Assembly: GCA_003218135.1 (NCBI GenBank)
Contig: QHNQ01000013.1
Coordinates: 1 to 46,186 of the forward strand
Length of the DNA stretch: 46,186 nucleotides
Source: Verrucomicrobiota bacterium
GTDB lineage: Bacteria; Verrucomicrobiota; Verrucomicrobiia; Chthoniobacterales; UBA10450
Direction: 5' to 3'
Part shown: positions 1 to 46,186 of the stretch, in pieces
How the letters are laid out: every line of letters begins with the position of its first letter
Position numbering within the stretch: position 1 is the first letter of the stretch
Notes under the pieces: generated by a model
The model's input: the letters and a program-made list of their open reading frames with translations, nothing else
The model's database searches: none
Told to the model about the DNA's origin: nothing
Position numbers and translations under genes: made by a program

Positions 1-774
1 CGTCGGCAGCATCGCGTCGTAGTACACGTCGGCCATTGGGTGCTTGAGAATACGCTGAAAATTAACCGATGGATTTCCCACAAATGAATCGAGCGATTTA
101 AAAGGGATGTGCTTCTTGTAAGCGTCCAGAAACTTTGTGCGCCAGAATTTTTGATCGCCAAAAAGATGGTCCTGTGCCGTGTGACCGCTGGTGAGCGTGA
201 ACCATTGCATATCATAAGTCAGTCCAATGTTGTTATAAGAGGGATAATCGAGGCCCGGATGGGCGGCCGCCGCCGGAACAATCGTCGCCAGATGCGGCGG
301 GAATTCCTTCGCGGTGGCCCATTGATCGAACCCCGCGTACGAACCGCCCCACATCGCGACCTTGCCGTCGCAAAACGGTTGCTTCGCCAGCCATTCGACA
401 ACGTCGTGTCCGTCGCGCGGCTCATTGGCAAATGGTTCGAACTCGCCGCTGGAATTTCCACGGCCGCGTACATCGACGAGCGCGAAAACGTAACCATGCG
501 ATGCGAAGTAGGCGCCCCGGACGTGGTAGGTGTCTGAAATGTAAGGCGTCAGCGTAAAGATCACCGGCGTCTTCGAAGAAGAGCCATCAGGGGTTTTCGG
601 CAAATACAATGTCGCGTTCAGTTCGATCTTGTCGCGCATCGGGATCTTAACGCCCCATTGTAGATCATAATCCGTAGGCGGTTTTGCGGGGGATGGCGCT
701 GGCGTAGGAGATTGCGCAATGATGTTTGTGACGATGGCCGTGTACAGCGCTACAACCAGGGTCGACTGTTTCAT
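1..774 (-). CDS. CocE/NonD family alpha/beta hydrolase (X-Pro dipeptidyl-peptidase S15-like), 3' end cut by window
   Basis: Read on the minus strand, an ATG at 774 opens 258 codons that run off the left edge, so the C-terminal part is missing. The product begins with a signal peptide (hydrophobic residues about 5-20, ending ...IIAQ), then a Pro-rich linker, then an alpha/beta hydrolase core. The pattern DVRGRGNSSGEF near residue 101 and the nucleophile elbow GGSYAG (Ser about 145) are typical of the CocE/NonD and S15 peptidase family, whose members hydrolyse acyl or peptidyl bonds, often after export. The Asp and His of the triad would lie beyond the window. The gene diverges from the DUF2723 gene. 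The family is clear; the substrate cannot be read from the sequence. Confidence 0.85.
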   Translation of the reverse strand, partial: MKQSTLVVALYTAIVTNIIAQSPTPAPSPAKPPTDYDLQWGVKIPMRDKIELNATLYLPKTPDGSSSKTPVIFTLTPYISDTYHVRGAYFASHGYVFALVDVRGRGNSSGEFEPFANEPRDGHDVVEWLAKQPFCDGKVAMWGGSYAGFDQWATAKEFPPHLATIVPAAAAHPGLDYPSYNNIGLTYDMQWFTLTSGHTAQDHLFGDQKFWRTKFLDAYKKHIPFKSLDSFVGNPSVNFQRILKHPMADVYYDAMLPT

Positions 775-921
775 GTCGCGGCAATTGAAGCGAAGCGCCC
801 CGACGGAGACAAGGGTTCTTTCACCCGCTAAAAAGCGGCGCGAGGAGCGCGCGCACTCCCAAAACTGTCGCAAAATGAAACGGGGGCTTTTGGTGAATTT
901 CGCACGAAGTGCTTTCGGAGT

Positions 922-944
922 GCGATGCGTCCTCGCATCGCTTT
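922..944. repeat. perfect GC-rich hairpin in the divergent intergenic region
   Basis: GCGATGCG (922-929) and CGCATCGC (934-941) form a perfect 8-bp stem with a TCCT loop, followed by TTT. It lies between the divergent hydrolase and DUF2723 genes. It overlaps an in-frame ATG at 925, which makes that ATG a poor start for the downstream gene. It could be a REP-type element or a weak terminator. Confidence 0.5.
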
Positions 945-984
945 CATGGTTTGCAGCAAAGCCAGTTTGCGAGACGATACGCAA

Positions 985-3105
985 ATGGCGCGACGAGCCT
1001 CGAGCAACACACAATCTCAAAAGGAGATGACGCCAAGGACCGCGTCAAAGCCCGTGCGCGAGGCGAATGCAAGGACAATTTCTTGGTCTCCAGCAGAGTT
1101 GCTCTGCGCTGCCGCAGTATTTCTTGCTGCACTCGTTGTTTATATCTGGACCCTTGCGCCGACGGTTACCCTGGTGGACAGCGGCGAACTGATTGTCGTC
1201 GCTCAAGGGCTTGGTGTTGCGCATCCGCCTGGCTTTCCTCTCTGGGTCATGCTCGCGCATCTCGCATCGCTCGTGCCCTTCGGAAACGTCGCGGTGCGGA
1301 TCAATTTTTCGTCCGCTCTTTTCGCGGCGCTTGCTTCCGCGGTGCTCACTCTCGTTGTGGCAGAGTTAGGGATCACCGCTTCATATGTGGCGACCTCGAA
1401 AAAAAGAGCTGCGCAACAGAGAAAAAGCAGTGGCGATTCAGGCATCAGCCATCTTTTGACCTTGGCGCCGGCACTGGGTGCGGGCTTGCTCATGACCTTT
1501 TCTCGGACCCTTTGGTCGTACGCAACGATCACCGAGGTTTACACTTTAAACACGCTGCTGATCCTGACTGTTTTTTTTCTGATGCTTCGGTGGCGGCGAT
1601 GCATCGTCGCACAGCGAAGTGATACCAAAACGGCGACCATGAAGCACGACCGCTGGCTTTACGCTGCGGCGACGGTCTTTGGGTTGGCACTGGGCGATCA
1701 CCATGTGACGGTGGGCCTGACGCTTCCAGCTGTGGCCGTCATTGTTTGGAGGACACAGGGGCTGCGATTTTTTACAAGTCGTCGACTCTTGTACGCTGCG
1801 CTAATTTCCATCGGCGCGCTCGTAGCTGTTTATGCTTATTTGCCAATTGCGGCGTCGCATTCGCCTGTTATCAACTGGGGTAATCCGCGCTCGCTGCAAG
1901 AAATCTGGTGGCATATTACCGGCCGGCAGTATCGGGTGTTCCTATCGTTTACGCCAAACGTAGTGGGAACGCAGTTTGTGGAATTCTGCCGAATGGCGTT
2001 GAGCGAATTCGGGCCTGCGTGGCTGCCCGTGGCAGTGGTCCTGGCTTTTGCGGGTTTCACCAACGCCTACAAAACCGACCGCACGAGCTTTTGGTTTCTC
2101 TCGATTGTTGTGATTTCGAATCTGGCTTACGACCTCAGCTACCAAATTGCTGAAGACAAGGATGCGTACTATTTGCCGGTATTCATCTCGATCGCGATCG
2201 CTGCCGGCCTGGGCATCCGTTGGTTAATCCAGATGAATTTCTCCAAATCGACGGCGGCAAACAAACCGTACTGGGTCGCGGCAATTGCTCTGTTGCTCGT
2301 GTCTGCGACGGCATTTGCCGCGAACTTGCCGTTCAACAATCGCAGGCATTACTTGATTGCGCACGATTACGCTGAGAATCTCCTGAGCACGGTCGGGCCG
2401 GATGGACTTTTAGTAACGCAAGACTGGCAAGTCGTCTCCCCGATGTTCTACGTGCAGGAAATTGAACACCGGCGGAGGGATGCGAAGGTGATTGATCTTA
2501 ATCTGCTGCGTCGCTCGTGGTATTTTGATTACCTGAAGCGTGCTCATCCCGATCTGGTCGAGCGATCGCGTGAGAAGATTGACCGATTTGTTGAGCTCCT
2601 CAAACAATGGGAGCGCGATCCGGGAGCGTTCGCGGGAAACGAGCGGCTTACTCAAACGATCAGCAAGGCATTTTTCGAGATGGTCCGGTCAATTGTGACG
2701 CAGGAACGTTCGGTCGCACCGGCTTACATCACGAATGATTTATTAGCCGGGGATTCAAGCAACGGTCAGGCGACAAAGTGGATTACCCAAAACTATCAGC
2801 TTGTTCCGCAGGGCCTCGTTTTTGAACTTGCGACCGACTCAACTTTTCAAGATTCGCCAGAACGAGAGCTGCAGACCCGCGGTTTGGCTGATGGGACGCT
2901 GCAGTTTGAGAACGACGACGTGGTTGAGCTCAAGGTGTTGCCCACATACACAACCATGCTCATCAACCGAGGACGCTATCTCGCGCTGTTCAATCAACAC
3001 GAGCGCGCGATTGCTGTCTTCAAGGAGGCGCTCGCACTGAATCCCAGACTCACTGCGGCGCGAGAAGGACTCGCGGAAAGCACAGCGAAACTGCGAACTC
3101 CCTAG
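985..3105 (+). CDS. DUF2723 family multi-pass membrane protein (protein O-mannosyltransferase-like) with C-terminal TPR-like helix pair
   Basis: The product is 706 aa from the ATG at 985. An in-frame ATG at 925 lies inside a hairpin, and another at 1027 directly abuts an AAGGAG, so 985 is preferred but not proven. After a short basic N-terminus comes a first membrane segment. It is followed by the family signature VDSGELIVVAQGLGVAHPPG, close to the DSGE...HPPG motif of DUF2723 proteins. Many further hydrophobic segments follow to about residue 460, then a soluble region. The C-terminus (ALFNQHERAIAVFKEALALNPR) is a TPR-like helix pair. DUF2723 proteins resemble GT-C glycosyltransferases such as PMT, so transfer of a lipid-linked sugar at the membrane is a reasonable inference. 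Acceptor and sugar are unknown. Confidence 0.85.
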   Translation: MARRASSNTQSQKEMTPRTASKPVREANARTISWSPAELLCAAAVFLAALVVYIWTLAPTVTLVDSGELIVVAQGLGVAHPPGFPLWVMLAHLASLVPFGNVAVRINFSSALFAALASAVLTLVVAELGITASYVATSKKRAAQQRKSSGDSGISHLLTLAPALGAGLLMTFSRTLWSYATITEVYTLNTLLILTVFFLMLRWRRCIVAQRSDTKTATMKHDRWLYAAATVFGLALGDHHVTVGLTLPAVAVIVWRTQGLRFFTSRRLLYAALISIGALVAVYAYLPIAASHSPVINWGNPRSLQEIWWHITGRQYRVFLSFTPNVVGTQFVEFCRMALSEFGPAWLPVAVVLAFAGFTNAYKTDRTSFWFLSIVVISNLAYDLSYQIAEDKDAYYLPVFISIAIAAGLGIRWLIQMNFSKSTAANKPYWVAAIALLLVSATAFAANLPFNNRRHYLIAHDYAENLLSTVGPDGLLVTQDWQVVSPMFYVQEIEHRRRDAKVIDLNLLRRSWYFDYLKRAHPDLVERSREKIDRFVELLKQWERDPGAFAGNERLTQTISKAFFEMVRSIVTQERSVAPAYITNDLLAGDSSNGQATKWITQNYQLVPQGLVFELATDSTFQDSPERELQTRGLADGTLQFENDDVVELKVLPTYTTMLINRGRYLALFNQHERAIAVFKEALALNPRLTAAREGLAESTAKLRTP

Positions 3106-3182
3106 CATTATTTTGGGATTGGGGTGGCACTCTTGCATATTCCCTACTTGCGAGCTTGGAGGATTGCTTCTAGACCAGCGGA

Positions 3183-4553
3183 ATGAAAATCACGTCTCGT
3201 ATCCTTTTGGTTTTGCTGTCTTTCGGGATATCGGCGCACGCGGCCGATGAAACAATCGCGCTGAAAGCGGCGCGGCTGTTCGACGGCAAATCGAGTTCAC
3301 TCCTGCAAAACGGCGTGGTGATCGTGCGCGGTGACAAAATTGTCGATGCGGGAAGTAACCTGCCGCTCCCAATGGGCGCGCAAGTGATCGATCTCGGAGA
3401 CGCAACACTTTCCCCCGGCTTCATGGATGCGCACACACATCTGACCGCCGATTACTCCGGTAATTACAACGAGCGTCGACTGCAAGAACTTGATCTGAAC
3501 GTTTCCGAGCAGGCGATTCACGCGACGGTGTTTGCACGCGCGACTGTTGAAGCGGGATTCACAACCGTGCGCGACTTGGGCAGTCGTTTTGTTGCCAGCC
3601 GCGAATTTGTCGACGTGGCACTGCGCAATTCGATCAACAAAGGGACGATCGTCGGTCCACGAATGCTGGTCGCTACGAAAGGAATCGGCGCCACCGGTGG
3701 TCATTTCGATCCTACGAGCGGGTTTCGTGATTTTCTTTTCGGACGCGAGCCAGATTACACTGATGGAATTGCGAATGGTCCTGATGAAATTCGAAAGGCG
3801 GTTCGGTTCGAGGTGAAGAACGGTGCAGATGTGATTAAGGCCGCAGTTTCTGGCGGCGTACTCTCACTTGCCGATGAAGTGGATACTCCGCAATTAACGC
3901 CGGCGGAAATGGCGGCGCTCGTCGATGAATCGCACCGGTTACGCAGAAAAGTGGCGGTGCATTGTCATGGTGATCAAGCCGCGCGCGAAGCGATTGAGGC
4001 CGGCGTCGATTCCATCGAACACGGTTCCTTTATGAAACCAGAAACGCTCGCAATGATGAAGAAGAAAGGCACATATCTGACGCCCACGTTGATGGCATCG
4101 GAGTGGATCATGGGCAAGCTGGCGAATTATCCGGCTGCCTTGCAGGAGAAAGCCAAAGCGGCCTTCAATGCGCGCTCGGAAATGTTTCGCAACGCCGTGA
4201 AGATGGGCGTTAAGATTTCATTTGGAACAGACGCAGCGGTCTATCCACATGGGGAAAACGCAAAGGAATTTAAGCTGATGGTCGATCTTGGCATGTCGCC
4301 GATCGACGCGCTAAAATCGGCGACTACAAGCGACGCCGAGCTCTTCGGTGTCGCTCAAAAACTCGGCACACTGGAAAAAGGGAAACTGGCCGATGTAATT
4401 GCCGTGCCGGGTGATCCGACGACCGACATAACTGCGACCGCGCGCGTTTCCTTCGTCATGAAGGAAGGCAAGATCATTCGTCAGGGCCCACCCACAGCGC
4501 AAAAAGCTGCCGAAGCAACGAAGTCGCCAGATGTCACAACTGGGGGTGATTGA
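3183..4553 (+). CDS. secreted amidohydrolase family protein (imidazolonepropionase/Xaa-Pro dipeptidase-like)
   Basis: The 456-aa product begins with a clear signal peptide (hydrophobic residues 7-17, cleavage near SAHA-AD), so it should act outside the cytoplasm. The amidohydrolase TIM-barrel metal ligands are visible in order: HTH (84 and 86), a candidate carboxylated Lys (about 219, DVIKAAVSGG), HCH (260 and 262), IEHGS (His 280) and FGTDA (Asp 350). Close relatives are annotated as imidazolonepropionase-like or prolidase-like hydrolases of cyclic amides or dipeptides. The exact substrate is not determinable. It lies upstream of rplA on the same strand, separated by about 150 bases, a position normally held by rplK or nusG. 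Confidence 0.88.
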   Translation: MKITSRILLVLLSFGISAHAADETIALKAARLFDGKSSSLLQNGVVIVRGDKIVDAGSNLPLPMGAQVIDLGDATLSPGFMDAHTHLTADYSGNYNERRLQELDLNVSEQAIHATVFARATVEAGFTTVRDLGSRFVASREFVDVALRNSINKGTIVGPRMLVATKGIGATGGHFDPTSGFRDFLFGREPDYTDGIANGPDEIRKAVRFEVKNGADVIKAAVSGGVLSLADEVDTPQLTPAEMAALVDESHRLRRKVAVHCHGDQAAREAIEAGVDSIEHGSFMKPETLAMMKKKGTYLTPTLMASEWIMGKLANYPAALQEKAKAAFNARSEMFRNAVKMGVKISFGTDAAVYPHGENAKEFKLMVDLGMSPIDALKSATTSDAELFGVAQKLGTLEKGKLADVIAVPGDPTTDITATARVSFVMKEGKIIRQGPPTAQKAAEATKSPDVTTGGD

Positions 4554-4584
4554 GGCATTCACTGCGATTTGTTCGCACGAGATT

Positions 4585-4612
4585 TTGACAGCGCAAAAAT
4601 AGCCGCTAGTTT
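4585..4612 (+). promoter_or_regulatory. possible sigma70-type promoter upstream of rplA
   Basis: A perfect TTGACA (4585-4590) is followed after 16 bases by TAGTTT (4607-4612), a weak -10 matching three of six positions. It lies about 90 bases before the rplA start in the only sizeable spacer before the ribosomal block. This is suggestive only. Confidence 0.3.
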
Positions 4613-4700
4613 CTGTGCTCCGTCGCTGAATTGCATCGGACAATTTAAGCAGGAGCCTTGTTGCTAAAGCGAGTGACCGGGCATTTGAACTGCACACAAA

Positions 4701-5402
4701 ATGCAAAGAAATCGAAGTAAACGCTATCGCGCCGCCGCAGAGCAGATCGACCGAAGCAAGACCTACAATCTTGCCGATGCTGTCTCGACGCTGAAGAAAT
4801 TTTCGCCGACAAAATTTGATCAGACTGTGACAGTTTCATTCAGACTCGGGGTTGATCCCAAACAGTCCGACCAGATGGTGCGTGGGACCTGCCCACTTCC
4901 CCATGGCAGTGGAAAGCAGGTGCGCGTGCTGGTGTTCGCAGAAGGCGAGGCTGCGCGCGCAGCGAAAGAAGCAGGCGCGGAATTTATCGGGATGAAGGAC
5001 TTGATTCAAAAATGCCAGGAAGGGTTCCAGGATTTTGATGTGGCGATTGCTACACCTGCAGCAATGGCAGAGGTGCGCAAGCTTGGGAAAGTACTTGGTC
5101 CACGCGGGCTAATGCCGAATCCCAGAACCGGTACGGTGACTGACGATACTGCCAAAGCTGTGCAAGAGGTGAAGGCGGGCCGCGTGGAATTCAAGCTCGA
5201 CAAAAACGGCAACGTCGCGGTACCCGTCGGAAAGTTTTCATTCGACGAAAACGCTCTGGTGGAAAATGGAAATGCAGTGATCGAAGCCGTTGTCCGGGCT
5301 CGTCCGGCGACAGCTAAAGGCCGCTACCTTGAAGGCGTGACAATCAGTGCGACTATGTCACCGGGAGTTCGCGTCGATCCGACGCCGTATTTGAATGCTT
5401 AG
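4701..5402 (+). CDS. rplA: 50S ribosomal protein L1
   Basis: The 233-aa product has the full L1 layout. It starts with a basic leader (RSKRYRAAAEQID), has the LRKLGKVLGPRGLMPNPRTGTV-type signature at about residues 130-150 (seen here as VRKLGKVLGPRG) and ends with the conserved ISATMSPGVRVDP region. L1 binds 23S rRNA at the L1 stalk and in many bacteria represses its own operon. Start: ATG at 4701, with no Shine-Dalgarno in the 20 bases before it. The usual partner rplK (L11) is absent upstream, so the gene leads the block rplA-rplJ-rplL-rpoB-rpoC. Confidence 0.98.
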   Translation: MQRNRSKRYRAAAEQIDRSKTYNLADAVSTLKKFSPTKFDQTVTVSFRLGVDPKQSDQMVRGTCPLPHGSGKQVRVLVFAEGEAARAAKEAGAEFIGMKDLIQKCQEGFQDFDVAIATPAAMAEVRKLGKVLGPRGLMPNPRTGTVTDDTAKAVQEVKAGRVEFKLDKNGNVAVPVGKFSFDENALVENGNAVIEAVVRARPATAKGRYLEGVTISATMSPGVRVDPTPYLNA

Positions 5403-5426
5403 GGAACGCACCTGACATCGAACAAA

Positions 5427-5951
5427 ATGCGACCGGAAAAAACCAACATTGTTTCAGATTTGTCTGAGAAGCTGAAACGCTCGCCGTTTGTGATCGTGAC
5501 CGATTACCAGCGCATGAAGGTTGCCGACTTCAGCGAGTTGCGCAGCCGGCTGGCGCCAACAGGGGCGGAAATGCACGTCGTCAAAAACAATTTCCTCAAA
5601 CGCGCCATGGCCGATTCCGGTTTTCCAGACGTCAGTGATCAATTGGTTGGGCAGACGGCAATTGTCACAGGAGAAAACGATGTGGCACCGGTGGCCAAAA
5701 TCTTTAAAACGTTTGCGACTGAATTCAAAATCGCGGCTGTAAAAATTGGCTTCATTGATCGCGCTGTCCTTTCGACTGCGGAATTGGAGACATTGGCAGA
5801 ATTGCCGCCGCGCGAAACCTTGCAGGCGCAATTACTGGGACTGCTTTTGTCTCCGGCGACACGTTTCGTTCGCCTTCTGAACGAGCCGGCTTCGGCACTG
5901 GCGCGGTTACTGAAAGCGAAGGCTGAAAAGGAGGGAGCGCCAGCGACGTAG
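5427..5951 (+). CDS. rplJ: 50S ribosomal protein L10
   Basis: The 174-aa product matches L10. The N-terminal globular part contains FVIVTDYQRMKVADFSELR and the VKNNFLKRA motif at about residues 53-61. The C-terminal helix, where L7/L12 dimers dock, is Ala/Leu/Lys-rich. L10 is the base of the ribosomal stalk. It lies 24 bases after rplA and upstream of rplL, the classic order. No Shine-Dalgarno precedes the ATG at 5427 (the bases read ATCGAACAAA). Confidence 0.97.
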   Translation: MRPEKTNIVSDLSEKLKRSPFVIVTDYQRMKVADFSELRSRLAPTGAEMHVVKNNFLKRAMADSGFPDVSDQLVGQTAIVTGENDVAPVAKIFKTFATEFKIAAVKIGFIDRAVLSTAELETLAELPPRETLQAQLLGLLLSPATRFVRLLNEPASALARLLKAKAEKEGAPAT

Positions 5952-5955
5952 ACTT

Positions 5956-6013
5956 TGTAGGGCAGGCGCATCGCCTGCCTTGGCAACGCCGAACATTTCG
6001 GAGTTGCTCTACA
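5956..6013. repeat. REP-like palindromic element between rplJ and rplL
   Basis: The element begins TGTAGGGC and ends CTACA. Inside is a perfect 8-bp stem, GGCAGGCG/CGCCTGCC with a CAT loop (5961-5979). The same 19-base palindrome recurs at 17658-17676. It separates two genes that are normally co-transcribed and translationally coupled. Confidence 0.8.
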
Positions 6014-6081
6014 AAAAAACGAAAACTGACCGGATCGGCGGCTGTCGATCGTAATTCTCTGGAAGCTTCCAGAGGCGGCTA

Positions 6082-6087
6082 ATGGAG
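6082..6087 (+). promoter_or_regulatory. Shine-Dalgarno of rplL
   Basis: TGGAGG about ten bases before the ATG at 6098 is a strong ribosome-binding site. It is the only clear one found in front of the ribosomal and RNA polymerase genes of this window. Confidence 0.7.
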
Positions 6088-6097
6088 GAAAAACAAA

Positions 6098-6490
6098 ATG
6101 GCAGATACAGAAAAGTTAGTGGAGCAACTCAGCAACCTGTCGGTGCTGGAGATTGCTGGATTGGTCAAGCAGCTTGAGGAAAAATGGGGTGTGAGCGCGG
6201 CCGCACCCGTAGCAGTGGCGGCGGGTCCAGTTGCAGGCGCTCCCGGTGCAGCGGCGGCTCCAGCGGCTGAGGAAAAGACGACGTTTGATGTGATCCTGAC
6301 CGAAATGGGCGCCAACAAAATCGCTGTGATCAAAGAAGTCCGTGGCGCAGTTCCTGGGCTCGGCTTGGCGGAAGCAAAGGCGCTGGTTGAAGGAGCACCC
6401 AAAACAATAAAGGAAGGTGTGACAAAGCAGGAGGCAGACGAGATCAAGAAAAAGATCGAGGCTGCGGGCGCGAAGGTTGAAATCAAATAA
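6098..6490 (+). CDS. rplL: 50S ribosomal protein L7/L12
   Basis: The 130-aa acidic protein has the three L7/L12 parts. The N-terminal dimerisation helices (residues 1-35, [20 protein letters not shown]) come first. An Ala/Pro/Gly-rich hinge spans about 36-60. The C-terminal factor-binding domain carries [20 protein letters not shown] and the [16 protein letters not shown] motif. It forms the stalk multimer that recruits translation GTPases. A REP-like element lies between it and rplJ, and it has its own strong Shine-Dalgarno, which may uncouple its expression from rplJ. Confidence 0.98.
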
Positions 6491-6623
6491 ATAGTCCACT
6501 TTGAAAGCTCATCGCGGCACGAATTGGTTGCGCAGCGACCGATTTGGAGTAAAGTCGTAATTGGTTAAAGCTAGGTAGACGTATTTTTAACGGCGCTAAA
6601 AGGCAAAACACATTACTGGCAGC

Positions 6624-6672
6624 GAAACGGCAGGTCGTCGATTTGACAACGCGCCGTTTCGGTGTCATTTTT
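6624..6672 (+). terminator. candidate attenuator hairpin between rplL and rpoB
   Basis: GAAACGGC (6624-6631) pairs with GCCGTTTC (6653-6660), and a T5 run follows a few bases later (6668-6672). The 262-base rplL-rpoB spacer is otherwise non-coding. Partial termination between L7/L12 and RNA polymerase genes is known in enterobacteria; here it is inferred from structure alone. The loop is 21 bases and the T run is offset, so the hairpin may be weak. Confidence 0.4.
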
Positions 6673-6767
6673 GTGCCCTTCGCTCGTCGCTGAACTGATA
6701 AAATCTTGCCCAAGTCGGCTGCAGTTGGGGTGTCGCTGCGAGGTTTTACCTCTTGATCTTAGAGACT

Positions 6768-9700
6768 ATGTCTGAACGCATTTACTTTGGAAGTATTAAG
6801 GAAGGCATTGAACCGCCAAATCTGATTGAGGTTCAAGCCAATTCATACGTCGATTTCCTCCAAAAGGATGTCCCCTATTCGAAGCGCAAGACCCAGGGAC
6901 TCCAGGCTGTTTTTAAGGAGGTTTTCCCGATTGAAAGCTACGACGAGAAAGCCGTTCTTGATTTCAGTCACTATGACATCGGTGAGCCGAAGCTGATGGC
7001 TCTGGAAGCGCAGCGGGAAGGCCAGACCTACAGCGCGCCTTTGCATGTCACCTTCCAATTGCGAGAAGAAAAAGGTACCAAGGAAGAGAAGGTGTACATG
7101 GGCGAAATCCCGCTGATGACACCTCAAGGCACTTTCGTCATTAATGGCGCAGAGCGGGTGGTCGTAAGCCAGCTGCACCGCTCGCCGGGTATTGCGTTCG
7201 AATCAACCGTGCACGTCAATGGCAAAGTGCTCTACAGTTTCCGGATCATTCCGGATCGGGGTTCGTGGATTGAGGTGCAATTTGATACGGCAGATCTCCT
7301 TTACATTTATCTCGATCGCCGCAAGCGCCGCCGGAAGTTTTTGGCCACTACGTTCCTGCGCGCTCTCGGCTACGGCTCTGACGAAGAGGTGATCAAACTC
7401 TTTTATAACATCGAGACCCTGAAGCTAAGCGATAAGATGGATGAAGAGAAGCTGGCCACCAAAGTGCTGACTGCGGAAATCCGTGACGGCGAGGTGACGG
7501 TTGCTCGCGCGTTCGAACCGCTAACCTTAGCGACGATCCGCCAGATCATGGCGCTCAAGATTCACGAGGTGAAAGTCATCGACATGTCGAACGATGACAC
7601 AATCGTGAAGGCGCTGAGGAAGGACCCGGCGCACGATCAGGAAGAGGCGCTCAAGGACATCTACCGCCGTCTTCGCCCCGGCGATCCGCCAACGGTGGCG
7701 AACGCCCGCGCCTTGCTCAAAAGACTTTTCTTCGATCCGAAAAAATACGATCTTGGCCGTGTCGGTCGCTACAAGATCAATCAGAAACTCGGTATCAATG
7801 TCGATCCCACAGAACGTATTCTGACAGACAAAGATTTCATCGCAGCGATCAAGTATTTGATCAATTTAAGGCGAGGCGAAGGCACGCTGGACGATATCGA
7901 TCATCTGGGGAGCAGGCGTGTGCGCACGGTAGGCGAATTACTCGCGAATCAATGCCGCGTCGGTCTTGCTCGCACCGAGCGTCTCGTCAAAGAGCGAATG
8001 ACATTGTTCGACATCAACGTTGATGGAATGACGCCGCAGAAGCTGATTAATCCAAAAGCGCTCAGCGCGGTGATTCGTGATTTCTTTGGCCGCTCGCAGC
8101 TATCACAATTCATGGACCAAACGAATCCGCTCGCGGAATTGACGCACAAGCGGCGCTTGTCCGCTCTTGGGCCCGGCGGTCTCAGCCGTGAGCGTGCCGG
8201 GTTCGAGGTGCGTGACGTTCACCCTTCGCACTATGGGCGTATTTGTCCCATCGAGACGCCAGAAGGGCCGAACATTGGGTTGATTAGCTCGATGAGCACT
8301 TTTGCCCGGATCAATGAGTTTGGGTTTATCGAGACGCCTTACCGGAAAGTGGAAAAGGGTCGAGTGACCGACGGGATCGAATATCTGACAGCCGATCGCG
8401 AAGAGAACTTCCTTGTAGCGCAAGCGAATGCTCCCGTGGATGGACGCGGACATTTCACGGGGGAAAAAGTTTCGGTGCGGTACCGTGGCGACTTTCTTGA
8501 GGTCGACCCAGCAAAGGTGAACTACATGGATGTCTCGCCGAAACAGCTTGTGTCAGTAGCAGCGGGCCTCATTCCGTTCCTTGAACACGACGATGCAAAC
8601 CGGGCGCTTATGGGTTCCAACATGCAACGCCAGGGTGTGCCGCTGGTCGTTTCCGAGGCGCCGCTGGTAGGCACTGGGCTGGAAGAAAAAGTTGCGCGAG
8701 ACTCGTACGCGGTTGTTTTGGCCACCGACAGCGGTAAGGTCGCTTCGGTCGCTGCGGATCAAATCGTTGTCACCAAGGACGGCCACCTGCCTGAGAGTAA
8801 GAGGAAGCTTAAGACGGACCCGGAAGCTGGGATTTACGTCTACGAGCTCCGTAAATTCATGCGGTCAAACGCCGGCACGTGCGTGAATCAGAAGCCGATC
8901 GTGCGCAAAGGCCAGCACGTGAAACGCGGTCAAGTCATCGCTGACGGTCCAAACACCGATCACGGCGAGCTCGCACTGGGACGCAATGTGCTCGTCGCGT
9001 TCATGCCTTGGAACGGATACAATTTCGAAGATGCCATTATGATCTCGGAAAAAGTGGTGAAGGAGGACGTTTACACTTCCATCCACATCGATGAATTCGA
9101 GATCGGCGCGCGCGACACCAAGCTTGGTCCGGAGGAAATTACGCGCGACATCCCGAATGTCAGCGAAGAAGCTTTACGCAACCTCGGTCCGGATGGCGTA
9201 GTGCGCGTCGGTGCGGAAGTTAAGCCAGGTGATATTCTCGTTGGAAAAATTACGCCGAAAAGCGAGACGGAATTGGCCCCCGAAGAACGCCTGCTTCGCG
9301 CGATTTTTGGCGAAAAAGCGGCGGACGTGAAGGACACGTCGCTGACCGTCCCGTCCGGCACCTACGGAATCGTGATGGATGTAAAGGTCTCGTCCCGTCG
9401 CGAAGTTTCACGCGAAAAACTTACGCCGGCGGAAACCAGGCGGCAGCTCAAGACCATCAGCGAAGAACATAAGCGCAAGAAAGAGGCGCTCATTGAACAG
9501 TTGACCGATTCACTTTCGAATGTCCTGCTGGGCGAAAAGGTCCCTCTTGATGTCGTAAACGCCAAGAATGGTGAGATCATTATCCCGGCCAATCGCAAAA
9601 TCACCAAGACACTGTTGCGAAAGCTGGCGACGGCGCACGATCACATCGAGATCGATCCGAGTCCGATCCGCAACAGGATCCGCGAAATCATTGGCTCTTA

Positions 9701-10562
9701 TGAGCATAAGTTCGCAGAGCTCGAGCTCGAGCGCGATCGCGCAACAGATCGCGTCGAGAGCGGAGACGACATCGATCCCGGGATCATCAAGCAGGTTAAG
9801 GTCTATATCGCGAGCAAGCGAAAGCTAAGTGTCGGCGATAAGATGGCCGGACGCCACGGTAACAAAGGCGTGGTCGCCCGGATTGTGCCGGAAGAAGACA
9901 TGCCTTTTCTGGCAGACGGAACGCCGGTCGAAATCGTCCTAAATCCATTGGGTGTTCCGAGCCGTATGAATGTGGGGCAAGTTTTGGAAACACACCTCGG
10001 AGTTGCTGCAAAGGCGCTCGGATTCAAAGTCGCTACTCCGGTATTCGACGGTATCAAGGAAAAACAGATTCGCGAGTACCTACACGACGCGACGAAGAAG
10101 GAGGGCTTCAGCTGGGTGAAGGAAAGCGGCAAAGCACGCCTGTTCGACGGGCGGACTGGTGATCGTTTCGATCAGGAAGTGGTGGTTGGCTACATCTACA
10201 TGATGAAACTAGGCCACCTTGTGGCGGACAAGATTCACGCCCGGGCTGTAGGACCGTATTCGCTTGTTACCCAACAGCCGCTCGGCGGCAAAGCACAATA
10301 CGGTGGCCAACGCTTTGGCGAAATGGAGGTGTGGGCTCTTGAAGCGTACGGTGCCGCCTACACTTTACAGGAGCTGCTAACAGTTAAATCCGACGATGTA
10401 CAGGGGCGAACTCGCATTTACGAGTCGATCGTGAAAGGTGATAACTCACTGGAAGCGGGCACACCCGAGTCGTTCAACGTCTTGATTAAGGAAATGCAAA
10501 GCCTCGGTCTGGACGTGAAGGTTGGTGGGCAAGCGCCCACCTTTCTGGAAAGCGTGGCATAA
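6768..10562 (+). CDS. rpoB: DNA-directed RNA polymerase subunit beta
   Basis: The protein is 1264 aa from the ATG at 6768 (MSERIYFG). A TTG five codons upstream is possible but less likely. It has the conserved beta blocks in order. These include the rifampicin-pocket region near residues 440-470 ([27 protein letters not shown]), with the residues typical of sensitive enzymes at the D516, H526 and S531 equivalents. The [20 protein letters not shown] block, the [14 protein letters not shown] active-site block and the C-terminal [19 protein letters not shown] follow. It forms the catalytic core with beta'. rpoC follows after 30 bases. No Shine-Dalgarno is seen near the start. Confidence 0.99.
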
Positions 10563-10592
10563 TTTTCAATTCACAATTCATTTGGACAAATC

Positions 10593-13500
10593 ATGAACGA
10601 ACATTCCTGGCGTGAGTTAGTGGGCGAAGAGCGCCCCGTGGGTTTTGATCAGGTCGCGATCGGTGTCGCTTCGAGCGACACCATGCGGTCGTGGAGCAAG
10701 GGAGAAGTCAAAAATCCAGAGACAATTAATTACCGCACTTTCAAGCCGGAGAAGGGCGGCCTTTTCTGCGAACGCATTTTTGGGCCAACGCGAGATTGGG
10801 AGTGCTCCTGCGGAAAATACAAGCGCATTAAACACAAAGGCGTGATCTGTGACCGGTGTGGCGTGGAAGTCACCCTGGCACGTGTGCGTCGCGAACGGAT
10901 GGGCCACATCGAATTAGCAGTGCCCGTTTCGCACATCTGGTTTTACAAGTGCATGCCCTCGCGCATCGGACTCATGCTCGACATGAGCGCGCGTCAGCTC
11001 GAGCGCGTCATTTACTACGAGGATTACATCGTAATTGATCCGGGCAAGACGCCGTTGCAAAAAACGCAGTTGCTTAACGAAGTCGAATACCGCGAGGCGC
11101 AGGAGCAATACGGCGAAGATTTTGTAGCCGGGATGGGCGCTGAAGCAATCAGGAAACTTCTGGCCGAGATCGACCTTAACAAGCTCAACAAAGAGCTGGA
11201 GAAGGCGATGGCCGCCACCAAGAGCAAGCAGATTCGTAAAAAACTGGCGAAGCGTCTCAAGCTCGTTCAAGGATTTCAGAATTCACATGCGCGCCCGGAG
11301 TGGATGATTCTCGACGTATTGCCGGTTATTCCGCCGGATTTGCGTCCTTTGGTGCCGCTGGAAGGCGGGCGTTTCGCGACGTCGGATCTGAACGACCTTT
11401 ACCGCCGTGTTATCAATCGTAACAATCGGCTCAAAAACCTTCTGCTGCTTAAAACGCCGGACGTCATCATCCGCAATGAAAAGCGGATGTTGCAGGAAGC
11501 CGTGGACGCTTTATTCGATAACGGCAGACATGGTCGCGCCGTCACAGGCGCGGGTAATCGGCCTCTCAAATCGCTGAGCGACATGCTCAAGGGCAAAGGC
11601 GGCCGTTTCCGCCAAAACTTGCTGGGTAAGCGTGTCGATTACTCAGGTCGCTCCGTGATTGTCATCGGTCCGGAGCTCAAGCTGCATCAGTGCGGCTTGC
11701 CGAAGAAGATGGCGCTCGTGCTTTTTGAGCCGTTTATCATCCGCAGGCTGAAAGACCTTGGTTACGTCCACACCGTGCGTAGCGCAAAGAAGATGATCGA
11801 GCGCCAGACGCCGGAGGTCTGGGACATTCTCGAGGAAGTAACCAAGGGTCATCCGGTGCTGCTGAATCGCGCGCCCACTTTGCATCGACTGTCGATTCAG
11901 GCTTTTGAACCCCAATTGATTGAGGGCGAAGCCATTCGCATTCATCCGCTCGTTTGCACCGCTTACAACGCGGACTTCGACGGAGACCAAATGGCGGTGC
12001 ATGTACCGCTCTCAGTTGAGGCGCAAATGGAAGCGCGCATGCTCATGCTCGCTCCCAACAACATTTTCTCTCCGTCCAGCGGTAAGCCCATTACGACGCC
12101 TTCCCAGGATATCACGCTCGGTTGTTACTACCTTACCCAAAATCCCCGAGGTCATGGTAAGGACGGCCAACGGTTTCCGCTCTTCACTGATGCAGCCGAA
12201 GTGGAATTCGCCATGGGCGAGGGCAGCGTTCGCACGCACGACCGGATCCGCATCAAGAACCGCGATTTTGGGAGAAAAACCATCTACGGCAATGCAGAGG
12301 CAAAAACCATCGAGACCACTCCAGGTCGCGTGATTTTCAATGAGATTTGGCCGAGCCAACTTGGATTCTTCAACAGGCCTGCCGGTAAAAAGCAGCTCAG
12401 CGACATTATCTGGCGCTGTTACCAAATCGCCGGCCCGGCGGAAACAGTGGCGACTCTGGATAAATTAAAGGAGCTCGGTTTCGCAGAAGCAACCAAGGCC
12501 GGTATCTCGATCGGGATTTCAGACATGATCATTCCGAAAGAGAAGCAGACAGAGCTTGAAAATGCCTACAAGCAGATTCGGCAGGTGGAGCAGCAATATC
12601 GCAGAGGTATTATCACCGATGGCGAGCGTTACAACAAGGTGATCGATATCTGGACGCACGCCGGCGACGAAATCTCCAGCGGACTGTTCCGCACGCTGGA
12701 GCACAACGAGGGGCGAAAGGAGTTGAATCCAGTCTATCTGATGGTCGACTCCGGCGCGCGAGGCAATCGCCAGCAGGTGCGTCAGCTCGCAGGCATGCGC
12801 GGTCTGATGGCCAAGCCATCAGGTGAAATCATCGAGCGCCCGATTACGTCGAACTTCCGCGAAGGGCTCAGCGTGCTCGAGTACTTCATTTCCACTCACG
12901 GCGCTCGTAAAGGTCTTGCCGATACTGCGCTCAAGACTGCCGACTCCGGCTATCTGACGCGCAAGCTGGTGGACGCGGCACAGGACGTGATCATCAACGA
13001 ACAAGACTGTGGCACGGTGAACGGCATTATTGTTCGCTCAATTTATGAAGGGGACGAGGAAGTAGTTGATCTTGGGCAGCGCATTATCGGGCGCGTCAGT
13101 TGCGAGACAATTGCCGATCCGGTCGATAAGAAGAGAAAAATCGTCAAAGCAAACCAGTTTATCGATGAAAAGATCGCGGCAGAACTTCAGCGAGTAGGCG
13201 TGGAAAGTTTGAAAATTCGCTCAGTTCTTACCTGCGAGTGTGGCCGTGGAGTATGCGCGATGTGTTATGGGCGCAACCTCGCCACCGGTCAGTTCGTTAA
13301 GCTTGGCGAAGCTGTGGGGATTATCGCCGCGCAATCAATCGGCGAGCCTGGCACTCAATTGACGATGCGGACATTTCACATTGGTGGCACGGCGAGCCAG
13401 ACGTTTAAGCAACCGATCATCAAAGCGAAGAACGATGGCACTGTCCAGTTTAACGATCTACGCACGGTACAGGCGCTCGACGGCAGTTGGATTGTTCTAA

Positions 13501-14714
13501 ACAAAAACGGCTCAATCAGTGTGCATAATGCCGAAGGACGGGAGCTTGAGCGTTACAACGTGGTGATCGGCTCAATGATCTCCAAAGGCGACGGAGCTAC
13601 GGTCAAGAAAGGCGACACGTTTGTGCAATGGGACCCTTATAACGTGCCGATTCTCACAGATAAAGGTGGGAAGGTCGAATTCCGCGACATGATTGCCGGA
13701 GTTACGATCAAACGCGACGTCGACGAAGCGACCGGCCTCATGGGGACTGTAATCATCGAGCATAAGGAGGATTTGCACCCGCAGATCGTCATCGTGGATG
13801 ACAAAAAAGAAGTGCTTGCGAGTTACTCCATTCCGGCCGGTGCCCACGTAATTGTAGAGGAAGGCCAGAAAGTGCGCGCCGGCGCGCTGCTGGCAAAGAC
13901 GCCGCGCAAGGTTGCAAAGACAAAAGACATCACAGGAGGTCTGCCGCGTGTGGCGGAATTATTCGAGGCCCGTCGTCCGAAGGACGCTGCTGAGATTGCG
14001 AAGATAGATGGAATCGTCAGCGAGATGGGCGGAACCATTCGCGGAAAACGACGGCTGATTCTAAAAGATCCAGAGACGGGAACCGAAGAAGAGCATCTGA
14101 TCCCACTCACCAAGCATATCATCGTGTTCAAAGGCGATTTCGTGAAGAAGGGTCAGCAACTTACCGAAGGTCCAATCGTGCCGCACGAGATTTTGGAAGT
14201 CTGCGGTCCGCAGGAATTGCAGGAGCATTTGGTTAATGAAGTGCAGGAGGTCTATCGTTTGCAAGGCGTCGAGATCAACGACAAGCACATAGAGATCATC
14301 GTGCGCCAAATGTTGCGCAAGGTGAAGATCACCGATCCGGGCGATACATCGCTGCTTTGGGGCGATCAGGTCGATAAACTCGACTTCGAAGAGGAAAACA
14401 AGAAAGTGGTCGAGAAAGGCGGTAAACCCGCCGAAGCCGTTCCCGTGCTGCTAGGCATCACGAAAGCGTCGCTTGAAACCGACAGCTTTATTTCCGCTGC
14501 CTCCTTCCAAGACACAACGCGCGTGCTGACCGAAGCCGCCACATTGGGGAAAGTCGACAAGCTGCGTGGTTTCAAGGAAAACGTGATCATGGGTCACTTA
14601 ATCCCGGCTGGGACTGGGTTCCCAGAGCATCGCCAGATCAAGCTGGTTGAAAAAGGGGAGCCCATTGGCGCGTCCGTAATGGAAGAAGCTGAGCCGCAGC
14701 CAGCCATCGGATAA
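10593..14714 (+). CDS. rpoC: DNA-directed RNA polymerase subunit beta'
   Basis: The 1373-aa product carries all diagnostic beta' features. An N-terminal zinc finger has Cys 71, 73, 86 and 89 ([10 protein letters not shown]...CDRCG). The active-site Mg triad is NADFDGDQ (Asp 461, 463 and 465). The bridge helix/trigger-loop blocks follow, as does the second zinc site [14 protein letters not shown], then the [19 protein letters not shown] trigger-loop motif. The C-terminal omega-contact region ends near LIPAGTGF. The start ATG at 10593 lacks a Shine-Dalgarno. It forms an operon with rpoB. A REP-like element follows the stop directly. Confidence 0.99.
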
Positions 14715-14727
14715 ATGCGACAGTTTT

Positions 14728-14786
14728 TGTAGGGCGTCTGTGTCAGGCGCCATTACTGAATTGGCGTTTCGCAGAAACCCCCTACA
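14728..14786. repeat. REP-like palindromic element after rpoC
   Basis: The element runs from TGTAGGGCG to CCCTACA with partly complementary inner parts (GGGCGTCTGTGTCAGGCGCC against GGCGTTTCGCAGAAACCCCC). Length and ends match the other family members in this window. It fills almost the whole spacer to the next gene. Confidence 0.75.
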
Positions 14787-14795
14787 ATTTAGCGC

Positions 14796-15341
14796 GTGTC
14801 GATCGTCACTAAGACAGGTGACAAAGGCGAAACGTCGTTGATGTATGGGCGGCGCCTTTCGAAAGCCGATCCGCGCGTTGACGCTTACGGCTGTATCGAT
14901 GAGCTGACCGCCGCGCTTGGTCTCGCTCGGTCCCTTTCAACCGACAAATTCATTTCGGACGAAATTTTCGCTGCACAAAAGGATCTGATCGTTGTCATGG
15001 GCGAACTGGCAACCGCGCCCGGCGACCGTAAACGTTACGTCAAAGATGGCTTTCAGCTCACCACAGCGGAGATGGTTGACAGGGTAACAGCGGCCATTTT
15101 CGAGCTCGAGAAAGACAAATCGCTTTATCCCAAGGACTGGGTGATTCCCGGCGGAACCAAAGTTTCTGCGGCTCTCGATTTTGCCCGAACGTCATGCCGG
15201 CGCGCAGAGCGGCACATCACCGCATTCAGCTCAGGAGAGGACGAGTTTAATCCGGAGATTCTGCGTTACCTCAATCGGCTTTCGGATTTCTGCTGGATTC
15301 TCGCAAGATACGCCGAGAAACGCTCACTAACGTCTGGTTAG
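14796..15341 (+). CDS. cob(I)yrinic acid a,c-diamide/cobalamin adenosyltransferase, PduO type
   Basis: The 181-aa product matches the PduO/CobA2 ATP:cob(I)alamin adenosyltransferase family. The N-terminal ATP-binding signature reads TKTGDKGETSLMYGRRLSK, followed by DAYGCIDELTAALGLAR. The C-terminal region with RTSCRRAERH and LNRLSDFCWILARY carries the expected Arg/Asp-rich active-site helices. The enzyme transfers the adenosyl group of ATP to cob(I)alamin to make coenzyme B12. The start appears to be GTG at 14796, ten bases after a REP-like element. It sits between rpoC and rpsB with no metabolic link visible. Confidence 0.92.
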   Translation: MSIVTKTGDKGETSLMYGRRLSKADPRVDAYGCIDELTAALGLARSLSTDKFISDEIFAAQKDLIVVMGELATAPGDRKRYVKDGFQLTTAEMVDRVTAAIFELEKDKSLYPKDWVIPGGTKVSAALDFARTSCRRAERHITAFSSGEDEFNPEILRYLNRLSDFCWILARYAEKRSLTSG

Positions 15342-15520
15342 CGCCGTTTTCTCTGCTGGGATCCCGATCGTGCGTCGAAGACGAGCAACCCTCCCGCAGC
15401 AGGTTGCCTGCTCCGATGTTATGCATCGTCGCGGAACGTCGAATTTCAGGTTGCGCGTTAGCGGGGGCTGTAGCATGTTCAACGTCCCGCTCTGGAAGCT
15501 CCCTTTCGGGAATTTCTTTT

Positions 15521-16252
15521 ATGGCAGATACAACAGAATTAGTGCCTGAATTATTGGAAGCTGGCGTCCATTTTGGACACCAGACGAAGCGTTGGAATCC
15601 AAAGATGAAACCTTTCATCTTCGAACAGCGCAATCAGATTTACATCATCAATTTGGATGAGACCGTCTTGCAACTGCGACGGGCCACGGAATTTCTCCAG
15701 GGAGTGACGCGCCGGGGCGGCAAAATTCTATTTGTCGGCTGTAAGAAGCAGGCGCAGGAGGCGATAAAAGAGGCAGCGCTGGCTTGCGGTCAATTTTATG
15801 TGAATCAGCGCTGGCTAGGTGGGACGCTGACTAACCTCGCGACGATTCGCAAGAGCATCGGTCGATTGAAATACATCGAAGAGATCGAGCAGTCGCCTGA
15901 ATACAAAAAGATGGGAAAACAAGAATTGGCGGCGCTCAATCGCGAGGCTGCGAAGCTTCGACGCAATCTCGAAGGAATAATGGAGATGTCGCAACTGCCC
16001 GATGCGCTGGTAGTGATCGACACGATTCGCGAGCAAAATGCTGTGAACGAAGCGCGGCGCCTCGGGATACCGGTGGTCGCCATTGTGGACACTAACGCGG
16101 ACCCCGACATTATCGATTACCCAATTGCCGGCAACGACGATGCGATTCGCGCTATCCGCGTGATTTTACAAAAGCTTGTGGACGCGATTGTTTCGGCAGG
16201 TAACGAAGCGCGCATTCGCGAGCAGGTTGAAATGGCCGGCGTTTCCGCATAG
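15521..16252 (+). CDS. rpsB: 30S ribosomal protein S2
   Basis: The product is 243 aa from the ATG at 15521 (MADTTELVPELLEAGVHFGH). The frame is open further upstream, but the conserved S2 N-terminus starts here. Motifs are HFGHQTKRWNPKMKPFIF, the QRWLGGTLTN block at about residue 95, and the C-terminal VAIVDTNADPDIIDYPIAGNDDA. S2 bridges the head and body of the 30S subunit. It is followed after 47 bases by tsf, the near-universal rpsB-tsf pair. The 180-base spacer upstream may hold a promoter or leader, but I see no convincing motif. No Shine-Dalgarno is obvious. Confidence 0.97.
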   Translation: MADTTELVPELLEAGVHFGHQTKRWNPKMKPFIFEQRNQIYIINLDETVLQLRRATEFLQGVTRRGGKILFVGCKKQAQEAIKEAALACGQFYVNQRWLGGTLTNLATIRKSIGRLKYIEEIEQSPEYKKMGKQELAALNREAAKLRRNLEGIMEMSQLPDALVVIDTIREQNAVNEARRLGIPVVAIVDTNADPDIIDYPIAGNDDAIRAIRVILQKLVDAIVSAGNEARIREQVEMAGVSA

Positions 16253-16299
16253 GCGGAAGAAAACGTCCTACGCCCAGCCCCCCGAACGCTCAACGTTCA

Positions 16300-16926
16300 A
16301 TGAAAGCAACAACAGAAATCGATCCACAACTGGTGAAGCAACTCCGCGAAAAAACCAATGCCGGCTTCATGGATTGCAAGCGCGCTCTTGTTGAGAGCGG
16401 CGGTGATCTGCCCAAGGCGGAAGCGATTTTGCGGACCAAGGGTATCGCGAGTGCCGGCAAAAAAGCCGCGCGCGTAACGAAAGAGGGAATCGTTGCTTCC
16501 TACATCCACCTGCAGGGTAAAGTCGGAGTGCTGGTTGAGGTCAATTGTGAAACGGACTTTGTGGCGCGGAACGAAAATTTCCGCGAGTTCGTCAAAGACA
16601 TCACGCTGCACATTGCTGCAGCGCATCCACTTTATGTGAGCCATGCGGACGTTCCAGGTAATCTTATCGAAGCCGAACGCGAGATTTACAAAGCGCAGGT
16701 AAAAGGCAAACCAGAAAACGTTGCGGAACGGATTGTCGAAGGGAAACTCGAAAAATTCTACAGCAGCGTTTGCTTGCTTGAACAAGCTTTTATCAAGAAC
16801 CCTGACGTCACCATCAAAGATTTGGTCAGTGCCAAGATCGCAGAGCTCGGGGAAAACATCGTAATCCGCCGCTTCGTCCGCTACTTGGTCGGTGAGCCGC
16901 TGCCGAGCGAAAGCTGGGCATTGTAG
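16300..16926 (+). CDS. tsf: elongation factor Ts
   Basis: The 208-aa product is a short-form EF-Ts. The N-terminal UBA-like module is followed by the diagnostic KTNAGFMDCKRALVESGGD (about residues 17-35) and then the core VEVNCETDFVARNENFREF (about 81-99). It catalyses nucleotide exchange on EF-Tu. The length suits the short form with a single core subdomain rather than the roughly 280-aa E. coli form. The start ATG at 16300 lies at the end of a repeat-like stretch (GAACGCTCAACGTTCA), so no Shine-Dalgarno is present. It is co-directional with rpsB. Confidence 0.96.
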   Translation: MKATTEIDPQLVKQLREKTNAGFMDCKRALVESGGDLPKAEAILRTKGIASAGKKAARVTKEGIVASYIHLQGKVGVLVEVNCETDFVARNENFREFVKDITLHIAAAHPLYVSHADVPGNLIEAEREIYKAQVKGKPENVAERIVEGKLEKFYSSVCLLEQAFIKNPDVTIKDLVSAKIAELGENIVIRRFVRYLVGEPLPSESWAL

Positions 16927-16989
16927 CGCTCGTTATAGCCATTCCGGTCGTGGCGTGCCATTCGGCCAATCCGTGATTAAGTTATTCGA

Positions 16990-17649
16990 ATGGGATTGGC
17001 TGAATACAAACGAAAACGCGACTTCAAGAAGACAGTTGAGCCGGCTGGCAAACCGTTGCCAAAAAAAGTCAAGGGCGCGTCGCGTTTCGTCATTCAAAAG
17101 CACGCTGCGCGCCGTTTGCATTACGATTTCCGCCTGGAGATGGAGGGCGTGCTGAAATCATGGGCGCTACCGAAAGGGCTGCCATGGAAACGAGGCGAAA
17201 AACATCTTGCCGTGGAAGTAGAAGATCACCCGATTGAATACGAGGAGTTCGAAGGGGTCATTCCGGAAGGGCAATATGGAGGCGGCACTGTAATGGTTTG
17301 GGACCGCGGCACGTATTACGTTTTCGGTGAACAGCCGCTGAAATCGCTGCGCGAAGGCAAGCTTCACCTAGTTCTCGATGGCAAAAAAGCAAAAGGCGAA
17401 TGGACACTTGTGCGGATTCGCGGCCGCGATGGTGAAAAAAATCAGTGGCTGATTCTGAAGACTGGCGACGACGCAAAGCCACCTTCGAAAAAACTCGAAG
17501 ATCAATCGGTGAAGACCGGCCGCACGATGAAGCAAATCGCCGACGCGCGCGATGCCGAGTGGCAGTCCAATCGCCTGGAAGACGAAAGCCCGACATCGCA
17601 ATTCAAGGCGCGCATTCGCGAGGCGATTAAAAAAAAAAGTAAAAGATGA
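16990..17649 (+). CDS. LigD 3'-phosphoesterase domain protein (stand-alone PE)
   Basis: The 219-aa product corresponds to the phosphoesterase module of bacterial LigD. The signature FVIQKHAARRLHYDFRLE (residues 33-50) supplies the expected catalytic residues His 38, His 44, Asp 46 and Arg 48. His 80 (EVEDHPIEYEEFEG) completes the pocket by analogy with the P. aeruginosa enzyme. PE trims 3'-phosphates and 3'-ribonucleotides during end joining. The frame stops at 17649 just after an A10 run (17629-17638). The ligase module follows in the +1 frame. The ligase frame is already open across the A10 run, so a slip would yield one PE-Lig polypeptide. Confidence 0.93.
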   Translation: MGLAEYKRKRDFKKTVEPAGKPLPKKVKGASRFVIQKHAARRLHYDFRLEMEGVLKSWALPKGLPWKRGEKHLAVEVEDHPIEYEEFEGVIPEGQYGGGTVMVWDRGTYYVFGEQPLKSLREGKLHLVLDGKKAKGEWTLVRIRGRDGEKNQWLILKTGDDAKPPSKKLEDQSVKTGRTMKQIADARDAEWQSNRLEDESPTSQFKARIREAIKKKSKR

Positions 17650-17652
17650 AGC

Positions 17653-17713
17653 TGTAGGGCAGGCGCATCGCCTGCCGGCGGTACAGCTGGGTAGCCGGAG
17701 CGGTCGCCCTACA
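17653..17713. repeat. REP-like palindromic element between the LigD PE and ligase genes
   Basis: It begins TGTAGGGC and ends CCCTACA, and contains the same 19-base palindrome GGCAGGCGCATCGCCTGCC as the copy at 5961-5979. It sits in the junction of what would be a single PE-Lig reading frame. In the ligase frame it translates as low-complexity sequence with no LigD homology. Confidence 0.8.
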
Positions 17714-17722
17714 ATCGCATCG

Positions 17723-18709
17723 TTGTCAGATCTGCCCTCTGCGAAGGCGCGTTTCGTCGAGCCGATGAAAGCGAAACTGGTCGAGAAACCACCGGCAACG
17801 GGTGATTGGATTTATGAATTGAAGTTTGACGGGATCCGCCTGATCGCGGTCAGGGCCGACAAAAAGGTGTCGTTGCTGTCGCGAAATCAAAACGATTTGA
17901 GCGCGCGTTTCCCAGAGATTGTGGAGGCGATAAAGAATTTGGCTGCGCGTGAGTGCGTGATCGATGGCGAAGTAGTTGCGCTCGACGACGAAGGCCGTTC
18001 GTCGTTCCAACTCCTGCAGGCGCGCGAGATGGAAGGGCGAAAATCGCCCATTTATTTCTACGCGTTCGATCTGCTCCAGCTCGACGGCAAGAGTCTCGTG
18101 TCACTCCCATTGGAGGCGCGCAAGAACGTTCTCGAAAGACTCTGCGCCGGCGCACGCGAATCGATTCGTTACTCCGAGGCAATTGGCAGCGATGCAAATC
18201 CGCTTCTCGAAGAAGTGAATCGTCGCGGTCTGGAAGGTATCATCGGCAAACAACGTAACTCCATTTACGAACCCGGCCGCCGAAGCGGCGCATGGATCAA
18301 GCTCAAATGTGTCAACGAACAGGAGTTCGTCATTGGGGGATACACGCCGCCACAGGGCGCACGCAAACATTTCGGCGCAATCCTGGTTGGCTACTACGAC
18401 AAGAGCAAGCTGGTGTTCGCCGGCAAGGTCGGCACCGGCTTTACGGCAAGATCACTTGCGACTCTGCACAAAAAATTCCAAGCCGAAGAGCGCCCCTACT
18501 GTCCGTTTGTCGATCTTCCATCAAAGCAAAATGGCGAATGGGTGCAGGGCATCACGCCTTCCATCATGAAAAAGACGCACTGGATCAATCCGAAGTACGT
18601 CGCTGAGATCAAATTCGCTGAGTGGACCCGTGATGGAAAATTGCGTGCACCCGTTTTCCTTGGTCTGCGCGAAGATAAAAGGGCGGCCGACGTCGTTCGC
18701 GAGGGTTGA
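17723..18709 (+). CDS. ATP-dependent DNA ligase, LigD ligase module
   Basis: From a probable TTG start at 17723 (MSDLPSAKARFVEPMKAKLV) the product is 328 aa. The reading frame is open from 17552, so the true start is uncertain. Motif I is YELKFDGIR with the adenylated Lys at about 34. Motifs DGEVVALD, FYAFDLLQLDG and EGIIGKQ, and the motif V region AWIKLK, follow. The OB fold begins with FVIGGYTPPQGARKHFGAILVG. It seals nicks and double-strand ends in NHEJ together with PE, Pol and Ku. It directly follows the PE gene. The Pol module is encoded at 29104-30021. Ku is not seen in the window. Confidence 0.93.
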   Translation: MSDLPSAKARFVEPMKAKLVEKPPATGDWIYELKFDGIRLIAVRADKKVSLLSRNQNDLSARFPEIVEAIKNLAARECVIDGEVVALDDEGRSSFQLLQAREMEGRKSPIYFYAFDLLQLDGKSLVSLPLEARKNVLERLCAGARESIRYSEAIGSDANPLLEEVNRRGLEGIIGKQRNSIYEPGRRSGAWIKLKCVNEQEFVIGGYTPPQGARKHFGAILVGYYDKSKLVFAGKVGTGFTARSLATLHKKFQAEERPYCPFVDLPSKQNGEWVQGITPSIMKKTHWINPKYVAEIKFAEWTRDGKLRAPVFLGLREDKRAADVVREG

Positions 18710-18810
18710 ACGAGGAAGACGACGAGCTTGCTGTGGTCTGGGCGCGCTTGAGATTTGATCCAAGTAGATCGAGCCGAAGAATTTTGAAACAACAAACAAC
18801 ATAACCGTCT

Positions 18811-18816
18811 GGAGGT
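18811..18816 (+). promoter_or_regulatory. Shine-Dalgarno of the debranching-enzyme gene
   Basis: GGAGGT about nine bases before the ATG at 18826 is a strong site and fixes the start of the broken downstream gene. Confidence 0.65.
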
Positions 18817-18825
18817 GCGGCCGTA

Positions 18826-21003
18826 ATGGCCAGGGAAGTCATTCGTATTCGGAACGAATTTTATATTCGTTCATCATCTGCCCGCGTTGAGGTTCGTACC
18901 CGGGTATTGAAACAGGGCGACACTTTCGCCGTGTTCGACCGTTTCGGTGACATCGAGACATTTGGCACAGGTGAACTCGGCCTCTACTACCAGGACACTC
19001 GCTTTCTCTCGCGGCTAACGCTCAGGCTTGGGAAGGATCGGCCGTTGTTGCTCAGTTCCACTGTCCGAGAGGATAACGCGGTAATGGCAGTGGACGCCAC
19101 GAATCCAGATGCGGTGGCGCGACAGCGAGATCGTGGTCCCGCGAGGAACAGTGCATTTCTTTCGCTCGAAAATTCTCTGGGAGAAAACTTGTTACGAGCG
19201 GCTGCGAATTCATAACTACGGGCGTGCGGCTGTCGATTTGTCGTTCTCGATCGAATTTGATGCTGATTTTGTCGATATCTTCGAGCTGCGCGGTACCAAA
19301 CGAGAACGTCGCGGCTGCCGCCTTGAAACGCAGGTCAAGCGCGACCATCTCGTTCTTGCATACCAGGGTTTGGACAATTGCCTTCGCCGGACGCGAATCA
19401 TTTTTGATCCGCCGCCGAGTCGGTTAACGGAGACCGCCGCGACTTTTCACATCCGTCTTGAAGCCGGTGAAGCAGCGAACTATCGGTGCGCGATTGCATG
19501 CGAGGTGAACAGCGATTCGCGTGTCGAGATCAAGCCTTGCTTCGAGAAAGTTGTGCAGGAAGCGGCCAGTACGCTCGAACGCGAGCGCGCCGAAGAGGCC
19601 CAGGTTTTTACTCAAAACGAACAGTTCAACGATTGGCTCAATCGTTCCCTGGCCGATCTCCACATGATGCGAACAGGAACACCGTACGGACCGTATCCTT
19701 ACGCTGGTATCCCGTGGTTTAGCACAGTATTCGGCCGGGATGGAATTATCACGGCGCTGCAGTGCTTGTGGATGGATCCATCCCTTGCACGTGGCGTCCT
19801 CGGCGTACTGGCAGCTACTCAAGCAGACTCGGAGAATGCGGAGCAGGATGCGCAGCCGGGGAAGGTGGTGCACGAGATGCGTGCCGATGAAATGTCGATT
19901 ACGGGAGAAATTCCATTCAGGCGCTACTACGGCAGCATCGATGCGACGCCACTGTTTGTCATGCTCGCCGGCGCATATTACAGACGCACGGGCGACCGCA
20001 GTTTCATCGAGTCAATCTGGCCAAATGTGGAGCGCGCGCTCGAGTGGATCGAGCGTTACGGCGATTCAGATGGCGACGGGTTCGTGGAATACGCTCGCAA
20101 ATCGAAGCACGGTCTCATCCATCAGGGCTGGAAAGATTCTGTCGACGCGATTTTCCACAGTGACGGCACGTCTGCCGAAGCACCGATCGCCTTGTGCGAG
20201 GTGCAGGGTTACGTTTATGCTGCAAAATGCGCGGCTAGCGAGCTTGCAAAAATACTGGGGGACGCCGCGCGATCGCGAGAATTATCAAAACAGGCAGAGA
20301 CGCTCTCTCGGCGTTTTGAGAAAGCCTTTTGGTGTGAGGACATTGCAACTTACGCTCTCGCATTGGATGGGCGAAAGCAGCCTTGCCGGGTGCGAACGTC
20401 CAACGCGGGGCACTGTCTTTTTGCCAGTGTCGCGACAGATGAGCATGCCCGGCGTGTAGCGGCGACTCTCATGGAAGAAACATCATTCTCCGGTTGGGGC
20501 ATTCGCACCGTCGGTAGCAGCGAGGCCCGTTACAATCCCATGTCCTACCACAACGGTTCGATCTGGCCGCATGATAACGCCTAATTGCAGCGGGGTTTTC
20601 CAGATACGGAATGAAAGGCTCGGCGGCGATGGTTCTCGCGGGTTTGCTGGACGCCAGTATTTTTCTGGATCTGCATCGCCTTCCAGAACTATTTTGCGGG
20701 TTTCCGCGGCGGTCTGGTGAATCTCCCACGCTCTATCCCGTAGCTTGCGCGCCGCAAGCATGGGCATCCGGTGCGGTGTTCCTCTTATTCGAAGCATGTC
20801 TCGGCCTGAGCATTTTCGCCCCCGAACGAAAGCTCGTATTTTCAAAGCCACTTTTGCCGCCGTTCCTTCCGCAGGTGACTATTCGTGATTTGAAAGTAGG
20901 AGGCGCCCGCGTTGACCTTCTGCTGACCAGACACGACGAAGGCGATGTAGGAGTCAACGTGCTTCGCCGCGACGGCGAGATCGAAATTGTCCTTTTGAAA
21001 TAG
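18826..21003 (+). pseudogene. amylo-alpha-1,6-glucosidase / glycogen-debranching-type protein, interrupted by two frameshifts
   Basis: Three consecutive frame pieces make one protein of about 725 aa. The first (18826 to about 19110) is the N-terminal debranching domain (DRFGDIETFGTGELGLYYQDTRFLSR). The second (about 19110-20584) holds the (alpha/alpha)6 catalytic part, with GTPYGPYPYAGIPWFSTVFGRD and YNPMSYHNGSIWPHDNA. The third (20581-21003) continues LIAAGFSRYGMKGSA to the C-terminus. Frame 1 passes to frame 2 near 19105-19125, as if one base had been gained. It returns to frame 1 at 20579-20581, where GCCTAA would read GCCCTAA with one extra C. The enzyme class removes alpha-1,6 branches from glycogen-like glucans. 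Either the gene is dead or the assembly has two indel errors; the strong conservation of all three parts favours recent or artefactual damage. Confidence 0.88.
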
Positions 21004-21107
21004 TATATCCGTAGAGGAACACGCCATCTCATGGATTGCGCTTGTCGGCGCCTGCGGCGGCAAAGTCGCTCTGGACGAATCCGTCCTTCGGCGGATATGG
21101 TGAAGCG

Positions 21108-21461
21108 ATGAAGGCAAAAGTGATTGTGATGCCAAAGGCAGCGGTGCTCGATCCGCAAGGGAATGCCGTGCGCGATGCGATGCGGCACCTTGGGATGCCG
21201 GAGGTGCGCAGCGTCAGGATCGGGAAATACATGGAGATCGATGTTGAGGGACAAAACGGCGAGCTTGAATCGCGGTTGCATCGTCTTTGTCGCGATTTGC
21301 TGTCGAATCCGGTGATCGAAGATTACGAGCTGCAACGATCAGAAGTCGGAGGTCGGAAGCCAGGAGCCAGAAGTCGGAAAACGCCGAACGTCCAACCCCC
21401 AACGTCCAACGTGCAATCAAGAAAGGGAAAGCCGAAGCGGAAGAGGAAGAGTTTGCGATGA
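21108..21461 (+). CDS. purS: phosphoribosylformylglycinamidine synthase subunit PurS with repeat-derived tail
   Basis: The product is 117 aa from the ATG at 21108 (MKAKVIVMPKAAVLDPQGNA). Residues 1-80 are a normal PurS (VLDPQGNAVRDAMRHLG, then ELESRLHRLCRDLLSNPVIEDYEL). PurS dimers bridge PurL and PurQ in the FGAM synthase complex of purine synthesis. PurS is usually about 80-85 aa. The extra C-terminal 37 residues, Arg/Lys/Ser-rich, are encoded by two dispersed repeats: a GAAGTCGGAGGTCGGAAGCC-type stretch and an AACGTCCAACCCCC-type stretch. The stop overlaps the next start (ATGA, 21458-21461). purQ lies 370 bases downstream. Confidence 0.9.
   Translation: MKAKVIVMPKAAVLDPQGNAVRDAMRHLGMPEVRSVRIGKYMEIDVEGQNGELESRLHRLCRDLLSNPVIEDYELQRSEVGGRKPGARSRKTPNVQPPTSNVQSRKGKPKRKRKSLR
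21384..21414. repeat. AACGTCCAAC-type dispersed repeat inside the purS 3' end
   Basis: Units CGAACGTCCAACCCCCAACG and TCCAACGTGCAATC match the family also seen (either strand) at 29059-29095, 40392-40476 and 42526-42562. Here it is translated as part of the PurS tail (NVQPPTSNVQ). Confidence 0.7.
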
Positions 21462-21643
21462 AAGCGCTGCGATATTTTTTCTGCATAGTGCTGCCGCCGC
21501 TTGCGGTGTTGATGACGGGTCGGATCGCCAGTTTCTTTTTAAGTCTGATTTTGACTTTGCTTGGCTGGATTCCGGGAGTCATTCACGCTTGCCTGGTAGT
21601 GAACGATTATCACGCTGAGAAGCGGGCTGCGGCGGCTCGTTAA
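21458..21643 (+). CDS. YqaE/Pmp3 family membrane protein
   Basis: The 61-aa product starts at ATG 21458, overlapping the purS stop by four bases. It has the Pmp3/UPF0057 layout of two hydrophobic helices: RYFFCIVLPPLAVLMTG, then FFLSLILTLLGWIPGVIHA. It ends with the typical VVNDYHAEKR. Members are small hydrophobic stress-related membrane peptides of unclear mechanism. The ATGA overlap suggests translational coupling to purS, an unusual pairing probably caused by the repeat-driven lengthening of PurS. Confidence 0.88.
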   Translation: MKALRYFFCIVLPPLAVLMTGRIASFFLSLILTLLGWIPGVIHACLVVNDYHAEKRAAAAR

Positions 21644-21699
21644 GCGGAGTAGGCTCGAACTGGCCTCAGTCATGAATCGCGCTTTCAGCGCTGGCGCTT

Positions 21700-21745
21700 C
21701 TGGAATGCGAATACTCCTGGGGCGATACCCCAGGCTAAAGTGAAA
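21700..21745. repeat. CCTGGGG...CCCCAGG palindromic dispersed repeat
   Basis: CCTGGGG and CCCCAGG flank CGATA in the sequence ACTCCTGGGGCGATACCCCA (followed by GGCTAAAGTG). This is a perfect 7-bp stem in the non-coding spacer before purQ. It resembles short dispersed repeats of this kind in other bacterial genomes; only one copy is seen here. Confidence 0.45.
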
Positions 21746-21830
21746 CAGCATGTTGCGCTGACGGAACATTTGGCTCGCGCATTACAGGAAATTTTTGCGC
21801 GCGAGAACGCGGGCCGCTACAGTCGATTGC

Positions 21831-22598
21831 ATGAAATTCGCTGTCATCCAGTTTCCCGGTTCCAACTGTGATCAGGATTGCGTCGCTGGAATCAATGGCT
21901 TGGGTGGATTACATGCCGAGTACGTGTGGCACAAGGAAACGTCGCTCGACGACTTTGATGCCATCGTGTTGCCGGGCGGTTTTGCGTATGGCGATTATCT
22001 TCGGTGCGGCGCTATCGCTCGCTTTTCGCCGGTGATGAAAGCAGTGATCAGCGACGCGCGCGCGGGTAAACTCGTGTTGGGCACATGCAATGGCTTCCAG
22101 ATCCTGTGTGAAGCCGGTCTTTTGCCCGGCGCACTGGTGCGCAATCGCTCGCTGCGGTTCGTATGTGACATGGTTATCACGCGCGTGGAGGTGGATGATT
22201 CGCCGTTCACCCACGGTTGCACTAAAGGGTCGCTCCTGCGTCTGCCCGTCGCCCACGGCGAAGGCTGCTTTTTCGCTGATGCAAAAACTTTACGGGACCT
22301 GAACGCCAACGAACAAGTAATCTTGCGCTACGCAGACGCACAAGGCCGCATCGTTTCGGACGCGAATCCGAATGGCTCAATCGAAAACATCGCCGGTATC
22401 TGCAGTCGCGAACGAAATGTCTTCGGTCTGATGCCTCACCCCGATCGCGCGTCCGATGCGCGGCTCGGCAGTGCGGATGGCGCGAAGATTTTTCGGTCGA
22501 TGATGCAGACGATTAGTGCCGCATGTTGTAGGGCGTCCTCTGCGGCGAACGCCCTCCTCGATGGCTGCTCACAGAAACGCCCTACGATGGTTGCGTGA
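21831..22598 (+). CDS. purQ: phosphoribosylformylglycinamidine synthase subunit PurQ
   Basis: The product is 255 aa from the ATG at 21831 (MKFAVIQFPGSNCDQD). It is a class I glutamine amidotransferase. The nucleophile elbow is VLGTCNGFQIL (Cys 86), with oxyanion GGFAYGDYLRCGA near 49-61 and the triad His in GLMPHPDRAS (about 214). PurQ releases ammonia from glutamine for PurL in FGAM formation. The last 25 or so residues (after MMQTISAACC) are encoded by a REP-like element (22527-22585), so the native stop appears to have been replaced. The N-terminal ATG has no obvious Shine-Dalgarno. Confidence 0.96.
   Translation: MKFAVIQFPGSNCDQDCVAGINGLGGLHAEYVWHKETSLDDFDAIVLPGGFAYGDYLRCGAIARFSPVMKAVISDARAGKLVLGTCNGFQILCEAGLLPGALVRNRSLRFVCDMVITRVEVDDSPFTHGCTKGSLLRLPVAHGEGCFFADAKTLRDLNANEQVILRYADAQGRIVSDANPNGSIENIAGICSRERNVFGLMPHPDRASDARLGSADGAKIFRSMMQTISAACCRASSAANALLDGCSQKRPTMVA
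22527..22585. repeat. REP-like palindromic element overlapping the 3' end of purQ
   Basis: It begins TGTAGGGCG and ends CGCCCTAC, with inner partial complementarity. It is translated as the last residues of PurQ. Confidence 0.75.
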
Positions 22599-22812
22599 CT
22601 TACCCATACCCCTGCTGAACTAGGAGAAAACCTGATGGAACTCCCTGGATGACGGCGAGTTATGCTCAATTCGACTAGGGAGTGCCGTGTGTTGAGCTGA
22701 TACAGTATTGTAAAGAAAACGAACACTATTCGGTATTTGGATAGCCTCTGGTGCCTCTAGTAACAGGCTGGCATCACTGTTGCTTAAGAACACAGGCGAA
22801 AACCTTATCATT
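22599..22812. other. non-coding spacer with possible interlocked stem pairs
   Basis: There is no convincing gene here. CTCCCT (22641-22646) can pair with AGGGAG (22677-22682), and GCTCAA (22664-22669) with TTGAGC (22692-22697). Together they would form a pseudoknot-like arrangement. The arms are only six bases, so chance pairing is possible. The stretch is more A+T-rich than its surroundings and may be the leader and promoter of the next gene. Confidence 0.25.
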
Positions 22813-23289
22813 ATGCTTTTACAAAAAACCCTACACATGAGCCAACCGTTGGCCGAGTGCAAAGCCCGCTTGGGCAGCATTCAATCATATCGAAGACAAT
22901 TTCTGATGGTGACCCGTGCAACTGTCACCTCATCTAAAACGGTCGATTTCAGTTTTCGCGGCCCGTTTGGTTTTGAGGCACACACGGTTCTTTTATCGGT
23001 CGAGAGCGACTCGCCAGACCAGTATGCGTTCGAATCCGCGGGTGGGAACATTGCCCTGATGGGCATTGTTGATTTCTCTGAGGTCCGTCCCAACTGCACG
23101 GAGGTCACACTCGCGGTTCACTACGAGATCAAGAACAAAATCTTTGCCTGGCTCGACCGGCGTTTGCATTTCGTGGACAGCTTCGTGACTGCGGAACTGC
23201 GCAGCATCAGGGCGCACTTCGAAGGGATCGCTGCGAGTTATCTGGAACACGCGCGCGTTATGCCCGTGCTCCAAACTGCTCACGCCTGA
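22813..23289 (+). CDS. uncharacterised START/SRPBCC-like protein
   Basis: From ATG 22813 (MLLQKTLHMSQPLAECKARLG) the product is 158 aa; ATG 22837 is an alternative. The pattern fits the helix-grip (START/Bet v1) fold, which often binds hydrophobic ligands. It has an N-terminal strand of KTLHMSQP type, a helix, several strands (VDFSFRGPFGFEAH, NCTEVTLAVHYEIKNK) and a long C-terminal helix (FVTAELRSIRAHFEGIAASYLEHA). No family-specific residues are recognised and no signal peptide or membrane segment is seen. It ends at a strong bidirectional terminator shared with tyrS. Confidence 0.5.
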   Translation: MLLQKTLHMSQPLAECKARLGSIQSYRRQFLMVTRATVTSSKTVDFSFRGPFGFEAHTVLLSVESDSPDQYAFESAGGNIALMGIVDFSEVRPNCTEVTLAVHYEIKNKIFAWLDRRLHFVDSFVTAELRSIRAHFEGIAASYLEHARVMPVLQTAHA

Positions 23290-23305
23290 GGGGACAGAGG
23301 GTTCC

Positions 23306-23344
23306 AAGAGCCACGCAGGTTGTGGGGGCTTGCGTGGCTCTTTT
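23306..23344. terminator. bidirectional Rho-independent terminator
   Basis: AAGAGCCACGCA (23306-23317) and TGCGTGGCTCTT (23331-23342) form a perfect 12-bp stem followed by further T residues. On the opposite strand the stem is also followed by a short U-rich arm. It separates the convergent START-like gene and tyrS, so it can serve both. Confidence 0.85.
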
Positions 23345-23359
23345 GCTGTACGCACACTT

Positions 23360-24535
23360 CTACTCTATTCGGACCGCGCGTTTTCGGTCGAGGCGGAGAA
23401 TCTGGCCCGGGCGAAGGCTGATTTTGGCTTTGGGATCGTGAATCTTCGCTCCATCAATCTCGACGCTTCCTTGTTTGATCAAGCGCGAGACTTCGCTGTG
23501 CGATTTGTTCAAGTCAAACATCTGTCGATAAACATCCGAAACCAGGGTAACAGCAGCAAGCCCCTCTCGATTAACTGGTGAAAACGCGGGCAGCTCCGCC
23601 TGTTTCAAGTCGCGCTTACTGAAGCGGGTGTTCCACTCATCGAGTGTCTTTTGAGCGATCGCAGACGTGTGATACCTCTGCACGATCTCGAACGCGAGCC
23701 GCTTTTTCGCCGCGAGCGGATGCATGTCGGCTGACGGGAGGCGTCCCAGGAGCACTTCATAATAGCGCGCCATCAACGCATCCGAGGCGCTCATTAATTT
23801 GCCAAACATTTCTCCGGCGGGCTCGTTCACCCCGACAAAATTGCCGAAGCTTTTGCTCATTTTCCTGGTGCCATCCAAGCCTTCAAGAATCGGGACGAGA
23901 AAAACGACCTGCTGCGGCAGGCCTTCTTCCCTTTGAAAATCGCGTCCGATTAGGATGTTGAAAAGCTGGTCGGTGCCTCCTAGCTCCACGTCGGCTTTTA
24001 CCATCACGGAATCCCAGCCCTGCATGATTGGGTACTGGATTTCGTGTGCGCGAATGGATTGCTGCTTGTCGATGCGCGCCTTGAAGTCTTCGCGCTGCAA
24101 CATTTGCTGCAAAGTCACCCGGCTGTTCAGGCGAATGACCTCTTCAAACGACATGGCGCGAAACCAGTCGCCGTTACACACTGTCTCCGTGCGCGCGGGA
24201 TCAAGAATTTTGAATGCCTGCTCGCGATAGGTTGCCGCATTTGCGATCACTTCCTGATGCCTCAATTGCGGCCGCGTAACGGAACGACCGCTCGGGTCGC
24301 CGATCATTCCGGTGAAGTCGCCAATGATCAGAACGGCCTGGTGGCCGAGGTCCTGAAACTGCCTCAGTTTTCGCAGGACAACCGTATGGCCAAGGTGAAT
24401 GTCCGAGGTGGTTGGATCGACTCCGAGTTTTACTCGTAATGGCCGACCCAGCGTGAGCTTGGCGCGCAGTTCATCCTCGCTGATGATCTGGGCCGCGCCT
24501 TGTTTCAAAAGCGCCAGAGCTTCTTCTGGTTGCAT
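23360..24535 (-). CDS. tyrS: tyrosyl-tRNA synthetase (TyrZ-like type)
   Basis: The product is 391 aa from the ATG at 24535 (MQPEEALALLKQG). A TTG two codons upstream is possible. Class I motifs are clear: HLGH (47-50) in the HIGH position and KMSKS (225-229). The tyrosine pocket block is MQGWDSVMVKADVELGGTDQ, and the C-terminal S4-like RNA-binding domain ends near SLRPGQILRLDRKRAVRIE. The DIHLGHTVVLRKLRQFQDLGH context matches the TyrZ subgroup. It charges tRNA-Tyr. The gene is convergent with the START-like gene at a shared terminator. Confidence 0.95.
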   Translation of the reverse strand: MQPEEALALLKQGAAQIISEDELRAKLTLGRPLRVKLGVDPTTSDIHLGHTVVLRKLRQFQDLGHQAVLIIGDFTGMIGDPSGRSVTRPQLRHQEVIANAATYREQAFKILDPARTETVCNGDWFRAMSFEEVIRLNSRVTLQQMLQREDFKARIDKQQSIRAHEIQYPIMQGWDSVMVKADVELGGTDQLFNILIGRDFQREEGLPQQVVFLVPILEGLDGTRKMSKSFGNFVGVNEPAGEMFGKLMSASDALMARYYEVLLGRLPSADMHPLAAKKRLAFEIVQRYHTSAIAQKTLDEWNTRFSKRDLKQAELPAFSPVNREGLAAVTLVSDVYRQMFDLNKSHSEVSRLIKQGSVEIDGAKIHDPKAKISLRPGQILRLDRKRAVRIE

Positions 24536-24568
24536 GATCAACCACAGAATAGTGCACCCGCGAGCGCG

Positions 24569-25156
24569 CTACTTATTTTTATTTAACAACTCGCGCACCT
24601 GCTCGATTGTGAGCGGCGCATTTTGTCTGTTCAACGACTTTTGACTTTTGCCCTCGTCCAGGAATGGCCGGTTCTCTGAATACGCGCGGCTGGCAATTTT
24701 TCTGTCGGATTGCGGGAAGTCTCGGACGCCGCGCGGAGTCTGACTGGCGTACGCAACTCGAGAATTTCCCATCGGTTGCTCAGATGAAACTTCGAATACG
24801 CTTCGTTTACTGTGGTAAGAGTGAGAAGTGAATGGACGCGCCAGGAACTGACCTATTGCCAGAAAACTCTTCGAGGTGGATCTCTTTTGGACGTAGAATG
24901 TTCCGACGTTTGCCCGTTTATTTGTTGAAGCCCCGTCGGCCATAAATTTCTTATTTTGCGCCTCATTTTGCAGGCTCATGTCGGGCTTGAGTAGGCGGTC
25001 GACCAGTTTGCGTTCCTGATCCTGCCCGCGTACGGAGGAGAGAGCAGCCAGTAGCAGAAGCCAGGCAGCAACAGATTTTCGCACGGTCCGAGGGTGCCTG
25101 AGTCTAGCTGCCGTTGTAAAGAAAATTTGCGAACTGCGCGTGGCTCGCCTCGCCAT
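24569..25156 (-). CDS. hypothetical exported protein
   Basis: The 195-aa product is not recognised. It has a basic N-terminus, one hydrophobic segment (about 28-44, VAAWLLLLAALSSVRGQ) that reads like a signal peptide with a long n-region, and then a polar, Ser/Lys/Asn-rich, probably disordered body. The C-terminus (PLTIEQVRELLNK) is a short predicted helix. An internal non-ATG start nearer the hydrophobic segment is possible. It lies 33 bases upstream of tyrS on the same strand. Codon use resembles the neighbours, so I treat it as real. Confidence 0.5.
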   Translation of the reverse strand: MARRATRSSQIFFTTAARLRHPRTVRKSVAAWLLLLAALSSVRGQDQERKLVDRLLKPDMSLQNEAQNKKFMADGASTNKRANVGTFYVQKRSTSKSFLAIGQFLARPFTSHSYHSKRSVFEVSSEQPMGNSRVAYASQTPRGVRDFPQSDRKIASRAYSENRPFLDEGKSQKSLNRQNAPLTIEQVRELLNKNK

Positions 25157-25263
25157 TGGAAAGGGAAGGGGGGAGAAACCACGGATCAGACATGCTGTGG
25201 ACGTGCGCTCGACTTGAAGTGCCTTTTTATTGTTTTCCGTTGCAGGCCATCAGATAATGCGCC

Positions 25264-25473
25264 ATGCCCGATCACGTTTACAAAAAAATTGAAGTAGTCG
25301 GTTCCTCGGCAAAAGGATTTGAGGAAGCCGTTCAAAATGCGCTGGCACGCGCTGAAAAGACGGTTCGTAACATGCGCTGGTTCGAAGTGACCGAAACCCG
25401 CGGAAACATTGATGAGGGTAAAATCGGCGACTGGCAGGTGACGTTGAAAATCGGTTTTACTTTGGAGGAATAA
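25264..25473 (+). CDS. dodecin family flavin-binding protein
   Basis: The 69-aa product ([42 protein letters not shown]) matches dodecins. These are small beta-alpha-beta-beta proteins that assemble into dodecamers storing or buffering flavins. The conserved ArgTrp pair (MRWFEV, Trp about 39) is the residue that stacks on the isoalloxazine ring. Full family length and the [15 protein letters not shown] ending are present. It is a monocistronic small gene with no partner next to it. Confidence 0.93.
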
Positions 25474-25555
25474 AGCTCCGCTAGTCACCCGCGTCACCGG
25501 TTCACCGCTTTAACGCTGGAGCTGCGAAAAGCGCGGAGTGACGCGCCCTACCGAA

Positions 25556-25837
25556 TTATTCTTCTTCCTGCGCCGTCTGGTACAGCTTCGCGGCGCCATA
25601 AATCAGGATCGCAGGTTTTAATGCAAAGATCAGGAGCCGAACGAGACCGCTGAGAATTCGGCCAATTGGCAACCGATTCAGAATCAAACCTGCCACGAAA
25701 GCCCACACGAGAGACTGCGCGGGCTTATGACGCACATAATCTCCGGTCTCGCTGACGACTGTCTCGAATTGTTCTTTCACCCATTGCACGCCGCGTTCCG
25801 GGAATTCGGCGACCACTTCAGCAGTTGATTGGTTCAT
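25556..25837 (-). CDS. small membrane protein, DUF883/ElaB-like
   Basis: From ATG 25837 (MNQSTAEVVAEFPERGV) the product is 93 aa; an in-frame start 15 codons earlier is possible. An amphipathic N-terminal helix with VKEQFETVVSETGDYVRHKPAQSL is followed by a hydrophobic region (about 44-80). The ...YVRHKPAQSLVWAFVAGLILN layout resembles ElaB/YqjD (DUF883) ribosome-associated inner-membrane proteins, which end in one C-terminal membrane helix. The match is by pattern only. A half REP-like motif (CGCCCTACC) lies just after its stop. Confidence 0.55.
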   Translation of the reverse strand: MNQSTAEVVAEFPERGVQWVKEQFETVVSETGDYVRHKPAQSLVWAFVAGLILNRLPIGRILSGLVRLLIFALKPAILIYGAAKLYQTAQEEE

Positions 25838-25885
25838 TCCTTTTATTGATTCGGATTGTAATGGTGTCGTGCGCGCATGCAACTC

Positions 25886-26797
25886 TCACCGTAGCCGCAG
25901 CCAAATCGAGCTTGCGCCAGCGCCTGGTGGAAAATCCGGCAATTGCGGCGGCCGATGAAATGTCGCGGCGCGGCGCGCGACCTTCAGGCAATAGCGCGCC
26001 ATCACCTCCAGTGCGTGCTCGCGCAATGCAGAGCAGTTTGTCGACAGCAACAGATGGCTGTCCCGTTCTGCCAGTTGGAGAGCGGCAATGAGCAAATTTT
26101 CGAAATCGTGTTCGATCTGAAATGTTTTGCCGCCCGGCGCGCGGGAGAAAGTTGGCGGATCGAGAATGATCACGTCGAACTTCTCACCTTTCCGTGCAAG
26201 TCGCGGCAACACCATACGCACGTCGTCAACAATGAAACGATGATCGATCGTTTTCAGGCTATTCAACGCAAAGTTTTCGCGTCCGCGCGTCAGATATTTT
26301 TTGGAAATATCGACATTTAACGTAGTCGCACCCACGCTGGCTGCGCTAACTGAAAACGAGCAGGTATAAGCAAAACAATTCAGCATACGTGCGGGCGCGA
26401 GATGGCGGACGTACCGGCGATTTTCTCGTTGATCCAAAAACAGACCCGGAGAATAGCCCGTTCCAAAATCGATCCCGAATCTCAAATGTCGTTCGGTAGC
26501 GATAGTCTCCAAAGTTTCAGCCGGATCGCCGCATACGAGACGCGGTGGTTCGCGCTGCTGGTTTTTTCGCGGAACGAACCTCGCGAAAACCCGGCGCACG
26601 TGAAATCCAACGGAGCTTGCCCAGGATTGCAGCTCTGTGAGAAGTCGCTCCCGAGTCAGCACTTTTCTAAAGGAGATCAACACGTCTTGCCCGAAGCATT
26701 CCACCCAGCCATGTTCCATGGTGCAGAGACGGTAGGCGTCGGTCGCCTCTGCGTGAAAATCCCGAAGCAACATTGCATTAATCCACCCAAAGTTCAT
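25886..26797 (-). CDS. class I SAM-dependent methyltransferase, RlmI/RlmK-like
   Basis: The 303-aa product has the layout of the PF10672-type rRNA cytosine/guanine methyltransferases. An N-terminal beta-rich region precedes the SAM-binding motif I MLNCFAYTCSFSVSAA (about 138-153) and the NVDISKKYL acidic loop. The catalytic/base-binding motif is IILDPPTFSRAPGG (about 211-224). The DPPTF motif and the frequently paired NCFAYTCSFS block are typical of RlmI and relatives, which methylate 23S rRNA. The N-terminal PUA domain of RlmI is not evident. It is divergent from thrB. Substrate specificity is inferred. Confidence 0.8.
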   Translation of the reverse strand: MNFGWINAMLLRDFHAEATDAYRLCTMEHGWVECFGQDVLISFRKVLTRERLLTELQSWASSVGFHVRRVFARFVPRKNQQREPPRLVCGDPAETLETIATERHLRFGIDFGTGYSPGLFLDQRENRRYVRHLAPARMLNCFAYTCSFSVSAASVGATTLNVDISKKYLTRGRENFALNSLKTIDHRFIVDDVRMVLPRLARKGEKFDVIILDPPTFSRAPGGKTFQIEHDFENLLIAALQLAERDSHLLLSTNCSALREHALEVMARYCLKVARRAATFHRPPQLPDFPPGAGASSIWLRLR

Positions 26798-26918
26798 TCT
26801 GCGTTGCTAGCCTCCTCCGCTATTTCGAATCGCCATTGCTTAACGGATCGGTTGCCGCGAGAGGGCGTGTTGCTACACTGCCGCATTATATAACACCTTC
26901 GCGTGCACTCCGCTGCGG

Positions 26919-26923
26919 CGGAG
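26919..26923 (+). promoter_or_regulatory. Shine-Dalgarno of thrB
   Basis: GGAGG about eight bases before ATG 26932 selects that start over upstream in-frame codons. Confidence 0.6.
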
Positions 26924-26931
26924 GCTCACCT

Positions 26932-27873
26932 ATGCAACAAATTGCGGTTCGCGTTCCGGCGAGCACTTCCAATCTTGGTCCCGGTTTCGATTGTCTCGGT
27001 ATCGCGCTGCGGATCTACAACACGATTACAATTGCGCCCGATGAATTGCCCCGGCAGCTTCGACCGCCAATTGTCTCCGAGGCAGCGGATCTATTTTTTA
27101 AACAGGCGCGTCGTCGCGCCTTTTCGTTTTCCTGTTCGATCATGGAACAGATTCCGCGCTCCCGGGGCCTGGGCAGCAGTGCAACGATTCGGCTCGGGGC
27201 TTTGCTTGCGCTCAACCGGCTCAGCGGTGATCCGCTCGACAGATTCACGATCTTTAGGGTCTGCGCCGAACTGGAAAAACATCCCGATAATGCCGCGCCG
27301 GCGACATTCGGCGGGTTCACGGCGATAGGGTCAGCGCGCTGCGCCGACCGGACGCCCCGGCGGGGCGTCTCTACCATAAACTCGGACGCATGCCCTACCG
27401 TTCAGCGCTTCGCAGTCTCGCCGCACTTGTATTTCGTTCTGTTTGTTCCTGAGATGGAGATTCAAACCGCACATGCACGTAAAATTCTGCCCTCGAAAAT
27501 TTCGCACACTGCAGCGGTCGAGAATTGCGCGAACGCGTGCGCGCTTACCGCGGCTTTCGGGTCACAAGATTACCAAAAACTGCGCGGCACTTTTGTTGAT
27601 CACCTTCACCAGCCGTTTCGCGCAAAACTGATTCGCTTCCTGCCACGCGTCATTGCCGCTGCCGAGGAGGCAGGTGCGCTCGGCGCGTTCCTAAGCGGAA
27701 GCGGTTCGACTGTCGCAGCTGTTACACTTCAAGCGCAAAAAAGAATTGCGGCTGCCATGGCGCGTGCTGCAAAAACTCCGGGCCGCACCATTATCACTCA
27801 GGCTGATAACCGTGGCGCGCGTCTTTTCCGATCACCTATCACTCATCACTTTCCCTATGGGCCGCCGGCTTGA
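26932..27873 (+). CDS. thrB: homoserine kinase with in-frame REP insertion
   Basis: From ATG 26932 (MQQIAVRVPASTSNLGPGFDCLG) the product is 313 aa. The GHMP kinase signature is IPRSRGLGSSATI (about 74-86). The N-terminal PASTSNLGPGFD and the C-terminal GALGAFLSGSGST complete the family pattern. It phosphorylates homoserine in threonine synthesis. Between AIGSA (about 135) and VQRF (about 157) about 20 residues are encoded by a REP-like palindrome (27351-27369 plus flank). ThrB homologues normally pass directly from GGF...to the next strand here. The insertion is in frame, so the protein may still fold. The 3' end overlaps the lpxK start by 17 bases. Confidence 0.92.
   Translation: MQQIAVRVPASTSNLGPGFDCLGIALRIYNTITIAPDELPRQLRPPIVSEAADLFFKQARRRAFSFSCSIMEQIPRSRGLGSSATIRLGALLALNRLSGDPLDRFTIFRVCAELEKHPDNAAPATFGGFTAIGSARCADRTPRRGVSTINSDACPTVQRFAVSPHLYFVLFVPEMEIQTAHARKILPSKISHTAAVENCANACALTAAFGSQDYQKLRGTFVDHLHQPFRAKLIRFLPRVIAAAEEAGALGAFLSGSGSTVAAVTLQAQKRIAAAMARAAKTPGRTIITQADNRGARLFRSPITHHFPYGPPA
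27351..27376. repeat. REP-like palindrome inside thrB
   Basis: GACGCCCC/GGGGCGTC with a GGC loop is an 8-bp perfect stem, followed by TCTACC. A partner-like TGCCCTACC lies 21 bases downstream. It is read in frame as part of ThrB. Confidence 0.7.
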
Positions 27874-29044
27874 GCAATTAGAAGAATTCGGGATCGACGT
27901 GGTTCTCGAGCGCCGCCATGGCGTCCGAGCATCGGTGCTGCGCGGCATTCTTTACGGTCTTTCATTCGTTTATGACCGCTTGGTGCAGGTACGGCTTTAT
28001 CTCTATCGCAAGAGAGTCTTCCGCGAACGCGCGCTCGGCTGTCTGGTCATTAGTATCGGCAACCTCACCGTGGGCGGTACGGGTAAAACGCCAATTGTTG
28101 AGAAGTTTGCGCGTGCGTTGCAGGCGGGTGGACGGCGCATCGCTATCCTGAGTCGCGGGTACAAAAGCGTACCGCGGAAGCGAAATTGGTTCACCTGGCT
28201 GCGCGGAGACTTCGATCCTCCTCGCGTTGTCTCCGACGGCAAATCATTGCTGCTCGACTCGCTGACAGCGGGCGACGAGCCTTATATGCTCGCACACAAT
28301 TTGAAGGACGTGATTGTGCTGGTGGATAAAGACCGGGTAAAAAGCGGCCGGTTGGCGATCGATAAATGGCAGGTCGATACATTGTTGCTCGATGATGGGT
28401 TTCAGTATCTGCATCTGAAGCATCGGCTCGACATGGTGCTCGTCGATCGGCAAGCGCCTTTCGGAAACGAATTTCTGCTTCCCCGAGGGACGTTGCGCGA
28501 AACGCCGCGCAATCTCCGTCGCGCCAGCTACATCTTTATCACAAAAAATACCGGTGAGCCTAATTTCGAACTGATGAGGCGCATCCGGCGCTACAATCGC
28601 ACCGCCGAAGTCATCGAATGCGCGCATAAACCGCTCCATCTGGAGAATGTTTTTAACGGCGAACGATTGCCGCTGGACGCTTTGCACGACGCGTTCATTG
28701 GTTCGCTCTGCGCGATCGCGGCGCCTGAGAGCTTCGAAAAAGCGCTGGAGAAACTTGGTGCGCATGTCGATCTCGCGAAGCGCTACATCGATCATCATTA
28801 TTACACGGAGGCGGAACTGATCAGTTTCATCAATCGCTGCATCCGGCGCGACCTGGCGATGATTGTGACCACCGAGAAAGATTCCGTGCGGATGCCGCGT
28901 CTCTCTGAAGCGGAATTAAAGGTGCCGATCTATTTTCTGCGGGTGGAAATCGAAATTTTGAGCGGCCACGAAAGCTGGGAACATTGCGTCGCGCGGATCT
29001 GTAAACCCAAACCCATGCTCTCGCCGGAGCGCTTTTTCGCCTGA
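27857..29044 (+). CDS. lpxK: tetraacyldisaccharide 4'-kinase
   Basis: From ATG 27857 ([20 protein letters not shown]) the product is 395 aa. The Walker A-type P-loop is [16 protein letters not shown] (about 67-82). ILSRGYK and the LpxK motif [14 protein letters not shown] are present, as is the C-terminal [10 protein letters not shown] and [10 protein letters not shown]. An N-terminal hydrophobic helix (about 27-50) anchors it to the inner membrane. It adds the 4'-phosphate to the lipid A precursor, so the cell is expected to make lipid A. It overlaps the end of thrB by 17 bases, so it is probably co-transcribed. Confidence 0.96.
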
Positions 29045-29058
29045 CCGCTTTCTGAATT

Positions 29059-29095
29059 CGACGTTGGACGTTGAGCGTTGGACGTTGAACGTTGG
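29059..29095. repeat. ACGTTGGACGTTG-type dispersed repeat between lpxK and the LigD polymerase gene
   Basis: Tandem units ACGTTGGACGTTGAGC, GTTGGACGTTGAACGTTGG make up most of the spacer. It is the reverse complement of the AACGTCCAAC repeat in the purS 3' end. Confidence 0.75.
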
Positions 29096-29103
29096 TTTCA
29101 CCC

Positions 29104-30021
29104 ATGTCCCAGAAGGCGCAGCTCGTTGTTGAAGGCAAAAAACTTTCGGTATCAAATCTGGACAAGGTTCTTTATCCCAAGGTCGGTTTCACCAAAGGGC
29201 AGGTGATAGATTACTTCATTCGCGTCGCGCCGGTGCTTTTGCCGCACTTGAAGGACCGGCCGCTCACGATGAAGCGCTATCCAGATGGCGTGGAAGGTGA
29301 GTTTTTCTACGAAAAGAACTGTCCGTCGCACCGGCCGAAATGGGTGAAGACGGCCAAGGTATGGAGCGAAGGCAATCAACAAATCATGCATTACTGCCTC
29401 GCAAATGATCTGCCCACTCTCGTCTGGGCCGCAAACCTGGCGGACCTCGAGCTGCACACGTCACTCTCCCGCAAAAATAAGATCGAGCGCCCGACTACGA
29501 TGGTGTTCGATCTCGACCCCGGCGCGCCTGCGGACATCGTCCAATGCTGCCAGGTCGGCGTTTGGCTCCGCGATTTGTTAGCCGAGATGAAACTGAAGAG
29601 CTGGGCGAAAACCAGCGGATCAAAAGGGCTTCAAGTTTACGTGCCGCTCAATACGGCGATCACTTATGACGAAACGAAGAATTTATCGCGTGCGCTTGCG
29701 CAACATCTCGAGCACGAACACGCCGACCGCGTGACTTCAAACATGTCCAAGGCAGTGCGCAAAGGGAAAGTGTTCGTCGATTGGAGCCAGAACGACGAAC
29801 ACAAAACCACCATCTGCGCTTATTCCCTTCGTGCCAAGGAAGAACCGACTGTTTCCACTCCCGTCACCTGGAACGAAGTCGAGAACTGTCTGAAAAAGAA
29901 AAATGCTCAACTTCTGAAATTCCGGTCCGATCAGGTCCTCGCCCGCATGGAAAAACTCGGTGACCTCTTTGAGCCTGTCGAAAACCTTAAACAAAAGCCG
30001 CCGCGAAAGTGGAAACTCTGA
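29104..30021 (+). CDS. LigD polymerase/primase module (stand-alone)
   Basis: From ATG 29104 the product is 305 aa, the usual size of a stand-alone LigD Pol (archaeo-eukaryotic primase fold). Key features are LSVSNLDKVLYPKVGFTKGQVIDY near the N-terminus, HRPKWVKT, and the metal pair VFDLDPG (Asp 136 and 138). The nucleotide-binding TSGSKGLQVYVPL (170-182) and the third acidic site KVFVDWSQN follow. Pol adds ribo- or deoxynucleotides at breaks before ligation. PE and ligase are encoded about 11.4 kb upstream, so LigD is divided into separate polypeptides here. The start codon follows a repeat array with no Shine-Dalgarno. Confidence 0.94.
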   Translation: MSQKAQLVVEGKKLSVSNLDKVLYPKVGFTKGQVIDYFIRVAPVLLPHLKDRPLTMKRYPDGVEGEFFYEKNCPSHRPKWVKTAKVWSEGNQQIMHYCLANDLPTLVWAANLADLELHTSLSRKNKIERPTTMVFDLDPGAPADIVQCCQVGVWLRDLLAEMKLKSWAKTSGSKGLQVYVPLNTAITYDETKNLSRALAQHLEHEHADRVTSNMSKAVRKGKVFVDWSQNDEHKTTICAYSLRAKEEPTVSTPVTWNEVENCLKKKNAQLLKFRSDQVLARMEKLGDLFEPVENLKQKPPRKWKL

Positions 30022-30043
30022 ATCTAGCAAACAATTATCGAAC

Positions 30044-30298
30044 ATGAATAGCCAGCTATGGTTTGATGTGATCGGATGGGTAGGGGCAGCTGCTCTCCTT
30101 GTCGCTTACGCGATGATTTCCCATAAGAAATTGGAAGGAGACTCGGCTACGTATCAATTACTCAATATCAGCGGCAGCATTCTGTTGGCCGTAAACACTA
30201 TCTTCTATGGATCCTATCCCTCCACGTTTGTGAATCTCATCTGGGCGGGGATAGCTGTCTTCTCAATCGCAGCGAGAAGGCGAACTGGTTCTCGTTGA
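30044..30298 (+). CDS. small multi-pass membrane protein, CBU_0592-like
   Basis: From ATG 30044 (MNSQLWFDVIGWVGAAALLVAY) the product is 84 aa with three hydrophobic segments (about 8-24, 40-56 and 58-76). LINISGSI-type sequence (LLNISGSILLAVNTIFYGSYPS) and the ending match small uncharacterised membrane proteins of the CBU_0592 kind, for which no function is established. It lies 22 bases after the LigD polymerase gene. Confidence 0.7.
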   Translation: MNSQLWFDVIGWVGAAALLVAYAMISHKKLEGDSATYQLLNISGSILLAVNTIFYGSYPSTFVNLIWAGIAVFSIAARRRTGSR

Positions 30299-30323
30299 GT
30301 TTATATGAAGCTGTTAATCAGTA

Positions 30324-30352
30324 GAGATGTCTCGACTTCGCTCGACATGACA
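30324..30352. repeat. GAGATGTCTCGACTTCGCTCGACATGAC-type dispersed repeat
   Basis: An imperfect copy of the widespread GTCAT-TCTGAGCGAAGCGAAGAATCTC motif ends two bases before the cupin start at 30355. Related copies lie at 34164-34192, 34227-34257, 42413-42438 and 42493-42519. Confidence 0.65.
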
Positions 30353-30354
30353 AG

Positions 30355-30855
30355 ATGCGGAAAATAAATCTCAAAGAAGTTCCGGAGCAGGAGCGGAAAT
30401 CTCCAAAGGGAAAGTTCGGGAGGTTTTCCAAGAACATTTCCATTGCGCTCGGGCGCGAACCGGAGTCACTCGATCTCTCGAAGCGGCATCCGTTTGATCT
30501 CGCGCTGGTGCGGATTCCGAAAGGCAAGACGCTTTGTCCATACCACGCGCATGCGGCTGAATCCGAGCTCTACCTGGTCGTTTCCGGCCGCGGCAGCGTA
30601 CGCGACAAGGACGCAATCACTGAAGTCGAGCCGGGCGATGCCTTCTTGTTTCAACCCGGTGAAGCGCACCAACTCAGCAACGCTGGCGACGAGGATTTCG
30701 TTTATTACGTGATCGCCGATAATCCGCGCAGCGGCGGGGCGACTGGGGATTCCTGCTATTATCCCGACAGCGGCAAATGGGCGGTGGTAAACGACGCCTT
30801 GGAGGAAATAGTGGTGAAGGGGACTGAGACCGATTACTTCGATGGCGAAGAATGA
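30355..30855 (+). CDS. cupin domain protein, copy 1
   Basis: The 166-aa product has a central cupin with motif 1 PYHAHAAESELYLVVSG (about 62-78; two His and one Glu) and motif 2 PGDAFLFQPGEAHQLSNAG (about 92-110; His 104). The conserved N-terminal part and the ending KGTETDYFDGEE are shared with copy 2. A metal-binding jelly-roll fold is expected; the ligand is unknown. The ATG is two bases after a dispersed repeat, so no native Shine-Dalgarno remains. It is not a fragment of a known enzyme that I recognise. Confidence 0.8.
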   Translation: MRKINLKEVPEQERKSPKGKFGRFSKNISIALGREPESLDLSKRHPFDLALVRIPKGKTLCPYHAHAAESELYLVVSGRGSVRDKDAITEVEPGDAFLFQPGEAHQLSNAGDEDFVYYVIADNPRSGGATGDSCYYPDSGKWAVVNDALEEIVVKGTETDYFDGEE

Positions 30856-30864
30856 CCTCCGAAT

Positions 30865-30923
30865 TGTACGGCGTCTGTGTCAGACGCCGAGCCATGGGTC
30901 GGCGGTCACAGACCGCAGCTACA
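30865..30923. repeat. REP-like palindromic element between cupin copies 1 and 2
   Basis: TGTACGGCG...GCAGCTACA with inner GGCGTCTGTGTCAGACGCC and CGGTCACAGACCG palindromes. It ends seven bases before the ATG of copy 2. Confidence 0.75.
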
Positions 30924-30930
30924 GTTTTCA

Positions 30931-31419
30931 ATGCGCAAGGTAAATATTAACGAGATCAAAGAAGATCCATGGCAATCGCCCGGCGAAAAGTACGCCGTGT
31001 GCTTCAAAGGAATTTCGGAAGCGCTCGGGCGCCAACCTGCCTCGCTCGATTTGTCCAAGCGTCATCCGTTCGACTTGGAATGGAGTCGCGTGCCTCCCGG
31101 GAAACCAAATTTCCCGTATCACGCGCACTCAGCCCAATGGGAACTGTATCTGGTTGTTTCGGGCAAAGGAACTGTTCGCCACAAAGACGGCAGGACCGAG
31201 GTCGTAGCCGGCGACGCGTTCATCTTCGGGCCAAACGAACCGCATCAGATCATTAATTCAAGTGAGGAAGATCTTACTTACTACATTATCGCAGATAATC
31301 CTATTGGCGAATCCTCTTACTATCCTGACAGCGGGAAGTGGAAAGTAAATAAATCATCCGCGGCAGATCGCATCGTGATAAAAGGTCAGGAAACAGATTA
31401 CTTCGACGGCGAAGAGTAA
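30931..31419 (+). CDS. cupin domain protein, copy 2
   Basis: From ATG 30931 the product is 162 aa. It is a tandem paralogue of the upstream gene: LDLSKRHPFDLEWSRVPPGK, motif 1 PYHAHSAQWELYLVVSG, motif 2 GDAFIFGPNEPHQIINSS, then YYPDSGKWKV and KGQETDYFDGEE. The two copies differ mainly at the N-terminus and in the NPRSGGATGDS loop, which is shorter here. Gene duplication with later repeat insertion into the spacer is the simplest reading. Confidence 0.8.
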   Translation: MRKVNINEIKEDPWQSPGEKYAVCFKGISEALGRQPASLDLSKRHPFDLEWSRVPPGKPNFPYHAHSAQWELYLVVSGKGTVRHKDGRTEVVAGDAFIFGPNEPHQIINSSEEDLTYYIIADNPIGESSYYPDSGKWKVNKSSAADRIVIKGQETDYFDGEE

Positions 31420-31432
31420 AGTCTGTCTTTAG

Positions 31433-31505
31433 CGCAGAGACCGCAGAGAACGCAGAGCAGACGCAGGTCAGATTTTTCTCGGCGACCTCCGCGATCTTTG
31501 CGGTT
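31433..31505. repeat. CGCAGAGACCGCAGAGAACGCAGAG-type dispersed repeat
   Basis: GCAGAG units (AGCGCAGAGACCGCAGAG, AACGCAGAGCAGACGCAG) are followed by a complementary arm CGGCGACCTCCGCGATCTTTGCGG. The pairing of CCGC/GCGG-rich arms gives a large imperfect hairpin. It fills the spacer before the third cupin gene. Confidence 0.65.
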
Positions 31506-31516
31506 AGATTTTGGTC

Positions 31517-31903
31517 ATGGAACCAAACAAATCCCCGCAGGATTTTCCATATAAGACTTATCTCAACATTCTGCATGGACCACTCGAGCTGATCGATGTG
31601 CAGAAATTGGCCGATGCGTGCACGGACAAGTGGTACAATCAGACGCTTTGCAAGGTCAACGACTCCGTCGTCAGGATGGCAGTAGTGCAGGGTGAGTACC
31701 ACTGGCATGAGCACAAGGACATTGATGAATTCTTTTTCGTTCTCGATGGAAATTTCCTCATCGACCTTGAAGATCGTGTTATCGATCTCTGCCCGCGGCA
31801 GGGCTTTGTTGTTCCCAAAGGCGTGCGCCATCGCCCACGCGCACCTGAGCGAACAGTGATTCTCATGGTCGAGCGCGCGGACATTGTTCCGACTGGCGAC
31901 TGA
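31517..31903 (+). CDS. cupin domain protein, short form
   Basis: From ATG 31517 (MEPNKSPQDFPYKTYLNILHG) the product is 128 aa. Motif 1 is YHWHEHKDIDEFFFVLDG (about 60-77, HxHxH then Glu). Motif 2 has CPRQGFVVPKGVRHRP (His 107). The sequence is distinct from the two upstream cupins. It is a single-domain, probably metal-binding protein of unknown substrate. An in-frame TTG two codons upstream is an alternative start. Confidence 0.78.
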   Translation: MEPNKSPQDFPYKTYLNILHGPLELIDVQKLADACTDKWYNQTLCKVNDSVVRMAVVQGEYHWHEHKDIDEFFFVLDGNFLIDLEDRVIDLCPRQGFVVPKGVRHRPRAPERTVILMVERADIVPTGD

Positions 31904-31907
31904 ATGT

Positions 31908-31924
31908 GCAGGCGACACGCCTGC
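31908..31924. repeat. GCAGGCG/CGCCTGC palindrome
   Basis: GCAGGCG (31908-31914), ACA loop, CGCCTGC (31918-31924). It resembles the core of the REP-like family without its GTAG end. It lies five bases after the cupin stop and 15 bases before the next start. Confidence 0.6.
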
Positions 31925-31939
31925 CACTATAGAGTAGCC

Positions 31940-32428
31940 GTGAAGATAATTTCGGGCGGACAGACAGGCGTGGATCGGGCGGCACTCGATGTCGCGCTCA
32001 AGCATGGAATCGACTGCGGCGGTTGGTGTCCCGCTGGACGTCTCGATGAGTTCGGAAGGATTCCTGATGAGTATCCATTGCGGGAATTGGAAACAGGCGG
32101 TTTCACCGAGCGCACTTTGCAGAACGTCAAGGACTCAGATGGGACTGTTATCATTCACTCCGGCCAGTTAAGCGGCGGCACCGAGCAAACGGTCCGCTTC
32201 TGCCAAGAGCTACGACAGCCACACGAGTTGATCGACGCATCGCAGTTTTCGCCAGAAAACGGGGCGAAATTGATTTCTGATTTTACCCACAAGTACAAGA
32301 TCGAGATTCTCAACGTTGCTGGCCCGCGTCAAAGCGAGTGGGCAGACGGATACGGATATGCGTTTCGTGTTTTCGATCGCGCTTTGAAGTCGATTAGGAG
32401 CAAGAGCACGAGCAGGAGTAAAAGATAA
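31940..32428 (+). CDS. putative molybdenum carrier protein (YpsA/Mo-carrier, SLOG-like)
   Basis: From a probable GTG at 31940 (VKIISGGQTGVDRAALDVALKHG) the product is 162 aa. The glycine-rich SGGQTGVDRAALD loop, GGWCPAGRLDEFGRIPD, and NVKDSDGTVIIHSG are the hallmarks of the PF12694-type family. It has a Rossmann-like fold related to lysine decarboxylase-like nucleotide-binding proteins. The named role (Mo cofactor carriage) rests on family annotation. The last about 15 residues are Ser/Arg/Lys-rich (SKSTSRSKR). It ends two bases before the convergent lolC/E stop. Confidence 0.82.
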   Translation: MKIISGGQTGVDRAALDVALKHGIDCGGWCPAGRLDEFGRIPDEYPLRELETGGFTERTLQNVKDSDGTVIIHSGQLSGGTEQTVRFCQELRQPHELIDASQFSPENGAKLISDFTHKYKIEILNVAGPRQSEWADGYGYAFRVFDRALKSIRSKSTSRSKR

Positions 32429-32430
32429 AA

Positions 32431-33723
32431 TCACTCGTATCGCAGCGCTTTCACTGGGTCCAACCGCGCAGCGAAGTAGGCAGGAATCAATGCTGCAAAG
32501 GAACAGATCAAAAATGCGCTGATGCAGATAATGGCGACGTCTCGCGGGATGACTTCCGCGGGAATAGAGGAGAATTGATAAACTTCGCGCGGGAAGATCT
32601 CGATATGCAACGTCGATGCCAGCCAGTGGCTGAATTCGTTGCGGTAACGGATCAGCGTCATTCCTAACCCGAGGCCGGTAAGCGTTCCGAAAAGGCCGAC
32701 GATTGTTCCCTGGCCAAGGAAAACCCAGATGATTTGCGCAACGTTCGCTCCCAGCGCTTTCACAATTCCGATCTCGCGCCGTTTCTGAACCGTCACCGTG
32801 ATTAGTGTGCTCATGATTCCGAACGCCGCGACTACCACTATAAAAAACAGGAGGAAAAACATTACCGACCGTTCGAGTCGCACAGCTTCGAAATATTGAT
32901 GGTTCATGTCGATCCACGTCTGCGCGTACTCCGGTGGTTGGAGAAATTGTTGAATCCCCTGTTTTACTCGCTCGGCGCCGTATGGGTTGTCGGTCTTAAC
33001 GGTGATGCCATGCAACGCATCCTCGAGGCCATATAGCTCCTGTCCGACGTGAACGGGCACGAGAAGATACTCGGAATCGTGCAGGTAGTGGCCGGTCTCA
33101 AAAATACCGGTGACGGTGAGTTCTTTCGGGAGAATCACCTCTCGCAACTCGTCGATTGTTTTTTTCTCTTCTTCGCCCTTGGCGTTCTCCAGTTTTTTAA
33201 TGCTGTCGAGCATCTGACCAAGATTACCCGGCGAATAGACGGTTATCTTGTCGCCTACGCTTGCTTGAAGTTTTCGGGCGAGCTCAATCCCGAGCACGGC
33301 CGATTCGCCTTCCAGATCAAGTTTGCCGTATTTAATGAATTTTCGCAGCGGAATGACTTTTTCTTCCTGCTGGGGATCAATGCCCCGCATGAGCGGTGCG
33401 AGCCGCCGGTTTTGAAATTCTACGATCACTGGGCCTTGAATGAAGGGTGCCGTTGCGACAACGCCCGTTGTGTTGTCGATCTTTGTTTTGAGTGTCCGCC
33501 AATCACGCAAGACGTCCTCGGAACTCACGAGAATGTGTGCATCGAAATCAATCACCTTCTGGCGCAGCTCGCGGTCGAATCCGGTCATTACCGAGATGAC
33601 GAGAATCAACACCGTCACGCCCAGCATCACCCCGAGCACCGAGATCAGTGTGATGATAGAGAGAAATGTGCGCTTCGGTTTCAAATACCGCAGCGCCAGG
33701 AAAAGGCTAAATGGCAGGTTCAA
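32431..33723 (-). CDS. lipoprotein-releasing ABC transporter permease, LolC/LolE family
   Basis: The 430-aa product has a TTG start at 33723 with AGGAG four bases upstream, a good Shine-Dalgarno (GCTAGGAGCGAATTG). The N-terminus reads LALRYLKPKRTFLSIITLISVLGVMLGVTVLIL (first membrane helix about 22-46). It is followed by a large periplasmic MacB-like domain (about 50-270) and three C-terminal helices, ending RLDPVKALRYE, typical of FtsX/LolE. It helps extract lipoproteins from the inner membrane with LolD. No lolD is adjacent; the upstream neighbour is a DUF2237 gene. Whether it is LolC, LolE or a fused-function single permease cannot be told. Confidence 0.88.
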   Translation of the reverse strand: MNLPFSLFLALRYLKPKRTFLSIITLISVLGVMLGVTVLILVISVMTGFDRELRQKVIDFDAHILVSSEDVLRDWRTLKTKIDNTTGVVATAPFIQGPVIVEFQNRRLAPLMRGIDPQQEEKVIPLRKFIKYGKLDLEGESAVLGIELARKLQASVGDKITVYSPGNLGQMLDSIKKLENAKGEEEKKTIDELREVILPKELTVTGIFETGHYLHDSEYLLVPVHVGQELYGLEDALHGITVKTDNPYGAERVKQGIQQFLQPPEYAQTWIDMNHQYFEAVRLERSVMFFLLFFIVVVAAFGIMSTLITVTVQKRREIGIVKALGANVAQIIWVFLGQGTIVGLFGTLTGLGLGMTLIRYRNEFSHWLASTLHIEIFPREVYQFSSIPAEVIPRDVAIICISAFLICSFAALIPAYFAARLDPVKALRYE

Positions 33724-33774
33724 TTCGCTCCTAGCGTGGCGGCAAAATCGGCGGGATTCAAACGTACGCGCAAG

Positions 33775-34134
33775 CTATTTCAGTGCATGCGCTCTTAATT
33801 CTTCCAGTGTGACGAATTCGAGCGCGGACGCGTGCGTTGCTTCAAGGTCAACAGGCGCGGCGCGGTTATGATCCAGCGCGCTCTTCCAGCGCGTCACACA
33901 CACGCACCATTTGTCGCCCGGTTTCAATCCGGGGAAGCCGAATTCCGGATGCGGCGTAACGAGATCGTTGCCGTCGAGTACGGAATAATCCAAAAATTCC
34001 TGTGTGACTTTAACGCAAACGGTATGCAGCCCAATGTCTTCCGGTCCTGTTCGACAAAAACCGTCGCGGTAAAATCCGGTCAGCGGGTCGCGACAACAAC
34101 ATTTCAACTCGGTCCCAAGAACATTCGTCGGCAT
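33775..34134 (-). CDS. DUF2237 family protein
   Basis: From ATG 34134 (MPTNVLGTELKCCCRDPLTGFYRDGFC) the product is 119 aa; a TTG two codons upstream is possible. The CCCRDPLTGFYRDGFC start, HTVCVKVTQEFLDYS, PHPEFGFPGLKPGDKWCVC and RW blocks are the full DUF2237 pattern. Several conserved Cys (about 12-14, 27, 41, 79, 81) suggest metal or redox involvement. No function is established for the family. Confidence 0.9.
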   Translation of the reverse strand: MPTNVLGTELKCCCRDPLTGFYRDGFCRTGPEDIGLHTVCVKVTQEFLDYSVLDGNDLVTPHPEFGFPGLKPGDKWCVCVTRWKSALDHNRAAPVDLEATHASALEFVTLEELRAHALK

Positions 34135-34163
34135 AAACAAGTATCAGCAACTCTAGTATTAGT

Positions 34164-34257
34164 GTCGTGTTGAGCGAAGCGAAACATCTCGGTTTTGTTT
34201 CTAGCGCACTCCTCCAGGAAAGATCAGAGATTCTTCGCTCCGCTCAGAATGACATGG
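34164..34257. repeat. pair of inverted TGAGCGAAGCGAA-type repeats
   Basis: Copy a (34164-34192) reads TCGTGTTGAGCGAAGCGAAA and CATCTC. Copy b (34227-34257) is the opposite orientation, GAGATTCTTCGCTCCGCTCA then GAATGACAT. They form the spacer between the divergent DUF2237 and VOC genes. Confidence 0.7.
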
Positions 34258-34303
34258 GCAGATAGGCTATGGTATTAAAAAACGCTATCGAGCAGAAAAA
34301 CCG

Positions 34304-34759
34304 ATGCCAATCCGCGCCAAATACGTTCACACCAATCTGATTGCGAGAGACTGGAAACGACTGGTTCAATTTTATTCCGAGGTGTTTGGATGCCAACCCA
34401 AAGGCCCTGAACGCGATTTGTCGGGCAACTGGCTCGACAGCGTGAATGCGGTCCCGAACGCGCATCTTCGCGGCGTTCACCTACGCTTGCCCGGCTACGG
34501 TGATGACGGTCCGACACTTGAGATTTTCAGCTATGATCAATTGATCGAGCACGGCCTGCCGGCAGCGAACCAGTGCGGGTTCGCGCACATCGCATTTGCA
34601 GTCGACGACGTCGATCAAGCGTTGCAGGCGGTGATTGCAGCGGGCGGCAGCGCAGTTGCAAACATTGCGACGACACAAGTAAATGGTGTCGGTACGCTTC
34701 GCGTTGTTTATGCGCGCGATCCGGAAGGGAACATTATTGAATTCCAAAAGTGGAGTTGA
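34304..34759 (+). CDS. VOC superfamily (glyoxalase/bleomycin-resistance-like) protein
   Basis: The 151-aa product has the paired beta-alpha-beta-beta-beta modules of the VOC fold. Module one is YVHTNLIARDWKRLVQFYSEVFGC (about 7-30) with LEIFSY. Module two is GFAHIAFAVDDVDQALQAVIAAGGSA (about 92-117) with the last strand VVYARDPEGNIIEFQKWS. Candidate metal ligands are His 9 or His 95 and the terminal Glu. The substrate is unknown. The next gene starts eight bases after its stop. Confidence 0.85.
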   Translation: MPIRAKYVHTNLIARDWKRLVQFYSEVFGCQPKGPERDLSGNWLDSVNAVPNAHLRGVHLRLPGYGDDGPTLEIFSYDQLIEHGLPAANQCGFAHIAFAVDDVDQALQAVIAAGGSAVANIATTQVNGVGTLRVVYARDPEGNIIEFQKWS

Positions 34760-34766
34760 CGCGTTT

Positions 34767-35306
34767 GTGCCCAGAGAAATCGTCATTGCTTACTGGCTGA
34801 TTCCTGGCGAGCCGGCCCACAGCTTTTTTCAGGGAGCGATCAATGATCTCGCGCGCCGGTACGACGCGCCTCTTTTCGAGCCGCATGTAACGATTCATGT
34901 CGGGGCTAATCACATCGACGCCGCTGAGCACGCGCTGTCAAAAGCGGCGCGCGAATGCCAATCAGTCACTGTCAAAGCTCTTGGGATTGATTACTCGGAT
35001 GAATTCATTAAAACGCTGTTCGTGCAGTTCGCGCTGAACACAAAATTGCAGCAATTGAATGCGATCGTTCGCAGTGCTGCCGAAGATTCGTCCGATTACA
35101 AACTCAATCCACACTTGAGTCTTCTTTACAAAAAAATCCCGCCTGTAGTGCGATCCGAACTGGCAGATTCGATCAACGTGCCGTTTTCGGAAGTAACGTT
35201 CAATGCACTTCAAGCTGTGCGCTGCATTTTGCCCACGCAAAACCGAACGGATGTAGAAGCTTGGCGCGCGATCACGAGAAGATTGCTTCGATCGATTAGC
35301 GTCTGA
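34767..35306 (+). CDS. 2H phosphoesterase / 2'-5' RNA ligase-like protein
   Basis: From GTG 34767 (VPREIVIAYWLIPGE) the product is 179 aa, with GGAG about 11 bases upstream. The frame is open earlier within the preceding gene. The two HxT/S motifs of the 2H superfamily are EPHVTIHVG (about 41) and NPHLSLLYK (about 119). The pair forms the symmetric active site acting on 2',3'-cyclic or 2'-5' nucleotide bonds. The partner RNA or nucleotide is unknown. It follows the VOC gene closely, so co-transcription is likely. Confidence 0.8.
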   Translation: MPREIVIAYWLIPGEPAHSFFQGAINDLARRYDAPLFEPHVTIHVGANHIDAAEHALSKAARECQSVTVKALGIDYSDEFIKTLFVQFALNTKLQQLNAIVRSAAEDSSDYKLNPHLSLLYKKIPPVVRSELADSINVPFSEVTFNALQAVRCILPTQNRTDVEAWRAITRRLLRSISV

Positions 35307-35344
35307 CCGCGGTAAAGTCTCACACGCGTCGGTGCACAGACGCC

Positions 35345-36064
35345 CTACAGTTCGACGATACGATACAGTTTGCCGGTTTTGCGGAGCGCAGGCGCCGAGA
35401 CGTTATAGACCGGTATTCCCGTCGAAGTTTTGCCATCAAGGATACCGTTGTGGGCGTGACCGTGAAAAACAGCGGTCACCTTGAATCGGTTGATCGGCTC
35501 TTCCAACCGGCTCGATCCGAGAAACGCATAAATTTCCGGATCTTCACCCTGCAGCGTCTCGCGGATTGGAGAGTAATGCAGCACTACGATCCGCTTTTCG
35601 GTTTGGAGTTTGGCCAAAGCTTGCTCCAGGCGAACAGCATGACTGATGGACTCCTGCACAAATTGTTTAATGAGCGATTCGCCCCAGGCGTTTAGCATTC
35701 GCCGGCCGAAACCACCGCCGAAACCAGCGATCCCGGCAAAACCAATTCCGGCGATCTCAATGGCTTCACCGTTGAGCACGTTCACACCTGCGTCATCGAG
35801 AACTTTGGAAACCAACTCCGGCTGGCCCGATTCGAAGTCGTGGTTGCCGAGAACTGCAATCGTCGGAATTCTTACGGCCGCCCGAATGTCGGCCACGAGT
35901 TCCTCGGCTTCTTCGGCAAGTCCGTAGTCGGTAAGATCTCCGCAGAGCAGCAGCATATCCGCGTTCTGTGATATCTCGGCGAAGGCTTCATGCAGCAACC
36001 CGCGCGAGTGCTTGGCGTAATGCACATCCGCTGTAGCGGCGATCCGTAACCCTCGCGTAGCCAT
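35345..36064 (-). CDS. metallophosphoesterase (calcineurin-like)
   Basis: From ATG 36064 (MATRGLRIAATADVHYAKHS) the product is 239 aa; nine more in-frame codons exist upstream. The dimetal motifs are in order: TADVHY (Asp 13, His 15), CGDLTDYG (Asp 43), VLGNHDFESG (Asn 74, His 75), VLHYSPI (His about 172) and HGHAHNG (about 211-215). It acts on a phosphoester of unknown substrate. A half REP-like motif (GACGCCCTACA) lies over its stop. It is convergent with the 2H gene and divergent from the nucleotidyltransferase-like gene. Confidence 0.9.
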   Translation of the reverse strand: MATRGLRIAATADVHYAKHSRGLLHEAFAEISQNADMLLLCGDLTDYGLAEEAEELVADIRAAVRIPTIAVLGNHDFESGQPELVSKVLDDAGVNVLNGEAIEIAGIGFAGIAGFGGGFGRRMLNAWGESLIKQFVQESISHAVRLEQALAKLQTEKRIVVLHYSPIRETLQGEDPEIYAFLGSSRLEEPINRFKVTAVFHGHAHNGILDGKTSTGIPVYNVSAPALRKTGKLYRIVEL

Positions 36065-36164
36065 TTGTCTTAAACAACGGAATCGGCGCAACCAATGGAC
36101 GTTTCAACTAACTGCGCGGCTCGCCATGCACGCGTGGCCCGCCTGGGTTGCGTTATGTTGGGTG

Positions 36165-36995
36165 ATGACCGTAACGAGAGCAGCAGCCTCGAAAACGAAA
36201 CGCAGGCTGAATGACTTTTATCTCAGATCGATGGCGGCGCTTCAGGATGCGGATGTCCCGTTCCTGATTGGCGGCGCGTATGTGGTGGAGGTATATTCAG
36301 GCGTTTCGCGCCGGTCGAAAGACTTCGATCTCTACGTTCGACCACGTCATATCCATGCGGCCATGGATGCGCTTGCCCGCGCCGGCTACAAAACAGAAAT
36401 GACATTTCCGCATTGGCTTGCCAAAGCCGGACTCGGCCGGGACTACATCGATCTGATTTTCCGCGCCGGCAACGGCCTGTGCGAAGTTGATGATTCATGG
36501 TTCGAGCGCGCGCGGGACGATGAGCTGCTGGGATTGCATGTGAAGGTCTCTGCCCCTGAAGAAATGATTTGGATGAAGGCGTTTATCATGGAACGCGAAC
36601 GCTTCGACGGCGCCGATATTGCACATATTCTCGTGAGCTGCGCGGACAAACTGGATTGGCCGCATTTGGTTCGGCGCTTTGGTCCTGATTGGCGCGTCCT
36701 GCTCAGTCATCTGGTGTTGTTCGGCTACATTTACCCCGGCGAGCAGGGACGAATTCCGAGGTCAGTCATAGATGGGCTAATCGACCGACTGCGAAAAGAA
36801 TCTCCGGGGCAGGAGCATGTTTGTCGCGGAACGTTGCTATCACGCAAACAGTATTTGGTGGACGTGCGAAAGTGGGGATTTCATGACGCGCGGCTGGAAA
36901 AACGTGTGCATATGGATTCCGAAGATATTGCGCAATGGACGAGGGCAATTGCCAAAGACGAGAAGGAGCCGACCGAGGCTGCGTTGAAGCAATAG
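36165..36995 (+). CDS. nucleotidyltransferase-fold protein
   Basis: From ATG 36165 (MTVTRAAASKTKRRLNDFYL) the product is 276 aa; ATG 36126 is an alternative. The N-terminal half has the nucleotidyltransferase pattern FLIGGAYVVEVYSG (Gly 36 and 37), then SKDFDLYV (Asp 53 and 55), the metal-binding pair. It continues with DLIFRAGNGLCEVDDSWF and a helical C-terminal half (WPHLVRRFGPDWRVLLSHLVLFGYI). Similar proteins are annotated as nucleotidyltransferases of the antitoxin/aminoglycoside type. The substrate is unknown. It ends at a long inverted repeat. Confidence 0.72.
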   Translation: MTVTRAAASKTKRRLNDFYLRSMAALQDADVPFLIGGAYVVEVYSGVSRRSKDFDLYVRPRHIHAAMDALARAGYKTEMTFPHWLAKAGLGRDYIDLIFRAGNGLCEVDDSWFERARDDELLGLHVKVSAPEEMIWMKAFIMERERFDGADIAHILVSCADKLDWPHLVRRFGPDWRVLLSHLVLFGYIYPGEQGRIPRSVIDGLIDRLRKESPGQEHVCRGTLLSRKQYLVDVRKWGFHDARLEKRVHMDSEDIAQWTRAIAKDEKEPTEAALKQ

Positions 36996-36999
36996 AAGA

Positions 37000-37095
37000 G
37001 TTACAACGTTACAAAGGTAGCTCCGCTGAGGATAGCGGACGCTACAGCGCTATTCCAAGGCGAGTTATTCAAACCTTGTAACGATGTAACTTTTT
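37000..37095. repeat. long inverted repeat with nested REP-like hairpin and T5 tail
   Basis: GTTACAACGTTACAAAGGT (37000-37018) pairs imperfectly with ACCTTGTAACGATGTAAC (37073-37090), followed by TTTTT. Nested inside is GTAGCTCCGCT...AGCGGACGCTAC (37018-37044). It fills the convergent spacer between the nucleotidyltransferase-like gene and the TPR gene, so it may also act as a terminator for the plus-strand gene. Confidence 0.75.
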
Positions 37096-37103
37096 GTGAC
37101 GAA

Positions 37104-38960
37104 TCAGCGTGGCAACGCCGTCGGCGTCGGGCTCTGTTCAGCGGGAAGCGCGGATATGGCTGCCGACGGATCGGCGAATGCAGTCGCGAGCCTGGCCTTT
37201 GCTTCGTCGAGGAGCTTTTCTTCCTCCGGATAAATCTCTGCGTCATCAGTGGCCGCGATGTAATCGCTCGCTGCTTCGGCCTGTCCCGCCTCCGCAAGTA
37301 ACAGCGCGACGTAAACGGCTGCATGCGGGTCATGCAACTGCTCAGGCGGCAAACTTTGCATGATGGCAACACCCTCGGCATTCTTTCCAAGCCGGGAGAG
37401 CGAAAACGCATAAGTCACGGCGCAATTAACCTCGTTCGGGTCGCGATCGTACGCTTCTTTGGCAAGCTGATGTGATTGTTCTGTATTTTGTCCAATGTTT
37501 AAGCCGAGCCTGGCGAGATCGGCTGTGATCGGCGCCTCGGTCGGAGAACTATCATGAATACGCTGGAGAACATCGTAAAGTTTGGCTGTTTCATTCTCCG
37601 CGCGATACAGGCGCCGAAGCCACTCCAGGGCTTCGCGTCGGGATGAAGCGCTTTTTGCCACGCGCCACCAGAGTTCTTCAGATTCCTTCTCGAGATCCCA
37701 TTTTGAAGCAAGACGGGCCAGCGCGAGTTCGTGTTCGGGCTGCTCATTTGCGGATTGTTCTGCAGAGCGCCAGAGCGTTTCGAACTCGTCGCTGGCATTT
37801 CCGGTGCGAGGCCGTGATTGTCGTGTGGCAATCGCCTGATATGCAAGACGCAGATATTCGGAATCGCCCCATGTCCCCGTCCGTGTCCAACGTTTCAGCC
37901 GCGACCAATTTTTTGTTGTCGCATACGCATCAGCGACTGCTACGGCTGTCGGCGTCGAATTCAGCTCTGCTGCCGGCAACTTGTCAATCCACTTAACGAC
38001 GTCTCCTGCGAGTCCATTTTGATTCATCCAATCCATGAGCGCCGCGAGATTGGCCGGATCGCGGGCTGCAAATGGTTTCACTCTCTCGAGTACCAGGCGA
38101 AATTTTTTCTCGTCGAGCTTCCGATAAAAGTTCAGACACAGCAGATAATCGCCGAATGTGATCTCAGGGGACATTTGAAGTTGTTGCGCAAAACTGTCTG
38201 CTGCGGCGCGCTCATTGCGTGCCACTGCATCGTTCAGCAACGCCCGCAACGCACCGGTCCGGTACGGGGCCATCCTGCTTAGTCGCTGGAGAGTATCGCG
38301 CGCTCTCGCACTTTTCTCCGAGTCCTTGGAACGAATTTGCAGGGCTGCGAGATTGAACTGATAAAGATCGTTACTGGGTTCCTTCTTTACGGCGGCCGCG
38401 AATTGTTCCTCTTGCCCGGCAAAATTGCCCTCCGCACGCGCGAGCCAGCCTGCAACGACATGATAAGCTGCGCTGTCCCGATCGTTCGCAGGGACCCGGT
38501 CGAGCGCCTGGCGCGCCAGATCGAGTTTTCCAAAACGCAATGCCGCGGAAGCGAGATTGAGCTGGCTGTCCAGGTCCGTTGGAAGCAGCCGCGCTATCTG
38601 TTGGCGCCACGACACAGCCTCCTCCCGATTTTGCTTCTCTGCTGCCTCTGCTAAGACGTAAAGCGCCGGCACAAAATCAGGATGTCGTGCCACCAGCTCT
38701 CGCGCCGTCTGGGCCGCTTTGCTTAGTTTGCCTTCCTGTAGCAGCGCAGTGGCTCGGTTTAGCAAACGGGTTTCGCGCCAGTCCTCATACAATCTTGAGC
38801 CGTAACTGAACAAAACAATACCCAGCAAAAAAGCGATTGCTGATACCGCAACTATAACGGCGAGGCGAGCGACCCGGACTTGTCGTTGGAAAAAAGACCC
38901 CAGCGCGAAAAATAGCTGGCGAGTTCTCCCGTGCCCGCCGCATTTGGTTCGTTCCGCCAT
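37104..38960 (-). CDS. membrane-anchored TPR repeat protein
   Basis: The 618-aa product has one N-terminal membrane helix (about 33-52, LAVIVAVSAIAFLLGIVLFS) after a basic stretch, so the rest probably faces the periplasm. TPR-like helices follow through much of the protein (KLSKAAQTARELVARHPDFVPALYVLAEAAEKQ, RDPNEVNCAVTYAFSLSRLGKNAEGVAIM). A good Shine-Dalgarno (AAAGGAG, about five bases before the ATG) sets the start at 38960. It likely scaffolds protein complexes; partners unknown. It follows the AI-2E-type permease gene by 59 bases. Confidence 0.85.
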   Translation of the reverse strand: MAERTKCGGHGRTRQLFFALGSFFQRQVRVARLAVIVAVSAIAFLLGIVLFSYGSRLYEDWRETRLLNRATALLQEGKLSKAAQTARELVARHPDFVPALYVLAEAAEKQNREEAVSWRQQIARLLPTDLDSQLNLASAALRFGKLDLARQALDRVPANDRDSAAYHVVAGWLARAEGNFAGQEEQFAAAVKKEPSNDLYQFNLAALQIRSKDSEKSARARDTLQRLSRMAPYRTGALRALLNDAVARNERAAADSFAQQLQMSPEITFGDYLLCLNFYRKLDEKKFRLVLERVKPFAARDPANLAALMDWMNQNGLAGDVVKWIDKLPAAELNSTPTAVAVADAYATTKNWSRLKRWTRTGTWGDSEYLRLAYQAIATRQSRPRTGNASDEFETLWRSAEQSANEQPEHELALARLASKWDLEKESEELWWRVAKSASSRREALEWLRRLYRAENETAKLYDVLQRIHDSSPTEAPITADLARLGLNIGQNTEQSHQLAKEAYDRDPNEVNCAVTYAFSLSRLGKNAEGVAIMQSLPPEQLHDPHAAVYVALLLAEAGQAEAASDYIAATDDAEIYPEEEKLLDEAKARLATAFADPSAAISALPAEQSPTPTALPR

Positions 38961-39019
38961 TTCGTCTCCTCTTTCGGTGCGGTTCGCTTATCCCTGCGCG
39001 AACGTTTCGCCCCGCTACG

Positions 39020-40381
39020 CTAAGAATGAGTCGCTATTTCAAGTTCCGGAACTGCCGGGGCTACCTCAGCCAATTCGACAGGGCGTTCCCTCAAACGCCG
39101 CTTCCAAACGTAGCGTGCGAGGAGGACCTTAATCGTTGCGGTAAGCGGCACGGCAAGCAGCGGACCTATTACTCCGCCAATTATCAGACCCCAGACGAAG
39201 ATCGAGACGATCACCGTCATCGGATGCAACCCGACATAATTTCCAACAATTCGCGGAGCGTAAAATATGCCTTCGAGATTTTGTATGACGATGAAAATCA
39301 GCGTCACAATGATGGGGTGCGTCCAATCGCCCCATTGAAATGCGGCGATCAGGACGGCTGGCACCCAGCAAATGATGATGCCGATGTACGGAATCATCGT
39401 GAGAATGACAACGAGCGCACCAATCACTGGCGCAAAATTCAGGCCGAAAATAGTCAGCGCCGTTCCTATGAGGATGCCATCCACCAGGCACACCAAAAGT
39501 TGGCCGCGAAAGTACGCGGTGATGTAGCCATTGATTTCCGACAGCACATCCGCGACTTCATCTCTCAAGGGCGACGCACGCAGCGGCAGGTATTCTTTCC
39601 AGTGTTGTTCGATGCGCGGCTTTTCGTTTAGCAGGAAAAACAAATAGATCGGCACCAGGATCAGACTGAGCAGAAAACCTGTGACGCCAAGGAATCCGCC
39701 GATGCTCCTCTTCAAAATGTCCCAGAATTTTTCCAGTACAATCGGGAGCGCTTGCTCCAATTTCGGCATTTGTTTCTCCACGTAAGCCTGAATGCGCTGG
39801 CGCTCCGCCGTGGTCAGCTTTGGCGAACTGGGAGCAATTACTTCAGTCGGCGGTGTGGCGGCTTGCGGCGAGGCAGCTGGAGTCGGCGTTTGTTCGCGAG
39901 CAGAAGGCGATGCAGCGGGGCCGATGAGCCAGTTCGTCAGGCTGGTCGATGCAGATTTTCGATGCCCTCCGCTGAGCAATCCGAATGTGTGGTCGAATCG
40001 ATAGATAAGATCGACGGTGTAGTCCCGCGCTCTTTCTGTGTACGCGGGAACTTGCCTCGCAAAGTTCGCGCTCTGGATCGAGATCGTGGGGACAAGCCAG
40101 GCGGCCAATCCTCCCAACGAAAAAAAGGCAATGGCGAAAACAAGAGCCACGGCTTTCGTGCGGCTGAGCGTCCCGCGAGACATTCTCGTCACCAGCGGGT
40201 CGAGCAGATAAGTAAGAATCAGGGCGATGGCTACGGGGATCAGGATCGGTTGGAGGAAGCTAATGATGTTGGCTGCTGTCCAGATCGCTGCGCCGACAAC
40301 GACGATGAGAAGAACCACGAAGCAGGCAGTAAGTGCCGCCCACATGGTCTTACGCTGCCATGGCGTGGGATATTCCTTCAT
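39020..40381 (-). CDS. AI-2E family (PerM/YdiK-like) membrane permease
   Basis: From ATG 40381 (MKEYPTPWQRKTMWAALTACF) the product is 453 aa; a few codons upstream are open. It has the PF01594 layout of about eight membrane helices: N-terminal LLIVVVGAAIWTAANIISFLQPILIPVAIALILTYLLDPLV, then a soluble insertion. This holds a Pro/Ala/Thr-rich stretch (about 170-200). The conserved C-terminal helices read PVIGALVVILTMIPYIGIIICWVPAV and GVIGPLLAVPLTATIKVLL. The family contains autoinducer-2 exporters and Na+/H+ antiporter-like members, so the named function is not assured. Confidence 0.88.
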   Translation of the reverse strand: MKEYPTPWQRKTMWAALTACFVVLLIVVVGAAIWTAANIISFLQPILIPVAIALILTYLLDPLVTRMSRGTLSRTKAVALVFAIAFFSLGGLAAWLVPTISIQSANFARQVPAYTERARDYTVDLIYRFDHTFGLLSGGHRKSASTSLTNWLIGPAASPSAREQTPTPAASPQAATPPTEVIAPSSPKLTTAERQRIQAYVEKQMPKLEQALPIVLEKFWDILKRSIGGFLGVTGFLLSLILVPIYLFFLLNEKPRIEQHWKEYLPLRASPLRDEVADVLSEINGYITAYFRGQLLVCLVDGILIGTALTIFGLNFAPVIGALVVILTMIPYIGIIICWVPAVLIAAFQWGDWTHPIIVTLIFIVIQNLEGIFYAPRIVGNYVGLHPMTVIVSIFVWGLIIGGVIGPLLAVPLTATIKVLLARYVWKRRLRERPVELAEVAPAVPELEIATHS

Positions 40382-40391
40382 GTTAGATAGA

Positions 40392-40476
40392 CAAACTCTC
40401 AACTCTCAACGTCCAGCCCTTCAATCTCCAACGACGGTGGCATCGCCTCCTTGGGCGTTGGGCGTTGACGTTGGAT
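40392..40476. repeat. AACGTCCAGCCC / GGGCGTTGGGCGTTGACG dispersed repeat, both orientations
   Basis: AACTCTCAACTCTCAACGTC (40395-40414) and the opposite-strand GGGCGTTGGGCGTTGACG (40453-40470) face each other across about 40 bases. Together they can fold. It fills most of the AI-2E to TPR spacer. Confidence 0.65.
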
Positions 40477-40538
40477 ATCTGCCGTGCAGCGGCGCAGAGG
40501 CCGCTTCGCTGCTTGATGTTCGGCGTTGGTCGCGCTCA

Positions 40539-42377
40539 CTACGTCGGATTTGTTTTTACAGGCAAATCTTTGCCAATTGTCTTCTTGGTTCCTTCGATTT
40601 TCTCCGCAAGATTTTTGTTTTTCGGATCCAGTGCCAGCGCCTTCTGCCATGATTCCAATGCCTCCGGAACACGATTCAATTTCAAATAAGTGTCGCCGAT
40701 ATGTTCGAAGATCACCGGATCGTCGTGTTCCGTCCCTTTTGCAGCACGAAGCAGATTGCCGAGCGCTTGATCAAATTTGCCCTTGCGAAATTCAACCCAA
40801 CCGAGGCTGTCCAGATACGAGGCGTTGTTGGGTTCTTTCTCCATCGCGCGCTTAATCATGGTTTCAGCTTCATCAAGGTTCATGTTGTGGTCTGCCCACA
40901 TGTAACCGAGATAATTGCAAGCCTCTGCCGAATTGGCCGGATCGAGCGCGATTGACTTGCGGAGCAACTCAGCCGCTTTTTCGTACAAGCCAGCTTGCTC
41001 GGCCGCCGCTCCGTAGTTGAAATAAAACTTGGCATTTATTACGTCGTTGTCCTCGTCAAGTTGCGCTTCGTGCAACGCCTCTTCAAAAGTCGCCACGGCT
41101 TGCTGGCTCTGCTTGGCCTCGCGCTGAGCAATCGCCAGATAGTAAACAATCTCCGGCGCGCCGGGAAATCGGCGCCGGGCTTCTGCCAATAATTGCACGC
41201 CGCGGGCTGCATTTTTCAAAGGTCCAAGAAGCAACTCCGCCAAATGCAGATAGGTGCCGGGATGATTTGGATTGATCAACAGACTTTGCTCATAATTCGC
41301 GGCGACTTTTGCAAACTTCGCTTTTGCTTCCTCGATGCGGTTTGCCCGCTGCAGGGATCGCGCTTCATCATCCAGTACCTGTGCCAGTAAATCGTAGGGT
41401 TGATATTTGTCCGGATGCTCCTTGATGATCTGCTCGAGCATCTCGATGGCTTTGTCGCGCTGGTTTGTAAGGATAAAACCAGTCGCCAGTTTCTCGCGCG
41501 CATTTGCATCCTCCGGCTGCAGTTCCAGAACGCGCAAATACAGCGGTATCGCTTCCTTCAATTGCTGGGACGCAGCATAATAGTCGGCCACTTCCTTGAG
41601 AATCGTTGGATCGTCTCCGGCGTGTTCGACTGCTCGTTTGAATATATCGTTGACCTTTTTTAGTTCGTCCGGTTTCGGCTGCGAATCAGACTTGAAAAGA
41701 ATCGCCACATAAAGCTTCCCAACTTGCATCCAGAAAGTGGGATCGTTACTGCGAACTTTTGTGGCGCGCTCGAGAACTTCGAGTGCCTTCTTCTCCTGGC
41801 CGGCTGCAACTTCAATTTCGACCAGGCGCTGGTACGCGTCTGCGTCTCCCGGATTCAGGGCGATGGCGCGATTGGCATAATCGATGGCTTGGTCCGTTTT
41901 CTTCAGGTACTTCGCGTAGATGTAAGCGAGTTGCTGATACGGCCCGGCATCAGTCGGGTTTGCTTTGATTGCGTCTTTCAGCACGTCAATTGCCTGTGGA
42001 AAATCGTCGTCCTGTATTAGCAAACCCGCCACACGCGAGGCGAGTTGCGCCTGGCCGGGATCGACATTGAGCACCTTCCGATACACATCCAACGCGCGGT
42101 CCAGTTCGCCATTTTCTTCGAACGCCATTCCTTCGACAAAATGCGCGAGCGCGCCAGCCTTGCGGTCGCCGCCTGCACGCAAAACGAGGTCTGCAGCCGG
42201 TTTTGAATTGAGCGAATCATCCTGGCGCCCACTTTGTTTCGCCTGGCGCGAACGAGGAATTTTTGCCGACGAACTTCTCGTCGTTGGCTCGGCAAGTGCA
42301 TTTGCCAGCGCGAGAAAAATAAGCGCGAGAACAAATCCCCGGCAGACGGCAACTCCGCGCTTTATGCGCTCCCTCAT
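40539..42377 (-). CDS. exported TPR repeat protein
   Basis: The 612-aa product starts with a signal peptide (residues about 12-29, GFVLALIFLALANALAE). After a Ser/Arg-rich linker, about fifteen TPR units run from about residue 70 to the end (GELDRALDVYRKVLNVDPGQAQLASRVAGLL; ATKVRSNDPTFWMQVGKLYVA; LLRAAKGTEHDDPVIFEHIGDTYLKLNRVPEALESW). An N-terminal Cys in AVC of the leader is not a convincing lipobox. It is expected to act in the periplasm or outer membrane as a protein scaffold. It lies in a minus-strand run with the permease and the other TPR gene. Confidence 0.87.
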   Translation of the reverse strand: MRERIKRGVAVCRGFVLALIFLALANALAEPTTRSSSAKIPRSRQAKQSGRQDDSLNSKPAADLVLRAGGDRKAGALAHFVEGMAFEENGELDRALDVYRKVLNVDPGQAQLASRVAGLLIQDDDFPQAIDVLKDAIKANPTDAGPYQQLAYIYAKYLKKTDQAIDYANRAIALNPGDADAYQRLVEIEVAAGQEKKALEVLERATKVRSNDPTFWMQVGKLYVAILFKSDSQPKPDELKKVNDIFKRAVEHAGDDPTILKEVADYYAASQQLKEAIPLYLRVLELQPEDANAREKLATGFILTNQRDKAIEMLEQIIKEHPDKYQPYDLLAQVLDDEARSLQRANRIEEAKAKFAKVAANYEQSLLINPNHPGTYLHLAELLLGPLKNAARGVQLLAEARRRFPGAPEIVYYLAIAQREAKQSQQAVATFEEALHEAQLDEDNDVINAKFYFNYGAAAEQAGLYEKAAELLRKSIALDPANSAEACNYLGYMWADHNMNLDEAETMIKRAMEKEPNNASYLDSLGWVEFRKGKFDQALGNLLRAAKGTEHDDPVIFEHIGDTYLKLNRVPEALESWQKALALDPKNKNLAEKIEGTKKTIGKDLPVKTNPT

Positions 42378-42412
42378 GACTGACTTTACCTTTCGCTCAC
42401 TCCGTCCGCAAT

Positions 42413-42519
42413 GTCATCCCGAGCGTAGCGAGGGACCTCTAACAGGTCGAATGACTACGCTGCTTACCCCGCGTGACCTAAACTTCGTGGGCGAGGTCCC
42501 TCACTTCGTTCGGGATGAC
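42413..42519. repeat. inverted pair of GTCATCCCGAGCGTAGCGAG-type repeats
   Basis: Left copy: GTCATCCCGAGCGTAGCGAG plus GGACCT (42413-42438). Right copy: AGGTCCCTCACTTCGTTCGG plus GATGAC (42494-42519), the near reverse complement. The pair could form a long hairpin between the 34-codon gene and the TPR gene. Confidence 0.75.
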
Positions 42520-42525
42520 CCGCAT

Positions 42526-42562
42526 CGGGCGTTGGGCGTTCGGAGTTGGGCGCTGGATGTTC
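42526..42562. repeat. GGGCGTTGGGCGTTCGG-type dispersed repeat
   Basis: GGGCGTTGGGCGTTCGGAGT then TGGGCGCTGGATGTTC continues directly from the right copy of the GTCATCCCGAG repeat. Two repeat families are therefore abutted here. Confidence 0.65.
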
Positions 42563-42589
42563 TCCGCAAGCCTGCAGCTTGCCATGGCA

Positions 42590-42694
42590 TTACACCTTAT
42601 ATCTCAGCCGCTTCTTGTGGCGATGCGCCCTCATCCGTTTGCGGCGTTTGTGCTTGGCAATTTTTGCCTTCCGTCTTTTTTTAAGAGAGCCCAT
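42590..42694 (-). CDS. 34-aa very basic protein, AURKAIP1/COX24-domain-like (small-subunit ribosomal-type)
   Basis: On the minus strand, ATG at 42692-42694 opens 34 codons ending in TAA at 42590-42592. The product starts MGSLKKRRKAKIAKHKRRK and continues RMRAHRHKKRLRYKV. More than half of it is Lys/Arg/His. The KRRKAKIAKHKRRKRMRAHRHKKR pattern is that of the COX24/AURKAIP1 domain proteins seen in several bacterial phyla, whose mitochondrial relatives are small-subunit ribosomal proteins. It is too short for default gene callers. No Shine-Dalgarno is seen. Ribosome association is inferred from the family and charge. Confidence 0.8.
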   Translation of the reverse strand: MGSLKKRRKAKIAKHKRRKRMRAHRHKKRLRYKV

Positions 42695-42831
42695 TCAGAT
42701 TTTCAGAGTTCACAAGTCGCGATTCAACCATTTAACGCGCGGTATTGCAACTGCGTTTCCTCGGCGAATTGCTGCAGGGCGTCGCCTGATTAGGTCTATT
42801 CGTAATGCTAATACAGATTTCGAGTGGCAGA

Positions 42832-43276
42832 TCAGGCATCTGCATCCCAGTGCTCGGCAATCTTGCCGTCCTGCACTCGAAACATATCAAATCCGAGCGC
42901 TTGCTTGTGCTGCCCGTCATGACTCGTCCATGTGTGCCGCACATAGACCACAACCATGTCGTTGTCGCCAACGACATTTAGCAACTCGCGCTTGTAGTCT
43001 GGCGGAAGTTTTTGGGCGAATCGCTCGCGAAATGTATCCATGAACCCCTTTAATCCAGTCGGCACATTTGGGTTGTGCTGGATATAGTCGGCGCGCAGAA
43101 AATTGCGGCGCCGCGTCGACCTGCCGGTTAATGAGCACAGTTGTGTAGAAGTCGCGGACGAGGGCTTTGTTGCGCGCGGTCAACGCGTCATCAGCCAAAA
43201 CCGTCTGCGCGAGGCCCAGGCATATAAATACCATTGTCCATGCAAACCTGTTCACTGTGATGGTTCGCATATTCAT
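42832..43276 (-). pseudogene. SnoaL/NTF2-like exported protein, frameshifted
   Basis: The start at 43276 (MNMRTITVNRFAWTMVFICLGLAQ) gives a signal peptide and DALTARNKALVRDFYTTVLINRQVDAAPQF. There the frame is lost. The rest, LRADYIQHNPNVPTGLKGFM to HWDADA, is in another frame ending at 42832. The join is at CAATTTTCTG: one T fewer restores one continuous reading frame. The combined product is a typical SnoaL-like cone fold, with the pocket sequence AHWDADA at the end. It may be an inactive gene or an assembly indel. It lies downstream (minus strand) of an attC-like relic at 43312-43434. Confidence 0.82.
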
Positions 43277-43311
43277 TCCCGCCCATCAATTTAGCAGCAG
43301 ACCACGCGGAG

Positions 43312-43434
43312 TGTCTAACGAGAACGAGATAAGCCACGGCAGGGTGTCGTTGCAAACTCACTGAACTTATTCCGTAATCGGGCCAGCCTGCTCGCGAATG
43401 CTTTCGGAGTTGGCTTCGAGTGAAGCACGTAAAC
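43312..43434 (-). other. degenerate attC-like site, relic
   Basis: The left arm GTCTAACGAGAACGAGATAA, then GCCACGG, matches the arms at 45635 and 46113. GTTGGCTTCGAG (43409-43420) fits the opposite inner arm. The outer core reads GTAAAC (43429-43434) where GTTRRRY is expected, so it is not an intact core. Total about 123 bases, against 126 for the complete copy. It sits just after the M28 gene's stop and before the SnoaL-like gene. Confidence 0.5.
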
Positions 43435-43457
43435 GTAGAACGTTCTTTGATTGCTTC

Positions 43458-45137
43458 TCAATGACCGCGTGAGGCGGAGCCTTTTACGCGGAATTCTCTG
43501 CCCGCTTTCCATTCCGGAAATTTGTCGCCGTTCGCGACTTGGTAACCGACTTCGAACAGAAGTTGAACATCCTGCACGGCTCCCGAGAGGTCCCAGGCGG
43601 GATCAACTTGGTCGGACGGCTGGTGGTAATGTTTCGCGGTGTATTCGTCGCGCTTCTGTTTGCCGTACTCCGGCGGTTTGCCGATGATCTCAACGCCGCG
43701 AGCTGCGTGCAGCGCGGGCACGCCGGCCTTGGCAAATTCGAAACTATCGACGCGGTAGAAGCCGCCTTTCTCCGGTTCGCTGTTCGGCTTCAGCACGCGC
43801 CCCTGTCGCCCCGCAGCCTGGCCTAGCAAATCGTCCAGGGTTGAATTGCCATCGGTGAGATCTTCGACGTCGCGCGATTTACCCCACGGATTTACGCCGT
43901 CGATGTTGATGTCCGCGAGCGTTTTCTCCACCGGATAGAGCGGATGTTGTGTGTAGTATTTTGCGCCGAGCAATCCCGCTTCCTCCGCTGTCGTTGCCAT
44001 AAATAACACCGAGCGCTTGGGCGGCGGATTCAATTTTGTAAACGCGCCGCCGAGCTCGATCACTGATGCCACACCCGATGCGTTATCGATCGCACCATTA
44101 AAAATCTGATCGCCTTGTAATTCGGGATGCCGCCCGAGATGGTCCCAGTGCGCGGTGTAGATAATGTATTCACCGTTTAATTTTGGATCGCCGCCTTCGA
44201 GTTTGCCGATGACATTGTGCGATTTGAACGAGCGAATCTGCTGTTTGATCTCGATGTATGCAGTGGCCTTCAGCGACACGGGGCGGAACTCTTTTGTGAG
44301 CGCCGATTTCTTCAGCGCGTCGAAGTTCTGACCGCAATCGGCCAGTAATTTCTTCGCGGTGTCGAGTGTGATCCACGACCGGGCTTCCACCGTGTCCATG
44401 TTCTTGTTCGGATTATCGAGCTCGAAGTTTTCCTTGCCCCAGCTCGATCTCACCACCTGCCACGGATAAGCCGCTGGTTCGGTTTCGTGAATGATGATTG
44501 CTGCGGCAGCGCGTTTTTGCGCTGCGATTTCGTATTTGTAGGTCCAGCGGCCATAGTAGGTCATCGCTTTTCCCTTAAACATTTTTTCGTCGAGTTTTGA
44601 TGGATCCTTGGGGTCCGGGACCGGCGGATCGCCGATCAGCATCAGCAACGTCTTGCCGCGCACATCGACATTTTTGTAATCGTCCCATCCATACTCCGGC
44701 GCGACGATCCCATAGCCGACAAAAACGACGTCCGAATTGTCGACGCTGATCTCGGGTCGAAGACGCGCCGACGAGGCAACGAAGTCGTCGGGGTATTTCA
44801 GCTCGGTTATTTTGTCTCCAATGGCGAACGACATCTTCGGTTCGCCTCTGATGCCGGCGAGAGGAACTTCCTGCGTGTATGTCCCGTCAGGGTTTCCCGG
44901 TTTTAACCCGATCTTTTTGAATTGATCGTTAATGTATTTCACCGAGAGCTCTTCGCCTTTTGTCCCCGGTGCGCGCCCTTCGAATTCGTCCGACGCAAGA
45001 ACTTTGATGTGCGCAAGGAGACCGTCCGGCGTGATCGCCTCAAGCGCGGGTTGCAAACGCTCCGTCAATTCATCAGTTGCAAGGAGCGACGCCGCGGCGG
45101 CGAAAACGATCGCGAGTAACAAGCGCGAAATTTTCAT
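43458..45137 (-). CDS. M28 family metallopeptidase, exported
   Basis: The 559-aa product has a signal peptide (about 4-20), then an N-terminal region with [28 protein letters not shown] (the M28 lid/start motif). A protease-associated (PA) domain lies at about 135-290. The M28 catalytic domain has dizinc ligands TAHWDH (His 330), GAIDNASG (Asp 351), [10 protein letters not shown] (catalytic/ligand Glu 385/386), NIDG (Asp 413) and KHYHQPSD (His 505). It is probably an aminopeptidase or carboxypeptidase of the periplasm or outside. It lies 37 bases downstream of the HIT-like gene, so the two may be co-transcribed. Confidence 0.95.
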
Positions 45138-45174
45138 GCTCGTTCTGTAGCGGCGCTTCGCGCCCGCCGCAAAT

Positions 45175-45636
45175 CTATCCCGCGATCATGCTCGACGTGA
45201 GCCGGGTTCGAATCTTTTCAAAAGTCTCATCGCTGTGCATACCGGTAATTGGCTTCCGAAACGTTCGGCGTGCCCAGTCCATGAGCCGCGGGCCAGATAT
45301 CTCGGTATCTTCCGGGTGAGCACGGGAATACGAGAACAGCAACCATTCGGATCGAGGAAACAGGTGAAAGTGGACCGAGCGCGTCTCTTCTGCGAAAAGC
45401 GCGCAGTAAACACGTTGCGGGTGAACGACAGCTTCAATCGCCCGAGTGGCCGCCACGAGTGTCGCGCCTAGTGCAGATTGGGCGTCAGGAGAGAGCTCGG
45501 CAAGCGAAGAGACCGGCACGCGCGGACTGACGATCAAGTAACCAGGGATCGGACAACTCGCACACGGCTCGATGCGAAAGTGAGCGTTCACGAAGATGTT
45601 TCGCTTTGCGATTGGCTCAGCGCCCACGGGAGTCAT
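45175..45636 (-). CDS. HIT-like superfamily protein
   Basis: The 153-aa product has [29 protein letters not shown] (about 25-53) and VHFHLFPRS (88-96). The latter resembles the histidine triad HxHxH region, but only two of the His remain (89 and 91; Phe at 93). A nucleotide hydrolase or transferase role is possible but catalysis is uncertain. Its ATG overlaps the attC-like core GTTAGAT (the start reads GTTAGATG), a position typical of the first codon of an integron cassette. The M28 gene follows with no attC-like site in between. Confidence 0.72.
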
Positions 45637-45760
45637 CTAACGAGAATGAGATCAGCCACCGCTCTGGAAGCGAGGCTGCGCTACAGTTGAGAATACACTA
45701 ATCAAGATCGACATCGGCGCGCAACGCCAAAGAGCGGTTGGCTGCAGCGATTGGTTAGGC
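45635..45760 (-). other. attC-like recombination site (integron cassette junction), complete
   Basis: The outer cores are ATCTAAC (45635-45641, fits RYYYAAC) and GTTAGGC (45754-45760, fits GTTRRRY). Inner arms CAGCCACCGCTCT (45653-45665) and AGAGCGGTTGGCTG (45731-45744) are near-complementary, with one base unpaired. The total is 126 bases, in the range of long attC sites. It lies 15 bases after the stop of the small exported-protein gene and overlaps the start of the HIT-like gene, the expected order for minus-strand cassettes. Confidence 0.7.
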
Positions 45761-45775
45761 GATTTGGGTAGCATC

Positions 45776-46111
45776 TCAGTCAGTGGGGATCAGCTGCATC
45801 GTCTCAACAGAACCTGGCACTATGACCCAGTGACCATCCTTCTTGCGCGCTGTAAACGAAACTATAGTATCTCTCGGCCATTGTGGCTGCGCACTCTGTG
45901 CGCCGACTTCATCTGGCTTGTTGGCATAGATGCTGTGCACACCTCTGTGAAGACCGCTGCCGGTAAATGGGAGCGCAGCGATCTGCTGGATGTCCTCGCG
46001 AGTAAGGCGAGCAGCATATGGTCCGCTGACCTCCGGCGCCGCATAGGAAGCGCAGGAGGTGAATACGACCGTGACGAACGAAATCATCAGAGTCGTGACG
46101 TGTGCGCTCAT
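45776..46111 (-). CDS. small exported protein (possible lipoprotein), likely integron cassette gene
   Basis: The 111-aa product begins with a signal peptide (MSAHVTTLMISFVTVVFTSC). The Cys at 20 gives a candidate lipobox FTSC, but Phe at -3 is unusual; cleavage later at SYAA is an alternative. The mature part is not recognised: a helical section (ARLTREDIQQIAALP) is followed by strands with DTIVSFTARKKDGHWVIVPGS. The gene starts two bases from an attC-like core (GTTAGGCGATG) and ends 15 bases before a second attC-like site, so it fits one integron cassette. Confidence 0.65.
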   Translation of the reverse strand: MSAHVTTLMISFVTVVFTSCASYAAPEVSGPYAARLTREDIQQIAALPFTGSGLHRGVHSIYANKPDEVGAQSAQPQWPRDTIVSFTARKKDGHWVIVPGSVETMQLIPTD

Positions 46112-46112
46112 C

Positions 46113-46186
46113 GCCTAACGAGACACAAGATCAGCGACCGCACGGACTAGAAGTGACGCTCGCATGCTCTCAAATCTAAGCAAAAG
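46113..46186 (-). other. attC-like site, cut by window end
   Basis: GCCTAAC (46113-46119) followed by GAGACACAAGATCAGCGACC matches the arm of the site at 45635 in core and spacing. The partner arm would lie past the window edge. Confidence 0.55.

Follow-up and report, generated by a model that had tools for sequence, protein, structure and literature searches.

A complete attC site and a mosaic HIT-like gene at the edge of an apparent integron cassette array in a Verrucomicrobiota genome

Results

Features of the locus

The window analyzed here is the whole of contig QHNQ01000013.1 (46,186 nt; C45 of source genome G000) in assembly GCA_003218135.1 of a Verrucomicrobiota bacterium (Chthoniobacterales; family UBA10450), a MAG that is 87% complete with 3% contamination. 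The features described are on the minus strand and, reading inward from the contig end, are the R' half of an attC site (46113 to 46186), a gene encoding 111 aa (45776 to 46111), a complete attC site (45635 to 45760), a HIT-like gene encoding 153 aa (45175 to 45636), an M28 peptidase gene (43458 to 45137; Pfam PF04389, E = 4e-41), a decayed attC site (43313 to 43426), a frameshifted SnoaL-like gene (42832 to 43276), and a TPR-repeat gene (40539 to 42377). An attC is a recombination site at which small gene cassettes are excised and inserted by an integrase. The M28 gene, a resident chromosomal gene at the far edge of the array, has its nearest named relatives in soil MAGs labeled 'Verrucomicrobia bacterium AV...', 'Chthoniobacterales', and 'Spartobacteria', and the TPR-repeat gene, which adjoins M28 in many relatives, forms a conserved chromosomal flank.

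The complete attC site

The earlier note had described a 126-base imperfect palindrome with outer cores and inner arms at 45635 to 45760, and this description was exact to the base. On the minus strand, from 45760 to 45635, the left half reads GCCTAAC (R'')-CAATCGCTGC-AGCCA (L'')-A-CCGCTCT and the right half reads AGAGCGG-TGGCT (L')-GATCTCATTCTC-GTTAGAT (R'), the inverted terminal cores RYYYAAC and GTTRRRY being present as GCCTAAC and GTTAGAT. The placement relative to the genes was also as previously described: 15 bases separate the stop codon of the 111-aa ORF from R'', and the last two bases of R', as GTTAGAT(G), are the AT of the start codon of the HIT-like gene, the next ATG.

The covariance check that had been proposed for this site was made with a model, R2, built from 31 attC sites that were all taken from genomes other than the source genome, because circularity was to be avoided. 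Model R2 matched 45635 to 45760 with 82.3 bits (E = 1.9e-19), and model R1 matched it with 97.1 bits, whereas the runner-up R2 scores in the 46 kb were 20.0 bits, for the decayed attC at 43313 to 43426, and then 16.8 bits. This last match (14865 to 14931, E = 0.016) lacked valid cores and was taken as a chance match. No match to the site was found in Rfam at gathering thresholds. The main site, whose spacer is 4 bases, was not picked up by a search pattern that required a spacer of 5.

In the 31 non-source sites, it was found that the arm pairs contained 35 both-side changes, compared with 8.2 in shuffled alignments, and none of 500 shuffles equaled this value; 95.5% of the pair cells were standard pairs. 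The covariation signal was lost when the arms were slid by 1 to 3 columns, and a 17-site alignment that included the window site gave a similar result. Between the stem and L'', a single unpaired base was resolved; it was invariant in all 31 sites (alignment A2, column 23), as expected of an extrahelical base. Free-energy folding of the single site was modestly better than that of shuffled sequences (z of about -2).

The array at the contig end

A search for further copies of the arm had also been suggested. The right half of a second attC, ending ...GCGGTCGCTGATCTTGTGTCTCGTTAGGC, lies at 46113 to 46186, where it is cut by the contig end (truncated R1 match of 20.3 bits), and GCTGATCTTGTGTCTCGTTAG was also found on contigs C206 and C1. 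The start codon of the 111-aa gene is offset by +1 from the R' of this preceding attC, and the encoded protein has an N-terminal segment resembling an export signal and no Pfam or NCBIfam match. With attC sites at both 45635 to 45760 and 46113 to 46186, the window therefore contains one whole cassette, that of the 111-aa gene. This bears out the suggestion that a cassette array has its edge at this locus; the array leaves the contig at its end, and assemblies are expected to break contigs inside attC repeats.

At least two attC sites are present within about 4 kb (45635 to 45760 and 46113 to 46186, in addition to the decayed site at 43313), and no integrase is nearby: there is no intI in the 46-kb window and no intact one in the assembled genome. 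By annotation standards the locus is a CALIN because intact IntI is absent from the assembled genome, which has only attI and a 41-codon remnant. We infer that the array is part of an integron with a decayed or unassembled intI, leaving the CALIN.

attC sites elsewhere in the source genome

Using R1 at E <= 0.001, we found 21 matches on ten contigs of the source genome (C1, C6, C21, C41, C45, C87, C107, C112, C167, and C206). An ORF ended within the tested distance before R'' at 17 of the 21 sites (a fraction of 0.34 for random positions); many stop codons lie inside R'' (the TAA of yyTAAC), and several ATG codons overlap R' (GTTAGATG). The genes between tandem attC copies differ and are mutually unrelated. 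The earlier note had held that copies of the repeat not following gene 3' ends would speak against an attC; the opposite was found, and this objection is therefore removed. Given the 3% contamination, misbinning of the other attC contigs is possible in principle, yet all family members sampled have such sites. A closely similar 96-base attC subfamily was observed on several contigs, at loci L043 (1398 to 1493 and 1010 to 1105), L044 (92 to 187), and L048 (13 to 108 and 612 to 707), and also in other family genomes (e.g., L215 and L229), like a homogenized chromosomal-integron repeat.

Integrase and attI

The search for an IntI integrase that the earlier note had called for gave a divided result: the 87%-complete assembly holds no intact IntI, and it does hold attI sites and a 41-codon remnant of intI. 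No match to a functional intI above the cut-off was found in the source genome, and the long matches on C109 and C144 were rejected as IntI because they are of the XerC/XerD type. The attI sites, which match that of genome G038, are on C167 and at the end of C55, with none in the window itself. On C167 (L043), a 73-base attI at approximately 1838 to 1909 (within 1838 to 1971) is followed by three attC cassettes; it closely resembles the attI of G038 in both sequence and layout, with a chromosomal gene adjoining in place of intI. On C55 (L051, 4200 to 4592), 41 codons of intI, 66 to 76% identical over 41 residues to the IntI of several relatives, are present with attI, and the contig stops precisely at G|TT, the crossover point of attI; a first cassette that differed within the population would be expected to give such a break.

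Among family genomes, 33 of 83 contain an IntI above the curated TIGR02249 cut-off, compared with none of 14 control genomes. Complete canonical IntI-attI-attC integrons are present in sister genomes. The G038 IntI aligns with the solved Vibrio IntI4 over 312 residues (E = 6.5e-89), and G038 has the canonical divergent layout attC-attI-intI. A strong or repeated palindrome was seen in the attI region upstream of intI at L157, L153, L158, and L170 (ACCCAAAAATTGGG occurring twice in L157, and GAATTATT...AATAATTC in L153), which is possibly an operator or a part of the attI architecture.

The HIT-like gene

It had been proposed that both genes next to the complete attC were captured as cassettes. 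This holds for the 111-aa exported-type gene, which has attC sequence on both sides, and not for the HIT-like gene, which is mosaic and has no attC on its 3' side, where the M28 gene begins 37 bases on. Because no attC follows the gene, it is not a simple complete cassette, and we rejected its classification as an ordinary one.

A HIT cassette located between two attC sites in another member of the genus (G055:C170, L134) was 68 to 71% identical to the HIT-like gene of the window. The two share the junction of R' and ATG, GTTAGATGA(C/T)TCC, and are joined in a tree. In other genus members, a chromosomal HIT homologue lies in an M3-HIT-DUF4442-methyltransferase-M28 neighborhood that is without attC (the names DUF4442 and methyltransferase were read from the ORFs by eye). 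In a phylum-wide HIT search, the matches beyond the family were all weak and remote.

At the sites that separate the two types, the ratio of cassette-like to native-like states was 46:20 before nt 351 and 5:30 after it, and none of 500 permutations was as extreme. Thus, the first ~350 nt of the gene are of the cassette type and the last ~110 nt are of the chromosomal type, and a purely chromosomal gene is disfavored by this test. The M3 peptidase was considered as a flank on the opposite side of the locus and set aside: the far side of the array is unplaced because the only M3 peptidase match in the source assembly is distant (31%).

The region downstream of the M28 gene

The decayed attC at 43313 to 43426 has an intact L'/R' half that ends in GTTAGAC and has lost R'' (R1, 34.5 bits, E = 1e-6; R2, E = 0.0023). 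It is followed by the SnoaL-like gene, which consists of two overlapping frames, with a SnoaL_2 match in the second half (E = 1.4e-9), and is probably a dead cassette. These two features suggest that the M28-TPR spacer also took in cassettes; in the M28-TPR neighborhood of relatives, the model found no good attC.

An attI-like motif of about 40 bases, GGATTAGAC...GGTCTAATTCTCGTTAGRC, was found directly after the M28 stop codon in several relatives (L053, L054, L056, L058, L063, and L080), with the window equivalent near 43458. It reads GATTGGATTAGACGGAATTTTTxGxTCTAATTCTYGTTAGRY and is followed by unrelated short sequences that differ among relatives. The motif is a possible cassette entry point lacking an integrase. 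A short stretch of the window after M28, at 43315 to 43512, has a translation (FYVYVLHSKP) similar to the beginning of a GIY-YIG domain and runs into the decayed attC, and a similar FYVYG stretch is found at the matching place of L061. A dispersed repeat, CATCCCGAACGAAGTGAGGGACC... (translating as HPERSEGP), is present at 42400 to 42520 and is common to the relatives L053 and L058.

Prevalence in the family

All 83 sampled family genomes contained attC sites (R1, E <= 0.001), from 1 to at least 42 per genome, whereas in the 286 sampled Verrucomicrobiota genomes outside the family, matches at E <= 1e-4 were found in 13. The sites of near-complete family genomes form small, scattered clusters; for example, G039 (100% complete) has 25 attC sites on nine contigs and no IntI match at E <= 1e-30.

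Discussion

The results make it very probable that 45635 to 45760 is an attC with all the sequence features of a working site and that it marks the downstream limit of an array continuing beyond the contig. In the established integron mechanism, the bottom strand of an attC folds into a hairpin through R''/R' and L''/L', with an unpaired base between arm segments. By analogy, the bottom strand of this site, which is the plus strand of the window, would fold into such a hairpin, and an IntI tyrosine recombinase would bind the folded site and cut between the G and TT of the R' core; the preceding gene, for the 111-aa exported-type protein, could then be cut out in circular form or integrated at an attI. 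That recombination occurs at this site is what the known systems lead us to infer.

The palindrome is intergenic and between co-oriented genes, and another dispersed repeat is present in the same contig, as might be expected of a transcription terminator or a REP-like element that carries RYYYAAC and GTTRRRY ends by chance. We consider this highly improbable: in its cores, unpaired base, and arm spacing the site conforms to attC, start and stop codons are found within the cores, tandem copies enclose genes unrelated to one another, and IntI and attI are present in sister genomes. More weight is due to the view that the site is a fossil of an ancient integron whose genes are no longer mobile in the source organism, in keeping with the absence of an intact intI from the assembly, the intI remnant, the decayed attC at 43313 to 43426, and the frameshifted SnoaL gene. 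We nevertheless regard it as rather unlikely, since the cores and arms at 45635 are perfect, a full IntI is kept in 33 of 83 relatives, and the break of C55 exactly at the attI crossover would fit a first cassette that varies in the population.

The HIT-like gene is best read, from the sequence comparisons, as the last cassette of the array, which an intragenic recombination would have joined to the resident M28 locus. The comparison behind this reading comprises a single cassette homologue and some six chromosomal homologues. The location of the homologue in relatives, within the M3-HIT-DUF4442-methyltransferase-M28 neighborhood, and the chromosomal type of the 3' quarter of the gene would instead suit a resident chromosomal gene upstream of which the array was inserted at an attG-like GTT; this origin seems doubtful to us, because in its 5' ~350 nt, and exactly so at the R'/ATG junction, the gene matches the attC-flanked HIT cassette of G055, and the tree places the gene with that cassette. 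Returning to the fusion reading, we propose a wider version of it only tentatively, namely that the gene records exchange between the cassette pool and the genome, either by a cross of a cassette HIT with a chromosomal HIT or by a resident gene becoming a cassette. The attI-like site after M28 in several relatives would, in addition, make the locus a standing point of entry for cassettes where no integrase is nearby.

Integron studies have mainly concerned Proteobacteria. The presence of attC in every sampled family genome, with a full integrase in about 40%, suggests that cassettes are a general gene-exchange route in this soil lineage, and the mosaic HIT gene provides a concrete case for the old open question of how genes pass between the chromosome and the cassette pool. 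Integrons in Verrucomicrobiota have been reported previously (PMC8618304), and attC clusters lacking an integron-integrase are known as a class, the CALINs (PMC9024848, PMC8618304). In the literature, which was incompletely covered, we found no account of Chthoniobacterales or Udaeobacter integrons or of family-wide attC prevalence, which is weak evidence of novelty. A published attC taxonomy pipeline (PMC12444791) recognizes 11 taxa, Verrucomicrobia not among them, and therefore soil cassettes are not traceable to this group by it.

The site shares with the attC sites (59-base elements) of Vibrio-type sedentary chromosomal integrons the R''/L''/L'/R' arms, the RYYYAAC and GTTRRRY cores, one putative extrahelical base, the position at gene 3' ends, and a length mostly of 93 to 150, and it differs in the family-specific arm and spacer sequence (CCAAnCGCTGnAGC / GCTnAnCTnnnTCTCG). 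Unlike Vibrio chromosomal integrons, with one large array, there are few sites per cluster, and these are dispersed over the genome. As in CALINs (PMC9024848, PMC8618304), at least two attC sites occur with no integrase nearby, although the source genome keeps attI and a truncated intI, and a contig break may hide an integrase. The presence of cassettes at several chromosomal loci away from intI resembles the dispersed CALINs described in Xanthomonas (PMC12444791) and, so far as it is recounted in PMC11023631, the attG-mediated genomic cassette insertion of Loot et al. 2024; the sites described here differ in being present throughout the sampled members of one family of soil Verrucomicrobia, near-complete genomes included. 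The IntI of sister genomes is a full-length match to known IntI (TIGR02249; Vibrio IntI4, PDB 2a3v), including ALxRKYPNAxxEWxWQYVF, whereas the source genome has only the 41-codon remnant.
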